Positions 1-64,000 of a DNA stretch of 64,000 nucleotides are shown here, piece by piece. Source of the DNA: Sulfurovum sp. AR (GTDB lineage Bacteria; Campylobacterota; Campylobacteria; Campylobacterales; Sulfurovaceae); the NCBI RefSeq assembly GCF_000296775.1, contig NZ_AJLE01000002.1, forward strand, positions 1 to 64,000. The letters are read 5' to 3'. Both the position numbers and the translations under genes were made by a program. Numbering within the stretch: the stretch's first letter is position 1; every line of letters starts with the position of its first letter. The notes beneath the pieces were generated by a model. The model made no database searches and was not told where the DNA came from. It was given only the letters and a program-made list of their open reading frames with translations.

Positions 1-220
1 TATTGTGAGCGACTCCCTTGTTTTATTACATGAAAAAAAGTAAAGAGTACTTAGGGGATTGTTTTTCATTTGAAAACAAAATAATACCAATATTGGATAA
101 CTATAGTATTAAAAAAAGACAATTAAATATCAAAAATAGATAATTTATAGAACAAAAATAGTGTAGAGATAAAATCTAAAAACCTTTAAAATACTGACAA
201 CTAAAATTGAAGGAATTCAA

Positions 221-1675
221 ATGAGTAGAAAGATAACAAAAATCTTAATAGCCAATCGTGGTGAAATTGCACTACGTATTATCAGAGCATGTAAAGAGTT
301 GGATATTACGAGTGTAGTGATACACTCTGATGCTGACAGTGAAGGCTCATGGGTACAGAAAGCAGATAAGAGTGTCCTGTTAGAGGGACATCCTGTGCAA
401 GTCTATCTGGATTATGAGAATATTATCAAGGTGGCTAAAGAGTTAAAGTGTAGTGCTATCCATCCAGGGTATGGTTTTTTGTCTGAAAGTGCTGACTTTG
501 CAAGAGCCTGTGATGAGAACGGTATTATTTTTATTGGACCCAAGGCTGAACACATTGAACTTTTTGGGGACAAGATCACTTCCAAAAATGCCATGAAAGA
601 GATAGGTGTACCTGTACTTGAAGGTACTACTACTCCTATAACAGATAAAAAAGAAGCAGAAAAGATCTCTCAAGAGATAGGTTTCCCGGTTATCATTAAA
701 GCGGCATTTGGTGGTGGTGGTCGAGGAATGCGTGTCGTGCATGAGGCCAAACAATTCGATTCACTCTTTGATGCAGCAACAAGTGAGGCCAAAAAGTTCT
801 TTGGAAACGGTGATGTATTCATAGAAAAATTTGTAAGCAATCCTCGACATATTGAAGTTCAGGTCATTGCAGATAAGTATGGGAATGTGGTGCATTTGGG
901 TGAACGAGACTGTTCCATTCAGAGACGTCACCAGAAAGTGATCGAGATCGCACCTTCTCCAAGCCTCAACGAAGCTACGAGAAAAGAGCTCTATCGTATC
1001 GCTATCAGAGCTATGAACCGTTTAGGCTATGAGAACGTAGGGACGATCGAATTTTTGCTAGACGAAAACGATAATATCTACTTTATCGAAATGAATACAC
1101 GTCTTCAGGTTGAACACCCGGTCACAGAGATCATCACTGGTGTGGATATCGTACAACGAATGATCCAAATTGCAGAAGGGGACAAACTTCATTTTTTACA
1201 AGAAGAGATCGTCTTTAGAGGATATGCTATTGAGTTCAGGATCAATGCAGAAGACCCACTCAACAATTTCATGCCATCATTTGGAACGATCGAAAAGTAC
1301 TTAACACCGGGTGGACCAGGAGTAAGGCTTGATACAAGTGTATACGGCGGATACTCTATACCTACTAATTATGATTCAATGATAGGAAAACTTATCGTAT
1401 GGGCATTAGACTGGGAAGGTGTAGTGAAAAAAGCCAAAAGAGCGTTGGATGAATACTACATAGAAGGTCTTACAACCAACATTCCATTCCATAAAGAGAT
1501 AGTGTGTGATGAGAGTTTCCAAAAAGGTATCTTTGATACAGGATTTTTAGACAAACGTGTAGAGCAATATGCACTGCTTAATGCCATCGCACCAACGGAA
1601 GATAAACGTATCAGTTCATTTTTCTCAAAATTGATGCAAAAAGGTTTAACCTCGAAAAAAGGTGATTTTATCTAG
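221..1675 (+). CDS. Biotin carboxylase subunit (pyruvate/acetyl-CoA carboxylase type)
   Basis: ATP-dependent carboxylation of carrier-bound biotin in the cytoplasm. The 484-aa protein has the biotin-carboxylase N-terminal NRGEIALR block (residues 12-19), an ATP-grasp glycine loop GGGGRGM (164-170) and the catalytic block EMNTRLQVEHP (290-300), followed by the C-terminal domain. It is about 35 residues longer than typical AccC (around 450 aa), which fits the PycA-type subunit of two-subunit pyruvate carboxylases of Campylobacterota and methanogens. No biotin carrier or carboxyltransferase gene is adjacent, so the partner must lie elsewhere. The start has GAAGGAAT upstream. The family is certain; the choice between PycA and AccC is inference. 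Confidence 0.9.
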   Translation: MSRKITKILIANRGEIALRIIRACKELDITSVVIHSDADSEGSWVQKADKSVLLEGHPVQVYLDYENIIKVAKELKCSAIHPGYGFLSESADFARACDENGIIFIGPKAEHIELFGDKITSKNAMKEIGVPVLEGTTTPITDKKEAEKISQEIGFPVIIKAAFGGGGRGMRVVHEAKQFDSLFDAATSEAKKFFGNGDVFIEKFVSNPRHIEVQVIADKYGNVVHLGERDCSIQRRHQKVIEIAPSPSLNEATRKELYRIAIRAMNRLGYENVGTIEFLLDENDNIYFIEMNTRLQVEHPVTEIITGVDIVQRMIQIAEGDKLHFLQEEIVFRGYAIEFRINAEDPLNNFMPSFGTIEKYLTPGGPGVRLDTSVYGGYSIPTNYDSMIGKLIVWALDWEGVVKKAKRALDEYYIEGLTTNIPFHKEIVCDESFQKGIFDTGFLDKRVEQYALLNAIAPTEDKRISSFFSKLMQKGLTSKKGDFI

Positions 1676-1739
1676 TTACATTTAGTTACAATTAATTTAT
1701 ATTATTTACTACGTGTTCTTCACCTAATAAATAAAAATG

Positions 1740-1778
1740 TCATACTTTGTATTGTTTTTACACAACTATAAAGTATGA
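1740..1778. repeat. 9-bp inverted repeat before the export cluster
   Basis: TCATACTTT (1740-1748) and AAAGTATGA (1770-1778) are perfect inverted copies 21 nt apart, in the 218-nt gap between the biotin carboxylase and the ABC membrane gene. There is no T-run after it, so a terminator is unlikely. It could be an operator or a weak RNA hairpin for the export operon. Confidence 0.35.
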
Positions 1779-1893
1779 TGCATGTTGAACCTAGGGCATG
1801 ATTGTAAGATAGCTTGGGCATATTAAGATACTTACTATATGATTATTTAAGAGTTTTTTGATCAGAAGATTCGTTGAATTATAAAGGGTATGT

Positions 1894-2853
1894 ATGAAAC
1901 TCAATGATATTGTTGTGAATTATGTAAAAAAAATCATTAAAGAAGATCGAAAAAATATTTTTCATTTAGTCTATTACTCTATCATAGATGCTATTCTTGT
2001 CTTATCTATTCCTCTCGCATCCGCAATTATCATCAACAGTGTATTGGCACATGCTTCACTCTCTGTAGTGATCTTGGGATCAGTAGTCCTTGTGTTATTT
2101 CTATTTATTACCATTTTACAATTGCTTAAAGGCTATATTGTCGAAAAGTTTCAACAGAAAGTTTTTCTTCAAGAAGGTATAGAAGTGGCGACAAAAGCAT
2201 TACATCTGAAGCACGAAGATCATAATGACGAAATGAAACATAGAAAATTAATGAACTACTTTTTTGATATCACTTCGATCCAAAAGTTTTTTCCACTTCT
2301 TTTGCTTGATGGCTTGGGACTGATAATCAAGATCGTTGTGAGTCTTCTTTTGTTACTTGCATTTGATCCGGTACTATTTGCTGCAGGTGCACTCTTTTTC
2401 TCTATCTATATCATTCTGTTGTTTCTACTTGGTCATAATGCAGCTAAAAGAGCATTGGAGCGTTCAGATGCAAAACACAGTACCATCTATTTTTTGCAGT
2501 ATATCAATGAAGAGAAGGGCAGTGAAAAAGAAACGCTGACAAAGTTCAACACCAGTTTAAGTCAGTATGTAGATGCCAGGAAAAAGTTATTTCAGATCAT
2601 TATCAGACAATTGGGATTTACTTATTTTGCAGAAGGGTTCATTTTTAGTATGTTCTTGGTCATAGGAGGTTATCTTGTAATCAATGGAAGTTTGCCTTTG
2701 GGGGAATTTGTTGCCGCTGAAATTATTGTGACCTCTATTACGTATGCATTAAAAGGATTTGCAAAACAGCTTGATTATATTTACGATATGATCGAAGGAC
2801 TCTATAAAGTCAATAAGTTATCAGTAGGTCTCGAGGATAAGAGCGATGGATAG
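1894..2853 (+). CDS. ABC-exporter transmembrane domain protein lacking an ATPase domain
   Basis: This 319-aa protein matches the six-helix membrane domain of type I secretion/ABC exporters: hydrophobic segments near residues 23-50, 54-80, 135-157, 159-178, 245-265 and 272-290. It stops about 30 residues after helix 6, just where the nucleotide-binding domain should begin; there is no Walker A, signature or Walker B motif. It overlaps the following HlyD gene by 8 nt, so the shortened form looks genuine and not an assembly break. It is probably the inner-membrane part of a tripartite exporter with the next two genes; the energy source and cargo are unknown. AAAGGG lies upstream of the ATG. Confidence 0.8.
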   Translation: MKLNDIVVNYVKKIIKEDRKNIFHLVYYSIIDAILVLSIPLASAIIINSVLAHASLSVVILGSVVLVLFLFITILQLLKGYIVEKFQQKVFLQEGIEVATKALHLKHEDHNDEMKHRKLMNYFFDITSIQKFFPLLLLDGLGLIIKIVVSLLLLLAFDPVLFAAGALFFSIYIILLFLLGHNAAKRALERSDAKHSTIYFLQYINEEKGSEKETLTKFNTSLSQYVDARKKLFQIIIRQLGFTYFAEGFIFSMFLVIGGYLVINGSLPLGEFVAAEIIVTSITYALKGFAKQLDYIYDMIEGLYKVNKLSVGLEDKSDG

Positions 2854-4117
2854 ATTTGAATTTGATGCATTGAAACTTACTGAGACTCATCCTTTTGTGA
2901 ATCGTATTGGGCGTTTTACTTTTTTTCTGATACTTTTTTTCATAGCCATTCTTTTTCTACCCTGGAGACAAACTGTTCAGGGGGAAGGTACATTGATCGC
3001 GTATGACCCCACCCAGAGAATACAGTCTATCTCTGCACCTATCGATGGTTTTATTGATACTTTTTATGTTTCAGAGAACGAACATGTACGCAAGGGGATG
3101 AAACTCTTCAATATGATCGATCCTGATAAAGACTATAGAACACGTGTATATAAAATGAAAGAGGATTTCGAACAGCAGCATCAGAATATAGAAAATGAAC
3201 TCATTGTACTCAAACAAAAAGATACCAGTCTTCTGAATCAGAAAAGAATACGCATGGAGCTCTATGATAAACGTTATATTCAGGCAGAGGAACAGTTGAA
3301 AAGTCTACAGCTCAAATATCAGGCAGAAAAGAAAAACTATGAAGTTTTATTCAACCATTTTACCAGGATTAAACAACTCTATCTTCAAAAAATAGAATCA
3401 AAAAAGAATTATGAGAAAAGTGAGAACCAATATATCAATGCGAAAACAAAATTAGAGAAGATTGAAATTGATATCGAGGTGCAAAAGCGTCATTTATCGA
3501 TCATTCAACAGGAAAAACAACACTTTTTGGAAGAAATTGAAAATCAGATAAGAACACTTGAAAACAATATGTTAGGGGTGGAAACACGTTTAAATATTTT
3601 GAAAAGAGACTATGAAAAACATTTGACAGAGATCGCCAGATATGAAACATCATCAGTAGTTTCAAAAAAAGATGGTTTTGTCATGCGTATCTTGGAAAAT
3701 GATAAGAATACCTATATTAAAAAAGGGCAACCGATCTTACGTTTTTCTCCCGATGTCAATACCAGTGCACTTTTGTTAAAGGTTTCGGATTTCAATATGC
3801 CTTTAATCAAAGAGGGACTTCCGGTAAGGATCAGATTTCATGGATGGCCTGTGTTGCATATTCCCGGATGGCCGGTGATAAGATTTGGTACCTTTGGAGG
3901 CATTATCAAGAAAGTAGATCCAATATTACATGAGAAAGGTGCTTACTATGCCTATGTGGTTGAAGATCCGAATGAACCATGGCCTTCTCATGAAAAACTT
4001 CGTGTGGGTACAGATGCAATGGCATGGGTTGCTTTGTCACGTGTACCGATCTGGTATGAACTTTGGCGCTTAATGAATGCATTTCCTGCAAATATGGTCA
4101 CACCGGAGCAAAAATAA
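2846..4117 (+). CDS. HlyD-family membrane fusion (periplasmic adaptor) protein
   Basis: Adaptor that would join an inner-membrane exporter to TolC. It has 423 aa: one N-terminal membrane helix (about 24-41), a split biotinyl-lipoyl-like domain (ISAPIDGFI near 60), a long coiled coil rich in Lys/Glu/Gln (about 100-260), then the returning beta-barrel part around residue 270 (SVVSKKDGFV) with a C-terminal beta-rich domain. It overlaps the upstream ABC membrane gene by 8 nt and shares one base (TAATG) with the downstream TolC gene, so the three are translationally coupled. Confidence 0.85.
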   Translation: MDRFEFDALKLTETHPFVNRIGRFTFFLILFFIAILFLPWRQTVQGEGTLIAYDPTQRIQSISAPIDGFIDTFYVSENEHVRKGMKLFNMIDPDKDYRTRVYKMKEDFEQQHQNIENELIVLKQKDTSLLNQKRIRMELYDKRYIQAEEQLKSLQLKYQAEKKNYEVLFNHFTRIKQLYLQKIESKKNYEKSENQYINAKTKLEKIEIDIEVQKRHLSIIQQEKQHFLEEIENQIRTLENNMLGVETRLNILKRDYEKHLTEIARYETSSVVSKKDGFVMRILENDKNTYIKKGQPILRFSPDVNTSALLLKVSDFNMPLIKEGLPVRIRFHGWPVLHIPGWPVIRFGTFGGIIKKVDPILHEKGAYYAYVVEDPNEPWPSHEKLRVGTDAMAWVALSRVPIWYELWRLMNAFPANMVTPEQK

Positions 4118-5478
4118 TGAAAAAAACACTTTTAAGATACGCTGTGGGTGTGTGTATCTTTTCTCATGAAGCTTTTTCTCAAGAGATCTTTACCGTGGAT
4201 CATATGAAACACTATCTCACAGAAGAAAACCCCTATATTTACACGGCAGTGGGGCGACAATATATTGATGCAGCCCGTATTCAATCAGCAGAGGGAGGCT
4301 TTGATACGAAACTCTCTGTAGCGTATGACCAAAAAGAGTATCCGATAAGTACAGGTGAATTTTCTGATATCTCTTTTAGCAAACCGACAGAAAACGGTAC
4401 AGAATTTATTGTAGGGTATAGGAGAGCTGAAGGCATTCAAGAGTATAACAATATCAAAACAGGTAGTGAAGGGGAATTGCGTGTGGGAGTGAAAGTACCC
4501 GTATTTTCACTATTGAACGACATGAATGAACGAAAATATACACTTGAAGCTGCGAAAATAAATGCGACTAGATCGGCTTTTGAATCACAAAACAATTTAA
4601 GAAATCTCTATACGCATATCGTTACTTCGTATTATCAACTTCTCTACTATAGTGAAGTACTAAAGCTTGAGAAAAAACTGCTGCATAAAGCGACCAAAAG
4701 AAATCGTTTTATTGAGAAAAGAGTCAGCTCAGGAGATCTTGCTGATGTTGCAATACTCGAATCAAAACAGCAGATCATTAATCGTGAACAAAGAGTTCTC
4801 ACAACAAAAAACAATTATAGTCAGGCCTTACAGCTCTTTTTAAATTATCTGAACCTCTCTAAAAAAGAGTTTGAACTGAGATATGTTCTCCCTTCATTAA
4901 AAATGCTGAAGAGTGAAAAAATACTTTTTCAAAATGCGATCACTCAAGCATTAACACATAGACCGGATATCAAAGCGTTGGACTCCCAACGCACTAAACT
5001 GGACCTGGATACAACCTATAACAGTGTATCCGCGTATCCCAAGTTAAATCTTTTTGCTTATGGTGTTCATGATATTCAATATGGAGAGGGTATCAAAGTT
5101 GGATTACAATTTGATATACCATTAGAAAGACGCTCTTATAAGGGAAAGATGATCGAGATACAAAAAGGTATGAGTCAAATTGAAGAAGAGAAACATAGAT
5201 TACTGTTAGAATTGAAAACAAATCTCAGTAATCTCATGTATTCATTAGATATTATCAATCAAAATATAGAATTTGGGGAGAAAGAAACAAAGATCGTTGA
5301 GACACTTGAAGAAGCCGAAAATAAAAAATATGAAGTAGGTTCAAGTGACCTTTTTCAGATCAATCAACGTGAAATAAGAACATTGGAAGTAAAGAAAAAG
5401 CAATTGGAATACTACCTCAATGCCTTGGTGATACAACAGGAGATAAAAAAAGAGATGGGAGAGTCCATGACACTTTAA
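4117..5478 (+). CDS. TolC-family outer-membrane efflux protein
   Basis: Outer-membrane channel of the export cluster. I place the start at 4117, where the HlyD stop and this ATG overlap as TAATG; an in-frame ATG further upstream (4063) would remove the signal peptide. From 4117 the 453-aa product begins MKKTLLRYAVGVCIF and has a signal peptide ending near residue 20. The rest shows the two-fold helical repeats of TolC proteins, with long amphipathic helices at about 170-245 and 360-450. This completes an ABC-membrane/HlyD/TolC set. Confidence 0.85.
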   Translation: MKKTLLRYAVGVCIFSHEAFSQEIFTVDHMKHYLTEENPYIYTAVGRQYIDAARIQSAEGGFDTKLSVAYDQKEYPISTGEFSDISFSKPTENGTEFIVGYRRAEGIQEYNNIKTGSEGELRVGVKVPVFSLLNDMNERKYTLEAAKINATRSAFESQNNLRNLYTHIVTSYYQLLYYSEVLKLEKKLLHKATKRNRFIEKRVSSGDLADVAILESKQQIINREQRVLTTKNNYSQALQLFLNYLNLSKKEFELRYVLPSLKMLKSEKILFQNAITQALTHRPDIKALDSQRTKLDLDTTYNSVSAYPKLNLFAYGVHDIQYGEGIKVGLQFDIPLERRSYKGKMIEIQKGMSQIEEEKHRLLLELKTNLSNLMYSLDIINQNIEFGEKETKIVETLEEAENKKYEVGSSDLFQINQREIRTLEVKKKQLEYYLNALVIQQEIKKEMGESMTL

Positions 5479-5525
5479 AAGTGTGATCTGTTGATATACA
5501 TTCTAGATATTGGGCAGATCACTCT
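5470..5525 (+). terminator. Possible hairpin terminator after tolC-like gene
   Basis: GTGATCTG (5483-5490) pairs perfectly with CAGATCAC (5515-5522), and the stem extends to AAG/CTT across one mismatch; the following sequence is CT-rich but has no clean T-run. A smaller palindrome overlaps the stop codon (5470-5484). Moderate to weak terminator. Confidence 0.35.
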
Positions 5526-5561
5526 TCATCTCTTCTAAATATTAGTATACCTTTTCTTTTA

Positions 5562-5584
5562 TATAATCTTAAGTTATTTATAAT
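5562..5584 (+). promoter_or_regulatory. Promoter -10 candidates for the DUF2892 gene
   Basis: Two TATAAT hexamers (5562-5567 and 5579-5584) lie downstream of a T-rich stretch, 33-50 nt before the ATG at 5617. A T-rich upstream region without a -35 box is usual for sigma-70 promoters of Campylobacterota. Confidence 0.45.
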
Positions 5585-5616
5585 ACAATATCAGGAAATA
5601 TATCAAAGGAAACAGT

Positions 5617-5805
5617 ATGGATATCAATAAATGGAGAGCCACATGTAGACCTGTGAGAATTGTGGTAGGATCGGCACTTATCGGTTATGGTGTATACTCA
5701 GGAAATGCTTGGTTCTATCTTGGTGTAATCCCACTTATTGCAGGACTTAGCAACTTTTGTCCGGCATGTATCGCCACTCAAAAGTGTGATATATCAGAAA
5801 AATAA
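5617..5805 (+). CDS. Small DUF2892 (YgaP-type) membrane protein
   Basis: This 62-aa protein begins MDINKWRATCRPVRIVVG and has two hydrophobic segments (about 15-28 and 30-46) and a C-terminal NFCPACIATQKC. That matches the DUF2892 membrane domain found alone or fused to rhodanese in YgaP. Its biochemical role is unknown; the Cys pair suggests sulfur or metal handling, but that is inference. AAAGGAAAC precedes the start. It is a single-gene unit with its own promoter and a hairpin after it. Confidence 0.75.
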   Translation: MDINKWRATCRPVRIVVGSALIGYGVYSGNAWFYLGVIPLIAGLSNFCPACIATQKCDISEK

Positions 5806-5808
5806 AAT

Positions 5809-5834
5809 AGATGGGGTGGATCCTCATCTCTTTT
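5809..5834 (+). terminator. Intrinsic terminator after the DUF2892 gene
   Basis: AGATGGGG (5809-5816) and CCTCATCT (5822-5829) form an 8-bp stem with one G-U pair and a 5-nt loop, followed by CTTTT. It separates the small membrane gene from mgtE. Confidence 0.55.
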
Positions 5835-5902
5835 ACACTTACTTTTAACGCTATTCCTTTAGCACTCTCTTCATAATTCAACCGTTCATATATTTAATAA
5901 AG

Positions 5903-5908
5903 TATAAT
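5903..5908 (+). promoter_or_regulatory. mgtE promoter -10 box
   Basis: TATAAT lies 32 nt before the mgtE ATG after an AT-rich stretch, predicting a leader of roughly 25 nt. The leader is far too short for a magnesium (M-box) riboswitch, and none is visible. Confidence 0.5.
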
Positions 5909-5939
5909 TTCACAATACAACGCTTCAAAGGTACAGGCT

Positions 5940-7268
5940 ATGGATACACTCACACAATATTTAAATGATCATCCTCATGATGAACTGCATCCTTCAGAGA
6001 TAGCGAATATTCTTAAAGATCTCAATGAAAAAAGTTTTCGTGAAGCATTACAGGCCATACCTAGAGAGCTTATTGCAGATGTTGCATTGGAACTTCCGGA
6101 TAGATATTTTGAAGATATTGTTGAGTCTTTTACCACAAAAGAAATTGCAGATTCGGTCGCTGAACTGGAAAGTGATGACCAGACAGACTTTATGCAAGAG
6201 CTTGAAGAGGTCGATTCAAGTATGGCTAAAGCAGTATTTAGCCAGTTGGATGAAGATGACCAGGCAGATATTTTAAAGCTTAAGCAGTATGATGATGATA
6301 TCGCGGGTGCGTATATGCAAGTAGAGGTATATACGGCCAATTTGCATGATACGGTACATGATGTGATCAGACAATTTGCGAAACTAAGACGTAATGATGA
6401 ACTTGAGAATGTGAATTATCTTTTTGTCACGGATGAAAAGCATCACTTGCGTTATGGTATAGGTTTGGACCATCTTCTGGTCTTTAATTTTGATCAGACA
6501 CTAGAAGAGAATATTAACGAAAACCCTGAAAAATATAAACCTGTTATGGGATACGATTCTGACGATATCAGTGATATCGTACAGAAGTTTCAGGAGTATG
6601 ACCTGTCATCGATGCCTATTATTGATGAGAATGGTATGCTTCTTGGGCGTATTACTTCAGATGATATCTATGACATTATCAATGAACAGGCGACAGATCA
6701 AATGTACCATTTGGCAGGGGTGAATGACGATGCAGAAGAAGATGAAGATATCTTTAAAGCAGGTAAATCACGTGCTGTATGGTTGGGGGTGAATCTGATC
6801 ACAGCTATTACTGCTTCTTTGGTCATAGGCCTTTTTGAAGATACACTTCAGAGCATTGTCGCTTTGGCTATTTTGATGCCTATCGTAGCTTCTATGGGTG
6901 GCAATGCAGGGACGCAAAGTCTTACGGTTGTTGTACGTCAACTCGCGCTTGGTGACATTGCACAGCATGATGCATTTCGTACGATAAAGAAAGAAGTCAT
7001 ACTCTCTCTTGCAAATGGTTTCCTTTTTGCTATAATCATGGGTATAATAGCCTCAATATGGTTTGATAAAGGGATGCTTGGTATCGTGATCGCACTCTCT
7101 ATGGTCATCAATCTATTGAGTGCAGGTTTCTTTGGTGCTATGGTGCCATTGTTACTCAAAAAAATGGAAGTTGATCCAGCCATTGGAAGTACTGTGGTAC
7201 TTACAACGGTGACGGATGTTGTAGGCTTCTTTTCGTTCTTAGGTCTAGCGACCTTGATATTATTATAA
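5940..7268 (+). CDS. mgtE: Magnesium transporter MgtE
   Basis: Inner-membrane Mg2+ channel gated by cytoplasmic Mg2+. The 442 aa run in the family order: an acidic superhelical N domain (about 1-130), two CBS domains (about 135-260, with SSMPIIDENG in the second) and five C-terminal membrane helices from about 278 that contain the pore segment PIVASMGGNAGTQS. The length is normal. It sits 16 nt upstream of a CNNM/CBS gene, another family linked to divalent cation transport, so the two may form a cation-homeostasis operon. Confidence 0.93.
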   Translation: MDTLTQYLNDHPHDELHPSEIANILKDLNEKSFREALQAIPRELIADVALELPDRYFEDIVESFTTKEIADSVAELESDDQTDFMQELEEVDSSMAKAVFSQLDEDDQADILKLKQYDDDIAGAYMQVEVYTANLHDTVHDVIRQFAKLRRNDELENVNYLFVTDEKHHLRYGIGLDHLLVFNFDQTLEENINENPEKYKPVMGYDSDDISDIVQKFQEYDLSSMPIIDENGMLLGRITSDDIYDIINEQATDQMYHLAGVNDDAEEDEDIFKAGKSRAVWLGVNLITAITASLVIGLFEDTLQSIVALAILMPIVASMGGNAGTQSLTVVVRQLALGDIAQHDAFRTIKKEVILSLANGFLFAIIMGIIASIWFDKGMLGIVIALSMVINLLSAGFFGAMVPLLLKKMEVDPAIGSTVVLTTVTDVVGFFSFLGLATLILL

Positions 7269-7284
7269 AGGTATTTTTGTATAC

Positions 7285-8337
7285 ATGGATTTGTTAATTC
7301 TTTATTTCACTTTAGCAGTGATGATATCCTTCATCTGTTCAATTTTAGAATCTGTTTTACTCTCTGTCAACATGGCATACGTTTCAGTGCTTGAAAAAGA
7401 TCGTCCTATCGCAGGAAGACTTTTAAGAGGACATAAAATTAATATCAACAAATCTTTATCTTCTATTTTAATTCTCAATACGATTGCCAATACTTTGGGT
7501 GCAGCTGCTGTGGGGGCACAGGCTGAAAGTATTTATGGAGTGGGTGCGGTATTTTATGTATCTATTGCCTTGACATTTGCTATTCTTTTTTTGTCTGAGA
7601 TCATTCCCAAAACCATAGGTGCAGTGTACTGGAAAGCTTTATCACCTGTGGCAGCATATGTGATTCATTTTTTCATTTGGATAACGTACCCTATTATCAT
7701 TTTAACACTCTTTGTAACCAATCGTATAAGTAGAGGTGTCGATACAACCAGTTTGACGAAAGAAGAACTTTTACAGAGTACTTTGCATAGTGAAGATGAG
7801 GGACTTCTTAAAGAGCAGGAATCGGATGTGATCGAAAATATTCTTCTTCTTGATAAGATAAAGATCAAAGATATATTAACGCCTAGAACAGTTGTTTTTG
7901 CTTTAGATGGAAATAGAAGTATTAAAGATATTGTTGAGAGTGAACCAGCGATATTTAAATTCTCAAGAGTACCTGTCTACGATGAGAGCATTGAAAATAT
8001 TACCGGTATAGTAATGACTAAAAAGATCTTTAAACAAGGTCTAAAAGATGATACTGTAGCGTTAAGTACGATACAAAAAGACATTTTTAAGATCTCAGAA
8101 AACTTGCCTGTATCTAAGGCACTTGATCTGTTTATTAAGAAAAAAGAGCATATGTTTCTCGTCCTTGATAACTATGACCAGACTGAAGGAATTGTGACAC
8201 TTGAAGATTGTGTTGAGACGATACTCGGGGTAGAAATCGTTGATGAGAGTGACAGTGATGCTGATATGAGAGAAGTTGCAAAACAGAAGATGCGTCTAAA
8301 GCGTAGGTTAGAGAGTATTTCTAACGAAGAAGAGTAA
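7285..8337 (+). CDS. CNNM/DUF21 CBS-domain membrane protein (hemolysin C/CorC class)
   Basis: This 350-aa protein has an N-terminal DUF21 membrane domain with about four helices (residues 1-150, including SEIIPKTIGAVYWK), then two CBS domains (about 195-315, LTPRTVVFALDG and EGIVTLEDCVE). The usual CorC_HlyC C-terminal domain is absent; the protein ends in a short basic tail. Related CNNM proteins export or sense Mg2+. Co-orientation 16 nt after mgtE supports a role in divalent cation balance. Confidence 0.85.
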   Translation: MDLLILYFTLAVMISFICSILESVLLSVNMAYVSVLEKDRPIAGRLLRGHKININKSLSSILILNTIANTLGAAAVGAQAESIYGVGAVFYVSIALTFAILFLSEIIPKTIGAVYWKALSPVAAYVIHFFIWITYPIIILTLFVTNRISRGVDTTSLTKEELLQSTLHSEDEGLLKEQESDVIENILLLDKIKIKDILTPRTVVFALDGNRSIKDIVESEPAIFKFSRVPVYDESIENITGIVMTKKIFKQGLKDDTVALSTIQKDIFKISENLPVSKALDLFIKKKEHMFLVLDNYDQTEGIVTLEDCVETILGVEIVDESDSDADMREVAKQKMRLKRRLESISNEEE

Positions 8338-8345
8338 GGCTTGTT

Positions 8346-9683
8346 TTGTCATTAGCAACACTTGGATTATCTTCAGAGATATTAAAAGCACTGAATGAGA
8401 AAGGCTATGAGTCTGCTACGCCTATCCAAAAAGCACTGATCCCTGCTATGTTCACGGGTCGGGACATTATGGCCGGTGCACAGACGGGTACAGGAAAGAC
8501 AGCAGGTTTTTCTCTACCTATACTCCAGGAACTCAGTAAACATTTTGTTGAAGGACAACACTACCCTAAAGCCGTTATTTTGGTACCTACACGTGAACTT
8601 GCCAAACAGGTACATGCAAGTATAGAAGCGTATGGAAAGTACCTTCCTTTAAAAAGTATAGTGCTCTATGGCGGAGCAAACTTAACTTCACAGGCGAATA
8701 GACTAAAAGCAGGGATAGATATTATCGTCGCTACAAGCGGACGTCTCTTGGAACATATAGGGCAAAAAAATATCAATCTTGAAAGTGTTGCATACTTAGT
8801 CTTAGATGAGGCAGATACGATTCTGGATATGGGCTTTGTGCATGAGGTGGGTAAGATACTTCAGCATCTCCCGGATAAACGGCAGAATGTACTTATCTCG
8901 GCAACACTTTCAGGATCTGTCAAAAGACTGGCAGAGCAGATACTCCAAAAACCCAAGCTGATAGAAGTGGACAGTATGGGAACTTCTGCACAGTCTGTAG
9001 AACAGATCGTCTACCCTGTCGAGAAAGAGAAAAAAACTGAGCTACTCTCCTACCTTATAGGTTCACGAAATTATAAGCAGGTACTTGTCTTCACCCGTAA
9101 AAAAGAAGTCGCAGATGAAGTAAGTAAAGAGTTGAATCTTTCAGGGCTTATAACAGCAGTGATCCACGGTGGTAAAACATCAGGTGAAAGATCCAGAGCA
9201 TTAGAAGGCTTTAAAGAAGGAAAAGTACGGGTACTAGTTGCAACCGACATCGCAGCTCGAGGACTTGATATACCTGCCTTAGGTGTCGTCATGAATTATG
9301 ATATTCCCCACGTTACAGGAGACTACATACACCGTATAGGACGTACGGGAAGGGCAGGGGCAAAAGGATTGGCCATTACGCTCATATCTCCTCTGGAAAT
9401 GGTAGCTCTTAAAGATGTGGAGCGTCTTATGGGCAAGCGTATTCCTCAAGAAAAACTGGAAGGATATGCCCCCAAAGAGATAGCGAAACAAAAAGGTGCT
9501 CGTAAAAATCCCAATGAATATAAAAAGACAGATGGGGCTTTTGGAAAAAAGAAAACCAAGACAGCGACTGCACCTAAAAGTAAAAAACGTAAAACAACAA
9601 AGCGTGACGGGTATAAAACTTTTGATGCCGTGAAACCAAAGATGGATAAGAAGGATAAAAAACGCGGGAGAGGCAGGAAATAA
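8346..9683 (+). CDS. DEAD-box ATP-dependent RNA helicase (RhlE class)
   Basis: RNA-unwinding ATPase. Its motifs are AQTGTGKT (motif I, near 45), PTREL (Ia), DEAD (about 154), SAT (motif III) and HRIGRTGRAG (motif VI, about 330). The C-terminal 70 residues are a Lys/Arg-rich tail, a common RNA-binding extension. The start is TTG at 8346, 8 nt after the previous stop, with AAGAGTAAGG as ribosome binding site. It likely acts in ribosome assembly or RNA decay at low temperature, by family knowledge only. Confidence 0.9.
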   Translation: MSLATLGLSSEILKALNEKGYESATPIQKALIPAMFTGRDIMAGAQTGTGKTAGFSLPILQELSKHFVEGQHYPKAVILVPTRELAKQVHASIEAYGKYLPLKSIVLYGGANLTSQANRLKAGIDIIVATSGRLLEHIGQKNINLESVAYLVLDEADTILDMGFVHEVGKILQHLPDKRQNVLISATLSGSVKRLAEQILQKPKLIEVDSMGTSAQSVEQIVYPVEKEKKTELLSYLIGSRNYKQVLVFTRKKEVADEVSKELNLSGLITAVIHGGKTSGERSRALEGFKEGKVRVLVATDIAARGLDIPALGVVMNYDIPHVTGDYIHRIGRTGRAGAKGLAITLISPLEMVALKDVERLMGKRIPQEKLEGYAPKEIAKQKGARKNPNEYKKTDGAFGKKKTKTATAPKSKKRKTTKRDGYKTFDAVKPKMDKKDKKRGRGRK

Positions 9684-9721
9684 TTTCCTGTCAAGTGGGT
9701 TTTACCAGGTGGCAAACCACT
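9674..9721. terminator. Convergent terminator region
   Basis: Between the helicase gene and a minus-strand gene are two nested hairpins. A 17-nt palindrome, CAGGAAAT-A-ATTTCCTG (9674-9690), spans the stop codon. AGTGG(G)TTT (9694-9702) pairs with AAACCACT (9714-9721). The second can serve both strands. Confidence 0.5.
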
Positions 9722-9723
9722 AT

Positions 9724-10065
9724 TTAAGCTCTCACATCATTTAAAAATGCCAAAGTTAGTGTATTTTTACCTTCGATGCGTTTTTTCTTGATAGTGAGTT
9801 TTACGCTGTGGAAAAGAAAAAGTTCACCTGCGTAATTGATGCCCAATATAAAAGTATATTCTCCAAAAATAAATTTTTTCAACCCTTTTGCTTCAGGTTT
9901 TTGGGTAGGATTCTTGATATAAAAACAGACTTCATTGGGAAAGTCGCTTGTACGTTTATCGTCATCGTTCAAAACTACTTCACCCAACTCAGACGTTACT
10001 TGAACAGAGAGCTTCGAATCGAGCTCATGTGCTCTTATCGTATAATCACCAAATGTAAATAGCAT
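9724..10065 (-). CDS. Conserved-looking hypothetical protein, 113 aa
   Basis: I do not recognise the family. The product is predicted cytoplasmic, with no signal peptide or membrane helix. It begins MLFTFGDYTIRAHEL and is beta-rich with a basic segment (LTIKKKRIEGK, about 90-100). The start is supported by CAAGGATAT 5 nt upstream of the ATG. It is transcribed toward the helicase terminator and separated from truD by 133 nt of AT-rich DNA that must hold its promoter; TTATTAGATGA-like sequence occurs twice there. Confidence 0.6.
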   Translation of the reverse strand: MLFTFGDYTIRAHELDSKLSVQVTSELGEVVLNDDDKRTSDFPNEVCFYIKNPTQKPEAKGLKKFIFGEYTFILGINYAGELFLFHSVKLTIKKKRIEGKNTLTLAFLNDVRA

Positions 10066-10198
10066 TCATATATCCTTGTTTATTAGATGAAATATTATAT
10101 CTTTTATTAGATGATTTTATATATATTTTTGTATAAATAATGCGCAAATCAAGGATATGATGTAACCTTCTGAAATCTCTTTCCTTATTCTACGCAGT

Positions 10199-11290
10199 TC
10201 ATATTTCCTTCAAGGAAAATTTCCCGATCTCTTCCAGAAATGTAGTAGCATAGGAGCCCTTAGGAAGATAAAACTCAATGGTAAGTTTTTGCGTATCACT
10301 GTCATACTGTGTTTCTACATCTTTAGGCCATATCCATGCGAAACGTCTGTCCCCTTTCAGACTGTTCAAGTCGGTATCATCATAGGCTTCTTCTAGATGG
10401 TAGGCATCACTTTTGGCCCTTGGTACATTGGCACCACACAACAGTCCAGTAGGGGAGATCTTCTTTTGTTCGAAGGCTTGAGCACTTTGTTGCAACTCTT
10501 TGACGTAGTCACTTTTTCCATAGGGATAAGGCATGATGATATCACCGATAAAGAGTTTGAAAAATTGAGGCTGTTTGGCCAAGACTTTGACCAGATCCAG
10601 TGGGTATTGGAGTTTTTTTGCCGCTTCTTCTACTTTATTGTCCCTAATGATGGCAGAGAGCTTTACTCTTGAAGCCAGCCATTTATTGTAAAGGTAGCTC
10701 TGGTAAGCGGAGACAAGCAGTTTTTCTTTACTACCTTTCAGACGTTTCCCTGAATGTGCTATCTCTTTGCCCTGTAGGTAGGAACGGCTGTCTTCACCGA
10801 AACGCTGGTACCCATAATAGTTGGGTATGCCATCCACTTGCATTTTTTTTGCCGTGGTATTGAAAAACTTTGCTTCATTTTCAGCGATATCATGCAAGAC
10901 AATGGAAAAACGGTTGCCTTTAAGGTGTCCTATCTTGATAGGTGCTTTGTTGTAGGTACGTTCCAGTATCTCGATCTTCTCTGTGGTAAGGTTTTTGTTC
11001 AGTTCTTTTTCGTACTTTTTGGGAAGAGAAATGTATTGTATGGTGGTGGCATTTTTGTCTTTAAGCCCTGCATAACCGATATCACGCTCTTGAAGACCGG
11101 TTGCCTTAGCAAGGACTGTAACCAGTTTCCATGTGCTCATATCGGTTTTCTTGATCTTGAGTATGAGAAAATTTCCAGTACCGGTAAAAGTGTAAAGAGG
11201 TATCTCCTCAACAAAAAATCGTTCGACAGTCTGTTTAAAGTCAAACTTGAGAGGTGTATGGTTATAGGCGTAGGTTTTTATATGATTCAT
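10199..11290 (-). CDS. truD: tRNA pseudouridine-13 synthase TruD
   Basis: Isomerises U13 of tRNA(Glu). The 363-aa protein carries the TruD signature GYAGLKDKNATT (about 76-87) with the catalytic Asp in LKDKN, plus GNRF and PNYYGYQRFG blocks typical of the family and the inserted TRUD domain after about residue 150. The length is normal. It lies downstream of the DsbD_2-type membrane gene on the same strand with a 62-nt gap. Confidence 0.92.
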   Translation of the reverse strand: MNHIKTYAYNHTPLKFDFKQTVERFFVEEIPLYTFTGTGNFLILKIKKTDMSTWKLVTVLAKATGLQERDIGYAGLKDKNATTIQYISLPKKYEKELNKNLTTEKIEILERTYNKAPIKIGHLKGNRFSIVLHDIAENEAKFFNTTAKKMQVDGIPNYYGYQRFGEDSRSYLQGKEIAHSGKRLKGSKEKLLVSAYQSYLYNKWLASRVKLSAIIRDNKVEEAAKKLQYPLDLVKVLAKQPQFFKLFIGDIIMPYPYGKSDYVKELQQSAQAFEQKKISPTGLLCGANVPRAKSDAYHLEEAYDDTDLNSLKGDRRFAWIWPKDVETQYDSDTQKLTIEFYLPKGSYATTFLEEIGKFSLKEI

Positions 11291-11352
11291 GACGAGATTA
11301 TAGCGAAATAATGCACCGTTTTGGATTCTTTGTTCCTATATGTAAGTCATGG

Positions 11353-12138
11353 TTAGCCACATTTCCCCGGAGCACACTTCATACCGTTAAACTGTCCTGT
11401 CAATGTACCATCGGTACTTCCTTCATGCATTTTCTTCATTCTCTCTTTCATCATTTGTGGATGTGCAATGAAGTTGTAGCCTTTATAAAGGGTAATTCCT
11501 CCATAGAGAATGACTAGCAGAGCTGCAAGCTTCATCATGGTACCACGTAGGGATCCTTTTTGCAGGATCTTTGTGAGGAAGCCTAAAAAGAAAAGCGCGG
11601 GGATGGTAGCCAATCCAAAGGTTGCCATGACCAAAGCACCTGAAACAGGATCAGCAGTACTTGCCGCAAAAATAGCAAAAGAGTAGACAAGCCCACAAGG
11701 GATGATACCATTGAGCAACCCTAAAAGGTAAAAGCTTAGATACGATTTATCTGACATCAGTTTTCTGAAGCTGTTTTGATACCAGGTATATTTTGAAACG
11801 GACCATTCTGCGGAATTGAGAAATTTAAGGTTACCTATGAGAGAAAGGCCTGCAAGTATCATCAGTATACCGGTGATGAGAAAAAGTATCCCTTTGGTGG
11901 TAGGTGTAAAAGCGACCACTTGCCCCACATAACCAAATATAGCGCCTAAAATAGCATAGGTGGTTACACGTCCAAAGTTGTAAGCCAAGTGTGCAGAAGT
12001 CTGTTGCAGATAACTTGTTTTTTGATCTATTTTTGTAGAAGAATATGCAACTACGATCCCGCCACACATTCCAATACAATGTCCAACGCTTCCTAAAAAA
12101 GCGGTTGTTAAGATAATAATTAAATCTATATTGCCCAT
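11353..12138 (-). CDS. Six-helix DsbD_2/SafE-type membrane protein with Cys-rich C-terminal tail
   Basis: This 261-aa inner-membrane protein begins with the GHCIGMCGG motif (about 19-27) typical of the cytochrome-c-biogenesis/sulfite-exporter-like DsbD_2 family, with a second cysteine motif, NGIIPCGLVYS, around residue 145. Relatives in Campylobacterota sit near cytochrome oxidase assembly genes and are thought to handle copper or sulfur. The C-terminal 35 residues are unusual: Met/His-rich (HPQMMKERMKKMHEG) and ending MKCAPGKCG, a likely metal-binding tail. The same ending occurs in another membrane protein at 20607-21290. Confidence 0.8.
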   Translation of the reverse strand: MGNIDLIIILTTAFLGSVGHCIGMCGGIVVAYSSTKIDQKTSYLQQTSAHLAYNFGRVTTYAILGAIFGYVGQVVAFTPTTKGILFLITGILMILAGLSLIGNLKFLNSAEWSVSKYTWYQNSFRKLMSDKSYLSFYLLGLLNGIIPCGLVYSFAIFAASTADPVSGALVMATFGLATIPALFFLGFLTKILQKGSLRGTMMKLAALLVILYGGITLYKGYNFIAHPQMMKERMKKMHEGSTDGTLTGQFNGMKCAPGKCG

Positions 12139-12221
12139 TGAGACAGCCTCTTTTGTAAATAGTAATAAAACTATAGTATTATTTTGTTAAAATAGTGTTA
12201 ATAAATCATAAGGGCCGTATT

Positions 12222-12659
12222 GTGTTTAAATTTTTAAAACGTAATATCATGAAAATGTTCAGAGAATTACTTGTATACCATCATAGTTCTTTAGAATATA
12301 GAGCAAAGATCCTTACCCTTATGGTCTCGGCGAATGGTGAGATCTGTGAATGTGAAAAACAAAAACTCAAAGAGATAGCACATAGCATCTATAGTGATGA
12401 TCATGAAAGAGCAGAACTTCTCATCGATACGGTCAATGAATACCATACAAAAATCGTAACCAACAACGGGCTGGATTTTGAGCATCTTATTATGTTGGTT
12501 GAAAATGAGACCAAAGAGGTACCCCGTTTTACATCAAAGATAGATATGGGACTTCTTATGCAACTGCATGAATGTATGGACAGTGAAGAGGATATACTGT
12601 TTCAACAACGTATTATAGAGTTTTTACAAGGTCTTAAGGACGAATATGGAATGGTATAG
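12222..12659 (+). CDS. TerB-like small acidic/helical protein
   Basis: From the GTG at 12222, with AAGGG 7 nt upstream, the product is about 145 aa. An upstream in-frame ATG at 12195 lacks a ribosome binding site. The sequence AKILTLMVSANGEICECEKQKL followed by helices resembles the TerB fold, which often carries acidic metal-binding loops, but the match is weak. It overlaps the acylphosphatase gene by 14 nt, so the two are co-translated. The function is unknown. Confidence 0.6.
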   Translation: MFKFLKRNIMKMFRELLVYHHSSLEYRAKILTLMVSANGEICECEKQKLKEIAHSIYSDDHERAELLIDTVNEYHTKIVTNNGLDFEHLIMLVENETKEVPRFTSKIDMGLLMQLHECMDSEEDILFQQRIIEFLQGLKDEYGMV

Positions 12660-12921
12660 ATTTATTATTTTTGGTAAAGTACAAGGTGTATTTTATCGCA
12701 AGTTTGTTTCTCAGGCTATGATGAAAAAACACTATAAGGGATACATACAGAACCTTGATGATGGTACAGTTGAGGTTGTCGCTGAAGTATTTGATGATGA
12801 TTTCAATACGTTTATGGCTATTTTGAATGAAGGATCACCATCGAGTTTGGTAGAGGATATCCAATATGAGATCATTGATGATGCAGAATTCACCACCGAT
12901 GGTTTTGAGATACGATATTAG
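12646..12921 (+). CDS. Acylphosphatase
   Basis: Hydrolyses acyl phosphates. The 91-aa length is typical. The active-site loop GKVQGVFYR (about 10-18, with catalytic Arg) and the Asn in GYIQNLDDGTVEV (about 36) are both present. It overlaps the upstream TerB-like gene by 14 nt. It ends 5 nt before the left arm of the inverted-repeat element. Confidence 0.88.
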   Translation: MEWYRFIIFGKVQGVFYRKFVSQAMMKKHYKGYIQNLDDGTVEVVAEVFDDDFNTFMAILNEGSPSSLVEDIQYEIIDDAEFTTDGFEIRY

Positions 12922-12926
12922 GATGT

Positions 12927-13194
12927 GAACCCTCCTGTATAACTATAGATACTCATAATGAGTTTTGCAAAGGTGAGATTTTGTAAGAGATTTACGTAGT
13001 CCTAGTTAAAGCTACGTCAAGTAAATATCTTGTGAAAGATTACTTTTGCAAAGTTCACCCTATGGGCAATACTAGCTTTACCTTATGTGTCGTTACTCAC
13101 TTTTGAATTAGCTTAGGCTAGTCCTGCAAGTGAGTGCCTAGCTTAAGAAAAAGCTAGTATAGTTAAGAATATCTATAGTTATACAGGAGGGTTC
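12927..13194. repeat. 268-bp element bounded by perfect 24-bp inverted repeats
   Basis: The arms 12927-12950 (starting GAACCCTCCTGTATAAC) and 13171-13194 are exact reverse complements over 24 bp. The interior holds further self-complementary pairs: ACTCAT-A-ATGAGT (12951-12963), ACGTAG/CTACGT (near 12993-13017), ATACTAGCTTT (13069-13079) with AAAGCTAGTAT (13150-13160), and nested ACTCACTT (13095-13102) with AAGTGAGT (13128-13135). No ORF lies inside. The right arm contains AGGAGGG, the ribosome binding site of the next gene, and the left arm contains its complement CCCTCCT. It could be an RNA element that sequesters the RBS, an invertible segment, or a MITE. I see no clear target-site duplication. 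Confidence 0.85.
13185..13191 (+). promoter_or_regulatory. Strong Shine-Dalgarno inside an inverted-repeat arm
   Basis: AGGAGGG ends 8 nt before the ATG at 13200. Its full complement lies in the left arm at 12930-12936, so a transcript that starts upstream of 12927 can hide it, while one that starts inside the element (for example from TATAGT at 13158-13163) cannot. Confidence 0.6.
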
Positions 13195-13199
13195 TTATT

Positions 13200-13397
13200 A
13201 TGAGCAGTGGATGGACATGTCAATATATGGGAACAAAAGGGGAAGAGAAAGAGTGGTGTATCAAACTTTCTCATAAGTGTGATCCTGGATGTAAAGGATG
13301 CGTCATTTACAATCAAGTGACATTTTCTGAGCCTAATATCTCTGAAGAACAACAGCGCAAGGTTAAAAAGCGCAGTGATAACCCTTTAAAAAAATAG
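13200..13397 (+). CDS. Small cysteine-rich protein, 65 aa
   Basis: The product has cysteines at 7, 20, 27, 31 and 34, including the cluster CDPGCKGC, and a highly charged C-terminal tail. No signal peptide is evident. The cluster suggests zinc or Fe-S binding; the family is not recognised. Translation depends on the AGGAGGG in the inverted-repeat arm, so expression is probably tied to the state of that element. Confidence 0.65.
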   Translation: MSSGWTCQYMGTKGEEKEWCIKLSHKCDPGCKGCVIYNQVTFSEPNISEEQQRKVKKRSDNPLKK

Positions 13398-13487
13398 ATA
13401 TTCGAAAATAGATCATCTTATAATTTTAGATAGCATCAGAAACTATAGTACATTTTGTTAATACAGCTTCTGCACTTTTATATGCTT

Positions 13488-13508
13488 CCCGCAAGCTGAA
13501 GCTTGGGG
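13488..13508 (-). terminator. Hairpin after the heptad-repeat gene pair
   Basis: CCC-G-CAAGCT (13488-13497) pairs with AGCTTG-GGG (13500-13508), with a bulged G and a 2-nt loop. It starts 7 nt past the stop of the minus-strand gene. No T-run follows, so termination strength is doubtful. Confidence 0.35.
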
Positions 13509-13514
13509 ATGAGT

Positions 13515-14678
13515 TTAAAGACCTCTGGAGACAATAATGGCGATGGCCATCTGTTGTACCGCGAGGACGGAGTTTCGCGTTGCGAAAAGGTTCGCACTTT
13601 GAAACTGCTGTGTTGTGATAAAGGTATCGGCCACCATTCCGATATTGTCTGCCATGGCCAGGATGGTATCGCCCATCTCTCCAATCCGGTCGGCCATGAT
13701 ACCTATATCGGCTGAAAGCTGAAGCATACTGTTGAGCGAGTCTTCGAGTGTCGCTGTCGATGTTGTCGGCTCTAGCCCCTCGATCGCAATGACATAGCCG
13801 TCAACTGCCGTTGCGACAAAGGTCAGCATAGTCGACATGTCATAAAGCTGCATCATCGACGTACCATCGATATAAAGTGTGCCGTTTACCGCATCGTTCT
13901 TGATCGCGTTGCTGAGTGCCGTGACCTGTTGAAGAAAGCTCTTGACGTCATCTTCGACACCTTGTAGCTGGTAGTTCATTGTCCACGGGTTGAGCATCAC
14001 TGCGTGCATACGAGAGGAGAGTTCCATACCGTCAGCGACAAGCGCATTGTATTCAAGTTCACGCGTACTCGTCTCGACAACCGAGACCAGCGTCAATGCA
14101 TTGGTCTGTGTCTGTAGCAGGGTATCTATACTGGTGGTCATGTTCGCGCTCTGAATCTCCTGAGTCGTAATAATACGGTCAGCCATGATGTCAATATTGT
14201 CGGCCATGACAAGAATCTTGTCTGCCATCTCACTAATCCTGTCTGCCATCGTACCGATATCATCGGAGAGCTGAAGCATAGAGGTAATGCCGTCTTTGAT
14301 GGTCAGTACCGAGGCCGTATTCTCAAGTTTCTGCAGGTCAAGTGAGAGTCTCAGCGCTTCGTTTGCCATGCTCAGGTTTGTGACTGAAAGCAGTTCAATG
14401 GCATCGAGGATATCAGCATCGATCTGTAAAGGTGCAGAGAGGTTGTCATCGACAGCGCTGATGGCATTGACCATATCGCGTGCCTTTTGGTTGGCTTGTA
14501 CCAGCGGTGCACAGACAGAAGAGGCATTGAGCTCAAGTGTACTCAAATCACTTCTGAATGTTTCAGACTGAACAGCAAGGTCTTGCAGATCTTCCTTCAA
14601 GGCTGCGGCTGCGGGCATCCCCATAAAAAGCATAAAAACAGCGGCAGCGCCAATAAAGTTGTTCCATAATTGTTTCAT
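13515..14678 (-). CDS. Secreted Ile/Met heptad-repeat protein (paralogue 2)
   Basis: The start is set at 14678 (MKQLWNNFIGAAAVF), which gives a 387-aa protein with a clear signal peptide and AAGGAGA just upstream; a longer frame from 14705 lacks both. The mature protein has two similar halves, each containing SMLQLS followed by exact 7-residue units of the form D-x-I-x-x-M-A (DDIGTMA DRISEMA DKILVMA DNIDIMA). Ile and Met therefore alternate at coiled-coil a/d positions. It is a paralogue of the gene immediately upstream (16-nt gap). The function is unknown; an extracellular or periplasmic coiled-coil assembly is likely. The second half is more diverged (GMVADTF). Confidence 0.8.
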   Translation of the reverse strand: MKQLWNNFIGAAAVFMLFMGMPAAAALKEDLQDLAVQSETFRSDLSTLELNASSVCAPLVQANQKARDMVNAISAVDDNLSAPLQIDADILDAIELLSVTNLSMANEALRLSLDLQKLENTASVLTIKDGITSMLQLSDDIGTMADRISEMADKILVMADNIDIMADRIITTQEIQSANMTTSIDTLLQTQTNALTLVSVVETSTRELEYNALVADGMELSSRMHAVMLNPWTMNYQLQGVEDDVKSFLQQVTALSNAIKNDAVNGTLYIDGTSMMQLYDMSTMLTFVATAVDGYVIAIEGLEPTTSTATLEDSLNSMLQLSADIGIMADRIGEMGDTILAMADNIGMVADTFITTQQFQSANLFATRNSVLAVQQMAIAIIVSRGL

Positions 14679-14694
14679 TCGATTCTCCTTTTTC

Positions 14695-15849
14695 TTACAG
14701 TCCATAGGACTCGATGATGCCGACAGTGATATTTTGCGCAGTGGTCAGGGAATCGACAGTATAAGCCATGTTCGATGCCTGGATCCCTTCAACCTCGACG
14801 ATCCGCTGGCTCATCACACCGATATTGTCGGCCATGACGATGATCTTGTCACTCATCTCCATGATACGGTCACTCATCAGTTTGATATCCTGCACCAGCT
14901 TTAGCATGGAATTTGTGGCATCGGAAAGGACAGGCGTACTCGTTAGCGGAGCAAGCAGCTGCACGGTTTGTGCAAAATTTTCGGTACTCAAAGCCAGAGC
15001 CCTGTGAATCTCTGAGAGATCACTGAAATAGGTCAGCGTGTCACCATTGATATAGTGCGAAGCCACAGCACTGTTCATACTGACGAATGTGTAGAGGCTG
15101 ACGACTTGTCCCATCAACTGTGCAGACTGTACTTGTAGCTGGCTCAGTTCATCTGCCATATTCAAATTGGTCAGTATAGTCATCTGCATATCAGAATTAA
15201 GCTCATCGCCGTCCGATTGAATCTGTCCAAGGGTAAGGTTGTAGACAATCGACGAAAGAGAGCTGTTGAGTGCAGCCAGATTCTCCTGCGTCGTCAGCAG
15301 GGAAGTCTGAATGAACTGCATATTTGTGCTTTGCAGCGTAATGGTAAAGACGATTTTGTCCGCCATCGAACCGATATTGTCTGCCATGACCAAAATACGG
15401 TTAGCCATCTCTAGAATACGGTCTGCCATCGTACCGATATCGTCCGAAAGACGTAGCATTGCGCTGAGCCCGGCCCGGTATTCGAAAAGGTCGGCAACAG
15501 ATTCGATACTATTGAGCTCCAGCGCTAAACGGGCACTCTCTTGGGCCATGGATCTGCTGATGTTGCTTAGATCATCAAGTGATGTCATATCCTCCTGAGT
15601 CAAGCTCAGAGGCGAAGAGAGCTGCAGATAGATCGTCTCAATGCTTTCGATATATGTTTCAATAGAGGTGTTAAGTGTGCCTAGTTGGGAACAGTCATCT
15701 CCCTCATCAAAACTGAATGCAGAGAGGTTTGCATCGAGTGTATTTCCCTGGCTGACAAGACTCTGTAGACCAGTCGAAAATGACGCATGGGCATTAACCA
15801 TAAACAATACAAGCAGCAAAAATGATGATGCCAAATATTTTTTCAACAT
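14695..15849 (-). CDS. Secreted Ile/Met heptad-repeat protein (paralogue 1)
   Basis: This 384-aa protein has a signal peptide (MLKKYLASSFLLLVLF) and AAAGGAA before the ATG. Like its tandem paralogue it contains two copies of a block with D-x-I-x-x-M-A/S heptads: DDIGTMA DRILEMA NRILVMA DNIGSMA near residue 130, and DIKLMS DRIMEMS DKIIVMA DNIGVMS near 330. Outside the heptads the halves are helical and low in charge. No membrane anchor or known domain is visible. The gene pair is richer in G+C than its neighbours, which suggests separate ancestry. Confidence 0.8.
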   Translation of the reverse strand: MLKKYLASSFLLLVLFMVNAHASFSTGLQSLVSQGNTLDANLSAFSFDEGDDCSQLGTLNTSIETYIESIETIYLQLSSPLSLTQEDMTSLDDLSNISRSMAQESARLALELNSIESVADLFEYRAGLSAMLRLSDDIGTMADRILEMANRILVMADNIGSMADKIVFTITLQSTNMQFIQTSLLTTQENLAALNSSLSSIVYNLTLGQIQSDGDELNSDMQMTILTNLNMADELSQLQVQSAQLMGQVVSLYTFVSMNSAVASHYINGDTLTYFSDLSEIHRALALSTENFAQTVQLLAPLTSTPVLSDATNSMLKLVQDIKLMSDRIMEMSDKIIVMADNIGVMSQRIVEVEGIQASNMAYTVDSLTTAQNITVGIIESYGL

Positions 15850-15931
15850 AATGGGTTCCTTTAGTTTAAATAGAATTATTTACAATAAGTTATTTTTTTT
15901 ATTATTTTTACTTATTATAAAAAAGTATGGG

Positions 15932-15937
15932 ATTATA
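15932..15937 (-). promoter_or_regulatory. Promoter -10 for the heptad-repeat gene pair
   Basis: Read on the minus strand this is TATAAT, 83 nt upstream of the ATG at 15849, in very AT-rich DNA. A second TATAAT-like box lies closer, near 15915. No -35 hexamer is evident. Confidence 0.4.
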
Positions 15938-16012
15938 CATACCATAAATTAAAGGAACATAAAATATATAGTTCTTGAGAGATCTAGATGAGTTTTTACC
16001 CTGATGGGGAGG

Positions 16013-16537
16013 TTACTTCACCTCTTTGCCAAACTTCGCTTTGAGTTTCTGTAGTTTTGGAGGGATGACTGCCATGCAGTAGCCCTGCATAGGATTTTGC
16101 TGGTAATAGTCCTGATGGTACGCTTCTGCTTTGTAGTAGTTCTCCAGAGGTTCGATCTTGGTGACGATGGGATCGTTCCAGTCTGCTTGTGCTGCTTTCA
16201 TCGCTGCTTCGGCAGCCTCTTTAGTCGTTTCATCGGTATAGAGGATGGTTGATCGGTATTGTGTGCCTCTGTCCGCGCCTTGCCGGTTGAGTGTGGTAGG
16301 GTCGTGTATGACAAAAAAGATCTCCAGTAACGTGTCTACAGTAATGATGCTGTCATCATATGTGATCTTAATGACCTCTGCATACCCTGTATCACCTGTA
16401 CAGATATCTCTGTAGGTTGGATTGGGTGTATGTCCATTTGCGTACCCACTTTCCACATCACTCACACCTTTGAGTAATTCAAATACTGCTTCCGTACACC
16501 AGAAACATCCACCACCGACTATGAGTTCTTTTGTCAT
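16013..16537 (-). CDS. msrA: Peptide methionine sulfoxide reductase MsrA
   Basis: Reduces methionine-S-sulfoxide in proteins. The 174-aa protein has the catalytic GGCFWC motif (residues 9-14, nucleophile Cys in CFW), GYANG, the HDPTTLNRQGADRGTQYRS block and a C-terminal QGYC that can supply the resolving cysteine. There is no signal peptide, so it is cytoplasmic. It is divergent from trxC, whose product could regenerate it. Confidence 0.95.
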   Translation of the reverse strand: MTKELIVGGGCFWCTEAVFELLKGVSDVESGYANGHTPNPTYRDICTGDTGYAEVIKITYDDSIITVDTLLEIFFVIHDPTTLNRQGADRGTQYRSTILYTDETTKEAAEAAMKAAQADWNDPIVTKIEPLENYYKAEAYHQDYYQQNPMQGYCMAVIPPKLQKLKAKFGKEVK

Positions 16538-16604
16538 TCACTATCCTTTCATTTCACCACAATTACGATAAGTATGTAGCCATGTGCTTATTTAATTTAT
16601 TTGC

Positions 16605-16610
16605 TATAAT
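16605..16610 (+). promoter_or_regulatory. Extended -10 promoter of the trxC operon
   Basis: TTTGCTATAAT contains TGC-TATAAT, a textbook extended -10, 43 nt before the trxC ATG. No -35 is needed for this class. Confidence 0.65.
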
Positions 16611-16652
16611 ACCTAAGAAAGTAAAAATTAATCTAAATAAGGGGTTTTTCTT

Positions 16653-17081
16653 ATGAATGTTAATGTTGTATGTCCACATTGTCTCAAAGTGAACCGTATA
16701 CCTAAGAAAGCATCATACAGTAAAGCGAACTGTGGCGGATGTAAGAACTCTTTGCTGAAGAGTGCACCTGTCTCTGTAGATGCAGACAAGCTAGGTACCT
16801 TTATAGCAAACTCGGATATTCCTGTAATCGTTGATTTTTGGGCTCCTTGGTGTGGCCCTTGTCTGCAGATGGCTCCTGCTTTTGAAGAAACTGCTTTGGC
16901 AATGCCGCTTCAGGCACAGTTCCTGAAGGTCAATACGGATGAGCAGCAGGTCCTAGGTGCCCAGTACGGTATACAGAGCATACCTACGCTCATCGTGTTT
17001 AAAAATGGTAAAGAGGTGGATAGAGTGAGTGGTGCGTTAGATGCCGGTAGACTACAAAGCTGGGTAAGGCAGTATCTGTAG
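16653..17081 (+). CDS. trxC: Thioredoxin TrxC (thioredoxin 2) with N-terminal zinc ribbon
   Basis: Disulfide reductase of the zinc-containing thioredoxin class. The 142-aa protein has two N-terminal CxxC pairs (CPHC at 9-12, CGGC at 28-31) and the active site WCGPC (about 70-74) in the thioredoxin fold. The response regulator gene starts on the very next base, so redox control and signalling are co-transcribed. The divergent msrA encodes a thioredoxin-dependent enzyme. Confidence 0.93.
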   Translation: MNVNVVCPHCLKVNRIPKKASYSKANCGGCKNSLLKSAPVSVDADKLGTFIANSDIPVIVDFWAPWCGPCLQMAPAFEETALAMPLQAQFLKVNTDEQQVLGAQYGIQSIPTLIVFKNGKEVDRVSGALDAGRLQSWVRQYL

Positions 17082-17753
17082 ATGAGTAAAATATTATTGC
17101 TGGAAGATGATGCCAATCTCAATGACACCGTCACAGAATTTCTGGAAGAGAAGGGTCATGAGGTGGTCAGTGTCTATGATGGATACGAAGCACAGGAAAA
17201 ATTATATGAGAGTAAGTATGATTTGCTTCTTTTGGATGTCAACACCCCAGGTATGAATGGTTTTGATCTTTTAAAAGAGGCAAGAGAGAATGACGTGGTT
17301 GCACCGGCTATTTTCATCACATCTTTAGATTCAGTGGATGACCTAGAAAAAGGTTTTGAAAGCGGATGTGATGACTACATACGTAAACCTTTTGCTTTGA
17401 AAGAACTGCAGATACGTGTGGAAACACTGCTTAAACGTGCTTTTTATCATGAATCCAAAGAGTTGATAAAGATTGCAAAAGATATTGCCTATGACATTAA
17501 AAATAATGAACTGATCATCAATGGCAAAACGGTATCTTTGGGACATAAAGAGTCTATGCTTCTTAAACTTTTTATGAAAAATGAGGATGAGGTCATTGTC
17601 CATGAACGTATCTATAAACATTTATGGGATTTTGATGAGGAACCTAGTGATACGGCACTTCGTACTTACATTAAAAATCTTCGCAAAATCATAGGTAAGG
17701 AAAGAATTGTTAGCATTAAAAAACAAGGCTACAAATTCACTGTTGAGAAGTGA
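17082..17753 (+). CDS. OmpR-family response regulator
   Basis: This 223-aa protein has an N-terminal receiver (acidic pair EDD at 7-9, phosphorylatable Asp in LLLLDVNTPG near 53, Lys in YIRKPF near 104) and a C-terminal winged helix (about 130-222, ending KKQGYKFTVEK). It directly abuts trxC and overlaps the sensor kinase gene. Its target genes are unknown; the adjacent small cytochrome gene suggests redox or respiratory control, which is inference. Confidence 0.92.
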   Translation: MSKILLLEDDANLNDTVTEFLEEKGHEVVSVYDGYEAQEKLYESKYDLLLLDVNTPGMNGFDLLKEARENDVVAPAIFITSLDSVDDLEKGFESGCDDYIRKPFALKELQIRVETLLKRAFYHESKELIKIAKDIAYDIKNNELIINGKTVSLGHKESMLLKLFMKNEDEVIVHERIYKHLWDFDEEPSDTALRTYIKNLRKIIGKERIVSIKKQGYKFTVEK

Positions 17754-18897
17754 GAAAAAATCTCTATTAAGATTTTTAACACTTTATGTGGCCATGGTCA
17801 TATTTTTGATCACACTGCTATCACTGTTTTATTATCAAAGTCAGGAAAAACTGATGCTTTCTGATCAGCGGGCGATGCTGACCAAATATGCGTATATCCA
17901 AACGAGAAGACTGAAAGTACTGCATCATTTTTTTCCTGAAAGAGTGGAATATCCTCGTGATCCCCGTTTCAAATCAGCGATCTATGATCTAGAACATATG
18001 AAAATATTTTCATTACTGGAAGATGAAAATGTACGTTTTGATGCGGAAGAGATCTATATTACGAATGGTCATATACATTTAGTAAAAATGCTGGATGAAT
18101 TTTATTTAGGAACGAAATACCTTGTTATAGAAGTAAAAGACAGTGGTGCATGGCGAGGAGAGATATGGAAAAATATCATCACTTATGGTATGGTTGTCTT
18201 TATCTTTTTTATGCTGTTCGGACTCTATCTTGCTAAACTGTTTTTAAAGCCGATGCGGGATTCCATTGTACTGTTAGACAGGTTTATTAAGGATACGACA
18301 CATGAACTTAATACACCGCTCTCTGCGATACTGGCAAATATAGAGATGATGGATACCGATGTAATGGTAGAGAAAAATAAGACCAAGCTGGCACGAATCA
18401 ACATTGCAGCGAAAACAGTTTCTGTACTCTACAAAGACCTCACCTATCTTATGTTGGAAGAAGATAAAGAGAACCATGATGAAGAGATAGAGATCAAAGA
18501 GCTCATCTATAACAGAGTAGAGTATTTCTCTGTTCTAGCACAGTCAAAACATATAGCGTATGATCTTGACTTGGAAGAAACAACAATTACTATGGATAGA
18601 CGCAAATTTACCAGAGTGATAGATAATCTGATATCTAATGCGATCAAATATAATAAACGTAACGGCACTATAGGCATACGATCAAGAGAAGGGTTGTTGG
18701 TGATATGGGATACAGGTATAGGTATACATGAAGAAAAAGTACCTTTCATTTTTGATCGTTATATGCGATTTAATAACAGTGAAGGTGGTTTTGGTATTGG
18801 TCTGAGCATTGTTAAAAAAATAGTAGATGAATACCATATCTCAATAGAGGTAGACTCAAAAGAAGGCGAGGGTACAAAAATGGTGTTACGATGGTAA
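17707..18897 (+). CDS. Sensor histidine kinase
   Basis: Membrane sensor partner of the upstream regulator. Helices near residues 23-44 and 160-182 flank a periplasmic domain of about 115 aa. HisKA has THELNTPLSA with the phosphorylated His, and HATPase_c has the N box DNLISNAIKYNKR, WDTGIGI and GFGIGLSIVKK. The start is uncertain. TTG at 17707 has AAGGAAAG upstream but overlaps the regulator by 47 nt; TTG 17743 or ATG 17794 are alternatives, the latter cutting into helix 1. Confidence 0.88.
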   Translation: MLALKNKATNSLLRSEKKSLLRFLTLYVAMVIFLITLLSLFYYQSQEKLMLSDQRAMLTKYAYIQTRRLKVLHHFFPERVEYPRDPRFKSAIYDLEHMKIFSLLEDENVRFDAEEIYITNGHIHLVKMLDEFYLGTKYLVIEVKDSGAWRGEIWKNIITYGMVVFIFFMLFGLYLAKLFLKPMRDSIVLLDRFIKDTTHELNTPLSAILANIEMMDTDVMVEKNKTKLARINIAAKTVSVLYKDLTYLMLEEDKENHDEEIEIKELIYNRVEYFSVLAQSKHIAYDLDLEETTITMDRRKFTRVIDNLISNAIKYNKRNGTIGIRSREGLLVIWDTGIGIHEEKVPFIFDRYMRFNNSEGGFGIGLSIVKKIVDEYHISIEVDSKEGEGTKMVLRW

Positions 18898-19223
18898 AGC
18901 CTATCATTCTATGTTTTGTCTTGGTTTCAGGTGTGTTCGCCCAGAATGCGTATGAACGTCATTGTGTGGAGTGTCATAAAGAGTTACCCACATCACTGCA
19001 GCGTATGTTTATGCGTTATCTACTTGTCTATAGTGGTGAAGAAAATGTGAAAGCAGGGATGAAACACTATTTGAAATACCCTTTAAAAGAGATCTCTGTC
19101 ATGTCTGACCTGTTTATAGACACATATGGTATTAAAGAGAAAACCAAGTTGAGTGACCGTGAAATTGATGAAGCCTTGGACATTTATTGGGATAAATATA
19201 AGGTATTTAATAAGTTGAAGTAG
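18891..19223 (+). CDS. Small secreted cytochrome c-like protein (one CXXCH)
   Basis: This 110-aa protein has a signal peptide (MVKPIILCFVLVSGVFA) followed immediately by the heme-binding motif CVECH (about 25-29). It has no obvious distal Met ligand in the usual place, though several Met residues follow. It overlaps the kinase gene by 7 nt, so it belongs to the trxC-regulator-kinase operon and could be a redox accessory of the sensor. A remnant of a second copy of its 3' end follows at 19235-19288. Confidence 0.75.
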   Translation: MVKPIILCFVLVSGVFAQNAYERHCVECHKELPTSLQRMFMRYLLVYSGEENVKAGMKHYLKYPLKEISVMSDLFIDTYGIKEKTKLSDREIDEALDIYWDKYKVFNKLK

Positions 19224-19234
19224 TTACTTATTGT

Positions 19235-19288
19235 CAAGCTTTAGATATATATTGGGATAAGTTTAAGGTTTTTAATAAGTTGAAGTAG
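19235..19288 (+). pseudogene. Relic of a duplicated cytochrome-like 3' end
   Basis: Translation from 19235 gives QALDIYWDKFKVFNKLK and stop, nearly identical to the last 16 residues of the preceding gene (ALDIYWDKYKVFNKLK). The downstream bases GTAGTTAC also repeat. Several differences are synonymous, so this is an old gene duplication from which everything but the 3' end has been lost, not a recent slip. Confidence 0.8.
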
Positions 19289-19335
19289 TTACAATAACTT
19301 TGGATAAGGTTATATTATAAAAAAGGAAGAATGAA

Positions 19336-19659
19336 ATGAAAAGAATAGTCACTGTACTTAGTCTTGTTGCATTTGCAATGGTTAGTACGCCTACAGTCGC
19401 ATCTGCGAGTGTCAAAAAAGGTCAAAAAATATACAAGAAGAAGGTGAGAAAATATTGTGGATTCTCAGGTGTGAGATTTGCAAGACAGCATAATCAGGAT
19501 GAATGGGAAGAGATATATGATGATGGTGAATTTCCAGCAGAAATGAAAAGAATTTGTCCCAAATTACCTCTAAATAAAATTAAAAAATCTTGGTGGAAAC
19601 ATTTGTATGAATTTACTTATGAATATGGTGAAGGTGGATCTCACGTTCCAAAGTGTTAA
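19336..19659 (+). CDS. Periplasmic three-Cys protein, cytochrome c-like but without CXXCH (copy 1)
   Basis: This 107-aa protein has a signal peptide ending near ASA. The mature part begins with KKGQKIYKKK, like the start of small cytochromes c, but the heme site is replaced by a single Cys (KYCGFSGVRFA). Two more cysteines occur in ICPK and at the very C-terminus (VPKC). It is homologous to the next gene. It may be a former cytochrome turned structural or metal/sulfur-binding protein; the function is unknown. Confidence 0.75.
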   Translation: MKRIVTVLSLVAFAMVSTPTVASASVKKGQKIYKKKVRKYCGFSGVRFARQHNQDEWEEIYDDGEFPAEMKRICPKLPLNKIKKSWWKHLYEFTYEYGEGGSHVPKC

Positions 19660-19676
19660 CACAAATGTAACTTCTC

Positions 19677-19708
19677 GAAGCAGTTGTGAACCTTCTGCTT
19701 CTTCTTTC
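19677..19708 (+). terminator. Hairpin terminator between the two three-Cys genes
   Basis: GAAGCAG (19677-19683) pairs with CTGCTTC (19695-19701) across an 11-nt loop, followed by the T-rich TTCTTTC. A new -10-like box, TATTAT/TATACT at 19741-19749, then precedes the next gene. Confidence 0.45.
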
Positions 19709-19776
19709 ACACACTTCACAATATTTTCACAATTACGTGCTATTATACTTTTACCTAAAAATAAAAAGGATTATAT

Positions 19777-20094
19777 ATGAAGACTATGACTAAATTAGCA
19801 GTTGCTGCTTTACTTGGTATGACATTACTTTCATCAACTGCATCTGCAGATGTGAAAAAAGGTCAAAAAATTTATCTTAAGAAGCTAAAAGCTCCTTGTG
19901 GATTCAATGGTGTTAAGTTTGCACAATCACATACACAAGATGAGTGGGAAGCGATCCATGAAGCTGGTAAATTTGAGGCTGAAGTTAAAAAGCTTTGTCC
20001 AAAAGTAAAAAAATTCAAAGCAAAATATATTCCAGATGTATATGACTTTGCATATGAGTATGCAAGTGATTCAGGTAACGTACCATCTTGTTAA
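19777..20094 (+). CDS. Periplasmic three-Cys protein, cytochrome c-like but without CXXCH (copy 2)
   Basis: This 105-aa paralogue of the previous gene has a signal peptide (MKTMTKLAVAALLGMTLLSS), then KKGQKIYLKK, CGFNGVKFA, QDEWEAIHEAGKF, LCPK and a C-terminal SC. The three cysteine positions and the DEWE segment are conserved between copies while the C-terminal half has diverged. It has its own predicted promoter and a following hairpin, so the copies are transcribed separately. A c553 gene follows. Confidence 0.75.
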   Translation: MKTMTKLAVAALLGMTLLSSTASADVKKGQKIYLKKLKAPCGFNGVKFAQSHTQDEWEAIHEAGKFEAEVKKLCPKVKKFKAKYIPDVYDFAYEYASDSGNVPSC

Positions 20095-20123
20095 GGTATG
20101 TATCTTAAATTAAAATAGAGGTG

Positions 20124-20148
20124 GAACTTCTGCGTGTAGCAGAACTTC
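20124..20148 (+). terminator. Hairpin between three-Cys gene 2 and the c553 gene
   Basis: GAA(C)TTCTGC and GCAGAA(C)TTC form a 9-bp stem with one C-C mismatch and a GTGTA loop, followed by TTAATGT. It is a weak terminator or processing hairpin 35 nt before the c553 start. Confidence 0.4.
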
Positions 20149-20182
20149 TTAATGTAATACAAATAAACTTAAAGGAATTAAA

Positions 20183-20479
20183 ATGAAAAAAATTGCAATC
20201 GCAATGTTATTTGCTGGATCTACACTACTTATGGCTGATGGTGCTGCTGCTTACGCTAAATGTATCGGTTGTCACGGTGCAAACGGAGAAAAAGCTGCTC
20301 TAGGTAAATCTGCTATTATCACAGGTCAAGATGCAGCTAAAACAGTTGAACAACTTAACGGTTATAAAGCAGGTACACTTAACCAACACGGTATGGGTGG
20401 TCTTATGAAAGGTCAAGTAGCTTCTATGGATGATGCTACTATCAAAGCTGTTGCAGATTACATTGCAGCAATGAAATAA
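20183..20479 (+). CDS. Periplasmic cytochrome c553-like protein
   Basis: Single-heme electron carrier, 98 aa. It has a signal peptide ending near MADG, the heme motif CIGCHG (about 27-32), Gly/Ala-rich loops, and a Met-containing region (GGLMKGQVASM) that can supply the axial ligand, ending with the helix VADYIAAMK. AAAGGAAT precedes the ATG. Such c553 proteins donate electrons to terminal oxidases in Campylobacterota. A strong terminator follows. Confidence 0.9.
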   Translation: MKKIAIAMLFAGSTLLMADGAAAYAKCIGCHGANGEKAALGKSAIITGQDAAKTVEQLNGYKAGTLNQHGMGGLMKGQVASMDDATIKAVADYIAAMK

Positions 20480-20492
20480 GTTTTTAATTTCA

Positions 20493-20525
20493 ATTCAAAA
20501 GCCTTTTGGCTTTTGAATGTTTCTA
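20493..20525. terminator. Strong bidirectional terminator
   Basis: ATTCAAAAGCC (20493-20503) and GGCTTTTGAAT (20508-20518) form a perfect 11-bp stem with a TTTT loop, T-rich on both sides. It separates the c553 gene from the convergent DUF4395 gene. Confidence 0.85.
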
Positions 20526-20606
20526 CACTCTTTTTAAAATTTCTCTCATCATTATTTAATTTACATATATTTTTTATTGTAATACAAACAAGTATTTACG
20601 TTTATA

Positions 20607-21290
20607 TTACATACTACTTCCACATTTTCCTGTTTCACATTTCATTTGTTTCATGTATCTCTCTTCTTCTATATTAGGATCTTTAGCGTGATTCATACTA
20701 TCACTTAAAAAATATAGACCGGTAAAAAACAGGACTAAGCTTGTCATTTGCAGTTTAGAGAATTGTTGTATCTTGTCTTTAGTTTTGACCACACAGACAT
20801 TACCTGGACAATAGAGTGGTTTGTTCTTTTGTATCTTCTGATAGAGTATGCAACCTATACATATGCCAAATGCAGTCTCACTAAATAAAAATGTAATACA
20901 GAGTAGACAGATACCGATTTTAATTGTAGTCATGATCTCAAATATTACAATAATGAAGAACATAATCAATGAAAGTAAAAACCCGATTGACCACGCAAAT
21001 CTTTTTTGTTTGGCACCCACATATTCCGGTGTTTGATTTTGTACGAAAAAACGACCTATAATGAGGCTAGGTGCATAGTTTGGGTTGATAAAGATACGTA
21101 TAAAAAAGTCTATCATAAAGACCGTTACAAAAATTTTTGTAAAAATAAAATTATGTGTTATATATGAATTTACAAATGATGCAATAGCCGGCAAAAGTAA
21201 TATTCCTGCACCTGCACGTGCTTCACGTTCATTTAGTACAGGTATGTCATACCCGTCTACCGATTCACCAAAATAGATATATTTCTTCAT
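20607..21290 (-). CDS. DUF4395 membrane protein with GKCG C-terminal tail
   Basis: This 227-aa inner-membrane protein has about five hydrophobic segments. The DUF4395 features are VLNEREARAGAG, FFIRIFINP, PEYVGAKQKRFAW and CIGCILY (about 145-151). A further CPGNVCVV pair follows, then an extra helix, and the C-terminus reads MKQMKCETGKCGSSM. The tail matches the MKCAPGKCG end of the membrane protein at 11353-12138, suggesting a shared metal or thiol function. It is transcribed divergently from a shorter DUF4395 gene in the sulfhydrylase cluster. Confidence 0.75.
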   Translation of the reverse strand: MKKYIYFGESVDGYDIPVLNEREARAGAGILLLPAIASFVNSYITHNFIFTKIFVTVFMIDFFIRIFINPNYAPSLIIGRFFVQNQTPEYVGAKQKRFAWSIGFLLSLIMFFIIVIFEIMTTIKIGICLLCITFLFSETAFGICIGCILYQKIQKNKPLYCPGNVCVVKTKDKIQQFSKLQMTSLVLFFTGLYFLSDSMNHAKDPNIEEERYMKQMKCETGKCGSSM

Positions 21291-21394
21291 TTAAATAAAA
21301 TTCCTTTTAAGCATTTATATAAGAGATTATATTGTCATTGTGTGTATAGAGTGTGTAGTATTATACCCTTTTTCTATAAAACCTATAGATTTAC

Positions 21395-21423
21395 TTGACA
21401 TTAAAAATAGATTTGGTTAAAAT
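21395..21423 (+). promoter_or_regulatory. Sigma-70 promoter of the DUF4395-Rrf2-sulfhydrylase operon
   Basis: A perfect TTGACA (21395-21400) and TAAAAT (21418-21423) are separated by 17 bp. Such a full -35 is rare in this window. It predicts a transcript start near 21430 and a leader of about 190 nt. Confidence 0.65.
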
Positions 21424-21445
21424 ACAATTATAAGCACTTGTAAAA

Positions 21446-21562
21446 ACCCTAGAGATTTACATAGACAAGGGCATTGTACATTTTTCTTGGTGATTTTAGT
21501 CTCCCCCTATACACAAGCTTAGGAAAAGGTCAATGTAGTAAATTACTCTAGGGTCTTTAGAG
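21446..21562 (+). promoter_or_regulatory. Structured 5' leader with mutually exclusive helices (riboswitch- or attenuator-like)
   Basis: ACCCTAGAG-ATTTAC (21446-21460) pairs with GTAAAT-TA-CTCTAGGGT (21538-21554), giving 15 bp with a 2-nt bulge closing a domain of about 77 nt. The 3' strand can instead pair locally: CTCTA (21546-21550) with TAGAG (21558-21562). Downstream is a small GGG-CTTTA-CCC hairpin before the RBS. It does not match any riboswitch consensus I remember, including SAM classes, although the operon makes homocysteine or methionine precursors. Confidence 0.5.
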
Positions 21563-21623
21563 GTGCTAATGATACGGCGAATGGGCTTTACCCCAAAATG
21601 TTACTTCAGTGAAAGGAAAGAAT

Positions 21624-22082
21624 ATGTCTCCAAGTTGTCCGATATCTACAAGACGAGTTGACGCTAATATGGTAAGAATAATCTCTTTCCAGGTAGCTCT
21701 TTTTACGCTTTTATTTTTGATCACACAACAGAGTTTCTTTGTATGGGTTATCCTATTTGATTTCTTTATGAGAGCATTACGTCTCTTAAATTTCAGTTTA
21801 TTTCAGATCATTGGTAAATTTGTACTCAAAGGATGGGGTGTTGCACCTAAACTTTGTGATGAATCACCCAAAAGATTCGCTCTGTATCTGGGACTCGTCA
21901 CTTCGTTAATTATTGTAGTATTTTATTTTGCTGGTTTTATACTATTTGCTACAGTGGTAGCGGTTATTTTATTAATTTGTGCATTACTTGAGACAGTATT
22001 CGATTTTTGTATAGGATGTAAGCTATACTACGCAATACAAATCGGTAAAGGTCTTTTAGGAAATGATAGGAATATCCAGTAA
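21624..22082 (+). CDS. DUF4395 membrane protein (short form)
   Basis: The start is set at ATG 21624 after AAAGGAAAG; a GTG at 21609 is in frame but lies within the ribosome binding site. The 152-aa product (MSPSCPISTRRVDANMVR) has four hydrophobic segments and the DUF4395 features FFMRALRLLNFS, KRFALYLG and DFCIGCKLYYAI. It lacks the C-terminal extension and GKCG tail of the divergent homologue. It overlaps the Rrf2 gene by 20 nt in an operon with O-acetylhomoserine sulfhydrylase, so a role in sulfur transfer or transport is plausible. Confidence 0.7.
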   Translation: MSPSCPISTRRVDANMVRIISFQVALFTLLFLITQQSFFVWVILFDFFMRALRLLNFSLFQIIGKFVLKGWGVAPKLCDESPKRFALYLGLVTSLIIVVFYFAGFILFATVVAVILLICALLETVFDFCIGCKLYYAIQIGKGLLGNDRNIQ

Positions 22083-22476
22083 AACAATTTATGCTATCGC
22101 TGCACTTCAGGAGTTAGATTCTATTCCGGATGATAAAGTTCTGAAGATAAAAGAGATAGCAGCCAATGCATCCATTCCACAAAACTTTTTGGAGCAAATA
22201 CTTTTAGAACTTAAAAAGCAGGGTCTTCTTACCAGCATCAAAGGTGCACATGGCGGATACAAACTTGCAAAAAGCCTTAAAGATATCACGCTTAAAGATG
22301 TGGTACTTATCTTGGAGTCAGATATATTTGCTGATAACTATCAGACAGATAGTCAAGCTCTAAAACTCTTTTGGGATGATATTAAACAAAAAGTCTCAGC
22401 GGTTTTCGAGATCCCGTTGTCGGAACTGAAGAACTATCAACTTAAAGCCAACCAGATACTTAATTATTCAATATAG
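22063..22476 (+). CDS. Rrf2-family transcriptional regulator
   Basis: This 137-aa protein has the Rrf2 winged helix: SSKTIYAIAALQEL at the start, IPQNFLEQILLELKKQGLL (recognition region, about 45-63) and the wing SIKGAHGGYKLAK. The three clustered cysteines that bind Fe-S in IscR/NsrR are absent, which makes it more like CymR, the cysteine-metabolism repressor. That fits its place directly before the sulfhydrylase gene (8-nt gap). Its operator may be in 21291-21623. Confidence 0.85.
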   Translation: MIGISSKTIYAIAALQELDSIPDDKVLKIKEIAANASIPQNFLEQILLELKKQGLLTSIKGAHGGYKLAKSLKDITLKDVVLILESDIFADNYQTDSQALKLFWDDIKQKVSAVFEIPLSELKNYQLKANQILNYSI

Positions 22477-22484
22477 GAACAACG

Positions 22485-23744
22485 ATGAACAATACCACTG
22501 ATTTTGACTACTTCAATACCTTACTTGTACAAAATGTAGGTTCAAGAGTAGGCGCTATTGCACCTACGATCACCCCATCTGCAGCGTATGGCTATGAAAA
22601 TGCCGAAGAGGCAGAAGGTATATTTGCTGCCCAGGTCAATAAACCGCTTTATGCTAGAGTAGGTAATCCGACCAATGCCAAATTGGAAGCTATCGTAGCG
22701 AAGATGGAGGGTGGATTTGGTGCCATTGCCACCTCTTCAGGTATGGGTGCTATCTCTATGGTCTGCAGTGCTTTTTTATCAGCCGGAGATGAATTGCTTT
22801 GTATTGGTGGTTTTTTTGGGGGTACCTATTCTCTGGTCAACGAAACTTTGGCACGTTTCGGTATCACCAACACTTTTTGTACCGTAGATGATTTTGAACA
22901 TATTGAAGCAACACTTCAACGTGGTATCAAGATGGTTCTTTTTGAGTCTGTAGGTAATCCAAGCCTCACACTTCCTGATATACAGCGTATTATTGACCTT
23001 TGTAACCAGTATGAAACATTGGTCATGATCGACAATACTGCGACACCACTTCTGGTTAGACCGCTGGAGATGGGTGCGGACATCTCTGTGCACTCCTCAA
23101 CCAAAAATATGTCTGGACACTCAGCTGCACTAGGTGGTATAGCTGTTTTCAGAGCTGTAAAAGAAGAGGGAGATAAACTGCTGAACCCGAAATATGCAGA
23201 TGTACATAAAATAGTGAAAAAGATGGGGGAAAAAGCATTTATACCTATCTGTAAAAAGCGTGCTATTCGAGATTTTGGTATGACTGCCAATGCCTTTGGT
23301 TCATTTATGACCATGGTAGGATTGGAAACACTCTCACTCAGAGTAGAGAGGATCAATAAAAGTGTGGAAACTGTCGCAGCACTGCTTGATGAAAAACTGC
23401 CTGATGGGGTAAGCGTAAACCACCCGTCATTAGTGTCAAGCCCAGATCATGCACGATACAAATCAGACTTTGCACAGGGGTGCGGGCCACTACTCACTCT
23501 AGACTGTGGCACAAAAGAACGGGCATTTACCCTCCTTAACAAACTGAATCTTGTGATACAAACTGCGAACATAGGGGACAATAGAACACTTGCATTGCAT
23601 ATGACAAGTACCATTTACAGTGATTTTGATGAGGAGACCCGTAAATTTCTAGGTGTACATGAAGGATTGATCCGTGTTTCCATAGGCCTTGAAGATCCTA
23701 AGGCCATTGCAGAAGACTTTTTACAAGCAGCGAATGCACTGTAA
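22485..23744 (+). CDS. metY: O-acetylhomoserine sulfhydrylase (PLP-dependent)
   Basis: Converts O-acetylhomoserine and sulfide to homocysteine. The 419-aa protein of the Cys/Met metabolism PLP family has ATSSGMGAI, DNTATPLL (Asp contacting the PLP ring) and SVHSSTKNMSGHSAALGG with the Schiff-base Lys in STKN (about 207). The C-terminal part is normal in length. It is last in an operon with DUF4395 and Rrf2, so it is probably regulated by sulfur or cysteine status. Confidence 0.88.
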   Translation: MNNTTDFDYFNTLLVQNVGSRVGAIAPTITPSAAYGYENAEEAEGIFAAQVNKPLYARVGNPTNAKLEAIVAKMEGGFGAIATSSGMGAISMVCSAFLSAGDELLCIGGFFGGTYSLVNETLARFGITNTFCTVDDFEHIEATLQRGIKMVLFESVGNPSLTLPDIQRIIDLCNQYETLVMIDNTATPLLVRPLEMGADISVHSSTKNMSGHSAALGGIAVFRAVKEEGDKLLNPKYADVHKIVKKMGEKAFIPICKKRAIRDFGMTANAFGSFMTMVGLETLSLRVERINKSVETVAALLDEKLPDGVSVNHPSLVSSPDHARYKSDFAQGCGPLLTLDCGTKERAFTLLNKLNLVIQTANIGDNRTLALHMTSTIYSDFDEETRKFLGVHEGLIRVSIGLEDPKAIAEDFLQAANAL

Positions 23745-23752
23745 GTAGCTAA

Positions 23753-24970
23753 GTGCGATATATGTTTCTGCGCTTTTCTCTGTTCCTCATGTTTTTGTTG
23801 GTTTCTCTTGAAGCCAAGAGTGAAGATGAAGGACTTATCTATCTCAATATGATGAGAGAAAAGAGTGGTCTTATTAAACTTAAAACCAATAAAGCTTTAC
23901 ACAATGCAGCTGCTTCTCACGCCCACTATCTTATACAGCATCAAAGAAATGGACATTACGAAACAAAAGGAACTTCAGCCTATACAGGTAGTACACCGTC
24001 GCAGCGTGTAGTGAAAGCAGGGTACCCTTCCACTTTTGTGATGGAAAATGTCTCTATTAATACCGTAGGTCAGAAAAAATCCATTGACAATCTTTTTTCC
24101 GCGATCTACCATCGTTTAGTATTTTTGAATTTTGATAAAGATGAGATAGGTTTGGGGGTTTTCTCCAGTAAGAAAAAAAGACAAGTGAAACATGCCTATG
24201 TCTATAATTTGGGTTCTTCAGGTATTGCAGAGCTTTGCAGAAGGCCCTTTACTTTGACACGTGGTGTCTACTATATGACAGAGATTTGCAAACAGAGTAG
24301 CAAGATGGTACCTCAGTCACTTTTTGAAGAAACAAAAAATAATGTAAGACGAAAAAACAGCGAGATCATAGTCTATCCATATGCTGAACAGACTGATATC
24401 TGGCCTGCATTTTACAATGAATCTCCAGACCCACTGCCTGGTTATGCCGTCAGTGGTTTTCCTCTTTCTGTGCAGTTCAATCCTGTCTATCATACGCATG
24501 TAAGGTTACAATCTTTTCGTTTATTTGATGAAAATGGACAAGAGATCAAAGAAACCAAGATCCTGCAGTACAACAATGATCCTAACCATATTTTGACCGA
24601 ATGGGAATTCGTACTTATGCCATTGAAAAGATTGGAGTTTGATACAAAGTATACTGCAGTCTTTGAAGGTATTGCCAATGGGACTAAAGTCAAAAAACTT
24701 TGGAAATTCAGGACAGCAAAGCCTGAAGGAAAACTATACAGGGTGAGTAGGACTAAGACAACATTGGCTGTAAAGGCAGGTTCATCAGCCATACTTTACA
24801 TGGTTCCGGATTCCAGAAAAGATATCTTACACAGTTACCGGTCCAGGGGAGGTATCAATGCCTCATTCCTGGATCAAAATACCTTAAAGGTGACGTTCCC
24901 GAAGAGACGTTCTTCAGGAAGGGTCAGTTTGGACTTTGGTAAGAAAAAAGTTTTCTTTGACGTACAGTAG
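23753..24970 (+). CDS. Secreted CAP/SCP-domain protein
   Basis: This 405-aa protein has a signal peptide (MFLRFSLFLMFLLVSLEA), a CAP domain (about 25-155, with MMREKSGLIKLKTNKALHNAAASHAHYL and a later HRLVFLNF) and a C-terminal Ig-like beta domain (about 225-405). The bacterial CAP + Ig-like arrangement is known for extracellular proteins of unknown activity. GTG 23753 and ATG 23762 are both possible starts; the ATG gives the cleaner signal peptide. Confidence 0.75.
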   Translation: MRYMFLRFSLFLMFLLVSLEAKSEDEGLIYLNMMREKSGLIKLKTNKALHNAAASHAHYLIQHQRNGHYETKGTSAYTGSTPSQRVVKAGYPSTFVMENVSINTVGQKKSIDNLFSAIYHRLVFLNFDKDEIGLGVFSSKKKRQVKHAYVYNLGSSGIAELCRRPFTLTRGVYYMTEICKQSSKMVPQSLFEETKNNVRRKNSEIIVYPYAEQTDIWPAFYNESPDPLPGYAVSGFPLSVQFNPVYHTHVRLQSFRLFDENGQEIKETKILQYNNDPNHILTEWEFVLMPLKRLEFDTKYTAVFEGIANGTKVKKLWKFRTAKPEGKLYRVSRTKTTLAVKAGSSAILYMVPDSRKDILHSYRSRGGINASFLDQNTLKVTFPKRRSSGRVSLDFGKKKVFFDVQ

Positions 24971-25825
24971 TTAGAAGGAAGCTTTTAACCCGTAAAAATA
25001 GTTTTGTAACTGCATCATACCTTTGGTGGCAAACTGTTCCATAAAGCTTTCGAGCTTATCTTTTTCTTTCCATCTCGGATCTGTGACATTCGCAAGTTTT
25101 TCCACTTCTGCTTTGGCTTGGCTTTTTACTCCGACATGGTCTATGAGTCCTGCATCTTTGGCTCTTTTGGCCGAAAATATATGTGCATCTGCATACTCTT
25201 TTGAATGTTTTAGATCTAAGCCTCTCGCATTGGCTACATCATGTATAAACAGTTCATATGTATCTTTGGTAAGCCTTTCGAGTTCAGCACGTTCTTCTGT
25301 GGTCCATTCTCTTGTTGGTGTACCTGCTTCTTTGTAGGTACCTTGTTTGACTATTTGTGTTTTCACACCGATCGTATCCATCAATTCTTCTACATTCGCA
25401 CTTTCCATGATCACCCCGATAGAGCCCACGATAGAACCTGGATTGGCAATAATGGTATTTGCATGGATAGAAGCATAGTAACTGCCACTTGTCATCATGC
25501 CAGAAGCATAGGCAACTACGGGTTTATGCTCCTTTAATGCTTTGATCGCATAGGCGATCTCAATAGAAGGGGGCACCGCTCCTCCGGGTGAATTGATGTT
25601 CAGCAGTACACCTTTGATCTTAGGGTCTTTTTGTACCTCTTCTATCTCTTTGAGTATCACATCCGCATCCATGATGGGACCTGAAAGCTGTATCTCTTGC
25701 AGATTGGCAGGTTTTAATTCAGTCGTTGAAGTGGGCATAAGCACAACAAAAGCAATGAGTAAAAAAAGCATTCCCAAAAAGTGTTGACCGATCCATTTGA
25801 TCACTTTTCCTATAGCACTAAACAT
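24971..25825 (-). CDS. sppA: Signal peptide peptidase SppA (short S49 form)
   Basis: Membrane-anchored serine protease of 284 aa with one S49 domain. There is an N-terminal helix (about 13-32), NSPGGAVPPSIEIA, the nucleophile Ser in MMTSGSYYAS (about 112) and the general-base Lys region KQGTYKEAGTPTREWT (about 165). This is the normal short form that forms an octameric dome. The start overlaps the end of the upstream amidohydrolase by 8 nt, so the two are coupled. Confidence 0.9.
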   Translation of the reverse strand: MFSAIGKVIKWIGQHFLGMLFLLIAFVVLMPTSTTELKPANLQEIQLSGPIMDADVILKEIEEVQKDPKIKGVLLNINSPGGAVPPSIEIAYAIKALKEHKPVVAYASGMMTSGSYYASIHANTIIANPGSIVGSIGVIMESANVEELMDTIGVKTQIVKQGTYKEAGTPTREWTTEERAELERLTKDTYELFIHDVANARGLDLKHSKEYADAHIFSAKRAKDAGLIDHVGVKSQAKAEVEKLANVTDPRWKEKDKLESFMEQFATKGMMQLQNYFYGLKASF

Positions 25826-27032
25826 ATTTTTCTCCTTCTATATAAACTTCGGAAACTTCTTTCGTATGCAAGATGGTCCACAGTGCCAACTCCTCTGTTC
25901 TCTTCGGTGCTTCGGGCAGTGTAACGACTGCAAAGTCCGCAAGTTTGTCAACTTCTATTTTACCACAGTTGAGGCCTAATATATCAGCGGCATCTGTAGT
26001 CACTGCACGTAGCAGTTTTTCCGAAAGTTCCTGGATCGGTATGTCATTGTGCAGCATGATCGCAGCTTTGAGTTCATCGAAGATATTGAGTGAATCGTTA
26101 GAACTTAATCCATCTGTAGCGATACTGAAAGGCAAGGATAGATCTTCAATGGCAAGCCTTCCGCATCCCAAATATCTGTTAGAGCGAGGACAATGGGCAA
26201 TAGAGTGTCCTTTCTTGGTCAAATAGTCTAACTCATCCTCCGTTGCCTGCACACAGTGTGCAAAATGCGTCGGATAGGTATCAAAGGCATGCATGAACTC
26301 TTCGATATTGGTGACAGTTGTGGAGGTGTTAAAGTATTTCAGAAAAAATGCTTTGAGTGTACCGCTACTGGATTCGAGCCATTCTCTTTCGGCCTGTGAT
26401 TCTAAAAAATGCGCACTAAGGGGCATCGTGTGTTTTTTGGCCAGGTTGACCGCTTTTTGCAGCAGTATCGGATGCACAGAATAGGGAGAGTGTATTGCTA
26501 TGGCCGGAATGATACGAGAACGCTTCTCACATGATTGAGAGGCTCTGACACGCTCCTGAAAGTCACCATAGAGCATATCGGCGTACATGGCATTTGAGCC
26601 TATCAGTTCATTGAAAAAGACCACACGTTGAGGGGTTTTTTCACACACTTCAAGTTCATTCCCAAAACTTGAAATGGCACCAAATGTCGTGATGCCTGAA
26701 CGCAGCATTTTTTGACACTCATGAAGCATCATTTCATTGTTACATGCACCCATGAGTTCTTCTCTATGTTCTATGACAGAATCAAGCCAGGGTTTGAAAG
26801 AACCATAGACCAAAGAGGTTTTATTCGCAGAAAACTCTAGATGTACATGCGTGTTGATAAATCCAGGGTAGAGTATGGAGTTTGGTTTGGTATGGATGAC
26901 CTTAGCATCTGGATAACGTAGGATGAGTTCTTCTAATGGACCAATATCTTTAATGATTTCTGTAAATGCAACTGCTTGATTTTGTATGTAGCCATGGGGT
27001 GTATAGAGAAAGTCTGCATTTATTATCTTCAT
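25818..27032 (-). CDS. Aminofutalosine deaminase-like amidohydrolase
   Basis: A zinc/iron amidohydrolase of 404 aa: metal ligands in NTHVHLEF (about 63), HFLESQAERE, HCVQ and the Asp in ATDGLSSND (about 315). Sequence type and host point to the 6-aminodeoxyfutalosine deaminase of the Campylobacterota menaquinone pathway, but related deaminases cannot be excluded by eye. It is divergent from aroQ, and the chorismate made via AroQ is the precursor of that pathway, which supports the assignment. Confidence 0.75.
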   Translation of the reverse strand: MKIINADFLYTPHGYIQNQAVAFTEIIKDIGPLEELILRYPDAKVIHTKPNSILYPGFINTHVHLEFSANKTSLVYGSFKPWLDSVIEHREELMGACNNEMMLHECQKMLRSGITTFGAISSFGNELEVCEKTPQRVVFFNELIGSNAMYADMLYGDFQERVRASQSCEKRSRIIPAIAIHSPYSVHPILLQKAVNLAKKHTMPLSAHFLESQAEREWLESSSGTLKAFFLKYFNTSTTVTNIEEFMHAFDTYPTHFAHCVQATEDELDYLTKKGHSIAHCPRSNRYLGCGRLAIEDLSLPFSIATDGLSSNDSLNIFDELKAAIMLHNDIPIQELSEKLLRAVTTDAADILGLNCGKIEVDKLADFAVVTLPEAPKRTEELALWTILHTKEVSEVYIEGEKYV

Positions 27033-27094
27033 TTTGCCTCACATTTAATATATTTTGATAGAATAATACCTAAATTATATAAACAAGGTAGAAA

Positions 27095-27583
27095 ATGAAA
27101 ATAGTAGTGATCCAAGGTCCAAACCTCAATATGCTAGGAATCAGAGAGAAAAATATCTATGGTCCAATGAAATTAGAAGATATCCATTCGCAAATGAAGG
27201 CATTTGCTGATCAAAATAAAACAGAGATCGAATTTTTTCAAAGCAACTTAGAGGGTGAGATCGTAGATCGTATCCAGGAGTGTATCGGTGATGCTGATGG
27301 TATTATTATCAATCCAGCTGCATATACGCATACCTCTATCGCAATTCGTGATGCGATTGCTGCGGTACAGATACCTACACTTGAAGTACACCTTTCAAAC
27401 ATTTATCAAAGAGAAGAATTTAGACATAAGTCATTGATAGCACCTGTGTGTGCAGGTCAAATTTCAGGTATGGGGCCATTTAGTTACCACTTGGCAATGG
27501 TTGGTATGACACAAATGCTTTCAGAAGTGGCAGCAATGAGAGAACATCAAGCAAAAGCACAAGCAGCAGCACAACAAAAATAA
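27095..27583 (+). CDS. aroQ: 3-Dehydroquinate dehydratase, type II
   Basis: Third step of the shikimate pathway. The 162 aa have [12 protein letters not shown] (catalytic Tyr slightly downstream in IYG), [15 protein letters not shown] (His and Arg) and EVHLSN. The C-terminal tail is an Ala/Gln-rich extension (KAQAAAQQK). It heads a plus-strand run that continues with a peptidase and folK, after a hairpin. Confidence 0.95.
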
Positions 27584-27594
27584 TTCTAACCCTT

Positions 27595-27612
27595 TCCTCT
27601 CCTCCGAGAGGA
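27595..27612 (+). terminator. Hairpin after aroQ
   Basis: TCCTCTC (27595-27601) and GAGAGGA (27606-27612) pair perfectly with a 4-nt loop, followed by a second small stem GGG-CTATA-CCC and AATTTT. Probably a terminator or attenuator before the peptidase gene. Confidence 0.5.
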
Positions 27613-27652
27613 GGGCTATACCCCAATTTTAAACCAAATCAAAAGGTCACCT

Positions 27653-28672
27653 ATGAACTACATGCTCAAAGATGAAAATGCTATTTACTATGAATGTGGC
27701 TACAGTTGTGATAATGCCCTTTATCTTTCTTTGGGAAATGAAGCATTTTTTATCACAGACAGTCGTTACACCATCGACGCCACACAAAATGTCAAAAATG
27801 CAACTGTGGTTATTGATCGTGACCTTTATGGTGCTGCCGTTTCCCTGCTCAAAAAGGCGCGGGTTAAAAAAGTGATCTTTGATCCCAAAGAGTGGAGTGT
27901 AGACGGTTTTGAGCGTGTGAGTTCCCAATGTAAAGTAAAGTTTGATCCACAGCCGGATTTTTCACATAAAAAACGTATCATTAAAAGTGATGAAGAACTG
28001 AAGATACTTGCTAAGGCAGCAAAACTTGGAGCAAAAGCGTTTAAAGCACTGGCAAAAGAGTTTTCTGCCAATGGTTTTGGTGAAAATGAATATACACTTA
28101 CCTACAGAGCAAAAGGTGTTTTGAGTGACTTTGGCAAGTATGAACTGAGTTTTGATCCTATCGTGGCGGTGAATGCCAATGCTGCGAAACCTCATGCTAT
28201 GCCGACATCTAAAAAATTAGCAAAGAATGATCTGCTCCTAGTGGATGCAGGATTGAAATATAAACGCTATTGTTCAGACCGTACACGTACGGTACAGGCA
28301 GATAAAGATTTTGTCTTTGAGACAAAACAGCGTTTTAAACGTAAAAAGATACAAAAAGCGTATGATACGGTGCTTAAAGCACATGATAATGCCATCGCTA
28401 AGGCACGTTCGGGAATGAAAGCGAAAAAGGTCGATGCCCTTACACGTGACATTGTGACAAAGGCAGGTTTTGGAGAGTATTATGTACACTCAACAGGACA
28501 TGGGGTGGGATTAGACATCCATGAGATGCCTTATATCTCTACAAAATCAGATACGGTGATTGAGGATGGTATGGTCTACACGATAGAACCCGGGATATAT
28601 ATTCCCGGTGAGTTTGGTATCCGTATCGAAGATATGGTAGCGATGATAGACGGTAAAGCTGTTGTCTTGTAG
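27653..28672 (+). CDS. M24-family aminopeptidase (Xaa-Pro type)
   Basis: Dinuclear-metal peptidase of 339 aa. The N-terminal creatinase-like domain (about 1-110) is followed by the pita-bread catalytic domain with metal ligands in VDAGLKYKRYCSDRTRT (two Asp), STGHGVGLDIHEMP (His), TIEPGIYIP (Glu) and IRIEDMV (Glu). All five ligands are present. The length fits short PepQ/PepP-like enzymes. folK begins 8 nt later. Confidence 0.9.
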   Translation: MNYMLKDENAIYYECGYSCDNALYLSLGNEAFFITDSRYTIDATQNVKNATVVIDRDLYGAAVSLLKKARVKKVIFDPKEWSVDGFERVSSQCKVKFDPQPDFSHKKRIIKSDEELKILAKAAKLGAKAFKALAKEFSANGFGENEYTLTYRAKGVLSDFGKYELSFDPIVAVNANAAKPHAMPTSKKLAKNDLLLVDAGLKYKRYCSDRTRTVQADKDFVFETKQRFKRKKIQKAYDTVLKAHDNAIAKARSGMKAKKVDALTRDIVTKAGFGEYYVHSTGHGVGLDIHEMPYISTKSDTVIEDGMVYTIEPGIYIPGEFGIRIEDMVAMIDGKAVVL

Positions 28673-28680
28673 GTTATGCT

Positions 28681-29175
28681 ATGATAAGAAAGAAAATAGA
28701 TGCAAGTAACACTCTAATCAGAACAAAAGAGTTTCCTTGTATTCTGTCAAGTCATAGTGGCTATAGGGCTTTATTGGGGATCGGTGGGAATATTGGTGAT
28801 GTTGTACGTCGCTTTGAACATCTTTTTTACTACCTTCAAAGATCCTCACTGCTACGGATCATAGAGACGGCACCTATCTTAAAAAATCCTCCCTTTGGGT
28901 ATACAGAGCAGGGAGATTTTTATAACTCTTTACTGCTTATTGAGACATTTCTAAGCCCTAAAGCGTTACTGCGGTACGTGTTGCGTGTGGAAAAGGTATT
29001 TGGGCGTAAACGACTTTTTAAAGACGGTCCTAGAACATTAGATATAGATATTATATTTTATGAAAATGTGAAAATGGAAACAAAAGATTTGACACTCCCA
29101 CATCCGGGTTGGAAAGAACGAGCGTCAGTATTGATCCCATTATCAATGATGAAAGGGTATAACAATAATGGTTAA
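28681..29175 (+). CDS. folK: 2-Amino-4-hydroxy-6-hydroxymethyldihydropteridine pyrophosphokinase
   Basis: Pyrophosphorylates the pterin in folate synthesis. The 164 aa have GIGGNIGDV (about 39), the FGRKRLFKDGPRTLDIDIIFY block (about 112-132) with the catalytic Asp pair, and LPHPGW. The N-terminal 30 residues precede the usual family start, so a shorter start may be used. It overlaps flhF by 8 nt. Confidence 0.9.
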   Translation: MIRKKIDASNTLIRTKEFPCILSSHSGYRALLGIGGNIGDVVRRFEHLFYYLQRSSLLRIIETAPILKNPPFGYTEQGDFYNSLLLIETFLSPKALLRYVLRVEKVFGRKRLFKDGPRTLDIDIIFYENVKMETKDLTLPHPGWKERASVLIPLSMMKGYNNNG

Positions 29176-30256
29176 TGAAACATTTGTAGCTTCTGATCCA
29201 AAAAGTGCATACGAGCAAGCCGTAGAGAAATACGGAGAGAGTGTTGAACTCATTTCAGCAAAACAGATCAAATATGAAGATGGCAAATTACGTTCTGAAG
29301 TATGTATTGCTGTACCTAAAGATCTCTTTATGGAAAAGTCTTTTGGCAAAATTTCTGTTGGGGATCATGCTTCTGAAAAAGATGAAGAGGAAACACTGTT
29401 AGCAGAACTGGGTGAACTGAAAAAGCAACTCTCTTTAATGAAAGAAGATATGCTAGATCCAGAAGATGAAAGTGTCGTACAAAAAGTAAAAAAACTTTTT
29501 ATGAAAAAAGGCATTGCAAAAGTTTGGCTGGATGATATTTTAGCGTCCTTAATGGGAAGTACTATACTGGGTGATGCAACACTACTTGTTTCTTATTTGC
29601 TTGAAGAGATAGATGAAAGTCTGAAAGTACATGAAGAGACACTGGACGAGCCTAAGATCATGATGCTTGTAGGTCCAACGGGTGTAGGGAAAACAACAAC
29701 TATCGCTAAACTGGCTGCTCGTTATGCCTATCTGATGGATAAACCTTATAAAGTAGCGCTTCTTAATCTTGACAGTTATAAAGTAGGTGCCTTTGAACAA
29801 CTGGCACACTATGCGGATATTATGCAACTTGAGCATATTACTGTAGAGAGTGTAGAAGGTTTTGCTGCAGGGTTAGAAGCTTTGCATGATTATGATGTTA
29901 TCTTGGTAGACACAGCGGGTATGTCGCCTTATGATACGAAAAAACTTATTAAAACGGTTGAGTTTGTTCAGACGGATATCCCTAGAAAACTAGAGGTCAG
30001 TCTTGTTTTCTCTGCGACGGTAAAATATGAAGATATGGATGATATTTATAATAACTTCTCATTCCTGGATATAGATTCTGTGATGATCAGTAAATTTGAT
30101 GAGACAAAACATTTTGGAACGTTGTTGAATTTTATGTTATTATACAAATTACCTATGAGCTATTTCTCGACAGGTCAAGAGGTACCGGATGATCTTATAG
30201 TTGCTTCAAAAGAGTATCTTTTAGAGCAGTTTATCGGAGACTTGGATGAAGCATGA
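29168..30256 (+). CDS. flhF: FlhF, SRP-type GTPase
   Basis: Cytoplasmic GTPase that marks the pole for flagella in other bacteria. The 362 aa comprise a short N-terminal B region, an N domain and the G domain with GPTGVGKTTTIAKLAARYA (P-loop, about 167), LLNLDSYKVGA, VDTAGMSPYD and SKFDETKHFG. It is shorter than many FlhF proteins (around 450 aa), the variable N-terminus being reduced. It overlaps a SpoA-domain gene instead of flhG/fliA, and no other flagellar gene is in the window. Confidence 0.88.
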   Translation: MVNETFVASDPKSAYEQAVEKYGESVELISAKQIKYEDGKLRSEVCIAVPKDLFMEKSFGKISVGDHASEKDEEETLLAELGELKKQLSLMKEDMLDPEDESVVQKVKKLFMKKGIAKVWLDDILASLMGSTILGDATLLVSYLLEEIDESLKVHEETLDEPKIMMLVGPTGVGKTTTIAKLAARYAYLMDKPYKVALLNLDSYKVGAFEQLAHYADIMQLEHITVESVEGFAAGLEALHDYDVILVDTAGMSPYDTKKLIKTVEFVQTDIPRKLEVSLVFSATVKYEDMDDIYNNFSFLDIDSVMISKFDETKHFGTLLNFMLLYKLPMSYFSTGQEVPDDLIVASKEYLLEQFIGDLDEA

Positions 30257-30716
30257 AACGCAGGCTCTTCGTTTAGCGAAGATGATGCAAAAACATATAA
30301 CTTATCCGACATATGATCTGAACTTGCCACTTGTTATGGTACGAAGTAGCAAGTTAAAAAACCTCAGTCTGAATGATATACTGCTTACAGGCTTTGACAG
30401 ATTAGAACTGTTATTAATGAATGGTGAAACTATCTGTGCTAAAATACGGCTCAAACCTATGCACAATACGTATGGGCCAGAAATTGTTCATATCGTTGAA
30501 GATACGATAAAACAGCCTGATAGTAAAAAATATAAAATGCTAAAGATCTCTTTTGGTACCGTCCAAAGCAAAGCGTTGGAAATAGGATCTACGATAGATA
30601 TTACACATCTTGATCTAGAAAAAGTAACGCTTGTATCAGAGGGTAAAATGATCGCAGAGGGCTCTTTGGTCAATGTAGATGAAGAGATAGCAATACAAAT
30701 AAAGAAAGTGAATTGA
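30246..30716 (+). CDS. SpoA-domain (FliN/FliM-like) protein
   Basis: The 156-aa product has a C-terminal segment (about 95-156: [14 protein letters not shown], then [21 protein letters not shown]) with the pattern of SpoA domains in FliN, FliM and HrcQ. The N-terminal half ([18 protein letters not shown]) could be a second diverged SpoA. It overlaps flhF by 11 nt, so the pair is coupled. Whether it belongs to a complete C-ring elsewhere or to a flagellum-independent FlhF system cannot be told here. Confidence 0.6.
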
Positions 30717-30717
30717 T

Positions 30718-31737
30718 ATGAAAAAGAAAGTATTAGTCGGTATGAGTGGAGGTGTAGACTCAACGGTGACATCGATACTCTTGCAAAAAGAGGGATATGA
30801 AGTTGAGGGTGTCTATATGAAACTCCATCAGAAACCTGGGTATCATGAAGAGAATTTTGCCAAAGCACAAAGAGTAGGTGAGTACCTGGGTGTAAAGGTA
30901 CACTTCCTTGATCTGAGTGAAGAGTTTGATAAGCAAGTTTACAACTATTTTGTAGACAGTTATAAACAGGGACTGACTCCAAATCCCTGTGTCATGTGTA
31001 ACCGTACCATCAAGTTTGGAAAGATGGTGGAGTTTGCGGACAGTATCGGTGCGGATCATGTCGCGACAGGGCACTACATCAAATGTGACGGTGAGTTTAT
31101 CTATGCAGCAGATGATCCGAACAAAGACCAGAGTTATTTCCTTTGTGAAGTAAAAAAAGAGGTTCTGCCTAGATTGCTTTTCCCATTGGGTACATGGGTG
31201 AAAAAAGATGTTAAAGCCTATGCAGCCAACATAGAAGTGCTTAAAGACTTTGCCACACAAAGAGAGAGTTCTGAGATCTGTTTTGTGGAAAATACCTACG
31301 ATGAAGTCTTGGCAAAGCATATGGATATCGATATGCCTGGTGAAACAGTAGATACTGAAGGAAACGTGGTCGGTACACACAAAGGATACATGCATTACAC
31401 GATAGGAAAGCGTAGAGGTTTCTTTGTTGATGGTGCACATGATCCGCACTTTGTACTTGATATTAAACCTGAAACGAATCAGATCGTTGTAGGCACCAAA
31501 GAGAAACTTGAAGAGCATGAGTTTGAAGTCAAACAGATCAACCTTTTTAAAGATCTTACTGAGTTCGATTGTATGGTAAAAGTCCGTTATCGTACCACTG
31601 CAGTACCATGTCATGTGAGCATCAATGATGGAAAAGCTAGAGTAACGTTGGAAGAGCCTGTCTTTGGATTGGCAAAAGGACAGATCGCTGCATTTTATGA
31701 AGCAGACAAGTTGATCGGCGGCGGAGTCATCTGTTAA
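30718..31737 (+). CDS. mnmA: tRNA-specific 2-thiouridylase MnmA
   Basis: Thiolates U34 of Lys, Glu and Gln tRNAs. The 339 aa have the PP-loop [10 protein letters not shown] (8-17), the catalytic cysteines in NPCVMC (about 92-97) and SSEICFV (about 189-195), and TIGKRRG. The length is slightly short of E. coli MnmA but complete. It starts 1 nt after the SpoA gene. Confidence 0.95.
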
Positions 31738-31828
31738 ACATTAAGATGAAGTGATGTAGAATATTATTACCTTTATATTAAGGAATATTAATATAAAATC
31801 TTCTATATTTTCATTTAAACATTTTGGA

Positions 31829-31834
31829 TATAAT
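31829..31834 (+). promoter_or_regulatory. Promoter -10 of the MotA/OmpA operon
   Basis: TATAAT in TTGGATATAATGG, 30 nt before the ATG, downstream of an AT-rich gap of about 90 nt after mnmA. Confidence 0.55.
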
Positions 31835-31863
31835 GGATTAATTCACTTTAAGTAGGATGCTTT

Positions 31864-32970
31864 ATGCAACAATTTGACAGAAAAAAATCAGCTTCATGTA
31901 GTTCAAACTTTTTTATCATATTATTGATACCTTTTCTTTTTTTGTTAGGATTGATACTTGCATATTTGGGTATCTTCCCTGTGAATGTAGAGACGCATAC
32001 CTTGGGTATCGTAGCATTTATATTTGTGGTATTTGTCACTTTTGTAAGACATAATGCAAATTACGCAGTGTGTCATATGAAAGGCTCTTTTGCTAATATG
32101 GAAGAGAACCTACAGGCAGCCTTACGTGAAAATGCATTAACAATCATGGGTAAGACTAAATCTACTTTACATATCAAAGAGTTTATCACTGAGTATTATG
32201 CGGATATCCGTAATGACAATTTTGCACGTGTAGCACCTTCAGTCTTTCCTATGTTGGGTATCTTGGGTACATTTGTCGCTATTGCCTTGTCGATGCCTGA
32301 TTTTACAGTGAAAGATCTTAGTGCACTTGACCGTGAGATCTCTATCCTCCTTTCGGGTATCGGTACGGCATTTTATGCATCGATCTACGGTATTATGCTC
32401 TCACTTATCTGGACCTACTTTGAAAAAAGGGGTATTGCAAAAGTAGACAAGCAGATTTTTGATCTGGAAAAACTCTATGGACAGCGTGTGTGGAAAAGAT
32501 CTGAATTGATCAAACATGAGCATATGCAGAGCGAGCTGAAGGACCAACAGATCGTTCAGACACTGAAAGAGACATTCAATATGGATTTTATTAAAGAGCT
32601 GAATGATCAGTATCTTAAAAATTTTACAACGATCGTACATGATACGACAAACAGTTTTACAAAGCTGACCGTACATATGCAGGAAGCTGCATCAGAATTG
32701 CGTGATACACTTGAGAATATTCAGCACAGACAAGCAAGTGTGGATGCTGTTACTACGATGGAAAAAAATATTGAAGGATTCAATGAAAATGCTCAAAACC
32801 TTCAAAAATCCATGGAACGTTTTGACGGTTCAGTAGACCATACGTTTGAAAAGATAGATGAAGAACTTGGACAGTCTGTTGAAAAGCTTTCAGAATTTGC
32901 ACGTATCATCTCTGAACAGAATGAACAGATACTTGAAAACATGGCTCATTTAAAACAGCAAAAAAAGTAA
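31864..32970 (+). CDS. MotA/TolQ/ExbB-type proton-channel protein with long cytoplasmic coil (ZorA-like)
   Basis: This 368-aa protein has two N-terminal helices (about 17-39, 45-62) and the MotA/TolQ signature helices (APSVFPMLGILGTFVAIALSM about 126-146, and GIGTAFYASIYGIMLSLIW about 163-181), then about 185 residues of cytoplasmic alpha-helical tail. It is paired with a peptidoglycan-binding OmpA protein, so the two should form an H+-driven stator. The long tail resembles ZorA of Zorya defence more than flagellar MotA, but no ZorC/D/E genes follow. Confidence 0.82.
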   Translation: MQQFDRKKSASCSSNFFIILLIPFLFLLGLILAYLGIFPVNVETHTLGIVAFIFVVFVTFVRHNANYAVCHMKGSFANMEENLQAALRENALTIMGKTKSTLHIKEFITEYYADIRNDNFARVAPSVFPMLGILGTFVAIALSMPDFTVKDLSALDREISILLSGIGTAFYASIYGIMLSLIWTYFEKRGIAKVDKQIFDLEKLYGQRVWKRSELIKHEHMQSELKDQQIVQTLKETFNMDFIKELNDQYLKNFTTIVHDTTNSFTKLTVHMQEAASELRDTLENIQHRQASVDAVTTMEKNIEGFNENAQNLQKSMERFDGSVDHTFEKIDEELGQSVEKLSEFARIISEQNEQILENMAHLKQQKK

Positions 32971-32974
32971 AAAG

Positions 32975-34192
32975 ATGTTTAGAAACGACAAGACAAATGC
33001 AGAAAGCAATTTCTGGATATCCTATGCAGACCTGATGGCAGGTTTGCTTTTTGTTTTCATTTTACTGATCGGTGCGATCGTATCAAAATCTGTCATATTG
33101 AAAGCAGATCTGCATACCAAAGAAGAGACTCTTTCAAAACTCTCTGAGACACTTGACGTGAAAGAGTATACATTGACCAAGTTGAATAAATCTTTGGCAG
33201 AAAGTCAAGCACTTTTAGCTGAAAAAGAGAGACTGTTGACTCTGAAAAATGCACGTATTGCCGAAGATACGATCAAATTAAGTGAAGCGGAAAAAGAACT
33301 GCAACTTCAAAATGCACGTATTGCAAAAGACCAACTACGATTGGCTGAAAATGAAAGAATCTTCAAGCTTCAGATATCTGAAATAGAAAAGCTGAATAAA
33401 CAGTTACTTGAAGCGAATGCCAAACAGGATATGCTTAGCGATAAAATCATTATCGTTCAAAATCTGCTAGATGAAAACAAAAATGCATTAGATAAAACGA
33501 AAAAAAGTTTAGAAGAGTATGAAGGTAAAGTAGTGATTCTCTCTAACGAGTTGAATGAGATGAAGAACACAGTAAAAATAAAAGATGAAAAACTCTTAAC
33601 GCTTCTGAATGCTATCGATGAAAGAAAAACAAAGTATGATGAACTGGTGGCAAAGCTTCAGGCACAAAAGGCAAAGATCAAATCACTGACAGGTATCAAG
33701 CTCAAAGTTGTGGCCGCACTAAAAGAGGCATTGGGTGACAAGATTGATATAGATAAAAAGACAGGGTCACTTAGACTGGCTTCCAATATACTTTTTGGAA
33801 GCGGAGAAGCAACTTTGAAGCCAGAAGCAAAAGTAGAGCTTAAAAGAGCATTTGAAGAGTACATCGGTACTCTGATCACGAATCCAAGTATCAAATCACA
33901 TCTCGATAAGATCATTATTGAAGGGCATACGGACAGTGTGGGTTCATACATCTATAACTTGAACCTTTCGCAAAAACGTGCATTGGCTGTGATGGAGTAT
34001 CTACTAACATTGGATTTCACGAAAAAACACAATATTCAACCACTTATGATCGCTTCGGGAAGAGCCTACCAGGATGTTATCGTTGTAGATGGTGTGGAAG
34101 ATAAAGAAGCATCAAGACGTATTGAGATCAAATTTAGACTCAAAAACGAAGATGCCATGCATGAGATAGAAAAGGTTTTAGATGCGCAGTGA
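32975..34192 (+). CDS. OmpA-domain stator partner (MotB/ZorB-like) with long coiled coil
   Basis: The 405-aa product has one N-terminal helix with the proton-binding Asp in SYADLMAGLLFVFIL (about 16-30), a 200-residue coiled coil (about 45-245), then an OmpA peptidoglycan-binding domain (about 260-400) with VIIEGHTDSVGSYIYN and SQKRALAVMEYL. It begins 4 nt after the MotA-like gene. The coil is far longer than in MotB or ZorB, implying a wide span between membrane and wall. Confidence 0.85.
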   Translation: MFRNDKTNAESNFWISYADLMAGLLFVFILLIGAIVSKSVILKADLHTKEETLSKLSETLDVKEYTLTKLNKSLAESQALLAEKERLLTLKNARIAEDTIKLSEAEKELQLQNARIAKDQLRLAENERIFKLQISEIEKLNKQLLEANAKQDMLSDKIIIVQNLLDENKNALDKTKKSLEEYEGKVVILSNELNEMKNTVKIKDEKLLTLLNAIDERKTKYDELVAKLQAQKAKIKSLTGIKLKVVAALKEALGDKIDIDKKTGSLRLASNILFGSGEATLKPEAKVELKRAFEEYIGTLITNPSIKSHLDKIIIEGHTDSVGSYIYNLNLSQKRALAVMEYLLTLDFTKKHNIQPLMIASGRAYQDVIVVDGVEDKEASRRIEIKFRLKNEDAMHEIEKVLDAQ

Positions 34193-34364
34193 TTTTGAAC
34201 CTGTACATCTAAAACAGGCAAATGAGAAATTGGACAAGATCCTCTCATCTTTAAAATGGCCTCAAGAGCAGGAAGAAGAAATCGTAACAAAGTCTCTATG
34301 GAAAAAGTTTTTAGACTTATTCAAAAGAAACCCTTTTGAGTTACCTGAGGAGTTCAACAAATAA
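34182..34364 (+). CDS. Small hypothetical protein of the motor operon, 60 aa
   Basis: Starts inside the end of the OmpA gene (11-nt overlap), so it is co-translated. The acidic, helical product begins MRSDFEPVHLKQANEKLDK and ends with a basic/aromatic KFLDLFKRNPFELP segment. No known domain. Tight coupling suggests it works with the MotA/OmpA pair. Confidence 0.55.
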   Translation: MRSDFEPVHLKQANEKLDKILSSLKWPQEQEEEIVTKSLWKKFLDLFKRNPFELPEEFNK

Positions 34365-34418
34365 AACTAAAAATTTTTGTCATTGTCTCAAATTTCATAT
34401 AGATTTCATACAAGTATC

Positions 34419-34439
34419 TTATAGTATGTTATACTATAA
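34419..34439. promoter_or_regulatory. Perfect palindrome overlapping a promoter
   Basis: TTATAGTAT-GTT-ATACTATAA is a 9-bp inverted repeat that also contains the -10-like TATACT. It lies 45 nt before the lipoprotein peptidase gene and could be the operator of that gene. Confidence 0.4.
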
Positions 34440-34483
34440 AAGCTCATATCAATATTTTGATTATAAAATAGAGGAATAATATA

Positions 34484-36168
34484 ATGCGTTTAAAACATTT
34501 TTCAACATTATTAGTTGTTGTAGGAATAACGCTTACCGGTTGTGGTGGAGGTGGTTCAGCAGGTATAGATCCTAATATCCCACCAGCAGATATAGAGGTA
34601 AATATTACGATTACTGGTGACTATCAGGTTGAAAGTTTAGGCATTGCCAATACCATTAATGCGAATGTAGCTGTAGGAAATACAGCAAAAAGCCTTTACC
34701 TTGTTTTGAGTAATAATGGTACTACATCATATACTTCAACTATTACACATAATCCAAAAGCTATTGAAGTGTTACAAGCAAAAACTGTTTTACCAACTAA
34801 TTTGGAAGAAAAACCGCGTATTCTTCATCACCCTCAATATGTAGAGGAGTTTAATCAACAACTAGGTACCTTGCTTTCTAAAGCAGAAGAAAATCAGTTT
34901 CAAGCAAAAACAATAGCTATACCTGAGAGAACGGAAGATGTTGCAGGTATCGATCCTAGTACAGGTACATTTTATCCTAGTTTAGACATGTCGGATCCTA
35001 CTGAAGCGACTGCTAGATATGTTTCACCTATACCTATAAGTACTGATTTTGGAGATAAAACACTCAATATTTGGGTTTCAAATGACAGTTTTGATAGTGG
35101 TTCAGGATGTACCACAGACAAATGTGTGACACAAGATATGGTGAATGCACTGGCAGATACTTTTTTGAAAAGTGCTTCGGATAACGATATTTATGATTGG
35201 GTAACAAATATCTATGGGGAAGAGTGGGGAAATGATGCAGAAGCGAAATACAGTTATCTTATCTCAGACAATGATGAAATCACTATTTTATTGACAGATA
35301 TAGATGATGATGGGCTACCAGCTTCTGGAGAAGGAAGGGTTGTAGGGTTCTTTTGGGCAAAAGACAACTTTGACAATAGTATATTTAGTGGATCCAATGA
35401 GAGAGTCATGTTTTATATAGATTCTGTTATGTTTGCTAATGGTGAATTGACATGGAGTATTGATGATACATGGCCTAAAGAAATAGTTTCCACACTTGCC
35501 CATGAATTTCAACATATGATTCACTATTACCAAAAAATATTTTACGTTATGCTAACATTAGTGATCAAACCGATACATGGATCAACGAAATGCTTTCTGA
35601 AAGTACGGAAGATATTATTGCTACAAAAATCGGACATAGTTTAGAGGGAAGATATCGAACTTTTAATGAAAATAATACACTCTCTTTAACTGCATGGAAT
35701 AGCCAACTGGCAGATTATGCTAAAGTGAATGTATATGGAGCTTATCTTCTCAGAAACTATGGAGGGGCACAACTTCTTCATGACATTATGCATAATAGTT
35801 TTGATGATCAGCAAGCTGTAGTTGATGCTGTCAATAAATCACTTCAGGGATCAGGTAAAACATTTGCAGATCTTCTGAATGAATGGGGGGTTGCTATGAT
35901 GCTTTCAGATCATGACAATTTAGTGGATACACCTGTATATAACATAGGTGCATTATTTGAAAGTGACAGTGTCTATGGGAATACACTATATTATATGAAT
36001 TCTATAAACCTATTCACCTATACTCCACAGCCAATGATATACACAACATCTGGAACTGTTCAGCCACAGGGGAATTACTACTATAAAATTGGTGATAATG
36101 TAACAGGTGACATTAATATGAGTCTAGAGCTGAATGGTCAAACTGCAGTAACTTTAATTGCTAAATAG
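34484..36168 (+). pseudogene. Frameshifted secreted lipoprotein metallopeptidase (M30-like)
   Basis: The first frame (34484-35644) encodes a lipoprotein signal (lipobox LTGC, then a Gly run) and a zinc motif HEFQH in TLAHEFQHMIH. It then leaves frame at an A6 tract (35532-35537). The other frame resumes exactly there (KNILRYANISD, then WINEMLSESTE with the expected third ligand Glu) and runs to 36168. One extra A would restore a single 561-aa protein. Nothing else is damaged, so the break is recent, a sequencing error, or a switchable/slippage site. Confidence 0.8.
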
Positions 36169-36181
36169 AAGAGAAAAGCAG

Positions 36182-36463
36182 ATGAAAAAACTAATTATAA
36201 TATTAACTTTCCTAGGATTTATAGGATGTGCACAGGATAATGTGATGGAGCTTGAGGGGAGGGTAGCTATGAAAGGATCTTCACCCCATACGTATTTGAG
36301 TATTAAAGACACGAAAACACAAACTAGTTATAAGATACAAAATCAAGCCAAGTTTGACCTGGAAAAAAAACAAAATCAAACTATTAAAGTCAAAGCAGTG
36401 CTTATCAAAGAATCGATAGGCCCTGGCTTTCCTGCAGTGATAGAGGTAGTAGAGGTCCAATAG
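36182..36463 (+). CDS. Small lipoprotein, 93 aa
   Basis: I use ATG 36182 (MKKLIIILTFLGFIGCAQ), 13 nt after the peptidase stop, with GAGAAAAG upstream; an earlier TTG at 36158 would bury the signal. The lipobox is GFIGC, and the mature part is a small beta-rich domain (VAMKGSSPHTYLSIKD, TIKVKAVLIKE) of OB-fold type. It is probably co-transcribed with the frameshifted peptidase. The function is unknown. Confidence 0.65.
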   Translation: MKKLIIILTFLGFIGCAQDNVMELEGRVAMKGSSPHTYLSIKDTKTQTSYKIQNQAKFDLEKKQNQTIKVKAVLIKESIGPGFPAVIEVVEVQ

Positions 36464-36470
36464 AGCTTTT

Positions 36471-37739
36471 TTACTTACTCTCTTTCTTTCTCACGATATT
36501 TGCTCCCAGTGCAGCCAGTTTTCCTTCCAGGTTATCATATCCACGGTCTAGATGATAGATACGTCTCACATTGGTCGTACCCTCTGCAACAAGGGCAGCC
36601 AGAACAAGTGCAGAAGAGGCTCTGAGATCTGTTGCCATGACATCTGCACCATAGAGCTTATCCACACCTTTCACTGCTGCAGTACTCCCTTTGAGCCAGA
36701 TATCTGCTCCCAGACGGTTCAGTTCACTGACATGCATAAAACGGTTTTCAAAGAGACGCTCTTCTATAAGGCTTTCACCTTCAGCCATGACTGCAAGTGC
36801 CATGAATTGCGCTTGCATGTCTGTAGGGAAGCCTGGATATTCAATCGTGATAAGATTGACAGGCTTGAGAGTAGAAGCAGGGTGGATAGTGATACTCTCA
36901 TCACCCAGATCGAACGTACATCCCATATGTTCCAGTTTGTCTATAGATGCGCGTATATGTTTATGGTTGACGTTATGAAGGGTAATACTTGAATGTGTGA
37001 TAGCTCCCGCACAAAGGTAGGTTCCTGCCTCTATACGGTCTGGAATGATCTCCACTGTGTTAAATGTAAGAGGCTGTCTGTCTGTACCTTCTATAATAAG
37101 TTCATCGGTACCAATACCTTCTATCTTTACGCCTGCATCACGTATCATTTCACAGAGTTGTACCACTTCTGGTTCTTTTGCCGCATTAATGATAGTGGTG
37201 GTTCCTCTAGCCAATGCAGCAGCCATCACGATATTTTCCGTACCACCTACTGTGATCTTGTCGAAGATGATCTTTGCCCCTTGAAGGCCATTGGGTGCTT
37301 CAGCACGAACATATCCACCTTTGATCTCTATATGTGCACCCATCTCTTCCAGTGCTTGAAGATGAAGGTCTATAGGACGCTGGCCGATTGCACAACCACC
37401 AGGTAGACTCACTTCACATTCACCAAATCTTGCAAGCAGAGGACCCAAAACCAAAATGGATGCTCTCATTTGAGAAACGATTTCATAGACTGCTTTGGTA
37501 GAGTTGATGCTGGCATTGTTGATATGTGCTACGGTATTATCATGTTCAACGTTACCTCCAAGCATCGTAAGAAGTTTAAGGAGCGTTCGGATATCTACTA
37601 CATTAGGAAGGTTTGTTAATATGACCTCTTTGTCACTGAGTATAGTCGCAGCGATGATAGGAAGCGCAGCATTTTTAGCACCACTGATCGTCACATTTCC
37701 ACTTAACTTTCTACCACCTACTATCTCTAAATAATCCAT
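36471..37739 (-). CDS. murA: UDP-N-acetylglucosamine 1-carboxyvinyltransferase MurA
   Basis: First committed step of peptidoglycan synthesis. The 422 aa have the N-terminal [10 protein letters not shown], the active-site Cys in [15 protein letters not shown] (about 115), the GTENIVMAA loop and a C-terminal [17 protein letters not shown] block. Length and residues are normal; the Cys means it should be fosfomycin-sensitive at this site. It is a single gene read against its neighbours. Confidence 0.96.
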
Positions 37740-37820
37740 CCATCATATCCTCAAATTATATTTGAAAGATTTTACCTAAATCTCGATTAGAAGTGACCTA
37801 TGGATAGAGGGGGTCAGCAC

Positions 37821-37842
37821 TGTAATACTAGCCAATATTACA
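37821..37842. repeat. Inverted repeat TGTAATA-N8-TATTACA
   Basis: A 7-bp perfect dyad in the 245-nt gap between murA (minus) and the next gene (plus). The shape is that of a dimeric regulator site. No regulator is assigned, and otherwise the gap shows only AT-rich promoter-like DNA. Confidence 0.3.
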
Positions 37843-37984
37843 CAATGTTTTTCTTTTTACATTAAAAAATAGAAAAATTAATATTATTCACTATTATTTA
37901 ATCTAACTATAACGAGAAGTTCTGTACTATATTTAATAATATATACTCAAAAAGGGCTACAGGCCCACATTTTAAGGGAAAAGA

Positions 37985-38542
37985 ATGTCGAGTAGTTTAG
38001 ATAAATTAAAAGCGCTTACGAGTCGCTTGGAAGATAAAATCGAAGAAAAAGAAAAAAAGTCTTCGCTTGTATCGACTGAGCAAAAAGAAGTGCCAAAAAC
38101 TCAAAAAAAACCACGGGTAAAAGCTGTTAGTAAAGCAGGTGAGAACTGTGACAATGTTCGTGAAGAGAATATTGTACGGGTCAAAGAGCTTTATGAAAAA
38201 CTTAAAATATTTGAGAAGTCTCCAGACTTTGATAAGGTCTTTATGTATAAAGCGATGAACCTCTCTGGTATCGGTTTAAAAGAAGATGATTTTGGTGAAG
38301 TACGTGAGGGTAAATATATCCAGGTGATCGCTATTACTTATGAGCCGGATAAGTATGGAAAAAAGAAAGCGAAGAATATCTCTTTAGGATATTTCGGTAA
38401 AGCGGAGACCTTAGAGAATAAACGGAAAAATGAGATCATTGAGTTTGTTTTGCGATGGCGTTATGAAAAAGCCTTTCAAAATGTGGAGCATTATAAAGAT
38501 CTCATATCACGTGTTGAAGTACCATCTGATACGCTCTTCTAA
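37985..38542 (+). CDS. Hypothetical protein, 185 aa, charged N-terminus
   Basis: The family is not recognised. The first 55 residues are a Lys/Glu-rich coiled or disordered segment (DKIEEKEKKSS); the rest is a folded domain with aromatic and charged residues (KVFMYKAMNLSGIGL, KYIQVIAITYEPDKYGKKKAK). No signal peptide. AAGGGAAAAG lies just upstream of the ATG. A hairpin follows the stop. Confidence 0.6.
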   Translation: MSSSLDKLKALTSRLEDKIEEKEKKSSLVSTEQKEVPKTQKKPRVKAVSKAGENCDNVREENIVRVKELYEKLKIFEKSPDFDKVFMYKAMNLSGIGLKEDDFGEVREGKYIQVIAITYEPDKYGKKKAKNISLGYFGKAETLENKRKNEIIEFVLRWRYEKAFQNVEHYKDLISRVEVPSDTLF

Positions 38543-38545
38543 AAT

Positions 38546-38569
38546 TTAGGGGAATTTACATTTCCCTAA
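38546..38569 (+). terminator. Hairpin after the 185-aa gene
   Basis: TTAGGGGAAT (38546-38555) and ATTTCCCTAA (38560-38569) pair over 10 bp with one G-U and a TTAC loop. No long T-run follows. Confidence 0.45.
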
Positions 38570-38628
38570 CGCTTCGCTAATCAAAAATTTGCTACAATCA
38601 ACTTATAATTTTACTACATAGGATTGTT

Positions 38629-38967
38629 ATGCATCTCGATCTTACACCTGAAGCACTATTGGCACAACTTGGTTATACAAAAACGGAACAAACACTCAAA
38701 CAGATCAATGATATTATCAGTAATACAAAGAACTTTGATAAGTTTTCACAGCATATTCCTTCATTTAATGATGCTTTGGCTGTTGAAAAAGGTTTTATAG
38801 CTATGTCCAACTCGGAAGATCATTTAAAGATCAAATGTGATGAAGACAGTAGTGCAGATAACCTTTCTGCATTTACAGAACTGGTAAAACATTGGGCAGA
38901 TAAATACAAACTGGAACTCAAACAGGTAGACAATAAAAATACGTACTACATCATCGGTCAGAAATAA
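38629..38967 (+). CDS. Hypothetical protein, 112 aa
   Basis: Predicted cytoplasmic alpha/beta protein beginning MHLDLTPEALLAQLGY and ending with a beta pair (LELKQVDNKNTYYIIGQ). The family is not recognised. A TATAAT at 38604-38609 precedes it. The UvrD-type helicase gene starts at the base after its stop, so they form an operon and this could be a helicase accessory; that is inference. Confidence 0.6.
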   Translation: MHLDLTPEALLAQLGYTKTEQTLKQINDIISNTKNFDKFSQHIPSFNDALAVEKGFIAMSNSEDHLKIKCDEDSSADNLSAFTELVKHWADKYKLELKQVDNKNTYYIIGQK

Positions 38968-41046
38968 TTGCCTTTATCCTCTCTTAATAACGAGCAGCTT
39001 AGTGCTGCTACGGCACCTCTAGGACACAATCTTATCATTGCCAGTGCTGGTACAGGAAAAACCTCTACCATCGTTGGACGTATCGCACATATTTTACATC
39101 AGGGTACTGAACCTTCCAAGATATTGCTTTTAACCTTTACCAATAAAGCTGCAGGAGAGATGATCGCACGTCTTGAACGCTATTTTCCTAAAAAAATAGT
39201 CTCTAAGATCGAATCCGGAACTTTCCATGCCGTCTCGTACCGTTGGCTCAAAGAGATCTATCCGAATTTGGCACTGAAACAGCCTTCCGAGCTTAAAACA
39301 CTTTTTAGAAGTATCTATGAAAAACGTAATTTTGAGCGCATGAACCTAAGTATGCAGCCATTTTCAGCCACCTACCTCTATGAGATGTACTCTTTGTATC
39401 AAAATGCATCTCTAGACGGCTTTGATACATGGTTTTTGGAGAAATACCCTGAACATGAAGCTGTCATGGATATCTATATGGATATCACTCAGGAGTTTGA
39501 AAAAGAGAAGATAGACTACGGGTTTGCTTCTTTTAATGACCTGCTGTTACGTATGAAGAGCCATTTGGAAGAGCACACGATAGCTTTTGAAGAGGTACTG
39601 GTGGATGAGTATCAGGATACCAATACACTTCAAAGTGCTCTTATCGATGTACTGAAACCCAAATCTCTTTTTTGTGTTGGGGATTATGATCAGAGTATCT
39701 ATGCATTCAATGGGGCGAATATTGAGAATATTGCAACCTATTCAGAACGTTATAAAGATGCCAAGGTCTTTACATTGAAAACAAACTATCGTTCGACTGC
39801 ACCTATACTCTCTTTGGCAAATCGTGTGATAGAACGTAATGAACGGATCTATCCTAAAACACTGGAAGTAGGACGTGATGTGAAGAGTTATCCACCTAAA
39901 CTCTTGATGTATAATGATCTTTTTGAACAGTACCAGTCTATAGCAGAGGGTATTAAACGTACCCATGTACCTAATGACCAGATAGCTGTTATTTTCAGGA
40001 ACAACTCTTCAGCCGATGGAGTGGAAGCAAGTCTGCGTGAATATGGTATCCCGTGTAAGCGTAAAGGCGGGACAAGTTTTTTTGATACCAAAGAGATAAA
40101 GTTTTTACTGGACCTTTTGGCACTGCTGGTCAATCCGAAAGATATGATGGCATTTATTCATGTGTTTGAGTATGCAAGAGGTGTGGGATCGGCACTCTCC
40201 AAAGAGTTTTTCCAGTCTTTTTTACATTTTGGGCAGGGAAATTTCATGCAGGGAGTACTCTATCCAAAGGTGCATGATCTGCCGAAGCTGAACCCCAACA
40301 AAAATGTTCAGCTGGGACTTTTCGATGATGACCAAGAGATAGGATCTGCTGCAAGGTTTAAACATATGGATCTAGATAGTGCGCTTTATAACCATCCGTT
40401 GCTTAAACATGCAAAACTCACGAATGACGGTATGGCATTTTTCAAAGATTTTTATATGCTGATGAAGTCTATACATCAGCTAGAGAAACCCTCTGATATT
40501 TTAAAGAACATTGTCGCTTCGAAACTTTATGCAGGGATCACAGAGCTCCTGTCAACACAAAGAGGACGACTCAAATCTGGTGAAGTCGATGAAGAAAAAA
40601 AGAAACAGGCGAAAGAACGTATACAGAGAAAAGCACATCTTCTGCTGGACCTTTCACGACAATACAATGAGTTGGCACGTTTTGTGAATGCCATGGTACT
40701 GGGTGGAAATGAACTCAGCGAAGGGGAGGGGATCAATCTACTGACCGTCCATGCAAGTAAAGGACTGGAGTTTCCGGAAGTCTATGTCATTGACCTGGTA
40801 GATGGAAGATTCCCGAACAGGAAGATGATGTCAAGTATCGAAGAGGAACGCCGGTTGTTTTATGTTGCGGTAACACGTGCTAAAGACAGACTGTATCTCT
40901 CTTTGGCAAAATTTGACAGAGTGAAAAAAATAGACTACAAACCTTCACAGTTTTTACATGAAGCAGGGCTTGTTAAAGGGGAATTTGTAGAACCTGAAAC
41001 CAAAGATAAAAAAGAGAAGAAAGAGACGAAAGAACCTACGGTTTAG
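38968..41046 (+). CDS. UvrD/Rep-family DNA helicase
   Basis: Superfamily 1 3'-5' helicase of 692 aa. Motif I is ASAGTGKTSTI (about 25-35), Ia is TFTNKAAGEM, II is VDEYQDTN (about 211), III is VGDYDQSIYAFNGA, IV is TNYRST, V is LLTVHASKGLEFPEV (about 590) and VI is VAVTRAKDRLYLS (about 632). The start is TTG directly after the previous stop. The C-terminus is a Lys/Glu-rich tail. It is probably a repair/replication helicase of the UvrD or PcrA type. Confidence 0.9.
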   Translation: MPLSSLNNEQLSAATAPLGHNLIIASAGTGKTSTIVGRIAHILHQGTEPSKILLLTFTNKAAGEMIARLERYFPKKIVSKIESGTFHAVSYRWLKEIYPNLALKQPSELKTLFRSIYEKRNFERMNLSMQPFSATYLYEMYSLYQNASLDGFDTWFLEKYPEHEAVMDIYMDITQEFEKEKIDYGFASFNDLLLRMKSHLEEHTIAFEEVLVDEYQDTNTLQSALIDVLKPKSLFCVGDYDQSIYAFNGANIENIATYSERYKDAKVFTLKTNYRSTAPILSLANRVIERNERIYPKTLEVGRDVKSYPPKLLMYNDLFEQYQSIAEGIKRTHVPNDQIAVIFRNNSSADGVEASLREYGIPCKRKGGTSFFDTKEIKFLLDLLALLVNPKDMMAFIHVFEYARGVGSALSKEFFQSFLHFGQGNFMQGVLYPKVHDLPKLNPNKNVQLGLFDDDQEIGSAARFKHMDLDSALYNHPLLKHAKLTNDGMAFFKDFYMLMKSIHQLEKPSDILKNIVASKLYAGITELLSTQRGRLKSGEVDEEKKKQAKERIQRKAHLLLDLSRQYNELARFVNAMVLGGNELSEGEGINLLTVHASKGLEFPEVYVIDLVDGRFPNRKMMSSIEEERRLFYVAVTRAKDRLYLSLAKFDRVKKIDYKPSQFLHEAGLVKGEFVEPETKDKKEKKETKEPTV

Positions 41047-41792
41047 TGGTACCTTTTATCTCTGATACTCATTTGTTTAGTACCTTCATCGACATAGATA
41101 TCAAACAGGTCGATCTCATCTATCAGATTACTTAGTTTTTTGTATCCGAAGTTGATAGGTGAAAAGGAAGTAGAATTATTAATATATTGGCCTATATCAG
41201 CAAGATTTGCCCATCCATCCTCATCCATGGTCTGTTCAACTGCTGTTCTTAGTACATTGACCAGCCAGGTATCTTGCCTCATCTCTTTACCAGATTGACG
41301 TACAGGTGCCTGTATAGTATCAACACTCTCGGTACTATGGGTTATGTTTGTCATAAGCTTTTCAGTAAAGATAAATTGTGAACATGCTGCCATGAAGGGT
41401 TTAGGGGTTTTCTTCTCCCCAAATCCATAGACCCTGATACCTTCAGCTTGTACACGCATGACCACAGGTGTAAAGTCAGAGTCACTCGTAGCAAATGCAA
41501 AAGCATCAATGTCTTTGGTGTGAAGCAGATCTATGGCATCTATCGTCATAAGAATATCTGTGGCATTTTTGTTTTTAGAGTAATCAAACTGTTGTATAGG
41601 TTTAATGGCGAACTCTAAGAGTTTGTCTTCCCAGTTCTTAAGATTGTCTTTTGTCCAGTTACCATAGGCTTGACGAATGTTTACGACCCCGTATTTACTC
41701 AGCTCATTGATAATACCTTCTATGGAACGGTGTGAGATATTATCACAGTCTATAAACAATGCGATGTGGTCTTCAGTTTTACTTTTTGCCAT
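41043..41792 (-). CDS. NYN-domain ribonuclease-like protein with C-terminal OST-HTH/LOTUS domain
   Basis: This 249-aa protein has an N-terminal NYN (PIN-like) domain (about 8-150) with the acidic residues of the catalytic site in LFIDCDN, KNATDILMTIDAIDLL and ATSDSDFTPVV. The C-terminal domain (about 170-245: ADIGQYINN, FGYKKLSNLIDEID) has the OST-HTH RNA-binding pattern. Such LabA/DUF88 proteins are predicted RNases. Its 3' end overlaps the convergent helicase gene by 4 nt, and it is immediately downstream of rsmD. Confidence 0.8.
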   Translation of the reverse strand: MAKSKTEDHIALFIDCDNISHRSIEGIINELSKYGVVNIRQAYGNWTKDNLKNWEDKLLEFAIKPIQQFDYSKNKNATDILMTIDAIDLLHTKDIDAFAFATSDSDFTPVVMRVQAEGIRVYGFGEKKTPKPFMAACSQFIFTEKLMTNITHSTESVDTIQAPVRQSGKEMRQDTWLVNVLRTAVEQTMDEDGWANLADIGQYINNSTSFSPINFGYKKLSNLIDEIDLFDIYVDEGTKQMSIRDKRYH

Positions 41793-41793
41793 G

Positions 41794-42399
41794 TCACTCC
41801 TTTGGTTTGTAATAGGTCATAGTGCTTCTGCCAAACTTTTTACGTTTCATCAACTCCAATGCACCTATCTTCTCTGGCATATCCAGGCTTGTCATATGCT
41901 CTACAATGACCATTTCAGCCACTTCAGGTTCAATACCTTCTATGAGTGCAATCGTTTTATCATAGATGTCATCCATGCCATCACGGGTAGAGAAGGGAGG
42001 ATCAAAGTAAAAATAGGTCTTTTCTTTGCTTTGTTTGACGATATCATAGACAGTGGAGAACTTTTCAAAACTGTCACCGTAGAAAAGATGACACTTAGAT
42101 GGATCGACACGTTTTACATTGCCTTCCAGACACCGAAAAGCTGTTCTGTTGTACTCCATAAAATAACATTGTCCTGCACCACGGCTTAATGCTTCCAGCC
42201 CTATGGAGCCTGAACCTGCAAAGACTTCAACAAAGTTCTTGTCAATAATATCAAATTGTAAGGTATTAAAAAGGGATTCTTTTAAGATACCTTTTGAGCT
42301 TCGCGTTGTAAAGATATCTGGTATCTCTATTTTTTTGCCTTTATGTGTACCGGCAGTGATGGTGGTGGTAAATATTTTGATTTTCTCTTTTGATCTCAT
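41794..42399 (-). CDS. rsmD: 16S rRNA (guanine966-N2)-methyltransferase RsmD
   Basis: Modifies G966 of 16S rRNA. The 201 aa have the N-terminal ITAGTHKGKKIEIP, the SAM loop FVEVFAGSGSIGLEALSRGA (about 57-76) and the catalytic FDPPF (about 130). It is co-directional with the NYN gene (1-nt gap) and with the upstream NlpC/P60 gene. Confidence 0.92.
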   Translation of the reverse strand: MRSKEKIKIFTTTITAGTHKGKKIEIPDIFTTRSSKGILKESLFNTLQFDIIDKNFVEVFAGSGSIGLEALSRGAGQCYFMEYNRTAFRCLEGNVKRVDPSKCHLFYGDSFEKFSTVYDIVKQSKEKTYFYFDPPFSTRDGMDDIYDKTIALIEGIEPEVAEMVIVEHMTSLDMPEKIGALELMKRKKFGRSTMTYYKPKE

Positions 42400-42423
42400 G
42401 GTATGAGTGTATCCAAATATGCG

Positions 42424-43752
42424 TTAAAAATTGACTATAGTTTGAAGCGTATTGATCAACTTACTCTCTTCTTTGATATCGGCACGCTCTTTCCCCGGTT
42501 CAGTACTGGTAATGATAGTACGGGCAGTGATGAGTTTAGTCAAGTCCTTCTTACGTATACCCCAGTAGGTATGCATAATAACAGGCTCGCCTTTATATTC
42601 ACCCAGATAGAGTACGACATGTCCAGGGACATAGAGCAGGGATCTAAAAGGCTCAGCATCTTTGATGATCTTCTGCTTTTTTGTCATTTTTGCAAGACCT
42701 TTGATGGAGATACTCTCTCCATCTTCCGCCTGTTTACTGGAGTTTCGACGTAAGAAGATACCAAATGCACCTAAAAAGTCTCTGGTTGTTGCAGAACAGT
42801 CACGACACTCATAACTTCCACCCCACCCATACGGTTCGCCATAAAACTCTTTGGCCAGCATTCCTACATTTTTAGCCGTAAAAGGCAGCGGCTTCTTTGC
42901 GATGAGAGACGGATTATTTACGTTGACCTTTTCAATATGAGCTCTGCCTTTAGAATCACGTGAAGCTACCATATAGGTTTGGTCTTCTGAGATGGGGAAG
43001 AGGGCACCCAGTTTCACGATAGAGATATCTTTATTCCCGTCGTAAAGACGGAGATTGTCTTTGATGACCATGGCATACCTATCATTTTTAAACGTTTTGA
43101 TGAAATCAGCACTTACCAGTGCCAGGTCAGATGTTTTGACCCAACCAAAGGCGTAGGATGCCCTTACAAAAGCCCAACGTTTATCCTTGGAAAAATGGGA
43201 GATGTAAAGGGGAACATTAATGTGCAGTGCAGAATTTTGATTATAGTCAAAAGGAAATCCTTCACCGGTTTTTTTAGGGTCTCTAAAAAAAGAAGATGTT
43301 GTAGGAAGCGCTTTGACATTAGTGCGACGTATAGTAATGGCTTTATATTTTTTAGTATTAATATGTTCATAATCAGCATTTTCTATCCATTTGTTATACA
43401 CTCTAGCCGGTATAATGGCCCCTTTGGCTTTATAGATGGGCTTTTTTGTGATAAATCTGATCTCCCAGCCAAAGTCTTTTTCAGGGATATCCAATGCACT
43501 TAAACTCCATGGTTCGAAGTATTTTTCGTTAAATTTGTCATCGAACTCTTTTTGTTTACTTTTGGAAAAAGGTTTGATCTGATCCGCATAATATGCAGGA
43601 TCCTGAGGGATCTGCTTCATATCTGCCACTCTGTTTTTAGGCATACGGTCTATTTTGCTTTTTATCCGTTTACTCTCTTTGAGTACATACTCAGCATGTA
43701 AGCTCGAAAAAGAACCAAGAAGAAGGAAGAGGAGGGTTAGTTTTCGATACAT
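42424..43752 (-). CDS. Secreted SH3/NlpC-P60 peptidoglycan hydrolase
   Basis: The 442-aa product has a signal peptide (MYRKLTLLFLLLGSFSSLHA), an N-terminal NlpC-associated region, SH3-like segments (about 155-280) and a C40 peptidase domain. That domain has a catalytic Cys in ECRDCSATTRDFLGAFGIF (about 320), His in PGHVVLYLGE (about 378) and a third polar residue at VIMHTYWG. It probably cleaves cell-wall peptides. The same type of protein is conserved in Campylobacterota. Confidence 0.87.
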   Translation of the reverse strand: MYRKLTLLFLLLGSFSSLHAEYVLKESKRIKSKIDRMPKNRVADMKQIPQDPAYYADQIKPFSKSKQKEFDDKFNEKYFEPWSLSALDIPEKDFGWEIRFITKKPIYKAKGAIIPARVYNKWIENADYEHINTKKYKAITIRRTNVKALPTTSSFFRDPKKTGEGFPFDYNQNSALHINVPLYISHFSKDKRWAFVRASYAFGWVKTSDLALVSADFIKTFKNDRYAMVIKDNLRLYDGNKDISIVKLGALFPISEDQTYMVASRDSKGRAHIEKVNVNNPSLIAKKPLPFTAKNVGMLAKEFYGEPYGWGGSYECRDCSATTRDFLGAFGIFLRRNSSKQAEDGESISIKGLAKMTKKQKIIKDAEPFRSLLYVPGHVVLYLGEYKGEPVIMHTYWGIRKKDLTKLITARTIITSTEPGKERADIKEESKLINTLQTIVNF

Positions 43753-43821
43753 TTTTTCTTTCTTTTTTGTTTAATCATATGATAGTTTGGTTAATGGTTG
43801 GTTTATATCTGTGTTCAAAAG

Positions 43822-44355
43822 TTAGTCTTCTGGAGGATGAGATTTTTTACTGTTTCTTTTACGTCTTTTTTGTTTTCGCTCTTTGTTTTCCGTATGTACG
43901 GACTTCACCCAGAGCCTGTTAAGTACCACATAGATAATACCTGTAACAATGACGGAGTAGAATGCGGTCCCCACATAAAGTGGCACCAGTATATCATCAA
44001 AATGTTCACTGAACCATGACATGGTCAATTCTATATCTTCAAGACCTTCACGCCCCAGGATAAAGTTCCCCGTCAGGTACTCCATATAATACATAGGAGG
44101 CATGGTAAAAGGATTGCTTAGCCAAACCATGGAGATCGCTATGGGCACATTAAATCGGATAAAAGGTGTGGTAGCCATGACAGCAAGCATTTGCATCGGC
44201 ATAGGGATAAAGCCCCAAAAAAGTCCTACAGCTACACCTCTGGTCACCATCCGTCTGTTTACAGCAAAATAAGCTTTGGGTAAATTGTATTTTTCTAAGA
44301 ATGCATCTATTTTATTGCTGCCAGAAGGCTTTTTTTTAAAAACTTTTCGTATCAT
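43822..44355 (-). CDS. DUF2062 membrane protein
   Basis: This 177-aa protein has the DUF2062 core (ARGVAVGLFWGFIPMPMQM and VPIAISMVWLSNPFTMPP) with two to three membrane segments and a very basic C-terminus. The Asn-Pro motif in helix 2 is typical. The function of the family is unknown. A 117-nt gap with the prs promoter separates it from prs. Confidence 0.85.
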   Translation of the reverse strand: MIRKVFKKKPSGSNKIDAFLEKYNLPKAYFAVNRRMVTRGVAVGLFWGFIPMPMQMLAVMATTPFIRFNVPIAISMVWLSNPFTMPPMYYMEYLTGNFILGREGLEDIELTMSWFSEHFDDILVPLYVGTAFYSVIVTGIIYVVLNRLWVKSVHTENKERKQKRRKRNSKKSHPPED

Positions 44356-44434
44356 TTATATCTATAGTTCCAATTAGTATCTGGCTTAGTGTAATACCCG
44401 GGAGCTTTAAATCACCTTTTTATCAACTTTTGTG

Positions 44435-44440
44435 TAAAAT
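44435..44440 (+). promoter_or_regulatory. prs promoter -10
   Basis: TGTGTAAAAT is an extended -10 (TG-n-TAAAAT form) 33 nt before the prs ATG. Confidence 0.5.
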
Positions 44441-44472
44441 ACGCGTAATAAAATAGTCACAAAGGTACAATT

Positions 44473-45408
44473 ATGAGTGGATATATGATTTTTTCCGGAA
44501 CATCAAACCCTGAACTCGCTGAAGAGATAGCAGCTTACCTGGAAATGCCTCTTTCCAAGGCAAATATTAACCGTTTTTCTGATGGTGAGATATCTGTACA
44601 GATCGCAGAAAGTGTCCGTGGTAAAGATGTATTTATCATCCAGCCTACCTCTGCTCCTGCGAACAGTAATTTGATGGAACTTCTTATCATGACAGATGCA
44701 CTGAAGCGTTCTTCTGCAAAGTCTATTACGGCTGTTGTACCTTATTACGGTTATGCAAGACAAGACAGAAAAGCTGCACCAAGAGTACCTATCTCTGCAA
44801 AGCTTGTAGCAAACCTTATGGAGACTTCGGGTATCACTCGTATGGTTACTGTGGACCTTCATGCTTCTCAGATACAAGGATTTTTTGATATCCCTGTAGA
44901 CAATTTGTACGGTGCTATTTTATTTATGGATTACATTAGAGCGAAGAATTTTGAAAACCCTGTCATCGCTTCTCCTGATATAGGTGGTGTGGCAAGAGCA
45001 AGATACTTTGCCAATAAACTAGGTCTGGATATGGTGATCGTTGATAAGAGACGTGAAAAAGCCAATGAGAGTGAAGTGATGAATATCATCGGTAATGTTG
45101 AAGGTAAAGATGTGATCCTCATTGATGATATGGTCGATACTGCCGGAACAATGGTGAAAGCCGCATCTGCACTTAAAAAACTCGGTGCGACTTCGGTCAT
45201 GGCATGTTGTACACACCCTGTACTTTCAGGACCTGCCTATGAGCGTATCGAAGAGGGAGAGCTTGATGAACTTGTGGTTGCCAATACGATCCCTATGGCA
45301 AAACCGTCCAAGAAGATCAAAATGCTTTCAACAGCCTCTATGCTGGGTGAAGTGATCCGTAGAGTACATAATAACGAGAGTGTAAACTCTCTGTTCGAAA
45401 CGAACTAG
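44473..45408 (+). CDS. prs: Ribose-phosphate pyrophosphokinase
   Basis: Makes PRPP from ribose 5-phosphate and ATP for nucleotides, His and Trp. The 311 aa have [20 protein letters not shown] (about 95), [12 protein letters not shown] (His, about 130) and the PRPP loop [13 protein letters not shown] (about 215-227). The length is normal. lepA follows after 23 nt. Confidence 0.96.
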
Positions 45409-45431
45409 TAAGTAAAAATACAAGGAATGTA

Positions 45432-47243
45432 ATGGCCAAACCAGTACCACAGAAGAATATCCGTAATTTTTCTATTATCGCACATATTGACCATGGAAAG
45501 TCGACACTTGCAGACAGGATCATACAAGAGTGTGGGGCGGTTTCAGACAGAAAGATGTCTGCACAAGTGATGGATACGATGGACATAGAAAAAGAACGTG
45601 GTATTACCATTAAAGCGCAATCTGTACGTCTTGACTATGTAAAAGATGGTGAACATTACATCCTCAACCTTATTGACACTCCGGGCCATGTGGATTTCTC
45701 TTATGAAGTGAGCCGATCTCTGGCATCATGTGAAGGTGCACTGTTGATAGTGGATGCTGCACAGGGGGTTGAAGCACAGACGATCGCCAATGTCTATATC
45801 GCTATAGAGAATGATCTTGAACTTTTACCGGTCGTCAACAAGATCGACCTTCCTGCAGCCGATCCGGACAGGGTATTGAATGAACTGGAAGAGGCGATAG
45901 GTATCGATGCGACTGAGCATAATCTTGTGTCAGCCAAGACGGGTGTTGGAGTCAAAGACCTTATAGATGCTATCGTAGATCGTGTCCCTGCACCACAAGG
46001 TGATGAGAATGCACCAGCTAAAGCACTTATTTACGATAGCTGGTTTGACAATTATCTAGGAGCCTTGGCATTGGTACGTGTCTTTGAAGGAAGTATCAAA
46101 AAGAGACAAAATATTAAGATCATGGGAACAAAAGAGGAACATCAGGTACTTGATCTGATGTATCCTAACCCTATCGCACCGATAAAAACAGATGAGATCC
46201 GTACGGGTGAAGTGGGTATTGTTGTCACCGGACTTAAAACCGTTGAAGGCCTACAGGTTGGTGATACTATTACTGATGCCAAAAATCCTACTGCTAAAGC
46301 AATTGGAGGTTTTGAACCCGCTAAACCGTTTGTTTTCGCAGGTATCTATCCTATAGAGACCGATAAGTTTGAAGACCTGCGTGATGCACTGAACAAACTC
46401 AAACTCAACGACTCCTCATTGAGCTTTGAACCGGAGAGTTCTATGGCACTGGGCTCCGGGTTTAGAACAGGTTTCCTTGGAATGTTGCACATGGAAGTGG
46501 TGAAAGAGCGTTTGGAACGCGAATTTAACCTTGAACTTATCGCGACTGCACCTACGGTTGTCTATAAGGTCAAACAAACCAACGGTACTGAAATTGAGAT
46601 ACAAAATCCAAGCGAGCTTCCTGAACCGCAGAAGATAGATACGATCTATGAGCCATATGTAAAAGCGACGATACTTACACCTCAAGAGTACGTAGGTAAT
46701 CTTATCAAACTACTGAATGACCGTCGTGGTCTTCAGGTAAAGATGGATTACCTGAATGAAACACGTGTGCTTATGGAGTATGATATCCCTATGAATGAGA
46801 TCGTGATGGACTTTTATGACAAACTGAAGTCTATTACCAAAGGGTATGCAAGTTTTGACTATGAACCTATCGGATTTAGACCAGGTAATCTTGTAAAGCT
46901 TGATATACGTGTTGCGGGAGATATAGTGGATTCACTCTCTATCATCGTTCCTGAAGAGAAAGCTCGAACAAGAGGACTTGCCTTTGTTGCACAGCTCAAA
47001 GAGCTTATTCCAAGACAGCTTTTTGAAGTCGCTATCCAGGCGAGTATCGGAAACAATATAATTGCCCGCTCCAATGTCAAATCTATGGGTAAAAACGTGA
47101 CGGCAAAATGTTATGGTGGAGATATCACACGTAAAAGAAAGCTTTTAGAGAAACAGAAAGCAGGAAAAAAACGTATGAAATCCATCGGTTCTGTGGAAGT
47201 ACCGCAAGAGGCATTTATGGCTGTATTGAAGTTAGACAGCTAA
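45432..47243 (+). CDS. lepA: Elongation factor 4 (LepA)
   Basis: Ribosome-associated GTPase of 603 aa: AHIDHGKST (P-loop, 17-25), [25 protein letters not shown], then EF-G-like domains III and V and the LepA-specific C-terminus ending in [20 protein letters not shown]. Complete and typical. The last base of its stop is the first base of the next gene. Confidence 0.97.
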
Positions 47244-47599
47244 TGACACTTATCCCTGTAGAAGAAGATCAAAAGACCATCTCCGGACGTTTCAGAAAAG
47301 CAAACTCCTTTGCTTTTCTTGATGAGGGACAGATCTTTGTACAGGAAAACCCCCATAAAACGTCAAAATCACCAGAATTTTTTGAATATTTTAACACATT
47401 GAACATAGATAGGATCTATATCAAAGAGTTGGGGTACAAAACGTTCCTGAAACTTCTAGAACTGGGTGTAGAAGTTTATCTGGTACAAGAGGCAGACAGA
47501 TGGAACCGTATCAAGCCTGACAGTTTGCTTTTATTAACTATGGATAATGCAAAAGAATATTGTTCGTTAGGCCATCATAACAAAGAGGCTAGAAAGTAG
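47243..47599 (+). CDS. Hypothetical protein, possibly NifX/NifB-associated fold, 118 aa
   Basis: The pattern [33 protein letters not shown], then IKELGYKTFLKLLELGVEVYLV, resembles the small dinitrogenase-cofactor-binding (NifX/MTH1175) RNase H-like fold in strand order, but this is a weak visual match. It overlaps both lepA and the next membrane gene by 1 nt, so it is translationally coupled to them. Confidence 0.55.
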   Translation: MTLIPVEEDQKTISGRFRKANSFAFLDEGQIFVQENPHKTSKSPEFFEYFNTLNIDRIYIKELGYKTFLKLLELGVEVYLVQEADRWNRIKPDSLLLLTMDNAKEYCSLGHHNKEARK

Positions 47600-48045
47600 T
47601 GGGCTGGGCATTACACCTACACCTTGTGGCAGCTATTGCATGGATAGGTGGTGCATTTTTCATGTTCATGCTGGGTGTGAGTCTAAGAAAAAAAGAGGAC
47701 CAGGATGCTGTATATCCGCGTATAGGTCCTATCTATGGGTATTTTGAGACTGCAGCACTGATCATTCTGCTTACTACAGGGTATCTGATGATCTCCAGCA
47801 ATGGTTTGTTAGATATACTTTTTTCAAACCTCTCCAATGAAGTGATCGATGCATTGCGTATGAAGCTCTATATAGTAGCCGTCATTGTATTACTTACCGT
47901 GATACATATGGCTATTTCTTTGAAGACCCTGCACAGAGAAAAAACACCTTTACAGCGTCTTTTCTCAAAAGGTTCATCGATGGGAATTTTTCTTTTGAAC
48001 CTTATTGTTCTGCACTATGCGATGGTACTTCGAGACATACTTTGA
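47599..48045 (+). CDS. CopD-like four-helix membrane protein
   Basis: The GTG start overlaps the previous stop. The 148-aa product has four membrane helices and conserved-looking His residues in LHLHLVAAIAWIGGAFFM, LTVIHMAISL and VLHYAMVL, as in the CopD/DUF2269 group of putative heme-b or copper membrane proteins. No signal or soluble domain. The role is uncertain. The following gap of about 100 nt holds a regulon promoter. Confidence 0.65.
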   Translation: MGWALHLHLVAAIAWIGGAFFMFMLGVSLRKKEDQDAVYPRIGPIYGYFETAALIILLTTGYLMISSNGLLDILFSNLSNEVIDALRMKLYIVAVIVLLTVIHMAISLKTLHREKTPLQRLFSKGSSMGIFLLNLIVLHYAMVLRDIL

Positions 48046-48080
48046 TCTCCAAACTCCCCTAATTTTTTCATTTATTTCAT

Positions 48081-48128
48081 TGAACTGACATTTTTACACT
48101 ACTAAAAGTATCCTACGTTTTATATACT
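48081..48128 (+). promoter_or_regulatory. Regulon promoter site A, upstream of the thiD operon
   Basis: TGAACTGACA at 48081-48090, CTACTAA at 48099-48105, and TATACT (-10) at 48123-48128, exactly 42 nt from the motif start. It drives thiD at 48154 with AAGGAG as RBS. One of eight gap-free copies of the same layout in 48-63 kb. Confidence 0.7.
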
Positions 48129-48153
48129 CCTAAATATAAATCAAGGAGTGAAT

Positions 48154-48942
48154 ATGAAAGTAGTATTGAGTATTGCCGGTTCTGACAGTAGTGGCGGTGC
48201 AGGTATTCAAGCGGACTTAAAGACATTTGAAGCTTTTAATGTGTTCGGTACCACAGCGATCACAGCTCTGACAGCACAAAATACCACAGGTGTTGAACAG
48301 ATCGTGGGTATGGATGCAGCATTTGTCAAGAAACAGATTGAAATGGTATTGAACGATTTTGATGTAGCTGCGATCAAGATCGGTATGCTTTTCAATAAAA
48401 AGATCATAGATGCTGTGTGTGAGATGATACAGGACCTTAGTATCCCCATCGTGCTTGATCCTGTCTCTATCTCTAAAGCAGGTTCCCCATTGATTGAAGA
48501 TGATGCTTTAAGTGCTATGAGATCTCTTTTTGATCATGTGACACTGATCACACCCAATCATCATGAGGCCTATGAATTCTTTGGATATATAGATGGAGAT
48601 ACAAAATCCCTTGAAATGATCCAGAGTCTTAATACACCGGTACTGATCAAACATCATGTGGTTGAATCTACTGAAGGAAGCTTCAGTGTGGACCAACTCT
48701 ATTTTCAGCGTCAAAAACGTCTGTTTCAGTCACCGCTCATAGAAACCTCAAATTTACACGGTACAGGATGCTCTTTTTCAAGTGCGATCACAGCAAATCT
48801 TGCATTAGGGCATTCTCTTGAGAAATCGATCTCCATTGCAAAAAGTTTTATTGCACATGGTCTAAGAGAGGCTCCTGGCATTGGAAATGGACCGGGCCCT
48901 ATACATCATAAAAAAGGAGGAGAATATGCAGCGATCGCTTAA
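48154..48942 (+). CDS. thiD: Hydroxymethylpyrimidine (phosphate) kinase
   Basis: Phosphorylates HMP and HMP-P for thiamine synthesis. I choose ATG 48154 (6 nt after AAGGAG); a GTG at 48148 lies within the RBS. The 262 aa have SIAGSDSSGGAGIQADLKTF (about 7-26), a KIGML loop, DPVSISKAG and the catalytic HGTGCSFSSAI (about 207). It overlaps thiE by 17 nt. No TPP riboswitch is visible in the gap; transcription appears to use regulon site A instead. Confidence 0.94.
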   Translation: MKVVLSIAGSDSSGGAGIQADLKTFEAFNVFGTTAITALTAQNTTGVEQIVGMDAAFVKKQIEMVLNDFDVAAIKIGMLFNKKIIDAVCEMIQDLSIPIVLDPVSISKAGSPLIEDDALSAMRSLFDHVTLITPNHHEAYEFFGYIDGDTKSLEMIQSLNTPVLIKHHVVESTEGSFSVDQLYFQRQKRLFQSPLIETSNLHGTGCSFSSAITANLALGHSLEKSISIAKSFIAHGLREAPGIGNGPGPIHHKKGGEYAAIA

Positions 48943-49546
48943 TGGTCTCTATGTGATCACAGATGAGTACCTTACACCAGATGAAACTGTACATAGTTAT
49001 GTTGAAGATGCCCTTATCGCAGGAGCTTCTATCGTACAATATAGAAACAAAACAAAATCAGATGAAGAGGTAGAAGAAGTATGTCGAATACTTCAATCAC
49101 TTTGCAGCAGTCATAACGTGTCTTTCATTATAGATGATCGTCCACATTTAGCAGCGAAGATAAATGCTGATGGTCTGCATATCGGTAAAGATGATATGCC
49201 TATTGAAGAGGCGAGGAAAATTTTCCCCAAAGGTATCATAGGGGTATCATGTTACGGAAGTATTCGTAAAGCCAGAGAGGCTCAGCAGGAGGGTGCGGAC
49301 TATGTAGCATTTGGATCATTTTTTGCATCGCCCACAAAACCTCACTCAGGTATTATTTCCCTAAATGTATTGCACAAAGCAAAAGAAGCAATTGATATAC
49401 CTATCTGTGCCATTGGTGGGATTTCCCAAACAAATATAGGACAAATTGCAGCCACACAGACAGACATGATCTCTGTTGTAAGTGCAGCATTTAAAGGTAA
49501 TACAAAAGAAAACGTATCGAATTTAATAAAAGGAATGAAAATATGA
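48926..49546 (+). CDS. thiE: Thiamine-phosphate synthase
   Basis: Joins HMP-PP and the thiazole phosphate. The start is ATG 48926 (MQRSLNGLYVITDEY) behind AAAGGAGGAG, inside the end of thiD; the longer frame from 48881 lacks an RBS. The 206 aa have GASIVQYRNK, IDDRPHLAAKINADGLHIGKDD, GVSCYGSIRKA and GSFFASPTKP, i.e. the PP-binding and thiazole sites. ATGA coupling to the next gene. Confidence 0.94.
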   Translation: MQRSLNGLYVITDEYLTPDETVHSYVEDALIAGASIVQYRNKTKSDEEVEEVCRILQSLCSSHNVSFIIDDRPHLAAKINADGLHIGKDDMPIEEARKIFPKGIIGVSCYGSIRKAREAQQEGADYVAFGSFFASPTKPHSGIISLNVLHKAKEAIDIPICAIGGISQTNIGQIAATQTDMISVVSAAFKGNTKENVSNLIKGMKI

Positions 49547-50421
49547 AACTGAAACTCGCTTTTGAATGGTTTTTAAACCCAGATCACTTACCCTTTTTGG
49601 TAGGGTTACACAAAGGTTATTTTGAAAATTATGGTCTAGACCTTGAACTCATTGTACCAGATGAGCATTATGATGGACTGGATGAACTCATTGAAGGGAA
49701 TATCCAGTTCGCAACCAACGAACCACTGCATCTTATAGAACAGTTTGATGAGAAATTCCTTTCATTAGGTACCTATTTTGAAACCAAAGGTGGTGTTTTA
49801 CTTAAAAAAGAGACGTATGAAAAAGTGAAGAATGGTGAAATGATCACCATAACCACGCCTGTATCAAACGATGTGACCAATACTATAGGATATGAGATCA
49901 TCCGTCGCTACTTTGAGAAAGAAGGTATTGATGTATCTAGAGGACAGGTACACTTTGAACCTAATGGATTTGAACATATCAAGTATATGAAAGAAGGTGC
50001 AGATGGTGGATGGCTCTACTTCTATAATTTTGAAGGGATAGAGGCACAGCATGAAGGAATGGATCTGCTCTATCTCGACGCTCAAACTTCAGGTTTTGCA
50101 AATTTCAGTGCACTGGATTTGTTTGTCAATAAAGACTTTTACCATGCCAACGAAAAAGTATGTAAAGATTTTGATGCAGCAGTCAAAGAATCCATCAGGT
50201 TTATGAACGCAAACCCAAAAGAGGCAATGGATATCTACTATGATCATACCAAAGAAGCTAAATCAGCACTTATGGATGATATACTAAGAGCAACATTAGA
50301 ATGTTTTGATGAAAATTATAGTTCAAATTATGCACAGTCTTTACCTATTTTGGAATTTTTTAGAGAGATAGGCATCACAGCATTAGATGATGAGCGATTC
50401 AAAACAGCTTTTTTACACTAA
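49543..50421 (+). CDS. Cytosolic THI5/NMT1-fold protein (candidate HMP-P synthase or pyrimidine binder)
   Basis: This 292-aa protein of the NMT1/THI5-like periplasmic-binding fold begins MKLKLAFEWFLNPDHLPFL with no signal peptide, so it stays in the cytoplasm. No permease or ATPase gene is nearby. It shares the HLPF..GLHKGYF start with yeast Thi5. The His in NEPLHLIEQ (about 66) falls where Thi5 has the His consumed to make HMP-P, but the preceding Lys is Asn and the Thi5 CCCFC cluster is absent. Coupled to thiE by ATGA, in an operon that ends with pdxH (PLP supply). Either a variant HMP-P synthase or an HMP-binding protein. Confidence 0.75.
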   Translation: MKLKLAFEWFLNPDHLPFLVGLHKGYFENYGLDLELIVPDEHYDGLDELIEGNIQFATNEPLHLIEQFDEKFLSLGTYFETKGGVLLKKETYEKVKNGEMITITTPVSNDVTNTIGYEIIRRYFEKEGIDVSRGQVHFEPNGFEHIKYMKEGADGGWLYFYNFEGIEAQHEGMDLLYLDAQTSGFANFSALDLFVNKDFYHANEKVCKDFDAAVKESIRFMNANPKEAMDIYYDHTKEAKSALMDDILRATLECFDENYSSNYAQSLPILEFFREIGITALDDERFKTAFLH

Positions 50422-50431
50422 AGGGTGACTT

Positions 50432-51382
50432 ATGAAAATAGCCGTATCAGGATGTTTACTAGGGGAAGAAATACGTTATAGCGGCGGACACAGTCTTGAT
50501 CGTTTTGTGACCCAAAGTTTAGGAAAGTATGCCCAGTTCGTTTCATTTTGTCCCGAACATTTAGCATTCGGTACGCCTAGATCAACGATAAGACTGGTAG
50601 AAGATGAGAATGAAGGCTATTATGTGCAAAGCAGTGATGAAGAGGTCGATGTTACTGAGAAGCTTTTAGATACCAATAACTTGGAACTTCAAAAAATTCA
50701 GAATGAACCAATACGGGGTATCATATTCAAGTCCAAATCTCCTTCTTGCGGGCTCGGAAGTGCCATGGTTTACAGGTCGAACGGCTACTCCAAAGAGAAA
50801 GATGACGGTCTTTTTGTAAAGATGTGTAAAGAGCATTTCCCTTTACTGCCCATGGAAGAGGAAGGAAGACTGAATGACCCATGGTTACGCGAGAATTTCA
50901 TCATGCAACTTTTTGCTTACGATGATTTCGAAAATTTTAAGGCTTCAAACCCCACTATGAAAACATTGGTATCTTTTCATCAGAGCTATAAATTCATGCT
51001 ACAAGCAAAAAATGAAATGATGTATCGTGAACTGGGACAAATTGTAGGTAATCATGAGGGGTTACCATTTGATGAAATATTTAGACAGTATGAGATCCTA
51101 TTTAAAACAGCTATCGCGCAAAAAAGTTCTATAGGTAAGAACAGAAATGTCCTGGAGCATATGGCCGGCTTCGTGAAGGACAAAGTAAATCAAGTAGAAA
51201 AAGAGATGCTTCATGAACAAATACATGATTATGCAAACAAAATAGTACCTCTGATCGCACCACTAAGCAGACTTCATATGTTTGCAAAAGCCTATAATGT
51301 AGAGTATCTTTTGGATCAAAAATTTCTTCATCCCTATCCTAAAGAGTTGGCACTACGTTCAGATATAAGGAGTGGAAAATGA
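50432..51382 (+). CDS. DUF523-DUF1722 (YbgA-type) protein
   Basis: This 316-aa protein has an N-terminal DUF523 domain (about 1-145: VSGCLLGEEIRYSGGH, FCPEHLAFGTPRS, KSKSPSCGLGS, cysteines likely binding metal) and a C-terminal DUF1722 (about 185-300: LVSFHQSYKFMLQAKN, HEQIHDYANK). The same fusion commonly adjoins photolyase genes in proteobacteria, as it nearly does here. The activity is unknown. It overlaps the OMP gene by 4 nt. Confidence 0.88.
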   Translation: MKIAVSGCLLGEEIRYSGGHSLDRFVTQSLGKYAQFVSFCPEHLAFGTPRSTIRLVEDENEGYYVQSSDEEVDVTEKLLDTNNLELQKIQNEPIRGIIFKSKSPSCGLGSAMVYRSNGYSKEKDDGLFVKMCKEHFPLLPMEEEGRLNDPWLRENFIMQLFAYDDFENFKASNPTMKTLVSFHQSYKFMLQAKNEMMYRELGQIVGNHEGLPFDEIFRQYEILFKTAIAQKSSIGKNRNVLEHMAGFVKDKVNQVEKEMLHEQIHDYANKIVPLIAPLSRLHMFAKAYNVEYLLDQKFLHPYPKELALRSDIRSGK

Positions 51383-52248
51383 AAGGTCTTACCTTTCTCG
51401 CACTAGTTTGTAGTTCATTATTGATCGCTGAAGAGCAAAAACTGTCACTGCTTGAAAAAATTGCACAACCAAAAATAACTTTTCAAAGTGATTTTCTTTC
51501 GGATGCCAAATTTGAAGGGTATGAGGGCAGTGTGAAGACATATAAACAAATGATCCAGATCAATAATGAGATTGTGGGCTTTAGTTATAGCCGTTGGGAT
51601 TTTGACTGGAGCAACGAGAATGATCTCCCTTTTTACAAAGGTAAAACACCTATAGATGCTATGAATCGTTTCAAGCTTTATACAAATTTCCCTTTACATA
51701 TCAATGATAAATGGTTCATGCTTAATTCAGTCAATGTCAATTCAACCTATGAAAAAGAGATGAGTCATTCTTTGGGTGCAGGTATTACAAGTTTTTTTTC
51801 CTATAAAGTGGATGATAAACATACGATCCAGCTTGGTGCTTTTGCAAATTATCACTCTGTGAAAACACTTGTGTTACCAGTGCTTGGGTATTCTTATCGA
51901 GCGAGAGCAACAGATGGTTTAAAAATGGTCATTGGATTTCCAAGAGCCTATGTAGGCTATCAGATCACTCCAGAAGTTTTAATTAATGCGGGTATGGTCT
52001 ACTCTCAGGCAGTGATACGTCTTGCAGATGACAGCGGTATTGAGCCAGGGGGCTATAGCGAAGCAAAAGATTTTCAGGCAAACCTAGGATTTCGGTACGA
52101 GATCAATCAACACTTTGAATTAAGTACAGATCTTCTCTATGCATTTAAACGTGATTTTACCATCTACAACCATAATGCTGATGAAGTAGACAGTTATAGT
52201 ATCGAACCCTCTTTGGGTGGTATCATCAAGTTAAAATATCTTTTTTAA
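51379..52248 (+). CDS. Outer-membrane beta-barrel protein
   Basis: This 289-aa protein has a short signal peptide (MKGLTFLALVCSSLLIAEE) and then alternating amphipathic strands with frequent aromatic residues, ending in ...GGIIKLKYLF with the C-terminal Phe typical of outer-membrane barrels. Cargo and role are unknown; its place between DUF523/1722 and photolyase in a stress operon is odd for a porin. Confidence 0.72.
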   Translation: MKGLTFLALVCSSLLIAEEQKLSLLEKIAQPKITFQSDFLSDAKFEGYEGSVKTYKQMIQINNEIVGFSYSRWDFDWSNENDLPFYKGKTPIDAMNRFKLYTNFPLHINDKWFMLNSVNVNSTYEKEMSHSLGAGITSFFSYKVDDKHTIQLGAFANYHSVKTLVLPVLGYSYRARATDGLKMVIGFPRAYVGYQITPEVLINAGMVYSQAVIRLADDSGIEPGGYSEAKDFQANLGFRYEINQHFELSTDLLYAFKRDFTIYNHNADEVDSYSIEPSLGGIIKLKYLF

Positions 52249-52277
52249 AGAAGTTATGAGGAGAGTAGGTAATATAG

Positions 52278-53633
52278 ATGAAAAGGATTCTCTGGTTCAG
52301 GCGTGATCTAAGAGTAGAAGACAACCCTATACTCTCATTAGGTGGTGAGGTACTGCCTATTTTTATCTTCGATACACAAATACTCAATGCACTTCCTAAA
52401 GATGATAAACGTGTCAGCTTTATTTTTGACAGGGTGATCAAGCTCAAAGAGTCACTAGAAGACAAAGGTTTAGACCTCAAAATATTTTGGGGTGATCCTG
52501 TAGAGATATTTAGAGTATTAGAGGCACAAGGTTTTGATGAGGTGGTTGCCAGTGGAGATTATGACGCCTATGCCAAAGAGCGTGATATAAGGGTTTCTCA
52601 TCTTCTTCACTTCCGCTATATGGATGATACCTATATCTTTAAACCTGAAGAGATACTCAAAGATGATGGTACACCTTATCTGGTCTTTACTCCCTTTTAT
52701 AACAAGGCTAAAGCACTTTTTTCTAAAGAACATCTTCGAGAGTATACGTTTGGAGAACATACGCTCTATAAGACTTCGTATGAAGGTATCACCAAAATTG
52801 ATGATAAAGAGGAGATCCTGCCTTTAGATATTGATTCGATAGGATTTAGAGAAAATCTTCCCCGCATCGATCAGCTCGAAACGAAACTAAAAGCCCTGAA
52901 AGATAATCTTTCCATCTATGCCAAGGAGAGAGATTATCTTGATAAAGAGGTGACTTCACATCTCAGTATCGACCTTCGTTTTGGTACGATCTCTATACGA
53001 AGTCTGTTACGCTTTTTGGTCGAGCAGAAAAACAGAGGTGTGGATACGGAACCTTTTTTCAGACAACTCATTTTTCGTGATTTTTATGCTTATTTGCTCT
53101 TTCATTTTCCTGATCTAGCGTGGGAAAACTATAAATACAGATTTAACGGCATAGAAGATGAAGAAAAATACAGTGCATTTTGTGAAGCCAGAACAGGAGT
53201 ACCCGTAGTGGATGCAGGGGTAAGAGAATTGTTGCAAACAGGTTTGATGCATAATCGTGTACGTATGATCTGCGCTTCATTCTTTACCAAGGATCTGCTC
53301 TTGCCATGGCAGTGGGGAGAAAGTTTTTTTGCGAAGTATCTGTTGGATTATGACGCTGCATCCAACATACTCTCTTGGCAATGGAGTGCAGGTACAGGTA
53401 TAGACCCTCAACCGTATTTCCGTATATTCAATCCCTATCTGCAGAGTAAAAAATTTGACAAAGAGGCACGCTATATCAAAAAGTGGATACCCGAACTCAG
53501 AGACGTAGATGCAAAAAAGCTTCATGATGAGAGCTATCTGCTAAACTATAGTATTAAAAAGTATCCCAAACCGATAGTCGTACATAAAGAGGCTTCACAA
53601 CATGCTTTGGCATATTTTAAACAGAGACTTTAG
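52278..53633 (+). CDS. phrB: Deoxyribodipyrimidine photolyase
   Basis: Light-driven repair of pyrimidine dimers with FAD. The 451 aa comprise an N-terminal antenna domain (KRILWFRRDLRVEDNP) and a C-terminal FAD domain with FFRQLIFRDFYAYLL, RTGVPVVDAGVRELLQTG, HNRVRMICASFFTKDLL, LPWQWGESFFAKYLLDYDAASN and WQWSAGTGIDPQPYFRIFNP. All family blocks and Trp residues for FAD photoreduction appear present. It is followed after 8 nt by pdxH. Confidence 0.93.
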   Translation: MKRILWFRRDLRVEDNPILSLGGEVLPIFIFDTQILNALPKDDKRVSFIFDRVIKLKESLEDKGLDLKIFWGDPVEIFRVLEAQGFDEVVASGDYDAYAKERDIRVSHLLHFRYMDDTYIFKPEEILKDDGTPYLVFTPFYNKAKALFSKEHLREYTFGEHTLYKTSYEGITKIDDKEEILPLDIDSIGFRENLPRIDQLETKLKALKDNLSIYAKERDYLDKEVTSHLSIDLRFGTISIRSLLRFLVEQKNRGVDTEPFFRQLIFRDFYAYLLFHFPDLAWENYKYRFNGIEDEEKYSAFCEARTGVPVVDAGVRELLQTGLMHNRVRMICASFFTKDLLLPWQWGESFFAKYLLDYDAASNILSWQWSAGTGIDPQPYFRIFNPYLQSKKFDKEARYIKKWIPELRDVDAKKLHDESYLLNYSIKKYPKPIVVHKEASQHALAYFKQRL

Positions 53634-53641
53634 GAGGTAGC

Positions 53642-54280
53642 ATGTTAGATTTGCAAGAGATGCGTACAGAATATATACAAGCGACACTCGATGAAAGTAC
53701 GGTACCTGAAGATCCTTTTATTCTTTTTGAAACGTGGTTCGCACAAGCAGTCGAGACAGAGGTGAAAGATCCAAACAGTATGATATTGGCTACAAGCTCG
53801 AAAGAGAATATTCCAAATATACGTACCGTACTTTTAAAGATATTTGATGAAAAGGGGTTTGTGTTTTTTACGAACTATAACAGTGTCAAAGCCAAGGAGA
53901 TAGAAGAAAATCCTCATGTCGCACTGGAATTCTTATGGTTGGATCTCGAACGCCAGGTACGTGTGATAGGTACCTGTGAAAAGATCAGTACGTCTGAGTC
54001 TATGTCATACTTCATGAAGCGTTCTCGAGGTAGTCAAATAGGTGCATGGGTGAGTAAACAAAGTTCGGTCATCTCTTCACGGAAGATGCTTCAAATGCAA
54101 ATAGAAAAAATGAAACAAAAGTTTGCTAATGGTTCCATCCCACTACCTGATTTTTGGGGAGGCTACAGGGTCATACCCTCACAGATAGAATTTTGGCAGG
54201 GCAGAGCGAACAGACTGCATGACCGTATCCTCTATACGAGAGAAAACGGTGGATGGAAGATAGAAAGACTTGCTCCTTAG
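53642..54280 (+). CDS. pdxH: Pyridoxamine/pyridoxine 5'-phosphate oxidase
   Basis: FMN enzyme that makes PLP. The 212 aa have PNIRTVLLKIFDEKGFVFFTNY (FMN site), ALEFLWLDLERQVRVIG, RGSQIGAWVSKQSS and the C-terminal QGRANRLHDRILYTR (substrate Arg/His). Complete. It is the last gene of the thiD operon, which makes sense if the THI5-like protein uses PLP. Confidence 0.94.
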   Translation: MLDLQEMRTEYIQATLDESTVPEDPFILFETWFAQAVETEVKDPNSMILATSSKENIPNIRTVLLKIFDEKGFVFFTNYNSVKAKEIEENPHVALEFLWLDLERQVRVIGTCEKISTSESMSYFMKRSRGSQIGAWVSKQSSVISSRKMLQMQIEKMKQKFANGSIPLPDFWGGYRVIPSQIEFWQGRANRLHDRILYTRENGGWKIERLAP

Positions 54281-54418
54281 AATACTGTTTTTTAATAGGT
54301 TATTATCCAGTAAAAACAGGAAAGAAAAATATTTTTAATTTCTCAAAAAAATTGTTGAAAATTTGATGCAAATCCGAAAAAAAGGAGTAAAATTCGAAAA
54401 AATACTTCGGAGAAAAAT

Positions 54419-55402
54419 GTGTCAACTTTGACCGTGAGCAACTATACCCTAAAACACTTTGACCTGAGAGCAAAAGAGCACATGGATAGATACCTTAAAG
54501 TGGTCAATGCAGATATCAGTGACTATACCTTTGCAGGTAATTACATCTGGCTCTCTACTGCCACAGGATTTTATGCCATTGTGAATGATACCTTTTGTCT
54601 GTTTATCCTAAATTCAGGTGAACTTTCCATGCTCCTTCCGCCTTTGGGAAAACAGGAAAATACCTATGAAGCGATGCTGCAATGTTTTGAGATCATGAAT
54701 GCACATAACAGCAATAGGCAGTACTCTAAAATAGAATATATCCATGAGAATATGCTTGAAGGATTTGTGGATTACCTTGAAGAGGGCACAGTGATCTTTG
54801 ATATGCTCAAAGACTTTATCATCGAAAAGAAGCTGGTGGACTATATCTATAAAGTGGATAATCTTATTGAACTCAAAGGGGATCAGTACAAATCAAAAAG
54901 AAATGAGATCAACAAATTTCAGAAGGTCTACACCAATCACAGGGTTGAGATCATAGATATCGATAAACATCGGGAAGGGATAACACATCTTTTTAACAAA
55001 TGGGTCAAAGACAGGACAACCTATATGCCAAAAGAAGAGGTCGAAACTTTTTTAGACGGTATTTATTTTGAGAGATTTGCCATCAAACGGCTATTGAATG
55101 ATTATAAAAATCTCGATGTGGTAGGCATGGTGCTTTATATAGATGATGAGATCAAAGGCTTTACCGTTGGTGAGAGGATCAATGAACAGACATCCAGTGT
55201 GATCATTGAAAAGACTGATTTTGAGGTACTGGGATGTGCCCAGTTTATCTTTAGAGAGTTTACCAAATATCTCAAAGAGATCTATCAAAGTGAATATATC
55301 AATGTAGGCGATGACATGGGGTTTGAAAATTTGAAAAAAGTGAAAATGTCCTATCGTCCTGATAAGCTGATCCCTAAATATACGATTTATCAGAAACAAT
55401 GA
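54419..55402 (+). CDS. DUF2156 (LPG synthase C-terminal-like) acyl/aminoacyltransferase
   Basis: This 327-aa protein starts at GTG 54419. The whole length fits the double-GNAT DUF2156 domain found at the C-terminus of lysyl-phosphatidylglycerol synthases, with DYIYKVDNLIELKGDQYKSKRNEINKF and INVGDDMGFENLKKVK. There is no membrane domain, so it is a soluble stand-alone form. Substrate unknown. The motif of the eight regulon promoters is not visible upstream. It overlaps the GNAT gene by 4 nt. Confidence 0.8.
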   Translation: MSTLTVSNYTLKHFDLRAKEHMDRYLKVVNADISDYTFAGNYIWLSTATGFYAIVNDTFCLFILNSGELSMLLPPLGKQENTYEAMLQCFEIMNAHNSNRQYSKIEYIHENMLEGFVDYLEEGTVIFDMLKDFIIEKKLVDYIYKVDNLIELKGDQYKSKRNEINKFQKVYTNHRVEIIDIDKHREGITHLFNKWVKDRTTYMPKEEVETFLDGIYFERFAIKRLLNDYKNLDVVGMVLYIDDEIKGFTVGERINEQTSSVIIEKTDFEVLGCAQFIFREFTKYLKEIYQSEYINVGDDMGFENLKKVKMSYRPDKLIPKYTIYQKQ

Positions 55403-55842
55403 TCATTCGCGCTACTCAAGAGCATCTCAATGCATTGGTTGCATTGGAAAACAGCCTCTTTCCCAAAGATGATTTTCCTTTGAGCAGGGGTTCGTTCTCC
55501 TATCATATCAAAAAGAACGATTTGTTCGTTTTTATGCACGAAGGGGAAGTAGCAGGGTATATCCTTTGGCTCAAAAGAAAAACCTATTACCGTCTTTATT
55601 CACTGGGTGTCTCTGCGCAGTGCAGGGGGAGAGGTGTCGCACAAATGCTCCTTGCATATTCTTTTGGACTTTTAAAATCTCCTAGTTATACGCTGGAGGT
55701 CAAAATGACCAATCAAAGGGCCATATCACTTTACGAGAAGTTCGGTTTTAGAAAGCAAAAAATACTAAAGAATTATTATCCAAACAACCGTGACGGATAT
55801 CTTATGAGAAAGCAGGAGAATGATGAAATTAAGAAATTATAA
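55399..55842 (+). CDS. GNAT N-acetyltransferase (RimI-like)
   Basis: 147 aa with the acetyl-CoA loop GVSAQCRGRGVAQMLL (about 70-85) and the C-terminal MTNQRAISLYEKFGFRKQK typical of RimI-like enzymes. It probably acetylates an amino group on a protein or small molecule. Coupled on both sides (ATGA overlap upstream, 23-nt overlap downstream), so it is one unit with DUF2156 and the next membrane protein. Confidence 0.85.
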   Translation: MIIRATQEHLNALVALENSLFPKDDFPLSRGSFSYHIKKNDLFVFMHEGEVAGYILWLKRKTYYRLYSLGVSAQCRGRGVAQMLLAYSFGLLKSPSYTLEVKMTNQRAISLYEKFGFRKQKILKNYYPNNRDGYLMRKQENDEIKKL

Positions 55843-56473
55843 GTTTATACTTTATGAGATCAATCAAAGTACATTTTTGTATCTGCAATCTTTGGCGATA
55901 TTGCTGATCACCTATATTGATTGGACACTCATGCCCTATGTGACAAAGCTCGAAGGTACCTATCTTCCTGTGTATATGATTAGTTTTTTTATGCTGATAG
56001 GTGCCCTTGACGGTATCATACAACCTCTGTTCAAGCATATCAGGATATACAAGATCTATCTTTTTTCCATCGTGCTTGATGTGATACAGATAGCAAGCTA
56101 TTCTTTATACCTTGTTTCCATTGAACTCTTTACCTATGTGATCTTGGCCATTTTTACGATTCAGGGGATTACCTTTGAAGTGGCCAGGGTGCATACGGTT
56201 GATTTCATGAAGGATGAATCTATTGATCTGAAAGAGTATTTGATGATACGGTCATTTATCATTTCTCTGGCCATCATATTGGGTGGGGTGAGCGCTATGC
56301 TGTTTGACTCTCTTGATGTGCCTTTACTCTATATCCTTAGTTATTTAACACTGTTAGCTCTGTACGGTATCTATCTACAGTATAAATTGTACCAGATCTT
56401 TAAAAAAAGAATTTTTTTGTCGGATATAGAACTGGAGCAGGATAAAAAAGAACTTTTTGAAAAATTCAGATAA
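55820..56473 (+). CDS. Six-helix membrane protein (half-transporter-like)
   Basis: This 217-aa protein has about six hydrophobic segments and a charged C-terminal tail (LSDIELEQDKKELFEKF). The helix pattern is like half of an MFS transporter, but no family motif is clear. The start could be either Met of an ATGATG pair. Third gene in a unit with DUF2156 and GNAT; possibly moves the modified product. Confidence 0.6.
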   Translation: MMKLRNYKFILYEINQSTFLYLQSLAILLITYIDWTLMPYVTKLEGTYLPVYMISFFMLIGALDGIIQPLFKHIRIYKIYLFSIVLDVIQIASYSLYLVSIELFTYVILAIFTIQGITFEVARVHTVDFMKDESIDLKEYLMIRSFIISLAIILGGVSAMLFDSLDVPLLYILSYLTLLALYGIYLQYKLYQIFKKRIFLSDIELEQDKKELFEKFR

Positions 56474-56484
56474 TCCGGGTTTGG

Positions 56485-57378
56485 CTAATGCTTTCCTAGT
56501 ATCTTCTTTGCCTGTTTGACAAAGAGTTGCTTTTTTTCCAGCATATTCTCTATCTCTTGTTTGCCGACATCACCAAATCTCTTTACAATGTACTCTGCAA
56601 CCTCGGTGGAGACAAGGTCGAAGTCTGTAAAAAGTGCGTCTATGTGCATACGCAGATTACTGATCGTATGTTCATCTTGTGGCAGATCAATATGGGCAAG
56701 CTTCAACTCTTTGATACTGTATTCAGAATCTCTGGGATCCATTGTCTCCTGATAGGTTTGCATGGTTCCTAGTTGTATGGCTGTAAGTTTTTTTCCATAA
56801 GAACACCCTGTATCAATACCATAAAAATTTTCTTCTGATATAACTTCATCAAAGACACAATGCCCGAAAATATTGATTACCTCTTCATTTTTAATTTTCA
56901 TGCCATCCTCATATCTGTTGAGTAAATAGTCATTGTAATAAACAGGGTTGTTTCGGTGTTCATAAAATGGCAATGCAAAACCATGTGTTATGAAATATCT
57001 ATCTATTTGTATATACATAGGTAGGGTTCTGATCCACTCGAGATGGGAGAGTATTTTGGTATGATCACCTTGATAACTCTCAAGGGTAACCATCCCACCG
57101 TAGCGTTTGTCTGAACTCCATGGACCGTGTTTGTTGTGAAAAATCGCATCTTCCAAGTAGGTATCCATGAGATGTTCATGATTCCCTTTGACACAAGCAT
57201 AACCTTTTTCAATGACAAAATCGATAACATCTTTTGAGAAGTTACCTTTATCACACAAATCTCCAACAAATATGAGTTCAGCACCTCTTGGAAGACGTGC
57301 AATGAGGTTTTGTAAAGTATATAAGCATCCATGTACATCGCCTACAACATATATATTTTCGATTTTTAAGTCGTCCAT
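56485..57378 (-). CDS. PPP-type metallophosphoesterase (protein phosphatase-like)
   Basis: The start is ATG 57378 behind AAAGGAGG, giving 297 aa; a longer frame from 57420 would run through the RBS. Metal ligands: VVGDVHGC, FVGDLCDKG, KGNHEHLM, THGFALPF and FGHCVFDE, all of the calcineurin-like/PPP family, close to lambda-type Ser/Thr phosphatases or ApaH. The C-terminal 70 residues are a helical extension. Regulon site B lies upstream. Confidence 0.88.
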   Translation of the reverse strand: MDDLKIENIYVVGDVHGCLYTLQNLIARLPRGAELIFVGDLCDKGNFSKDVIDFVIEKGYACVKGNHEHLMDTYLEDAIFHNKHGPWSSDKRYGGMVTLESYQGDHTKILSHLEWIRTLPMYIQIDRYFITHGFALPFYEHRNNPVYYNDYLLNRYEDGMKIKNEEVINIFGHCVFDEVISEENFYGIDTGCSYGKKLTAIQLGTMQTYQETMDPRDSEYSIKELKLAHIDLPQDEHTISNLRMHIDALFTDFDLVSTEVAEYIVKRFGDVGKQEIENMLEKKQLFVKQAKKILGKH

Positions 57379-57402
57379 AATGTATGCCTCCTTTTTTATC
57401 TG

Positions 57403-57450
57403 ATTATAATGTGATTTCATCTACTTTCATAGTAAAAAGATGTCAATTCA
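57403..57450 (-). promoter_or_regulatory. Regulon promoter site B, upstream of the metallophosphatase
   Basis: On the minus strand: TGAATTGACA (57450-57441), CTATGAA (57432-57426) and TATAAT (57408-57403), with a 42-nt offset from motif start to -10. About 25 nt from the -10 to the ATG. Confidence 0.7.
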
Positions 57451-57465
57451 TTATAATACAGATGA

Positions 57466-57513
57466 TGAACAGTCATAAGAACACTATGAATAATAATTTG
57501 TTTAGACTATACT
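57466..57513 (+). promoter_or_regulatory. Regulon promoter site G, upstream of the DUF2867 gene
   Basis: TGAACAGTCA (57466-57475), CTATGAA (57484-57490) and TATACT (57508-57513), again a 42-nt offset. A second, extended -10 (TTGTTATAAT, 57546-57555) lies nearer the gene and may act independently. Confidence 0.6.
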
Positions 57514-57569
57514 TAAGCATAAGATATATGTATTTTATACAGTGCTTGTTATAATGTTAGAAAGGATAC

Positions 57570-59003
57570 ATGATGAAAGTTCTGCTTACAGGTGCAAACG
57601 GGTATATAGGAAGACGCCTCAAACAAACGCTTTTAAATGAAGATGTATTCTTACGCCTGCTTGTGCGTAATCCTAAAAGTCTTGATTCTAATCTAAATGC
57701 TGAAATAGTACAAGGTGATACTTTTGATATGGACTCTTTGGAGCGTGCACTTGAGGGCATTGATGTTGCCTACTATCTCATACACTCTTTGCAACACAAA
57801 AACTATAAAGAACTTGACAAACAAAGTGCGCAAAATTTTCTGGATGCAGCCATCAAAAAAGGGGTTAAACGTATCATATACCTGGGTGGACTTGGTGTGA
57901 AAGAACATGCAAGTGAACATCTTTTAAGCCGAATAGAAACAGGAGAAATACTTTCAAGCAGACCTGACAAGATAGAGACCATCTGGATACGTGCAGGGGT
58001 GATCATAGGTTCAGGAAGTGTCAGTTTTGAGATCATCAGGCATGTTACAGAAAAACTGCCTATCATGGTCACACCTAAATGGGTCAATACCTTAGCACAG
58101 CCAATAGGAGTAGATGATGTCATTGCCTACTTGAATGCCTCAAAGGATCTTAGTATAGATGGCAATCTTGTAGTGGATATAGGCAGTGAGAAGATGACCT
58201 ATAAAGAGATGATGCTAGCTTGTGCCAATGCACTGGGTCTTCGACGCTGGATCTTTCCGCTTCCTATACTGAGCATTAAATTCTCTTCTTATTGGCTGAA
58301 TCTCTTTACCCCTGTACCTTATACGGTTGCACGTCCACTTATAGAAGGACTATCGTCTGAAGTGCTCATACAAAATGACAATGCCAAGAGGTACTTTAGT
58401 CATATACACCCTATGAAATTTAATGAAGCAGTTAAAAAAGCGATCAAAGAGATGGAAGAGAATCAAGTTCTCAGTCGATGGAGTGATGCGAGTGGTGGAC
58501 AGGACATGTGGGAGAAACAGCATAAACATGACCCTGCATCAGCAGTTTTGATGGATCGTCAGTCTATAAAGCTGCGTGGTATTCCAAAAGAGACAATATA
58601 TTGCACTTTTTGCTCCATAGGTGGGGAAGAGGGATGGTTCGGATATGATTGGCTTTGGGAGATCAGAGGCTGGATGGATAAAATGATCGGTGGTGCAGGA
58701 TTGAACAGGGGACGAAGAGACTGTCGACAACTTAGAATAGGAGAGAGTGTGGATTTCTGGAGGGTTGAAGATTTGAGTGTCAATGAAAGACTGCTTCTCT
58801 ATGCACAAATGAAAATTCCGGGTAAGGCTTGGCTGGAATTCAAGATAAAAGGGGATGAGCTGGTGCAAACTGCTTATTTTTCTCCACGTGGACTATGGGG
58901 CAGACTCTATTGGTATATTCTTACTCCTGTGCATTATTTAGTATTTCGTAATATGATAAGGTCCATATTAAAAAAAGCACAAAACGATGAACAGACAAAA
59001 TAA
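57570..59003 (+). CDS. NAD(P)-binding oxidoreductase with DUF2867 domain
   Basis: This 477-aa protein has an N-terminal atypical SDR domain (LLTGANGYIGRRLKQTL, AYYLIHSL, YLGGLGV, about 1-290) and a C-terminal DUF2867/SRPBCC-like domain (about 320-470: WGRLYWYILTPVHYLVFRNM). This fusion is common near photolyase or carotenoid genes in proteobacteria. Substrate unknown. Its last codons overlap regulon site H, which serves the lipocalin gene. Confidence 0.85.
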   Translation: MMKVLLTGANGYIGRRLKQTLLNEDVFLRLLVRNPKSLDSNLNAEIVQGDTFDMDSLERALEGIDVAYYLIHSLQHKNYKELDKQSAQNFLDAAIKKGVKRIIYLGGLGVKEHASEHLLSRIETGEILSSRPDKIETIWIRAGVIIGSGSVSFEIIRHVTEKLPIMVTPKWVNTLAQPIGVDDVIAYLNASKDLSIDGNLVVDIGSEKMTYKEMMLACANALGLRRWIFPLPILSIKFSSYWLNLFTPVPYTVARPLIEGLSSEVLIQNDNAKRYFSHIHPMKFNEAVKKAIKEMEENQVLSRWSDASGGQDMWEKQHKHDPASAVLMDRQSIKLRGIPKETIYCTFCSIGGEEGWFGYDWLWEIRGWMDKMIGGAGLNRGRRDCRQLRIGESVDFWRVEDLSVNERLLLYAQMKIPGKAWLEFKIKGDELVQTAYFSPRGLWGRLYWYILTPVHYLVFRNMIRSILKKAQNDEQTK

Positions 59004-59035
59004 AACTATGAATACGTTGATAGAATGGCTAAAAT
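58988..59035 (+). promoter_or_regulatory. Regulon promoter site H, upstream of the lipocalin gene
   Basis: TGAACAGACA (58988-58997), CTATGAA (59006-59012) and TAAAAT (59030-59035), a 42-nt offset. The motif starts inside the 3' end of the preceding gene. A second promoter, TTGCAG-16-TATTAT (59065-59092), lies closer to blc. Confidence 0.6.
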
Positions 59036-59106
59036 AAAATAAATGGATTTACTCATACTTTATGTTGCAGGAATACTGTATTTCACTATTATAGAAAAGG
59101 ATAAAC

Positions 59107-59655
59107 ATGAAAAAATTACTATTATCACTCGCACTCTTATTTGCGTTATTATTGACAGGGTGTGAAGAGAAAAAACCAGAAAAAGTAGCACCCGTTGAAA
59201 ATTTCAAACTCACCGAGTACCTTGGAACATGGTATGAGATAGCAAGATTGGAACACAGATTTGAAAGGGGTATGGAAGCGATATCGGCAACCTACAGTAT
59301 GAGAGAAGATGGTGGGGTTAAAGTACTCAATAAAGGATATAAAACACAAGAGAAAGAGTGGAGTGAGGCCGAAGGTAAAGCGTACTTTGTAAAAGATCCT
59401 GACAAAGGCTTCTTAAAAGTATCCTTCTTTGGGCCTTTTTATGGCTCCTATATCGTGATGGATACAGATTATGAAACTTACACGATGATCAGTGGACCAG
59501 ATCTGAGTTACTTCTGGATACTCTCTAGAAAACCCACACTTGATGAGACAACACTGAAGAGACTTTTAGCGCAAGCAAAAGAAGCCGGCTTTGATACAAG
59601 CAAACTGATCTATCCGGACCAAAGTATGAATACAAGTAGGAATAATGACAAATAA
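59107..59655 (+). CDS. blc: Outer-membrane lipoprotein lipocalin (Blc-like)
   Basis: 182 aa with a lipobox (LLLTGC), then the bacterial lipocalin signature GTWYEIARLEHRFERGM (about 40-56), VKDPDKGFLKVSFFGPFYGSYIV and the closing YFWILSRKPTL. It binds lipids such as lysophospholipids at the outer membrane in E. coli and is stress-induced there. It overlaps the CbiX-like gene by 11 nt. Confidence 0.9.
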   Translation: MKKLLLSLALLFALLLTGCEEKKPEKVAPVENFKLTEYLGTWYEIARLEHRFERGMEAISATYSMREDGGVKVLNKGYKTQEKEWSEAEGKAYFVKDPDKGFLKVSFFGPFYGSYIVMDTDYETYTMISGPDLSYFWILSRKPTLDETTLKRLLAQAKEAGFDTSKLIYPDQSMNTSRNNDK

Positions 59656-60010
59656 AGCACTCATCATCGTAGCACATGGAAGCCGAAAAGACTCTTCCAA
59701 TGAAGAGGTCAAGGCACTTGGAGAGAAAGTAAGATCCCTACAGATTAAAAACTATGCATTTGTCATGACGGCATTTTTGGAGTTTGCTGCGCCTTCTTTG
59801 GAAGAGAGTATGCTCTCCTGTGTTGAGAAGGATGCCAGTGAGATAGTCATCTTACCTTACTTCCTGGCTTCGGGTAACCATGTTACCCGAGATATCCCTG
59901 AAGTGGTTCATAAGATACAGGCATTATACCCGCAAGTAAAAATAACACTCAAAGAACATGTAGGCAGTTCCTCTGGTATGGTGAAGCTTCTTAGCGATAT
60001 GGCAGAGTAG
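59645..60010 (+). CDS. CbiX/SirB-type small chelatase-like protein
   Basis: 121 aa, a single CbiX domain: LIIVAHGSRKDSSNEEV with the metal His (about 10), and ILPYFLASGNHVTRDIPEVV with the second His. It would insert Co, Fe or Ni into a tetrapyrrole (sirohydrochlorin) as a dimer. Coupled to the lipocalin gene. Confidence 0.82.
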   Translation: MTNKALIIVAHGSRKDSSNEEVKALGEKVRSLQIKNYAFVMTAFLEFAAPSLEESMLSCVEKDASEIVILPYFLASGNHVTRDIPEVVHKIQALYPQVKITLKEHVGSSSGMVKLLSDMAE

Positions 60011-60020
60011 ATATTTAGTA

Positions 60021-60068
60021 TGAATTGACATAATTTCTATACGAAATACTGTTGTATCAGTATAAAAT
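60021..60068 (+). promoter_or_regulatory. Regulon promoter site C, upstream of the flavin reductase gene
   Basis: TGAATTGACA (60021-60030), ATACGAA (60039-60045) and TAAAAT (60063-60068), a 42-nt offset, ending 21 nt before the ATG. Its first half is identical to sites B and D. Confidence 0.7.
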
Positions 60069-60089
60069 ATGAGAAAAAATGAGGAACCA

Positions 60090-60611
60090 ATGTTTAAAAC
60101 CTATGATACTTTAGAACAAGCAACACACGCACAACCAAGAGTCACGGCTTTGCTCGCCTGCCAAGATAATCTCATGCCGGCTTCATGGCATATGCCTATC
60201 TCTAAGTCACCTTTTCGTTATGCAGTGGCGGTACGTGAAGAGAACTACACGCATGCACTACTGGAAAAACATCGAAGCTTTACACTCAATTTTTTACCAT
60301 TTGATCATTATGAAACTATCAATATTTTGGGGAAAATACATGGTGACAGTGAAGATAAATTGGCTAAAAGTGGATTAAAGGTTGAGGGTAAAGATAGCCA
60401 TGAAAATGTATTACTCAGTGCTTCAGACTTTATCTATGAATGTAAGGTATGTGATACTTATAAAAATGGTGATCATACCATTTTTATAGCAGATGTCACC
60501 AAAATATATGTGAATGATAAGCAAAGTGAGAAGCCTATGCTATTTTCTGGTCGTGGGAAGTATGGGACAGTGGAAGAGACATTTACATTATCAAAAAGGA
60601 GTATAAAATGA
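60090..60611 (+). CDS. Flavin reductase-family protein
   Basis: The start is ATG 60090 (MFKTYDTLEQATHAQPR) after GAGGA; the ATG at 60069 has no RBS and would lie on the predicted transcript start. The 173 aa fit the FMN-binding split barrel of the flavin reductase/DIM6-NTAB family (SWHMPISKSPFRYAVAVR, HRSFTLNFLP, GRGKYGTVEE). It likely binds FMN and reduces a flavin or related substrate. ATGA coupling to a 56-aa gene. Confidence 0.8.
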   Translation: MFKTYDTLEQATHAQPRVTALLACQDNLMPASWHMPISKSPFRYAVAVREENYTHALLEKHRSFTLNFLPFDHYETINILGKIHGDSEDKLAKSGLKVEGKDSHENVLLSASDFIYECKVCDTYKNGDHTIFIADVTKIYVNDKQSEKPMLFSGRGKYGTVEETFTLSKRSIK

Positions 60612-60778
60612 CTTTAGAAGAAATTGAATTTGAATTGGAGCTAGCAGGGTTGAGTAGAGAACAACAGATCAAATTAATATCATCGATTAAAAGAAATGGT
60701 TTTGATGCAAAAACAGTGGATAAAAAATTACAACTTATGGGATTTGAACCGATCTTCACTATTTATGATGAAGATTGA
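60608..60778 (+). CDS. Small protein of 56 aa coupled to flavin reductase
   Basis: Starts within the preceding stop (ATGA). The product begins MTLEEIEFELELAGLSREQQ and ends GFEPIFTIYDED: acidic, with two or three predicted helices, no Cys and no signal. The clean frame, coupled start and lack of alternative features support a real gene. The family is not recognised; it may be a partner of the flavoprotein. Confidence 0.6.
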   Translation: MTLEEIEFELELAGLSREQQIKLISSIKRNGFDAKTVDKKLQLMGFEPIFTIYDED

Positions 60779-60826
60779 GAAGATATCTATATAAAAAAAC
60801 TAAGTGCAAAAAAGTGAGTGTATTTT

Positions 60827-60874
60827 TTAATCGACATAAATATACTACGAAAACTTTTTTAAACTGTATAGTAT
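60827..60874 (+). promoter_or_regulatory. Regulon promoter site F, upstream of trpB
   Basis: TTAATCGACA (60827-60836), CTACGAA (60845-60851) and TAGTAT (60869-60874), a 42-nt offset; an alternative TATAGT starts 2 nt earlier. The motif start is 67 nt from the trpB ATG. Confidence 0.55.
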
Positions 60875-60893
60875 AGGTTATAAAGGAGTTTTC

Positions 60894-62102
60894 ATGAAAC
60901 CGTATATACCAACAGAATTTAGTTTTGACCCGGATGAAAGAGGCCACTTTGGCAAGTTTGGAGGCAGATATGTACCTGAGACACTGATGCCCATACTTAT
61001 TGAACTTGATGAGGTCTATAAACAATACCGTTTTGACAAAACCTTTTGGAATGAGGTTAATGCACTCTACAAAGACTATGTAGGACGTCCATCCCCTTTA
61101 TATAAAGCACAGAACATCAGTGATGAAATAGGTGCAGAAGTCTATCTGAAACGTGAAGATCTCAACCATACAGGTGCACACAAGGTGAATAACACCATTG
61201 CCCAGGGTCTTTTGGCTAAGCGTATGGGGAAAACGAAGATCATTGCTGAGACGGGTGCAGGACAGCATGGCGTAGCTACTGCAACTGTCGCAGCACTTAT
61301 GGGTCTTGAGTGTGAGGTTTTTATGGGTGCAAAAGACGTAGAGCGCCAACAGCTCAATGTCTTTCGTATGAAACTGCTTGGAGCCAAAGTACATGCAGTG
61401 GAATCCGGCAGTAAAACACTGAAAGATGCGATGAATGACGCTATAAGACACTGGGTCACCCATGCCAGAGACACTTTTTATGTTATAGGTACCGCTGCAG
61501 GCCCCCATCCCTATCCTTTGATGGTACGTGATTTTCAGGCCATCATTAGTTATGAAGCCAAAGCACAACTCTTAGAACAGGCGAATACGCTGCCTGATTA
61601 TGTCATTGCCTGTATCGGTGGCGGATCCAATGCATTAGGTATGTTTGCCCACTTTATAGAAGAAGAAAAAACAGAGTGCATTGGCATAGAGGCAGGAGGA
61701 AAAGGATTGGATAGCGGGGATCATGGTGCTTCTCTGGCATTAGGTAGACCCGGTGTTCTTCATGGACAGTTGAGTTATCTGTTGCAAACAGATGACGGAC
61801 AGGTAGAAGAGGCTTATTCTGTCTCTGCTGGGCTTGACTATCCGGGGATAGGTCCTGAACACTCATTTTTAATGGAGCAGGGCAAAGTGATCTATGACTC
61901 TGTTACCGATGACGAAGCGATGGATGCCTTTGTATGGCTTAGCCGCACTGAAGGGATCGTTCCGGCATTTGAAAGTGCCCATGCCATCGCCTATCTTAAA
62001 AAAATGCCTAAAGAGAAGATCAAAGATAAAACAATTATCATCAGCCTTTCTGGAAGAGGAGATAAAGATATGATACAGGCTATGGAGATTTTGAAGCTAT
62101 AA
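60894..62102 (+). CDS. trpB: Tryptophan synthase beta subunit
   Basis: PLP enzyme joining indole and serine. The 402 aa are of the TrpB1 type: [28 protein letters not shown] (Schiff-base Lys, about 89), [17 protein letters not shown] (Glu, about 112), [10 protein letters not shown] and SGRGDKD. All key residues are present. There is no trpA beside it, which is unusual since trpBA is normally coupled; it has its own regulon-type promoter and RBS AAAGGAG. It overlaps the convergent SRPBCC gene by 23 nt. Confidence 0.95.
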
Positions 62103-62538
62103 GCTCTTGAGTCTTTTGATGTCTGTAGGCAAACATTTTTTTCATATCTCGTTTGATCAGCCATACAATAGCTGTAGTCAGTGGCTCAAAAGGCAGCGAA
62201 AAAGTAATTTCGTCCCGTAGTACACTGTGTGAATCATCCACTTGTATAAAGTGATGTTCATGCCTGAAGCTTTTAAAGGGTGACTGTGTTGCTGTATCAA
62301 TGATAAGATCCGGATATTCTACTTTTTCAAATGTCAGTTTCCAGACAAAAGAAAACCATCCTTTTTTAATGCGTAGCACGGCTTTATTTCCCTCTTTCAA
62401 AGGTGTATCAAGTTTGAGTATCTCAAGACTGGTATCTTTGGGTGTAATCAGAGGAAGATTCTTTGTGTTTGCATGAAAGTCAAAAAGGGTTTTGACACTG
62501 CATGGTATTGGAGTTTCAAATATTAGTGTATGTTTCAT
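62080..62538 (-). CDS. SRPBCC-family (START-like) protein
   Basis: 152 aa with the ligand-binding SRPBCC pattern: [27 protein letters not shown] at the N-terminus, a beta sheet, and a long C-terminal helix ([21 protein letters not shown]). Similar proteins accompany photolyase, SDR and DUF2867 genes in other bacteria. Ligand unknown. Its 3' end runs 23 nt into trpB on the opposite strand. Regulon site D precedes it. Confidence 0.8.
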
Positions 62539-62544
62539 ATTTGC

Positions 62545-62592
62545 ATTATGTCATGGGATATAAATCTTTTGTATAACCTTTTTGTCAATTCA
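62545..62592 (-). promoter_or_regulatory. Regulon promoter site D, upstream of the SRPBCC gene
   Basis: Minus strand: TGAATTGACA (62592-62583), ATACAAA (62574-62568) and CATAAT (62550-62545), a 42-nt offset. The -10 is only 6 nt from the annotated ATG, which would give an almost leaderless message, so this -10 or the start may be different. Confidence 0.5.
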
Positions 62593-62599
62593 TTATTTT

Positions 62600-62647
62600 T
62601 CAATCGACAATAAATGACTACAAAGATAGGTATAAAAATCATAAACT
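62600..62647 (+). promoter_or_regulatory. Regulon promoter site E, upstream of the SDR gene
   Basis: TCAATCGACA (62600-62609), CTACAAA (62618-62624) and TAAACT (62642-62647), a 42-nt offset; a better-looking TATAAA lies at 62631. It is back-to-back with site D: the two TGAAT-type half sites are 7 nt apart in opposite orientation. Confidence 0.5.
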
Positions 62648-62688
62648 TACATAAAGATGAAAATAAAATCTCATAAAAGGAACCACAA

Positions 62689-63456
62689 ATGAAAAAGCGC
62701 ATCTGGATTGTCGGTGGAAGCAGTGGGATTGGACTGGAACTTGTAAAAAAGTGGTTACAAGAGGGTATGTATGTTATTACCAGTGCCAGAAAGGCGAGCA
62801 GTACAAAAGAACTTTTAACGCTCAAACAAATTTATGAAGAACAACTACAGATCGTAGACATAGATGTGACCTCTATAGCATCTGTAAAAAAAGCTGTACC
62901 TCAAGCATGGAAACGTTTTGAGGGTATCGATATATGGTTCTATAATGCAGCAGTCTACGAAGTGATGTCTACAGAAGAGTGGGATGTTGAACATTTTGAA
63001 GCGATGATGCAGATCAATTATATGGGAGCAGTACGTGTGATGAGTGAACTTTTACCATATTTTGAAAGAAAAGGGGAGGGAAGGTGGATATGGAATGCCA
63101 GTCTCTCAAGCTACTTTGGCCTTCCTCTTGGAGGTGGGTACAGTGCACCTAAAGCGGCATTACTGAATTTGGCTGAGTCTCTACAGCCTGAGTTGAATGT
63201 CAAGGGTATAGAACTTCAGGTGATCAATCATGGTTTTGTGAAAACAAGACTGACACAGAAAAACAGTTTTGATATGCCAGAACTTATGACACCTGAAGAA
63301 GCAGCAGAAAATATTATCAGAGCGACAAAAAAACCATATCGTTTTGAGATACATTTTCCGTTTAAACTCTCTACCTTTTTGCAGGTATTACGCTTGATTC
63401 CCTACAGGATCTCTTTGGCATTGACTAAAAAGATGCTGCCTAAAGACATTTCGTAA
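62689..63456 (+). CDS. Short-chain dehydrogenase/reductase (SDR)
   Basis: 255 aa: the NAD(P) motif VGGSSGIGLELV (about 7-18), NAAVYE, Ser in WNASLSS and the catalytic YSAPK (about 150-154). Substrate unknown. SDR followed by an NTF2-like gene and HNH is a gene order I associate with photolyase-linked stress clusters. AAAGGAAC precedes the ATG; regulon site E lies upstream. Confidence 0.9.
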   Translation: MKKRIWIVGGSSGIGLELVKKWLQEGMYVITSARKASSTKELLTLKQIYEEQLQIVDIDVTSIASVKKAVPQAWKRFEGIDIWFYNAAVYEVMSTEEWDVEHFEAMMQINYMGAVRVMSELLPYFERKGEGRWIWNASLSSYFGLPLGGGYSAPKAALLNLAESLQPELNVKGIELQVINHGFVKTRLTQKNSFDMPELMTPEEAAENIIRATKKPYRFEIHFPFKLSTFLQVLRLIPYRISLALTKKMLPKDIS

Positions 63457-63463
63457 GGATGCT

Positions 63464-63889
63464 ATGATGAACCAAGAGAAATTGAGCCATTATTTTGAAA
63501 CACTGAATGAAGGTGTTGACATTGAAGATTTTCGTACTATCTATGATGATGCTGTTGTTTTCAAGGATCCCTTCAATGAAGTAAAGGGTATACGAGCAGT
63601 ATATGAAGTATTTGAACATATGTATCAGACTCTGGATAAACCAAGATTTATCATTAAAGAATACATAGACAAACAAAATGTGGCCTACGTCAAATGGGAT
63701 TTTACCTTTGCATTTAAAGGTGAAAAGAATGAAAACAGGTTTGAAGGGGTAAGTCGCTTGCAAATAAATAACCAAGGAAAGATTATATCGCATGTTGACT
63801 TTTGGGATGCGGCTGAGCATATATATGAAAAGATGCCTGTAGTAGGGTCTGTTCTTAGATTGATCAAGCGCAAGATTTCGAGAAGTTGA
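63464..63889 (+). CDS. NTF2/SnoaL-like protein
   Basis: The 141-aa small cone-shaped fold family: MMNQEKLSHYFETLNEG, VFKDPFNEVKGIRAVYEVFEHMYQTL and SRLQINNQGKIISHVDFWDAAEHIYEKMP, which is the common NTF2-like ending. It probably binds or isomerises a small hydrophobic ligand together with the adjacent SDR (7-nt gap). Function unknown. Confidence 0.85.
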   Translation: MMNQEKLSHYFETLNEGVDIEDFRTIYDDAVVFKDPFNEVKGIRAVYEVFEHMYQTLDKPRFIIKEYIDKQNVAYVKWDFTFAFKGEKNENRFEGVSRLQINNQGKIISHVDFWDAAEHIYEKMPVVGSVLRLIKRKISRS

Positions 63890-63893
63890 CCTT

Positions 63894-64000
63894 ATGCAAA
63901 ACTCAAAAACCTTAGGAATATGTGCTACCTGTTCTCGTCATACAGCATTGACAAAACACCACCTTATACCGAAAAAAAGACATAAAAAAATGAAAAACAG
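63894..64000 (+). CDS. HNH-type protein, truncated by the window end
   Basis: An open frame from ATG 63894, 4 nt after the NTF2 stop, runs to the window end. The visible 35 residues include CATCSRHTALTKHHLIPKK: a CxxC pair and the HH-LIP motif of small HNH nucleases that sit in photolyase-type gene clusters. The remaining HNH residues lie beyond the window. Confidence 0.65.
   Translation, partial: MQNSKTLGICATCSRHTALTKHHLIPKKRHKKMKN

Follow-up and report, generated by a model that had tools for sequence, protein, structure and literature searches.

A MITE relic with IS5-type ends precedes a Cys-rich small-protein gene in Sulfurovum sp. AR and may supply and hide its ribosome-binding site

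The Correia (NEMIS) elements, which are MITEs of Neisseria, resemble the Sulfurovum element described here in being small and non-coding, in possessing a conserved core as well as terminal inverted repeats, in lying beside genes and in forming stable RNA stems, and RNase III can cleave the Correia transcripts at these repeats (PMC10969869, PMC2649163). They differ in sequence and host; moreover, the ends of the Sulfurovum element match IS5-family elements with 4-bp duplications, and the Shine-Dalgarno of the following gene lies in one of its arms. MITEAba12 and similar IS-derived MITEs are likewise non-coding, have ends common to a full insertion sequence and show target duplications, found in 40% of the copies of MITEAba12 (PMC6382973). 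However, MITEAba12 is 111-114 bp long with 9-bp duplications and a weak predicted RNA structure, while the Sulfurovum element is about 265 bp long with 4-bp duplications, a very strong structure and two end types on one core. The CIR repeats of Caulobacter and Brucella are built of two long inverted-repeat arms and a linker, a layout similar to that of the two core hairpins, but they are listed without terminal inverted repeats (PMC2229807). Both end types of the Sulfurovum element are those of insertion sequences with an IS5-family transposase (transpos_IS5_4, NF033581), while the element itself has no transposase and none was found in the genome to which it belongs. A limited literature search revealed no published MITE whose end supplies a Shine-Dalgarno and no work combining MITE, RBS and IS5. 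The literature found to name both Sulfurovum and MITEs concerns REP repeats.

Structure and insertion site of the element

Analysis of the window, that is the whole 64-kb stretch of DNA, indicated that the arms at 12927-12951 and 13170-13194 are complementary without mismatch over 25 bp. The original prediction had described perfect inverted repeats of 24 bp; the repeat is real, its length is one base pair greater. Over the longer arms, 12927-12958 and 13163-13194, complementarity extends to 30 of 32 positions, and no second inverted repeat with perfect arms of 16 bp or more and a spacer of up to 400 nt occurs in the window. The interior proved to be structured and free of open reading frames of at least 40 amino acids, as had been claimed, and is made up of two long hairpins and a small CCC/GGG hairpin. 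Folding of the RNA from 12900 to 13230 gave -120.6 kcal/mol (z = -9.1), and none of the shuffled sequences was equally good. The features are listed in Table 1.

Table 1. Features of the element and of the genes on either side of it
Feature	Position	Strand	Basis or remarks
Acylphosphatase gene	12646..12921	+	TAG stop overlaps native Shine-Dalgarno remnant (TAGGA here, TAGGAG in close relatives)
MITE-like element, 268 bp, B-type (GAACCCTC...) ends	12927..13194	+	Homologous copies of like size with matching ends at many unrelated Sulfurovum sites
Left terminal inverted repeat	12927..12958	+	Outer 25 nt perfect; holds CCTCCT (12931-12936), complement of the Shine-Dalgarno
Core hairpin 1	12960..13056	+	Consensus fold and pair counts, 58 copies
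Core hairpin 2	13070..13159	+	Self-complementarity, consensus fold and pair counts
Right terminal inverted repeat	13163..13194	+	
AGGAGG Shine-Dalgarno within right arm	13185..13190	+	9 nt 5' of ATG 13200; sequence; opening cost computed
65-aa Cys-rich protein	13200..13397	+	Family unassigned; conserved beside acylphosphatase across Sulfurovum

The gene of the Cys-rich small protein is intact, and its product gave no Pfam, NCBIfam or PHROG match. In 19 relatives (in one of them the acylphosphatase end was located by visual inspection of the sequence) the small-protein gene lies directly 3' of the acylphosphatase gene, with a gap of 4-128 nt from which the element is absent. The closest of these empty-site relatives read ATTAGGAG...ATG, where ATTAGGAG overlaps the acylphosphatase stop and would act as Shine-Dalgarno, and the order in the window is ATTAGGATGT, then the element, then TTATTATG. 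Since the native AGGAG site overlaps the acylphosphatase stop in close relatives and the element now stands between this stop and the Cys-rich gene, comparison with the relatives shows that the insertion cut the gene from its native Shine-Dalgarno, which the right arm would have replaced. This arm reads CAGGAGGGTTC here, compared with the CAGAGGGTTC that is normal for B-type copies. The claim that the right arm supplies the Shine-Dalgarno of the Cys-rich protein, with its exact complement in the left arm, agrees with the positions found; the spacing to the ATG is a fact of the sequence, and use of the arm as the ribosome site of this gene is likely. The locus is a plain example of a mobile element that landed in a short gap between co-oriented genes, put its own ribosome site in the place of the native one and was apparently kept.

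Two adjacent large proteins (396 and 384 aa) encoded on the - strand at 13515-15849 share similar repeated 'LSDDIGTMADRI' motifs; neither showed a Pfam family above cut-off, and they are probably tandem paralogues.

Copies, ends and source of the element family

The element is present as a single copy in its own genome, and copies were detected in 22 of the 60 relatives, almost all of them members of its genus, several of which carry about ten or more. Named records with the core motif were from Sulfurovum, Nitratifractor and Campylobacterota. The search for other copies and for empty sites, proposed along with the original prediction, gave the opposite of an outcome refuting a MITE. The usual length across the compared copies was 263-268 bp, and two end types were distinguished, GGGCACCTCTAATAACCC (A) and GAACCCTCTGAATAACC (B), the window copy being B-like with GAACCCTCCTGTATAAC. 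Both ends were intact in 119 compared copies, 100 of them with GGGCACCTCT (A-type) and 19 with GAACCCTCTG (B-type). Exact 4-bp target duplications were found in 58 of the 100 A-type copies, compared with 7% when ends were mispaired as a control, and 85 copies matched at 3 or more of the 4 bp; among the B-type copies 4 of 19 had an exact duplication. The window copy, with flanks ATGT and TTAT, shows no recognisable target duplication.

Alignment of the copies revealed a mean identity of 86% in the cores and 64% in the terminal 30 columns. The cores of B-ended and A-ended copies were 91-96% identical, while their first 20 nt were 25-50% alike, position by position. This comparison suggests that the ends were swapped pairwise while the core was conserved. 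Such a pattern is the opposite of that expected of MITEs, and the family is therefore suited to testing how a non-autonomous element comes to use a different transposase.

Full insertion sequences of 1245-1350 bp bear both end types, the A-type in genomes G042 and G043 and the B-type in G024 and G027. Each of them encodes a DUF772 / DDE_Tnp_1 protein, and the two transposases tested, one per end type, were both above the NCBI cut-off for the IS5 family (transpos_IS5_4, NF033581). The shared ends suggest that the element was mobilised by an IS5-family transposase. Profile searches of the window's genome gave no DUF772, DDE_Tnp_1 or IS5_4 match, so that the window copy looks immobile. Among the three readings put forward originally, that of a MITE with an acquired regulatory role is the best fit: the MITE origin is borne out by the copies, the target duplications, the autonomous relatives and the empty sites, and the regulation is predicted. 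The segment is thus shown to be a MITE relic with ends of IS5 type, fixed and apparently unable to move, and we regard this origin as nearly certain.

Several related loci were also recorded. A 924-bp element of G024 (L098) with A-type ends was rejected as an intact source, as it looks like a decayed insertion sequence with transposase remnants. The single contig of G016 carries 25-27 A-type end matches per strand and no DUF772, DDE_Tnp_1 or IS5_4 transposase was found there, which leaves its elements with no local helper from these families. Elsewhere in the window's genome there are short B-ended elements, about 50-70 bp long. A 438-codon open frame has at its extreme end a 49-bp B-type mini element (L084, G000:C6:413227-413275), which appears to provide the TGA stop. 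In G042 (L288, G042:C31:4985-9785) the IS5-type end GGGAACCTCTAAAAACCC is present seven times on one strand at an exact spacing of 800 bp; the 800-bp units of this tandem array are 99.9-100% identical, being either an assembly artefact or a true array. The exact end of the window copy was also matched in G090, by chance, at a locus without similarity to the window region.

Predicted hiding of the ribosome-binding site

In the read-through RNA the computed cost of opening the Shine-Dalgarno was 16-17 kcal/mol, and without the left arm it was 0.2-0.3 kcal/mol, the site then being open about 60-70% of the time. The element entered 3' of the acylphosphatase stop, with the native Shine-Dalgarno that overlaps it, and 5' of the start of the Cys-rich gene; according to the mechanism proposed, the right-arm site, at the right distance from the ATG, would then have come to serve this gene. 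On the operon transcript the left arm would pair with this site and translation of the small protein would be strongly lowered. Folding suggests that the site would be exposed in transcripts starting inside the element, and also once the stem is cleaved, as RNase III might do. Ribosomes finishing at the acylphosphatase stop might conceivably melt part of the stem base: with a ribosome covering up to 12936 the computed cost fell to 3.6 kcal/mol, and with coverage up to 12933 it was 10.7 kcal/mol. As the effect hinges on a few nucleotides, such coupling is speculative.

In the second genome of the species (G100) the element was found at the same place and in the same orientation. Substitutions between the window and G100 numbered 1 in 267 positions of the element versus 72 in 2623 (2.7%) of the flanks (P = 0.005; P = 0.02 when a one-base deletion was counted). 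The right arm of G100 has lost one G, with no matching change in the left arm. Since the element is less diverged than its flanks between these two strains, the comparison of this single genome pair suggests that the segment was kept or co-opted. A long leader RNA that hides the ribosome-binding site, another of the readings first offered, finds support in the modelled folding energies and in this low divergence; that hiding by the left arm acts as a meaningful control has about even odds. Among the other copies, none was found whose end carries the complete AGGAGG shortly 5' of a start codon, and the supply of a ribosome-binding site is therefore particular to the window copy. As a whole, MITE origin together with supply of the ribosome-binding site and its predicted hiding is the best explanation, with a probability of roughly 0.6.

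The foremost alternative is a neutral MITE relic that offers a usable Shine-Dalgarno by chance, the pairing of its arms having no regulatory meaning, either because transcripts start 3' of the left arm or because the gene is dispensable. The family is evenly oriented relative to neighbouring genes (28 versus 28), B-type ends are inherently GAGG-rich outward, and the assemblies of some relatives gave no match to the small protein, all of which is consistent with neutrality; the same holds for the + strand of the element, on which the promoter scan gave no promoter-like site and no terminator-like site bearing on either view was seen. However, the element is about 7-fold less diverged than its flanks between the two strains and the small-protein gene is intact and conserved, and we consider neutrality the less probable explanation, though a serious one.

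Covariation and the question of RNA function

Pair counts over 58 copies showed that 97.1% of the cells were paired and that 51 of the 96 pairs had changed on both sides, and none of 500 shuffles matched the real counts on any measure. These counts, together with cores more conserved than the ends and with the better folding of the + strand in 107 of 120 copies when single copies were folded, would be expected of a structured regulatory RNA, such as a riboswitch-like leader, that spread as a family and whose core structure was kept for an RNA function. On the contrary, consensus folding gave the same result on both strands (-105.2 vs -106.6), orientation relative to genes is unbiased, and the Rfam search of the element returned chance matches only, with nothing near the gathering score. 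Furthermore, template switching during DNA replication can give rise to paired hairpin arms and keep them matched in the absence of selection on RNA (PMC8794818). Because of the template switching, the equal consensus folds and the even gene orientation, support for the fold is not proof of RNA function, and a family of regulatory RNAs is very unlikely. The family offers a test of whether covariation in DNA palindromes arises from RNA selection or from template switching.

A broader proposal accommodates the exchange of ends: mobile Sulfurovum hairpin cores may swap ends between IS5-type specificities, so that more than one transposase could move one core, with the ends kept complementary by template switching and with one copy domesticated as a leader that both carries and hides a ribosome-binding site. 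This proposal is tentative, and we would not favour it as a complete account.

An invertible promoter or on-off segment, in which a recombinase flips the DNA between the inverted repeats, had also been suggested, and although perfect inverted arms enclose about 220 bp next to a gene and one protein with a serine-recombinase domain is encoded elsewhere in the genome, this reading is very unlikely, as the promoter scan gave no + strand site inside the element and two - strand matches that are within chance, the arms are accounted for as transposon ends and the orientation is identical in both available genomes of the species.
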